From NCBI GenBank assembly GCA_012519365.1, contig JAAYQH010000229.1, positions 1 to 12,923 of the forward strand: a DNA stretch of 12,923 nt. Reading direction: 5' to 3'. Below are positions 1 to 12,923 of this stretch, piece after piece. Under the pieces are notes generated by a model. That model made no database searches. It saw only the letters and a list, made by a program, of their open reading frames with translations, and was not told the origin of the DNA. A program made the position numbers and the translations under genes. This DNA comes from Planctomycetota bacterium (GTDB taxonomy: Bacteria; Planctomycetota; Phycisphaerae; Sedimentisphaerales; Anaerohalosphaeraceae). How positions within the stretch are numbered: position 1 is the first letter of the stretch; the number at the start of each line of letters is the position of its first letter.

Positions 1-236
1 ATAATCCCGATGGCCGGCCCCACGATCGGTCCGGTACCGGCGATGGAGGTAAAATGATGCCCGAAGACAATACCCCGGCGCGTCGGGACAAAATCGACAC
101 CATCCTGTTTTTCCCGACTGGGGACAGGCGCGTCAGGTTCCAGCCGAAATATCCGCCGTGCCAAAAACCGCCCATACGTATGATACGCAACCACATACCC
201 CACAAAACATACCAGCATTAACAACAGAACGGCCAT
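1..236 (-). CDS. cstA: Carbon starvation protein A (CstA-like transporter), N-terminal part, cut by window edge
   Basis: This partial gene holds the first 78 codons of a CstA-family inner-membrane protein; the rest lies beyond position 1. Known members import peptides or pyruvate when carbon is scarce. The start at 236 is preceded by an AGAGG ribosome-binding site. An N-terminal hydrophobic helix (about residues 2-20) is followed by a short basic loop. The family signature comes next: DGVDFVPT, then FGHHFTSIAGTGPIVGPAIG, close to the E. coli CstA stretch with DGLDYVPT and FGHHFAAIAGAGP. E. coli CstA has an additional N-terminal helix, so this is a shorter-N-terminus form. It is divergent from ilvC, with about 395 bases between them holding its own promoter. 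Family assignment is firm; the transported substrate cannot be told from this fragment. Confidence 0.88.
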   Translation of the reverse strand, partial: MAVLLLMLVCFVGYVVAYHTYGRFLARRIFRLEPDAPVPSREKQDGVDFVPTRRGIVFGHHFTSIAGTGPIVGPAIGI

Positions 237-270
237 AACAACCTCTCGGGTTTAGTAGTGTAATCCCTTT

Positions 271-298
271 ATTATACCTTTATAGGAGAACGAGACAA
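271..298 (-). promoter_or_regulatory. Sigma-70-type promoter of the cstA-like gene
   Basis: Read on the minus strand, TTGTCT (293-298) and a perfect TATAAT (271-276) are separated by 16 bases. The predicted start of transcription near 264 gives a leader of about 27 bases ahead of the AGAGG site and ATG at 236. No operator or CRP-like site could be recognised. Confidence 0.6.
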
Positions 299-543
299 GC
301 CCGTCAATTCAAGCAAAATTTTTCGTGACTCTCCGGGCTCCGGTTCATCGACCTCTGCCTTGCGCGCTTACGCCCGAAGACACACGGTTAAGACGCACTT
401 ACAGAAACACCTTTTGCAACCCGGTTTTTTGGATTTTTTTTGGGTAAATTTTTCGTCGATACGCAGGGCAAAACCGAGCAAAACCGAGTGTTTTGTGGTG
501 CCGGCTGTTTCTTTACATCTGTCGGCATTTAAGAAAATAAAAG

Positions 544-572
544 TTGATAACTCCTCTTTTTTGTTGTATCGT
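544..572 (+). promoter_or_regulatory. Possible ilvC promoter
   Basis: TTGATA (544-549) is followed after 17 bases by TATCGT (567-572), a four-of-six match to the -10 consensus. Transcription would start near 579, about 53 bases before the ilvC ATG. An alternative -10 sequence, TATAAG (580-585), has no properly spaced -35 box. The call is tentative. Confidence 0.35.
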
Positions 573-631
573 ACAAGAATATAAGCATAAAAGGGAACAA
601 AGTTGATATTTAATGAAAGGAAACTGGCAAG

Positions 632-1633
632 ATGGCAACGCTTTTTTATGAACAGGATGCCCCGATTGACGCCCTGCAAGGCAAAAAGGTTTGCGTGATC
701 GGGTACGGCAGTCAGGGACACGCGCACAGTCAGAACCTCCGCGACAGCGGTATTGAGGTGGCGGTCGCCGAGTTGGAAGGCACAGCCAACTATAAACTGG
801 CCCAGGAACACGGATTTGTTCCGACGACCATTGCCAAGGCGATGGACGGGGCGACACTGATTATTATTACCCTGCCGGATGAGATTCAGGCCAAGGTCTA
901 TGAATCGGACATCAAGCCCAATCTCAAGCAGGGGCAGGTGCTGGGCTTTTGCCACGGTTTTAACATCCATTTTGGGTATATCAAACCGTTCGAGGGTGTC
1001 GGCGTCGTGATGATTGCGCCCAAAGGCCCTGGGCATTTGGTTCGCAGTGAATACGAAAAAGGCGGGGGCGTGCCCTGCTTGCTGGCCGTTCATAGGGACC
1101 CTGATGGGAATGCCAAGAAGGTCGCGCTGGCCTGGGCCAACGGCATCGGCGGCGCTCGGGCAGGCATTATCGAAACCACCTTCAAGGAAGAAACCGAGAC
1201 CGACTTGTTCGGCGAACAAGTGGTCTTGTGCGGCGGCCTGACCTCGCTGATCAAGGCCGGCTTTGAAACGCTTGTCGAGGCGGGGTATCAGCCGGAAATC
1301 GCGTATTTTGAGTGTATGCACGAGGTCAAACTGATCGTCGATCTGATGTATCAGGGCGGGATCAGTTATATGCGATACAGCATCTCCAATACGGCGGAAT
1401 ACGGCGATCTGACCCGCGGCCCTCGGATTATTACCGAACAGACCAAGGCGGAGATGAAAAAAATCCTCCACGAGATCACCAGCGGCCAATTCGCCAAAGA
1501 ATGGGTGGCCGAATATCAAAGCGGATTAAAGAATTTCAAGGTGCTGTACGAAAAAGATTACGGCAGTCAACTTGAGGTGGTTGGACGCAAGCTGCGTAAA
1601 ATGATGAAATGGATCGACGCCAAAGAAGTCTAA
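632..1633 (+). CDS. ilvC: Ketol-acid reductoisomerase, class I (short form)
   Basis: IlvC isomerises and reduces 2-acetolactate or 2-aceto-2-hydroxybutyrate in valine, leucine and isoleucine synthesis, using Mg2+ and NAD(P)H in the cytoplasm. The 333 residues match the class I length. The Rossmann motif GYGSQGHA is at 24-31, followed by His108 in CHGFNIHFG. The metal and substrate ligands are Asp191 and Glu195 (TETDLFGEQ), Glu227 and Glu231, and Ser252 in the [13 protein letters not shown] segment. A GAAAGGAAA ribosome-binding site precedes ATG 632. The cofactor loop after beta-2 reads [14 protein letters not shown] (44-57) instead of the common GLR-x-G-S-x-S pattern. The residues that usually hold the NADPH 2'-phosphate are therefore Leu48, Thr51 and Asn53, with acidic Glu47 and Glu49 nearby; NADH use is plausible. 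The gene is solitary: no ilvB, ilvN or leuA adjoins it. Confidence 0.97.
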
Positions 1634-1634
1634 C

Positions 1635-1673
1635 CCGGCAAACGTTCACGGCTGCCGGCGTGTGTTTTGCCGG
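1635..1673 (+). terminator. Hairpin after ilvC without a T tract
   Basis: CCGGCAAA (1635-1642) pairs with TTTGCCGG (1666-1673), an 8-bp perfect stem with a 23-base loop, starting two bases after the ilvC stop codon. No run of T follows, so it may only partly stop transcription or protect the 3' end. Transcription could continue into the lipoprotein gene, and no separate promoter for that gene was recognised. Confidence 0.4.
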
Positions 1674-1720
1674 TGTGTTCGAGCGGAGTTAATGTACGGC
1701 TAAATTTCAGGAGCCTGATT

Positions 1721-2455
1721 ATGAACAAAATGATTGCCTGTGGGGTGCTTGCCTGGGCGGTGGTGGGGCTGGCCGGCTGTAATCGGTCGCTGAGTGCCTA
1801 CGAAAGCGTGTACGAGAAGTATTACGCCACTACCATCGGGCTGAGCACCTCGGCGGATGTGCTGGAGATCTTCCAAAATCGCGATAGCGAGCTGATCAGC
1901 CAGAGCGAGAGCGTTGTCGCCTGTTGGGGCAAAGAAGGCAAGCGTGACCGCACACACTGGTTTAATATGGTCGCGTTTGATCAGGACAGCGCGGTAGCGG
2001 TCCGCAAATACGGCTTTATGCTTGAAGAGACGGCCGAAGGGCCGAATCGTCAGCCGCAGCCCGGTCTGCGTTTTGATGCTGAACTGGTGCTGGACCCGGC
2101 CTTGCTCGACGAACCGTACGCCAACGCCAACGAAATGCGGATTGCTGTGCTGCGCAGCATCGCCTCGCACTTCAGCCGCGATCTTGAGCAAGTTCAGCAT
2201 GACAGCGCCACGCTGCGTAACAGCGGTATCATGGTCAAGCAGGCGTTGAATAATGCGCTGATGCAGCTGGTGCAGACCCCTGCCGAGGCAGCCCGGCTCA
2301 GTGAGCTGCAAGGGATGGCTTTTGACCATTTGACCCTGGGAGAAGGTCGTATTCGGATGCTGATTCAGGGCGATATTGTCAAACTCAAACTCAAAGCGGG
2401 AAAGCCCTGGTTCAAAGAGCCGTTTGAAGAGCATCCGGACGTCAAGAATATGTAA
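1721..2455 (+). CDS. Lipoprotein of unknown function
   Basis: The 244-residue product begins with a lipoprotein signal peptide: MNK, a hydrophobic stretch, and the lipobox LAGC with the acylated Cys at residue 20. It should be exported and lipid-anchored. ATG 1721 was chosen over an in-frame upstream start at 1667 because it has a CAGGAG site seven bases ahead and puts the signal sequence at the N-terminus. The mature part is soluble, mixed alpha/beta and rich in charged residues. A long probably helical segment (about 135-205) is followed by a short beta-rich tail. Tryptophans and a single Cys occur near residues 65-80. I recognise no family or catalytic motif. It lies 87 bases after ilvC in the same direction and ends at a strong terminator, so co-transcription with ilvC is possible. 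No functional link is evident. Confidence 0.82.
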   Translation: MNKMIACGVLAWAVVGLAGCNRSLSAYESVYEKYYATTIGLSTSADVLEIFQNRDSELISQSESVVACWGKEGKRDRTHWFNMVAFDQDSAVAVRKYGFMLEETAEGPNRQPQPGLRFDAELVLDPALLDEPYANANEMRIAVLRSIASHFSRDLEQVQHDSATLRNSGIMVKQALNNALMQLVQTPAEAARLSELQGMAFDHLTLGEGRIRMLIQGDIVKLKLKAGKPWFKEPFEEHPDVKNM

Positions 2456-2484
2456 TCGGCTTTTAAGAATTCAATCGTTGCAAT

Positions 2485-2512
2485 AAGACTGCTCGGTGGG
2501 CAGTCTTTTTTT
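2485..2512 (+). terminator. Rho-independent terminator of the ilvC/lipoprotein unit
   Basis: AAGACTGC (2485-2492) pairs perfectly with GCAGTCTT (2500-2507) around a seven-base loop. A run of seven T (2506-2512) overlaps the end of the stem. It lies 30 bases after the lipoprotein stop codon. Confidence 0.88.
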
Positions 2513-2782
2513 ATGGCTTCGCGGCGGTTTTATGGGTTTTTTGGTTAATATTCCTCTGTGTCTTGGTATCTGTATATACACTTATGTTTCATCCGAGCGA
2601 TTCGGGGCAGGAGGCAGTGGGACATAGTTTGTCTTTTTTAGGCTTTAAGTGTTGAGTTTTTTGGAAGGGCTGGACTCTATCGACACAGTTTTCCAGTGTG
2701 AACGTTCAGGATTTAGGAATTGGTGGTTTAGTGGTTTGTGTTGTCAGGATTACTATTATTTTTTAATGGAAAGGAAAGGACG
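2513..2782. other. Intergenic region upstream of the GH2 gene
   Basis: About 270 bases, T-rich on the plus strand, with no credible gene. A promoter for the glycosidase must lie here or further upstream, but none was convincing. TTGAGT at 2652-2657 has no good partner. TATTAT (2754-2759) is a fair -10 hexamer without a -35 box. No inverted repeat suggesting an operator was found. Confidence 0.5.
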
Positions 2783-5017
2783 ATGAAACAAGTTTGCATA
2801 GCGGCTGCGGTGCTGATGCTGGTCAGCAATGTGTGTCTGGCGGAATGGAAACCGGTGGAAGGGAAGATTATGACCCGCTGGGCGGCCGAGGTGTCGCCGG
2901 ACAATGCGCTGCGGGAATATCCGCGGCCGATGATGGTGCGTTCCGAGTGGCTGAACCTCAACGGCTTGTGGGACTACGCGATTCGTCCGCGAACGGAGGC
3001 AGCCCCCCAGCAGTTCGACGGGCAAATCCTGGTGCCGTTTGCAATCGAATCGGCATTTTCGGGCGTGGGCAAACGCGTCGGCACTGCCAATCGGCTGTGG
3101 TATCGTCGGACGTTTCAGATTCCCGCCGGTTGGGGCAATCAGCGTGTCATCCTGCATTTTGGTGCGGTGGATTGGGATACCGATGTGTGGGTCAACGGCC
3201 AGTACCTTGGCAATCACAAGGGCGGTTTTGATCCGTTCAGTTTCGAGGTTACCGGCGCCCTGAAGGCTTCCGGTCAGCAAGAGGTCGTTCTGGGCGTGTG
3301 GGACCCGACCGACAACAGTTTTCAGCCCCGCGGCAAACAGGTCAACAACCCGAACGGCATTTGGTACACGCCGGTAACAGGAATCTGGCAGACCGTATGG
3401 ATTGAGCCGGTGCCGAAGGCCTCGATTGCCGATCTGAAACTGACACCGGACGTGGACAACAAACGTATCCGAATCGAAGTGTCAACACGGGGCGATGCGA
3501 GCGGTCTGACGATTTCGGCTCTTGCTTCGGCGCCGGGGTTTTCCGGTGCGGCATCCTCAACCGACACGACGGCCAGTCTGGTGGTAACCAATCCCCGGCT
3601 GTGGTCACCGGACGACCCGTTTTTGTATGATCTGACCGTGCAGCTCAAAGACGGCTCTAAGGTGGTCGATGAGGTCAAAAGTTACTTCGCGATGCGCAAG
3701 ATCGAGGTGAAAAAAGACGACAAAGGCATCAATCGTCTGTTTCTGAACAATGAGCCGCTGTTTCAATACGGCCTGCTGGATCAGGGCTGGTGGCCCGATG
3801 GGCTGTATACGGCTCCGACCGATGAGGCCCTGCGATATGATGTGCAAGTGACCAAACAACTTGGCTACAACATGCTCCGCAAACACGTGAAAGTCGAGCC
3901 GCAGCGGCTGTATTACTGGTGCGACAAAATCGGCGTACTGGTTTGGCAGGATATGCCCAGCGGTGATGCCGGCATTCACGGCGACATGCCCGATCTGAAT
4001 CGCAATCCGATTTCCGCTGCGCAGTATGAACGGGAATACAAGGCGATGGTCGAAGCGTTGTACAATCATCCGAGCATCGTGATGTGGGTGCCGTTCAATG
4101 AAGGCTGGGGCCAGTTCGACACCCAGCGGATTGTCGCCTGGGCCGAACAACTCGACCCGACCCGGCTGGTCAATAACGCCAGCGGCTGGACAGATCGCAA
4201 GGTCGGCCATGTGCACGATATTCACGCCTATCCCGGCCCGGCCATGCCCCCGCTGGAAGACAAACGAGCCGTGGTGCTGGGCGAGTTCGGCGGGCTGGGT
4301 CTGCCGATTAAAGGGCATACCTGGCAGGATGAGCGCAACTGGGGCTATCGCAGTTACACCACGCTGGACGAGCTGAACGCCGCGTATGCCAATTTGATGC
4401 ATCGCCTGCGTTTGCTGGTCGGCGAAGGGTTGGCTGCAGCGGTCTATACCCAGACCACCGATGTCGAGATCGAAGTCAACGGCATCATGACATATGATCG
4501 GGCGATTATCAAGCTGGACCAGAGTGTTGTGCCGCTGCACCAAAAGTTGTATCAAAAACCGCCGACGGTTAAAGTCCTTGTGCCTAATGCGCGTCAGGGT
4601 CGGTATACCTGGAAGTACACTACCGACAGGCCGCAAGACAATTGGTTCGCGCCGGAGTTCGACGACAGCAATTGGAAGAGCGGCCCCGGCGGGTTCGGCA
4701 CAGCAGGCACTCCCGGTATTATTCTCGGAACGGTCTGGAATGCCGACAACATCTGGCTGCGACGCACCGTGCGAATTGATAAGAGCGATGTCGGTGAGGT
4801 AATGTTGTCCATTCTGCATGATGAAGACGCGGTGGTCTATATCAACGGTGTCAAAGCCGCTCAGACAACCGGCTTTATCGGCAACTATGCGATCATCCCC
4901 ATATCGGATGCCGCCAAAAAGGCACTCAAACCGGGTGAAAATCTGATCGCCGTGCACTGTCGCAACACCACCGGCGGACAGTCCATTGATGTCGGCCTGA
5001 TCGAATTGACCGATTAA
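2783..5017 (+). CDS. Exported glycoside hydrolase family 2 enzyme (beta-galactosidase/glucuronidase type)
   Basis: The 744-residue product starts with a Sec signal peptide (cleavage probably after Ala20, CLA/EW), so it acts in the periplasm or outside. ATG 2783 follows an AAAGGAAAGGA site; an upstream in-frame start would bury the signal sequence. The order is that of GH2. A sugar-binding jelly roll (about 45-210) contains LWYRRTF and the VWVNGQYLGNHKGGFDPF segment. An Ig-like domain (about 215-305) ends near RLWSPDDPFLYDLTV, and a TIM barrel (about 315-590) follows. The acid/base is Glu440 in PFNEGWGQFDT and the likely nucleophile Glu501 in LGEFGGLG. Retaining exo-hydrolysis of beta-linked sugars is expected; the exact sugar cannot be read. 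Residues about 605-744 form an extra beta-sandwich-like region (NWFAPEFDDSNWKSGPGGFG, later AVVYINGV), perhaps carbohydrate-binding. No transporter or sulfatase gene adjoins it. Confidence 0.92.
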   Translation: MKQVCIAAAVLMLVSNVCLAEWKPVEGKIMTRWAAEVSPDNALREYPRPMMVRSEWLNLNGLWDYAIRPRTEAAPQQFDGQILVPFAIESAFSGVGKRVGTANRLWYRRTFQIPAGWGNQRVILHFGAVDWDTDVWVNGQYLGNHKGGFDPFSFEVTGALKASGQQEVVLGVWDPTDNSFQPRGKQVNNPNGIWYTPVTGIWQTVWIEPVPKASIADLKLTPDVDNKRIRIEVSTRGDASGLTISALASAPGFSGAASSTDTTASLVVTNPRLWSPDDPFLYDLTVQLKDGSKVVDEVKSYFAMRKIEVKKDDKGINRLFLNNEPLFQYGLLDQGWWPDGLYTAPTDEALRYDVQVTKQLGYNMLRKHVKVEPQRLYYWCDKIGVLVWQDMPSGDAGIHGDMPDLNRNPISAAQYEREYKAMVEALYNHPSIVMWVPFNEGWGQFDTQRIVAWAEQLDPTRLVNNASGWTDRKVGHVHDIHAYPGPAMPPLEDKRAVVLGEFGGLGLPIKGHTWQDERNWGYRSYTTLDELNAAYANLMHRLRLLVGEGLAAAVYTQTTDVEIEVNGIMTYDRAIIKLDQSVVPLHQKLYQKPPTVKVLVPNARQGRYTWKYTTDRPQDNWFAPEFDDSNWKSGPGGFGTAGTPGIILGTVWNADNIWLRRTVRIDKSDVGEVMLSILHDEDAVVYINGVKAAQTTGFIGNYAIIPISDAAKKALKPGENLIAVHCRNTTGGQSIDVGLIELTD

Positions 5018-5044
5018 CCGCTCAGTCTCCCTGGATTTCCCTAT

Positions 5045-5076
5045 GCCCCTGCCTATTTTTCGGCAGGGGCTTTTTT
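5045..5076 (+). terminator. Rho-independent terminator after the GH2 gene
   Basis: GCCCCTGCC (5045-5053) pairs with GGCAGGGGC (5062-5070), a perfect 9-bp GC-rich stem with an eight-base loop, followed by six T (5071-5076). The convergent nfi stop codon (5075-5077) overlaps the T tract. The hairpin may also hinder nfi transcripts from entering the glycosidase gene, although no T tract follows it on the minus strand. Confidence 0.92.
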
Positions 5077-5752
5077 ATGGAGTCAACTCTTTCATCATTG
5101 TTACCTGATGATGAGCCAGGCGGGCAGGTTCCGGCAGACGATAGCGGCCGGTCAGGCGGAGTGTCCATTGGACGGCCGAATCGAGTGTGCAGAGATGGCC
5201 GGGCGAGACAAACAACGGCTTGACACCAGTGCGGGTGCGAACAACGGCCCCGACGGTTTGACCGGCATCGACCAAGGGGGTATGGCTGCCTTTTTGCGGG
5301 GCGGGTTGGTCATAGGTACCAATCAGGCGGCTTTTGGCGCAGCCGATGGTCGGACGATTCAAAAACAGGCCCAGATGTGCCGCCAGGCCCAGCCGTCGCG
5401 GATGGGCGATACCCTGGCCGTCGATAAGGAACACATCGGGGGTGGTTTGAAGCTTGCCGGCCGCTGCCAGGCACGCCGGGGCCTCGCGAAAGCTCAACAG
5501 CCCGGGGATGTAGGGAAATGTCAAATCTGCCTCTGCCAAGGCAGTTTCAATCGGCTCCAAGTCAGGAAACGAGAGCACCACCGCTGCCGCCAAGACCTTG
5601 CCGCGTGTTTTGTCAAACGCACAATCCAGCCCTGCGGCCGTATGTACGGCCCCGTGGATCGGACAAAGCCGAACCTGCCCGGCCAGCTGCTCTTGAAGTT
5701 GTCGCGCGTCGGCATACGTCAAATCCCAACGATGTAAATCGACAATTTCCAT
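5075..5752 (-). CDS. nfi: Endonuclease V (deoxyinosine-specific DNA repair nuclease)
   Basis: Endonuclease V nicks DNA at the second phosphodiester bond 3' to deoxyinosine, starting repair of deaminated adenine, with Mg2+. The 225 residues agree with E. coli Nfi (223). The catalytic acids are Asp43 (GLDCAF), Glu90 (SFRE) and Asp111 (IDGQGIAHPRR). The strand-separating wedge PYIP is at 80-83, followed by GLLSFREAPA. C-terminal family motifs IGCAKSRLIG, GHLCTLDSA and RLPEPARLAHH are present. ATG 5752 gives the family-like N-terminus; a TTG twelve bases upstream is possible, and neither has a strong ribosome-binding site. The gene is convergent with the GH2 gene and stands alone. Its promoter at 5857-5885 contains a palindrome. 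A hairpin-forming repeat (5810-5816 with 5827-5833) lies in the roughly 100-base leader. Confidence 0.95.
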   Translation of the reverse strand: MEIVDLHRWDLTYADARQLQEQLAGQVRLCPIHGAVHTAAGLDCAFDKTRGKVLAAAVVLSFPDLEPIETALAEADLTFPYIPGLLSFREAPACLAAAGKLQTTPDVFLIDGQGIAHPRRLGLAAHLGLFLNRPTIGCAKSRLIGTYDQPAPQKGSHTPLVDAGQTVGAVVRTRTGVKPLFVSPGHLCTLDSAVQWTLRLTGRYRLPEPARLAHHQVTMMKELTP

Positions 5753-5809
5753 AAAAAACCACAACCGAAATCATTGGCAAAGGGGCTTTCTTGCAACCCA
5801 ACGGCAACC

Positions 5810-5833
5810 CTGCAGCCGGCTGTGCTGCTGCAG
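5810..5833 (-). repeat. Inverted repeat in the nfi leader
   Basis: CTGCAGC (5810-5816) and GCTGCAG (5827-5833) form a 7-bp perfect stem with a ten-base loop inside the predicted untranslated leader of nfi. It could form a hairpin in the mRNA; it has no T tract and is not placed to hide the start codon. Confidence 0.35.
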
Positions 5834-5856
5834 CTAATCCCTGAGCTTGGAGAGTT

Positions 5857-5885
5857 ATTCTATCGCAAATCCTGACAGGATTCAA
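5857..5885 (-). promoter_or_regulatory. Probable nfi promoter
   Basis: On the minus strand TTGAAT (5880-5885) is followed after exactly 17 bases by TAGAAT (5857-5862), four and five matches to the sigma-70 consensus. Transcription would start near 5850, leaving about 98 bases before ATG 5752. The spacer and the end of the -35 box are occupied by a palindrome. Confidence 0.6.
5868..5882. promoter_or_regulatory. Palindrome in the nfi promoter, candidate operator
   Basis: AATCCTG (5868-5874) and CAGGATT (5876-5882) form a perfect 7-bp inverted repeat around one central base. It overlaps the last three bases of the -35 hexamer and fills most of the spacer, the usual place for a repressor site. 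It does not match the LexA boxes I know from E. coli or Bacillus. Confidence 0.4.
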
Positions 5886-5980
5886 CGGCCAAAAGTCGAA
5901 GGCAGCACGGGGCGCGAGAATGTCTTTTTTATCCACACTTTTATGGGATGGCAATCAGGGTAATTTAGTATTTCGGTCAT
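5882..5980 (-). CDS. Possible 32-residue small protein with ideal ribosome-binding site
   Basis: A 33-codon frame (ATG 5978-5980, stop TGA at 5882-5884) follows a perfect AGGAGG (minus-strand copy of 5988-5993) with a seven-base spacing. This is the best ribosome-binding site in the window. The peptide begins MTEILNYPDCHPIKVWIKKT and is basic, with one Cys and one His and no membrane segment. No family is recognised. No good promoter was seen upstream on the minus strand, and the stop codon overlaps the nfi -35 box. It may be a leader peptide of nfi, a small protein, or chance. Confidence 0.3.
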   Translation of the reverse strand: MTEILNYPDCHPIKVWIKKTFSRPVLPSTFGR

Positions 5981-6051
5981 TGAATCGCCTCCTGCTGGCA
6001 GAGGATCGGGACGTATCGACAAAATTCGGCTCGCAGCGGAGGGGGATTTGC

Positions 6052-6079
6052 TTGACAGGACCAAAAACAACGCTACTAT
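6052..6079 (+). promoter_or_regulatory. Sigma-70-type promoter of the zinc-ribbon/lemA region
   Basis: A perfect TTGACA (6052-6057) is followed after 16 bases by TACTAT (6074-6079). The predicted start near 6086 leaves about 31 bases before ATG 6117. TGTCAA at 6090-6095 mirrors the -35 hexamer 32 bases downstream. With only six matching bases this may be chance. Confidence 0.68.
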
Positions 6080-6116
6080 AGCACGTTAATGTCAACCCAA
6101 ATAAGGGACTACCGCT

Positions 6117-6506
6117 ATGCAGTGCCCCGTGTGTCAAACGCCGATGATCGCTATCGAACTGGACGAGGTCGAGACCGATTATTGTCCGGAGTGTCAAGGA
6201 ATTTGGCTGGATGCCGGAGAACTTGAGATTTTGCTGGAAGATGCCGACCAGACACGGCGTTTGCTGGATTCCTTTCGGCCGGCTGAAACGACGGAGACAG
6301 CCCGCCTGTGTCCAATTTGCCTTAAATCGATGCAAAAAGTCTATGTTGAACCCAGTAATAAGGCCGTGCTGATCGATCGCTGCCTCAAATCCCATGGCTT
6401 ATGGTTTGATCGGGGCGAATTGATGCAGGTGCTCCAGCAGGGGGCTTTTGATGAGCAGGGCAAAGTGGCAAAACTGTTGCGCGAAATGTACCCGCCGGAA
6501 GAGTAA
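6117..6506 (+). CDS. Double zf-TFIIB zinc-ribbon protein
   Basis: The 129-residue cytoplasmic protein consists of two copies of the short zinc-ribbon fold known as the zf-TFIIB-like family. The first has Cys3/Cys6 (CPVC) and Cys23/Cys26 (CPEC) followed by GIWLDAGELE. The second has Cys65/Cys68 (CPIC), then Cys89 and His93 (CLKSH), and GLWFDRGEL. In the second copy the last ligand seems to be His instead of Cys, with spacing changed from CxxC to CxxxH. The role of the family is unknown; zinc binding is inferred from the ligands. AAGGGA (6103-6108) is a moderate ribosome-binding site for ATG 6117. The gene has its own promoter and lies 101 bases ahead of lemA with no terminator between, so one transcript could cover both. 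Confidence 0.88.
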   Translation: MQCPVCQTPMIAIELDEVETDYCPECQGIWLDAGELEILLEDADQTRRLLDSFRPAETTETARLCPICLKSMQKVYVEPSNKAVLIDRCLKSHGLWFDRGELMQVLQQGAFDEQGKVAKLLREMYPPEE

Positions 6507-6530
6507 ACCGTTTCCAAGAAGCACAAACCG

Positions 6531-6561
6531 GAAAACGTGTGTTTTCATCGATAGAATCGAT
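6531..6561. repeat. Short inverted repeats between the zinc-ribbon gene and lemA
   Basis: GAAAAC and GTTTTC (6531-6536, 6541-6546) form a small 6-bp stem. Two ATCGAT palindromes (6547-6552 and 6556-6561) follow three bases apart and together make a symmetrical 15-base site. No T tract follows, so this is not a good terminator; a protein-binding site upstream of lemA is possible. Confidence 0.3.
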
Positions 6562-6607
6562 AAAAAGCAAACCCGAAAATGATTACATTTATCAATAGGA
6601 GTGGAAT

Positions 6608-7162
6608 ATGGTGCCTCTAATTATCGCGGTGGTCGTTGTCGTTCTATTGGTGGTGATGTTTGTCGGGATTTACAACTCCCTGGTTCGGCTGCGCAATCAG
6701 GTGGACAACGCCTGGTCGCAGATTGACGTGCAGCTCAAGCGGCGGCACGATCTGATACCTAATCTTGTCGAAACCGCCAAAGCCTATATGACCCACGAGC
6801 GGGAGACATTTGAAAAAATCACCGAGGCCCGCAGCAAAGCCTTAGGGGCAAAAAGCATTGCCGAGGCCTCCAAAGCCGAAGGGGAACTGACCGAGGCGCT
6901 GAGCAAATTTATGATGGTGGTGGAAAATTACCCCGAGCTGAAGGCAAACCAGAACTTTTTGGCTCTTCAGGAGGCGCTGACCAGCACCGAAAACAAAATT
7001 GCGTTTGCCCGGCAGAGCTACAATGATCAAGTTCTGTTCTATAACAACCAACTCCAGATGTTTCCGTCCAATATAATCGCCGGTATGTTTAATTTCACCA
7101 AACGCGATTACTTTGAGATCGAAAACGAAGCCGAACGCAGCGTGCCGCAAGTTAAATTTTAG
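6608..7162 (+). CDS. lemA: LemA family membrane protein
   Basis: The 184-residue protein starts with a hydrophobic anchor (about residues 3-20, VPLIIAVVVVVLLVVMFVGI). The family core follows: YNSLVRLRNQVDNAWSQIDV, then the RRHDLIPNLVETAKAY helix, and near the end YNNQ, MFPSNIIAGMF and FTKRDYFEIE. The soluble part is an antiparallel helical bundle facing away from the membrane. The biochemical role is not settled. Genes of this family are often next to htpX-type M48 protease genes, as here. Start ATG 6608 has a good AGGAG site (6597-6601). The gene is probably co-transcribed with the preceding zinc-ribbon gene and is separated from the protease gene by a terminator-like hairpin. Confidence 0.96.
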   Translation: MVPLIIAVVVVVLLVVMFVGIYNSLVRLRNQVDNAWSQIDVQLKRRHDLIPNLVETAKAYMTHERETFEKITEARSKALGAKSIAEASKAEGELTEALSKFMMVVENYPELKANQNFLALQEALTSTENKIAFARQSYNDQVLFYNNQLQMFPSNIIAGMFNFTKRDYFEIENEAERSVPQVKF

Positions 7163-7449
7163 GTTTTTGTTCTTGGTGTAATCAGGAGTATGAATTTTCA
7201 GTCCAATTGACTCGTTCGTGCGTTCGCATGGGTGTAAACGTCGAAAAGAATTTTTTGTAAAATGGCCAGTGCTTCCAAAGAGGCACAAGAACCCCATTAT
7301 TCGGATACAAGGTTAAAAAATAGGGATATTTTACCCGTAAAACACCCTATTTTTGTTTTGTGAAAAGAGTGTAAAGATATTGACAAGTATCGTTAAAACC
7401 GGAGCCTCTGCAGCTCCAAACTCCAATTTCAAAACTAAGAATTTACACA
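7163..7449. other. Intergenic region between lemA and the M48 protease gene
   Basis: About 287 bases. The only clear element is the hairpin at 7316-7359. A TTGACA (7380-7385) follows it but has no well-placed -10 box. The few short frames have no usable ribosome-binding site. The promoter of the protease gene could not be defined. Confidence 0.5.
7316..7359 (+). terminator. Terminator-like hairpin between lemA and the M48 protease gene
   Basis: AAAAATAGGG (7316-7325) pairs with CCCTATTTTT (7345-7354), a perfect 10-bp stem with a 19-base loop, continuing into TTTTT, G and TTTT. The A run on the other side would serve the minus strand too. The stem is AT-rich, so it may stop only part of the transcripts from lemA. 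Confidence 0.6.
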
Positions 7450-8661
7450 ATGTGGGAACAAATACGCGTCAATAAACGGAATTCGGTGATTTTGCTGGGG
7501 CTGATGGGGGCGGTGCTGTGCGGCCTTGGATTTTTGCTCGGCTTTGCCTTTGGCGGCGGCCCGGAGGCCGGGTGGGTCGGCATTTTTGTTGCCGCGTGCA
7601 TCTGGGTGGTGATGATGATGGTGAGCCTGTTCAGCGGCGATCAGATTTTGCTGGCTTCCAGCAGGGCCAAACCGGTTACCGAGGAGGTCCACCCGCAACT
7701 ATTCAATGTGGTAGAAGAGATGACCATTGCGGCCAATCTGCCGAAAATGCCGGCTGTTTACATTATCAACGACCCTGCCCCCAATGCCTTTGCGACGGGG
7801 CGCAATCCGCAGCACGCCTCGGTGGCGGTAACTGCCGGACTGTTGGCCCGACTCAATCGCGATGAATTGCAGGGCGTTATCGCTCATGAAATCAGCCACA
7901 TTCTTCATCGCGATATTTTATATGTTACGGTCGCCGGCGTGATGCTGGGAGCGGTAGTCCTGCTGAGCCAAGTATTCTTTCGGGGGATGTTTTACAGCGC
8001 TTGGGGTGGACGGCGGTATTCATCCCGTTCGCGCGAAAACGGCGGCGGTGCGCAGGTGCTGATCATGATATTGGCGATTTTCGCGGCCATTTTGGCGCCG
8101 CTGTTTGCTCAAATCCTGTATTTTAGCCTGTCGCGCAAACGCGAATACCTGGCCGATGCCGGTGCGGTGCGGCTGACCCGGTATCCGGAAGGGCTGGCCG
8201 GGGCACTGGAAAAAATCGCCGGCACAGAGCTATCGATGGAATCGGCCAACAAGGTTACGGCGCCGATGTATATCGCTAACCCCTTTCGCGGCAGAAAAGC
8301 GGTGAATTTATTCAGCACCCATCCGCCGATCGAGGAGCGGATTCGCATTTTGCGGGCGATGTCCCACGGGGCCGGCTTTAAGGATTACAATCAGGCCTTT
8401 GAACAAGTGACCCACCGTGTGGGTGTGATTCCACCCTCTGCCGTCGGGTCGGAAGATTCAATCGGCATTCGACAAGGCGCTCTGCCGACTGCCGAGGAGG
8501 CCGCAGTCAAACATCCTCAACATCAGATTGGCGATATCATCCGAAAGGTCAATGGGTTTCGATTTATCTCCTGCTCCTGTGGTCTGCGACTCAAACTGCC
8601 GCCGGATTACAATGGCAAAACCATCCGCTGCCCCCGTTGCAAACGTACGCTCAATATCTGA
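7450..8661 (+). CDS. M48 family membrane zinc protease (HtpX-like) with C-terminal zinc ribbon
   Basis: The 403-residue product is an integral inner-membrane metalloprotease expected to cut misfolded or surplus membrane proteins. Two N-terminal membrane helices (about 13-33 and 41-62) precede the catalytic domain. The zinc motif HEISH is at 146-150, with Glu147 as the general base, and the third ligand is probably Glu232 in KREYLADAGAVRL. Two more helices (about 157-178 and 201-225) separate these. STHPPIEERI (289-298) is typical of M48B. Beyond residue 310 HtpX normally ends. Here a linker of about 60 residues leads to a ribbon with Cys375, Cys377, Cys394 and Cys397 (CSC, then RCPRC), a rare addition. 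No clear Shine-Dalgarno precedes ATG 7450, which is nevertheless the start that gives the family N-terminus. It follows lemA, a common pairing. Confidence 0.94.
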   Translation: MWEQIRVNKRNSVILLGLMGAVLCGLGFLLGFAFGGGPEAGWVGIFVAACIWVVMMMVSLFSGDQILLASSRAKPVTEEVHPQLFNVVEEMTIAANLPKMPAVYIINDPAPNAFATGRNPQHASVAVTAGLLARLNRDELQGVIAHEISHILHRDILYVTVAGVMLGAVVLLSQVFFRGMFYSAWGGRRYSSRSRENGGGAQVLIMILAIFAAILAPLFAQILYFSLSRKREYLADAGAVRLTRYPEGLAGALEKIAGTELSMESANKVTAPMYIANPFRGRKAVNLFSTHPPIEERIRILRAMSHGAGFKDYNQAFEQVTHRVGVIPPSAVGSEDSIGIRQGALPTAEEAAVKHPQHQIGDIIRKVNGFRFISCSCGLRLKLPPDYNGKTIRCPRCKRTLNI

Positions 8662-8673
8662 AATCCGTCGTTT

Positions 8674-8690
8674 TAGATTCACAAAATCTA
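8674..8690 (+). terminator. Weak terminator candidate after the M48 protease gene
   Basis: TAGATT (8674-8679) and AATCTA (8685-8690) form a 6-bp AT-rich stem with a five-base loop, 12 bases after the stop codon, followed by TTATTA. The T tract is interrupted. It sits between two convergent genes, where a terminator is expected. Confidence 0.3.
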
Positions 8691-8781
8691 TTATTAGGTG
8701 GCCTTAAAGTATGACGTTACTCCCAAAACTTTGGGGATTTCACGATCAATGGGATCCTTGGATTTAGCGTTGAATCGAGGA

Positions 8782-9426
8782 TTATCGCATTACCCACTGC
8801 AGGTCAATAAATTCAAGGAAGGCTTGCTCGCGCAGCGCAGGGTCTGTCCCGACGCGGTAGTGCAATTGGAGGGTTTTTTGCATAAAGACCTTCACCGGCT
8901 GGCCGTGCTCGTCGGTTTTTGTCGGATGCTCCACCACAGCCGTTTCATTGCTTAAGCCCCCGATAAAGAAGCTCACTTCTTTGGCTTTCAGGTTAAAATC
9001 CTTCCAGATAACGACAAAATCCCGCGTGTTATCCTTGCCGCGATAGACTCGGTTGTCCGCAAAATCGAGGGACTCCAGAAAGGGGTAGCTGCCCTGATAC
9101 TGGAGCTTAATGGTCTCAAAGACACCTTTGGGAACGCCAAAACCGGCAGGGATAATCTCAAAATTATCCGTTACCAGTTCACATTTCGGGATAAACGGCA
9201 CCTCGGAATGGTCGCTTTCGTTGGTCAGCGACAAAATAAGGAACCAGAACCGTTCCGGCCCAGGCCGCCCCGGCACCTCCAGTGTGATAAGGCGAGGATG
9301 TTCATATTGGACGGTCAGCGTCCATTCATTGGGTTTTTGAACGATCGCCGGTTTGGGAAAGGCCGCATAAACGGCGGACGCAATACCGATTATTCCTATC
9401 ACTATCGCGGCAATCTGCTTGCTCAT
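8782..9426 (-). CDS. Exported or membrane-anchored protein of unknown family
   Basis: The 214-residue product starts with a short N-terminus, a hydrophobic helix (about 5-22) and a possible signal peptidase site after SAVYA. It is therefore secreted or held by one helix. The remainder is soluble and looks beta-rich: LTVQYEHPRLITLEVPG, FWFLILSLTNESD, then FVVIWKDFNLKAKEVSFFIG and GLSNETAVVEHP, ending HYRVGTDPALREQAF and QWVMR. The single Cys lies near residue 82 in IPKCELVTDNF. No catalytic motif is visible. The fold of two facing sheets is an inference from the alternation of hydrophobic residues. I have an impression of similar proteins in planctomycetes but cannot prove it. The AAGGAAA site ahead of ATG 9426 supports the start. 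The gene is convergent with the protease gene and divergent from pilT. Confidence 0.85.
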   Translation of the reverse strand: MSKQIAAIVIGIIGIASAVYAAFPKPAIVQKPNEWTLTVQYEHPRLITLEVPGRPGPERFWFLILSLTNESDHSEVPFIPKCELVTDNFEIIPAGFGVPKGVFETIKLQYQGSYPFLESLDFADNRVYRGKDNTRDFVVIWKDFNLKAKEVSFFIGGLSNETAVVEHPTKTDEHGQPVKVFMQKTLQLHYRVGTDPALREQAFLEFIDLQWVMR

Positions 9427-9477
9427 TGACGTTTCCTTTTTGTCCTGAGTGCGGTTTCAATTTACAATCTTATCCGC

Positions 9478-9506
9478 ATTTTACCGCAATCGGCCGCGAT
9501 GGTAAA
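9478..9506 (-). promoter_or_regulatory. Possible promoter of the minus-strand exported protein gene
   Basis: On the minus strand TTTACC (9501-9506) and TAAAAT (9478-9483) are 17 bases apart. The leader would be about 45 bases. A second candidate, TTGCGG with TGTAAA 17 bases later, overlaps it. Confidence 0.4.
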
Positions 9507-9558
9507 GGATTTTATAACGAAAAGAGGCTGTTGCTTGGACAAAATTCGGATTGCTTCG

Positions 9559-9587
9559 TTGACAGAGCAGGGCGGGACGGGCATAAT
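9559..9587 (+). promoter_or_regulatory. Strong sigma-70-type promoter of the pilT unit
   Basis: A perfect TTGACA (9559-9564) is separated by 17 bases from CATAAT (9582-9587), a five-of-six -10 box. Transcription would start near 9594, giving a leader of about 106 bases before pilT. The leader shows no recognised riboswitch. Confidence 0.7.
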
Positions 9588-9699
9588 AAAGGTTTTGGTC
9601 GGGTAATCCAAAAATAGAGGGCAGGCATCAGCACCGCCCAATATCTGGCTTAATATATCTGTTATCTGTTTTTCGTTGTAAGTTGCCAGGAGAGCCGTT

Positions 9700-10830
9700 A
9701 TGAAAAATCAGCCTGTAGACAGCCACATTCACACAGAAACACCGCCGGAAATCGAAAAACTATTTCGCGCGGCCATCAAAGCCGATGCCAGCGACCTGCA
9801 CCTGAAGGTGGGTATCCCCCCCAAACTCCGCATTCACAGTAAGCTCAAGAGCACCACCGGCGAAGTGATGACCGAAGAACGGATCGAACAGATGGTGTTT
9901 GAGATTATGAGTCCATCCCAAAAGAATTTCTTTCTTGAACACGGGGCGCTGGACTTTGCCTACCAGATAGGCGCAACGGACCGGTTTCGAATCAATGTGT
10001 TTCGTCAGCGCAGTTACATTAGTTTGGCAGCTCGTCGCATCAGCAGTCGCATTCCTCCCTTTGAAACCCTGCACGTTCCGCCGATGGTGGAAAAAATCGC
10101 CGAAAGTCACGACGGTATGATCCTTGTCACGGGCCCGACCGGCTCGGGAAAAAGTACGACGATTGCCTCGATGATTGATCACATTAACAGCACCACCGCC
10201 GCCCATATTGTAACCATTGAAGATCCGCTTGAATTTTTGCATGTGGACAAGAAATCGATCGTTTCGCAGCGTGAAATCGGTATAGACGTGCCGAATTTTG
10301 AAGAGGCCCTGCGGAGTATGATGCGTCAGGACCCGGACGTCGTGCTGGTCGGTGAAATCCGAGACAACGAAACGCTGACCGCCGCGATGCGGGCGGCCGA
10401 AACAGGTCACCTGGTATTTGGCACCCTGCACTCGAACAACTGCGCCCAGACAATCCAGCGTGTTTTGGATATGTTCCCACAGGAAGAGCGAGACTTGGCG
10501 CGTCAGACGTTTGCCCTGACGATTCGAGCGGTCATCAGCCAGCAGCTTCTTCCCGGTATTCGGCCGGATGTGCCTCGTGTGCCGGCGGTGGAAATTATGA
10601 TTAACACGCCGATTGTCCGCAAACTGATTCGTGAAGAGCGAGAATCGGATATCCCGGCTGCGATTCGTGCCGGTGAAGGCGAGGGGATGCAGGACTTTAC
10701 CGAAAGCTTGCGGCGTCTTGTTGAGGAAGAATATATCGACCTGAAGAAGGCGCTGGAATACGCCCCGAACGTCGAAGAATTGAAGATGGCGCTGAAGGGG
10801 ATTCGTTCCGGCACCAGCGGCATTTTGTAA
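9700..10830 (+). CDS. pilT: Type IV pilus retraction ATPase PilT
   Basis: PilT is a cytoplasmic hexameric ATPase that depolymerises type IV pili, driving twitching motility or DNA uptake. The 376 residues are slightly longer than the usual 345-ish because of the N-terminus and C-terminal tail. The PAS-like N-terminal domain has SDLHLKVGIPPKLRI (31-45). The RecA-like domain contains Walker A GPTGSGKST (145-153), the Asp box TIEDPLEF (172-179), Walker B DPDVVLVGEIRD (211-222), and His-box residues His237 and His244 (TGHLVFGTLHS). The PilT/PilU signature AIRAGEGEGMQDF is at 321-333, in place of the usual GMQTF. AGGAG (9688-9692) precedes ATG 9700. A PilB-like gene follows after 95 bases with no terminator, so they probably share a transcript. 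All catalytic residues look intact, so this is an active motor. Confidence 0.95.
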   Translation: MKNQPVDSHIHTETPPEIEKLFRAAIKADASDLHLKVGIPPKLRIHSKLKSTTGEVMTEERIEQMVFEIMSPSQKNFFLEHGALDFAYQIGATDRFRINVFRQRSYISLAARRISSRIPPFETLHVPPMVEKIAESHDGMILVTGPTGSGKSTTIASMIDHINSTTAAHIVTIEDPLEFLHVDKKSIVSQREIGIDVPNFEEALRSMMRQDPDVVLVGEIRDNETLTAAMRAAETGHLVFGTLHSNNCAQTIQRVLDMFPQEERDLARQTFALTIRAVISQQLLPGIRPDVPRVPAVEIMINTPIVRKLIREERESDIPAAIRAGEGEGMQDFTESLRRLVEEEYIDLKKALEYAPNVEELKMALKGIRSGTSGIL

Positions 10831-10925
10831 CCACCGGCAACCCTGATGGGGCGTTTGGTTATGCATCAGTTGTGGGACTAACGCGGATACACGGACAACA
10901 ACGAACGGTTTTGGGAGTTCAAACG

Positions 10926-12566
10926 ATGAGTAATATGCTGGCGGCAGGGTCGGAGATCGGCAACTATATCGCGGCATGGAAAGGACTGCTGATGGCGGCG
11001 GCGTTTTTTGGGTGGCTGCCGCTGGTTAATTGGGTCTATACCGACTCGCAGGCTGTGCGAACGCACAAAGAGACCTGGACGGCCGCTATTGCTACGATTG
11101 GGGCGGCGGCCTTGCTGTTGTGGATGATGATCCCTGTGTTTTTCATCGGATTTTTGCTGTATTTGCTCAGTGTAGGGGCAGCGACCGTGGCGTACATCAT
11201 CCATCGCAACGCGCGCGTCTCAGACTTTGAGCGTATCCTGACGGCGGAGCATATTCGAGGGCTTTTCATCGACGAAAACAAAAAACTCCAAAAACTCAGC
11301 CTCGGGCTTTCCTTTGTTACCTCCAATAAAAATGAAGTTCCCCTCCCCCTGCCCAAAACGCGGGAGGCAGAGGGCTTTATTATAACCTGTGAGATTCTCG
11401 ACGACGCCATATGGCGGCGGGCTGACCAGGTCATCTTCATTCCGCAAAAAGACGAATACACCGTGGTGTATGAGATCGACGGCGTCCCCATGAAGCAGCC
11501 GCCCCGCACCAAAGAGGAAATGGAGGCGTTCATTTATTATGTCAAGCAACTGGGGGGGCTGGATGTCGAAGAACGACGTAAGCCCCAGCAGGGCCGCTTC
11601 AAAGTCATCAAAGACAAAGAACTCAAGACCGAATGGCAAGTCAACACCTCCGGCTCGACTGCCGGCGAACACCTCCGGCTGGAGAGAATTTCCGACTATG
11701 TGACGCGCAAACTCGAAGACCTTGGGTTTAATGACAATCAGATCGAATCAATTCGGTCGCTTCGTGACTTGCAGGGGGGTGGGCTCATCATCATTTCAGG
11801 CCCGCCCAAAAGCGGCAAAACGACAACCCTGTACACGCTGTTGAACAACCATGATCCGTTTTTGAACAATATCGTTACTCTTGAAAAGAAGATCGCTGCT
11901 GAGTTGCCGAATATCACGCAAAATGTCTTTACGCTGTCCGATACCGGCACAACGACCTATGGGCGGCGGTTGCAGACACTGCTGCGCCGCGGACCGGACA
12001 TCATCGGAGTGGAAGAATGTGAAGAACCCGAGGCGGTGAAGCTGGCTACGGCAGCAGCGCTGGATGGGAAAATTGTGTATGTGACGATGAAGGCAATGAA
12101 TGCGGGGGAATGTGTTGATATATGGAATAAACGGCTCGGGGACAAGGGGAAAAGCGCTGATGCCCTGACCGCTGTCATTAACCAGCGCCTGGTTCGCAAA
12201 CTGTGCCCGAAGTGTCGAATCCCCTATCAGCCGAATCAAAGTCTGTTTAAGAAGTTCAATATCGACCCGATGAGCGGCGGGATGTTTTATCGGCCCGGCG
12301 ATTGTGTGTATGATAAACGCGGTAAACCCATCATCTGTGATATGTGCCAGGGGACGGGGTTCTACGGACGAACCGGACTTTTCGAATCCATCCGGATTAC
12401 CGATGAACTGCGGGAGAGCATCAAAAAGGCCAACAATACCAAAGAGTTAATTGCTGCGTTCAGAAAAGCCGGGATGCTGTACCTTCAAGAACAAGCCATT
12501 CAGAAGGTCACCCAGGGCGTCACGTCCATCAATGAAGTGATCCGAAACTTCACGACCGAAACCTGA
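10926..12566 (+). CDS. Membrane-anchored PilB/GspE-like ATPase homologue with altered catalytic motifs
   Basis: The 546-residue protein has two or three membrane helices near its N-terminus (about 18-38, 52-69, 70-92), where PilB/GspE has soluble MshEN-like domains. A second-domain remnant (about 165-270) keeps RADQVIFIP, YEIDGV and GGLDVEERRKPQQGRF. In the ATPase domain Walker A GPPKSGKTT (292-300) is intact. The Asp box is VTLEKKIA (317-324) instead of the usual VTLEDPVE. Walker B is GPDIIGVEECEE (356-367) against DPDIIMVGEIRD, so Glu364 may persist but the conserved Arg is lost. The His box reads GKIVYVTMKAMN (381-392) without its His residues. The zinc tetracysteine is complete (Cys427, Cys430, Cys471, Cys474), followed by GTGFYGRTGLFE. 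ATG 10926 has a GGGAG site eight bases ahead. It may be a weak or non-hydrolysing partner of the pilus or secretion motor. Confidence 0.88.
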   Translation: MSNMLAAGSEIGNYIAAWKGLLMAAAFFGWLPLVNWVYTDSQAVRTHKETWTAAIATIGAAALLLWMMIPVFFIGFLLYLLSVGAATVAYIIHRNARVSDFERILTAEHIRGLFIDENKKLQKLSLGLSFVTSNKNEVPLPLPKTREAEGFIITCEILDDAIWRRADQVIFIPQKDEYTVVYEIDGVPMKQPPRTKEEMEAFIYYVKQLGGLDVEERRKPQQGRFKVIKDKELKTEWQVNTSGSTAGEHLRLERISDYVTRKLEDLGFNDNQIESIRSLRDLQGGGLIIISGPPKSGKTTTLYTLLNNHDPFLNNIVTLEKKIAAELPNITQNVFTLSDTGTTTYGRRLQTLLRRGPDIIGVEECEEPEAVKLATAAALDGKIVYVTMKAMNAGECVDIWNKRLGDKGKSADALTAVINQRLVRKLCPKCRIPYQPNQSLFKKFNIDPMSGGMFYRPGDCVYDKRGKPIICDMCQGTGFYGRTGLFESIRITDELRESIKKANNTKELIAAFRKAGMLYLQEQAIQKVTQGVTSINEVIRNFTTET

Positions 12567-12777
12567 GCAGGGCAGCCATGCCAAATGAGTGTCGAGATGA
12601 AAACGGAAGGCAACTGTTCAACGCAGCGGTTTGGATATTCAAAGGGACTCGAACAGCCAATCCCTCACAGCAATCGTCCGGTTTGAACGTGTTTATGATG
12701 CAGCATGTTGTACTTAAAATTCAGTGTTTTTTGCGTTTTAATTAAATGATTCAGGTATCCCTAAATAAGGTGTTGCG
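12567..12777. other. Intergenic region before the last gene
   Basis: About 210 bases, becoming AT-rich from 12690 on. A fair -10 hexamer TAAAAT lies in the stretch 12713-12722 with a poor -35 box 17 bases upstream. No terminator for the preceding gene could be found. No gene is supported here. Confidence 0.4.
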
Positions 12778-12923
12778 ATGACTACGGCTCTGATTGGGTT
12801 GATCATACTGGGCAGTGTGATTTATTTTTATCTGAAGTGTTCGCTGGTAACGTCGTTTTCGACGTTTATTGCTGCGATATTCGCAACCATTATCGGCTTC
12901 AGTTATCACGAAGCGATGGCGGA
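12778..12923 (+). CDS. Hydrophobic membrane protein, N-terminal part, perhaps CvpA-like, cut by window edge
   Basis: The first 48 codons are present. The ATG at 12778 has an AAGG site (12767-12770) seven bases ahead. The fragment has two hydrophobic segments: residues about 4-18 (ALIGLIILGSVIYFYLK) and about 22-41 (SFSTFIAAIFATIIGFSY). The helix pattern with a short polar turn resembles the start of CvpA-type membrane proteins, which have roles in colicin V production or envelope stress tolerance. The resemblance is only of pattern, and no diagnostic motif falls in the fragment. It is in the same direction as the pilT unit, but the 211-base gap argues for a separate promoter. Confidence 0.6.
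   Translation, partial: MTTALIGLIILGSVIYFYLKCSLVTSFSTFIAAIFATIIGFSYHEAMA

Follow-up and report, generated by a model that had tools for sequence, protein, structure and literature searches.

The hexameric motors of the PilB/GspE family are usually read as engines; in the branch described here, the catalytic site is gone and a strong constraint remains. For PilB, the excerpt of PMC5424180 used here describes R271 and R286 as the arginines binding across the subunit interface, and R455 as touching the adjacent subunit in the apo interface. The residue R394 of EpsE is also described as touching an adjacent subunit (PMC5061722, in the excerpt used). In Vibrio cholerae, the PilU-driven retraction requires the presence of PilT and not the PilT ATPase, according to the part of PMC6821130 consulted; a dead motor working as an adaptor therefore has a precedent in the family. 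In the open-licence literature, no earlier description of a pseudo-ATPase branch of PilB/GspE was recognised.

The window is the whole stretch of DNA analysed (12,923 nucleotides), and its features are listed in Table 1. A preliminary description, made from the sequence alone, had reported a membrane-anchored PilB/GspE homologue with an intact Walker A motif, altered ASP, GEIRD and HIS boxes and a zinc tetracysteine, adjoining a fully active PilT. The translated frame contains each of these elements as reported, including the VTLEKK, EECEE and VTMKAMN (HIS-box) sequences and the cysteines 427, 430, 471 and 474; the motifs of the adjoining PilT are complete. An in-frame GTG at 10872 would give the pseudo-ATPase 18 extra residues. 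The protein matched the T2SSE superfamily PF00437 over residues 156-540 (184.3 bits, gathering cut-off 24.9) and has the core fold of the PilB/GspE clade. It did not reach the curated cut-offs of the PilB equivalog TIGR02538 (198.6 vs 675.65 bits) and the GspE equivalog TIGR02533 (196.3 vs 630.25 bits), and no Pfam N-terminal domain was matched at E values up to 1. The hydrophobic N-terminal helices of the preliminary description were recovered in the AlphaFold2 monomer model (residues 17-44, 48-68 and 72-95). The hydropathy scan gave one segment above threshold in the window protein and at least two in most relatives, and an alignment of 28 rows showed the invariant N-terminal residues W30, P32, W36, D40, P70, G75, Y90, R94 and N95.

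Table 1. Features of the cassette in the window, and the paralogue on another contig of the same genome
Feature	Position	Strand	Basis or remark
pilT, PilT/PilU-family ATPase, intact motifs, 376 aa	9700..10830	+	TIGR01420, 431.4 vs cut-off 319.1 bits
PilB/GspE-fold pseudo-ATPase, membrane-anchored, 546 aa	10926..12566	+	ATG 10926, stop ends 12566
N-terminal membrane-associated helices, residues 17-95	10974..11210	+	AlphaFold2 secondary structure, hydropathy
Walker A GPPKSGKTT, residues 292-300, lysine = 298	11799..11825	+	
Degenerate ASP box VTLEKKIA, residues 317-324	11874..11897	+	A324 at Mg-glutamate position
EECEE, residues 363-367, where GEIRD is expected	12012..12026	+	E364 retained in window
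Degenerate HIS box, residues 380-392	12063..12101	+	Lysines 382 and 389 replace two histidines
R424, aligned with PilB R455	12195..12197	+	Arg in 126/126 class genomes
Zinc tetracysteine domain, C427/C430 ... C471/C474	12204..12347	+	Motif reading; class tally
CvpA-like membrane protein gene, start only, cut by contig end	12778..12923	+	Last 146 bases, from ATG 12778
GspE-like paralogue, canonical boxes, hydrophobic N-terminal segments	L152 9324-11561	minus	Own genome, contig C410

The catalytic residues were mapped by phmmer alignment to the PilB of Geobacter metallireducens, with the roles taken from the same excerpt of PMC5424180. The Mg ligand E357 is replaced by A324, the arginines R271 and R286 by Q238 and E253, and the HIS-box residues T411, H413 and H420 by D380, K382 and K389. 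The catalytic E395 and R455 are retained as E364 and R424, and the latter also corresponds to EpsE R394 by its spacing from the first cysteine. The window protein thus lacks the full PilB/GspE catalytic set; of the Walker A lysine, Mg glutamate, catalytic glutamate, two arginine fingers and HIS histidines, only the Walker A lysine and the catalytic glutamate remain. With K298 and E364 retained, the window protein itself may bind nucleotide.

The genomes surveyed belong probably to the class Phycisphaerae. The protein search returned 2787 proteins at E 0.001 among 8000 scored candidates, a set which may include canonical ones; the best 120 of the 2787 listed, among them that of the window, span 499-555 aa, and their ASP, Walker B and HIS boxes are degenerate in the same way. 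Scanning with a 40-row alignment matched 198/198 class genomes at E 1e-40, and the listed matches begin at profile position 18 or earlier; the best match was about E 1e-117 or better in 188 genomes and weaker in 10. The residue tallies cover 126 of these 198 genomes, all from among the 188 with the stronger match, with one locus each picked from full-length matches, and are silent on genomes without the gene. At most four of the eight canonical catalytic residues are present in every one of them (at most two in 120), and the Walker A lysine is missing in 125, the window being the sole exception. All four zinc cysteines are kept in 124, R424 and G297 in all 126, and E320 in 124. These results are strong evidence that the membrane-anchored PilB/GspE branch consists of pseudo-ATPases, and the lineage-specific pseudo-ATPase suggested earlier is borne out by 126/126 degenerate class copies. 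Several of the class proteins are currently annotated as 'PilB-like ATPase', a name which can mislead for the dead proteins.

Loci of the phylum outside the class share the N-terminal region (BLAST alignments start from about window residue 9-18) and keep GPTGAGKST, EDPVEY, GEIRD and GHMVFSTVHAND-type boxes; the relatives of one such copy bear names such as Gimesia, Rubinisphaera, Maioricimonas and Planctomycetaceae. With the motif columns removed and a degenerate Thermogutta copy excluded, a FastTree of 188 rows placed the class copies and their near relatives (146 rows) together on one side of a single branch, with an SH-like support of 100. Since these outside relatives pair a canonical site with the N-terminal region known from the class copies, a single loss of catalysis, at the base of the class or earlier, is probable. 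The preliminary description had named canonical homologues beside an isolated decayed copy as the contrary case; this situation applies to the relatives outside the class and not within it, where 126/126 copies are degenerate and dN/dS is low. The history of lysine 298 on the 188-row tree takes four changes, or 13 losses when regain is forbidden (four changes vs 15 losses on an earlier 96-row tree). Most simply, the window's lysine would be a secondary regain, which would make its intact-looking P-loop most likely derived. The Thermogutta copy (L052 9800-11632), a long-branched sequence from outside the class, has hydrophobic N-terminal segments and may have lost its catalysis independently.

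The catalytically intact sister group and a CvpA-like partner gene were not part of the preliminary description. The CvpA-like gene immediately follows the pseudo-ATPase gene in 119 of the 122 class loci with enough sequence, a count in which the 48-aa fragment of the window scored as a match; the profile was seeded with 52 neighbour proteins, partly from the same genomes, and then widened by its own matches. The pilT gene lies directly upstream in 102/126 class loci (phmmer score >100 to the window's PilT, at most 1000 nt, same strand), with a median distance of 40 nt. The CvpA-like gene is therefore the more constant partner. At 24/126 loci pilT is absent within 1000 nt upstream, which suggests that PilT comes from elsewhere there or is no obligate partner; such loci (e.g. 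L266-L269, L271-L275 and L328-L331) are mostly of the families f105, f108 and f114, and the CvpA-like gene stays. Both the platform reading and its CvpA-centred rival, set out below, have to account for these loci, which could help to tell the essential partner from the other. The 20 active loci outside the class have the CvpA-like gene in 19 cases, about nine of the 20 loci having supplied seeds of the CvpA profile, and pilT in 9. In a tally of the cassette PilT copies that contains the window's PilT twice, Lys and EDP are kept in 103/103 rows; 101 rows have the Walker B Glu, and the two HIS-box histidines are present in 100 and 101 rows. The PilT motifs are kept and the pseudo-ATPase site is lost, so the same loci hold one catalytically constrained motor and one freed. 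No pilin or PilC gene was seen within the window.

Other genes also recur around the cassette; the counts are of loci and not genomes, and some contigs are present under two ids, such as L014 and L125. Radical-SAM-like (c3, 15 loci), Ser/Thr-kinase-like (c2, 17 loci) and TetR-like regulator (c4, 11 loci) genes, named by eye, recur downstream (e.g. L012 10942-13868 and L014 14034-16966), and the kinase-like protein has a C-terminal hydrophobic stretch. On the other side, the window encodes a 214-aa protein on the minus strand (8782-9426), with function not assigned, whose family is near pilT in 9 loci with the window included (cluster c6). The stretch 6608-8661 encodes a LemA protein and then an M48 peptidase whose C-terminal tail is rich in Cys, and their relatives recur near the cassette (c10 in 6 loci, c7 in 8 loci); at 6117-6506 lies the gene of a 129-aa protein in which two stretches match the TFIIB-type zinc ribbon (PF13453).

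The explanation which we prefer, at a probability of roughly 0.45 including its proposed history and ring mechanism, is that a retired motor has been kept as a fixed platform or adaptor between the CvpA-like protein and the PilT of the cassette. The ancestor would have been a membrane-anchored, catalytically active ATPase of the GspE/PilB type in Planctomycetota, which by then had a CvpA-like membrane protein as its partner and, in a number of lineages, PilT as well. Sequence, gene order and the tree support a probable single loss of catalysis, no later than the origin of the class, with the fold retained as a structural part. Most likely, the dead subunits would still assemble a ring, which the N-terminal helices would fix in the inner membrane. 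Such a ring would not cycle on ATP; it would offer a fixed surface, made of the N2 domain, the zinc domain and the conserved subunit arginine, and this surface would link the membrane-bound CvpA-like protein with the catalytically intact PilT, like a platform or stator. The dead ring may also steer a dedicated PilT to its own site rather than to the ordinary type IV pilus. It is doubtful, though conceivable, that this amounts to a class-characteristic machine in which the dedicated PilT acts, not on PilC, but on the fixed, membrane-anchored ring of dead GspE, this ring being coupled to a CvpA-like protein with an additional beta domain; if true, such a machine would be an ATPase turned stator.

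The main rival explanation centres on the CvpA-like protein, because its gene is more constant than pilT. The dead ATPase would then serve the CvpA-like protein as a base or gate on the cytosolic side, in sensing or inner-membrane export, and the adjacency of pilT would be an operon relic. Besides its constancy, the CvpA-like gene adjoins the active relatives (19/20 loci) and the C410 paralogue (3-nt gap); one CvpA-like protein (L121) is modelled with four long helices in its N-terminal part and a beta domain at the C terminus, and E. coli CvpA supports deoxycholate resistance, with an export role proposed in the part of PMC6705877 used here. However, a pilT gene that close in so many loci, with its motifs kept, is better preserved than a relic would be, and only one of five downstream cassette proteins scanned with PF02674 exceeded the cut-off of 29.3 bits (L045, 33.4 bits; the other four 18.0-25.6 bits). 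This explanation is thus considered rather unlikely.

The preliminary description had proposed a protein that binds ATP but hydrolyses it poorly; extended to a switch, such a protein would report the nucleotide state to a pilus or type II machine. Lys298 is found in 18 of the best 120 of the 2787 listed proteins, the window's included (Val in 52, Leu in 42, Ile in 6), and the frequency of E320 in the class and the E364 of the window would also fit. A lysine missing in 125/126 class genomes and most simply regained in the window is weak evidence for ATP binding, and what the class has conserved is not the binding of nucleotide; the window protein is also without the Mg glutamate, the two arginine fingers and the two histidines. 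The switch is therefore unlikely, and of the overall interpretation offered earlier, the pseudo-ATPase beside an intact PilT stands, and the ATP-binding part is not supported.

The dead protein might instead be one subunit of a mixed ring with an active GspE/PilB protein. The genome of the window encodes three full-length canonical PilB/GspE proteins elsewhere, in answer to the canonical PilB question raised earlier, together with incomplete copies at the ends of contigs, five PilC/GspF-type proteins (10 half-matches), four PilT-family proteins above the cut-off and three PilM-like matches; these indicate that the genome has the usual components of a pilus or type II system. A candidate partner is a further protein, the C410 paralogue with canonical boxes, which is followed by a CvpA-like protein of 198 aa (PF02674, 36.2 bits, above the cut-off), and near full-length relatives of it are among the matches listed for 8/11 same-order genomes, own included. 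However, none is among the matches listed for G142, G388 and G057, which retain the dead protein. The N-terminal region of the paralogue also falls outside the family profile in 7/8 loci, where matches start only from about residue 130, and the eight loci have the CvpA-like gene in 5 and pilT in 0 (one has only 232 nt upstream). A mixed ring is accordingly held to be improbable.

A shifted active site, for example with Lys295 in place of Lys298, could in principle still turn over ATP. Lysine occurs at 295 in 97 of the best 120 of the 2787 listed proteins, and G297 (126/126) and E320 (124/126) are conserved across the class genomes; but position 298 is occupied class-wide by V, L, R, I, T, A, Q or M, and the other boxes vary widely too, which makes such non-canonical catalysis very unlikely. 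A decaying pseudogene, suggested by the lost catalytic residues, can practically be dismissed, since the frames are open and full-length among the class matches retrieved, the cysteines and synteny are kept, and dN/dS is 0.027-0.130 in 11/12 pairs (the twelfth is saturated), rough values from hand-picked pairs, several with dS >1.

With the same reservation, pilT gave a dN/dS of 0.016-0.127 (9 pairs), close to that of the pseudo-ATPase. The CvpA-like gene is under looser constraint (0.046-0.261, 11 pairs); this faster evolution of the supposed fixed partner counts against the platform reading. The retired motor offers a natural case in which the structural role of a PilB/GspE-type protein is set apart from its ATPase role, and a catalytically intact sister group is available for comparison.

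The downstream protein resembles the CvpA family in its N-terminal part, which exceeds the PF02674 cut-off at L045 and C410; the cassette copies differ in that 4/5 scanned remain below it, and a long beta domain makes up the C-terminal part of the modelled copy. In Acinetobacter baylyi, TfpB and CpiA show that an extra PilB homologue or motor-acting protein can tune pilus extension; however, TfpB is described as an extension motor, and CpiA as without homology to known proteins, in the part of PMC8213720 used here. From the PilB and GspE (PilF) assembly ATPases, the window protein differs by its hydrophobic N-terminal helices without a Pfam N-terminal domain match, by the lost ATP-site residues and by scores far under the equivalog cut-offs. 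The PilT/PilU pair, as described in the consulted part of PMC6821130, is similar in combining a PilT-family motor with a partner that need not hydrolyse ATP; whereas here the dead member is a membrane-anchored protein of PilB/GspE type, which evolution has inactivated throughout the class genomes examined.
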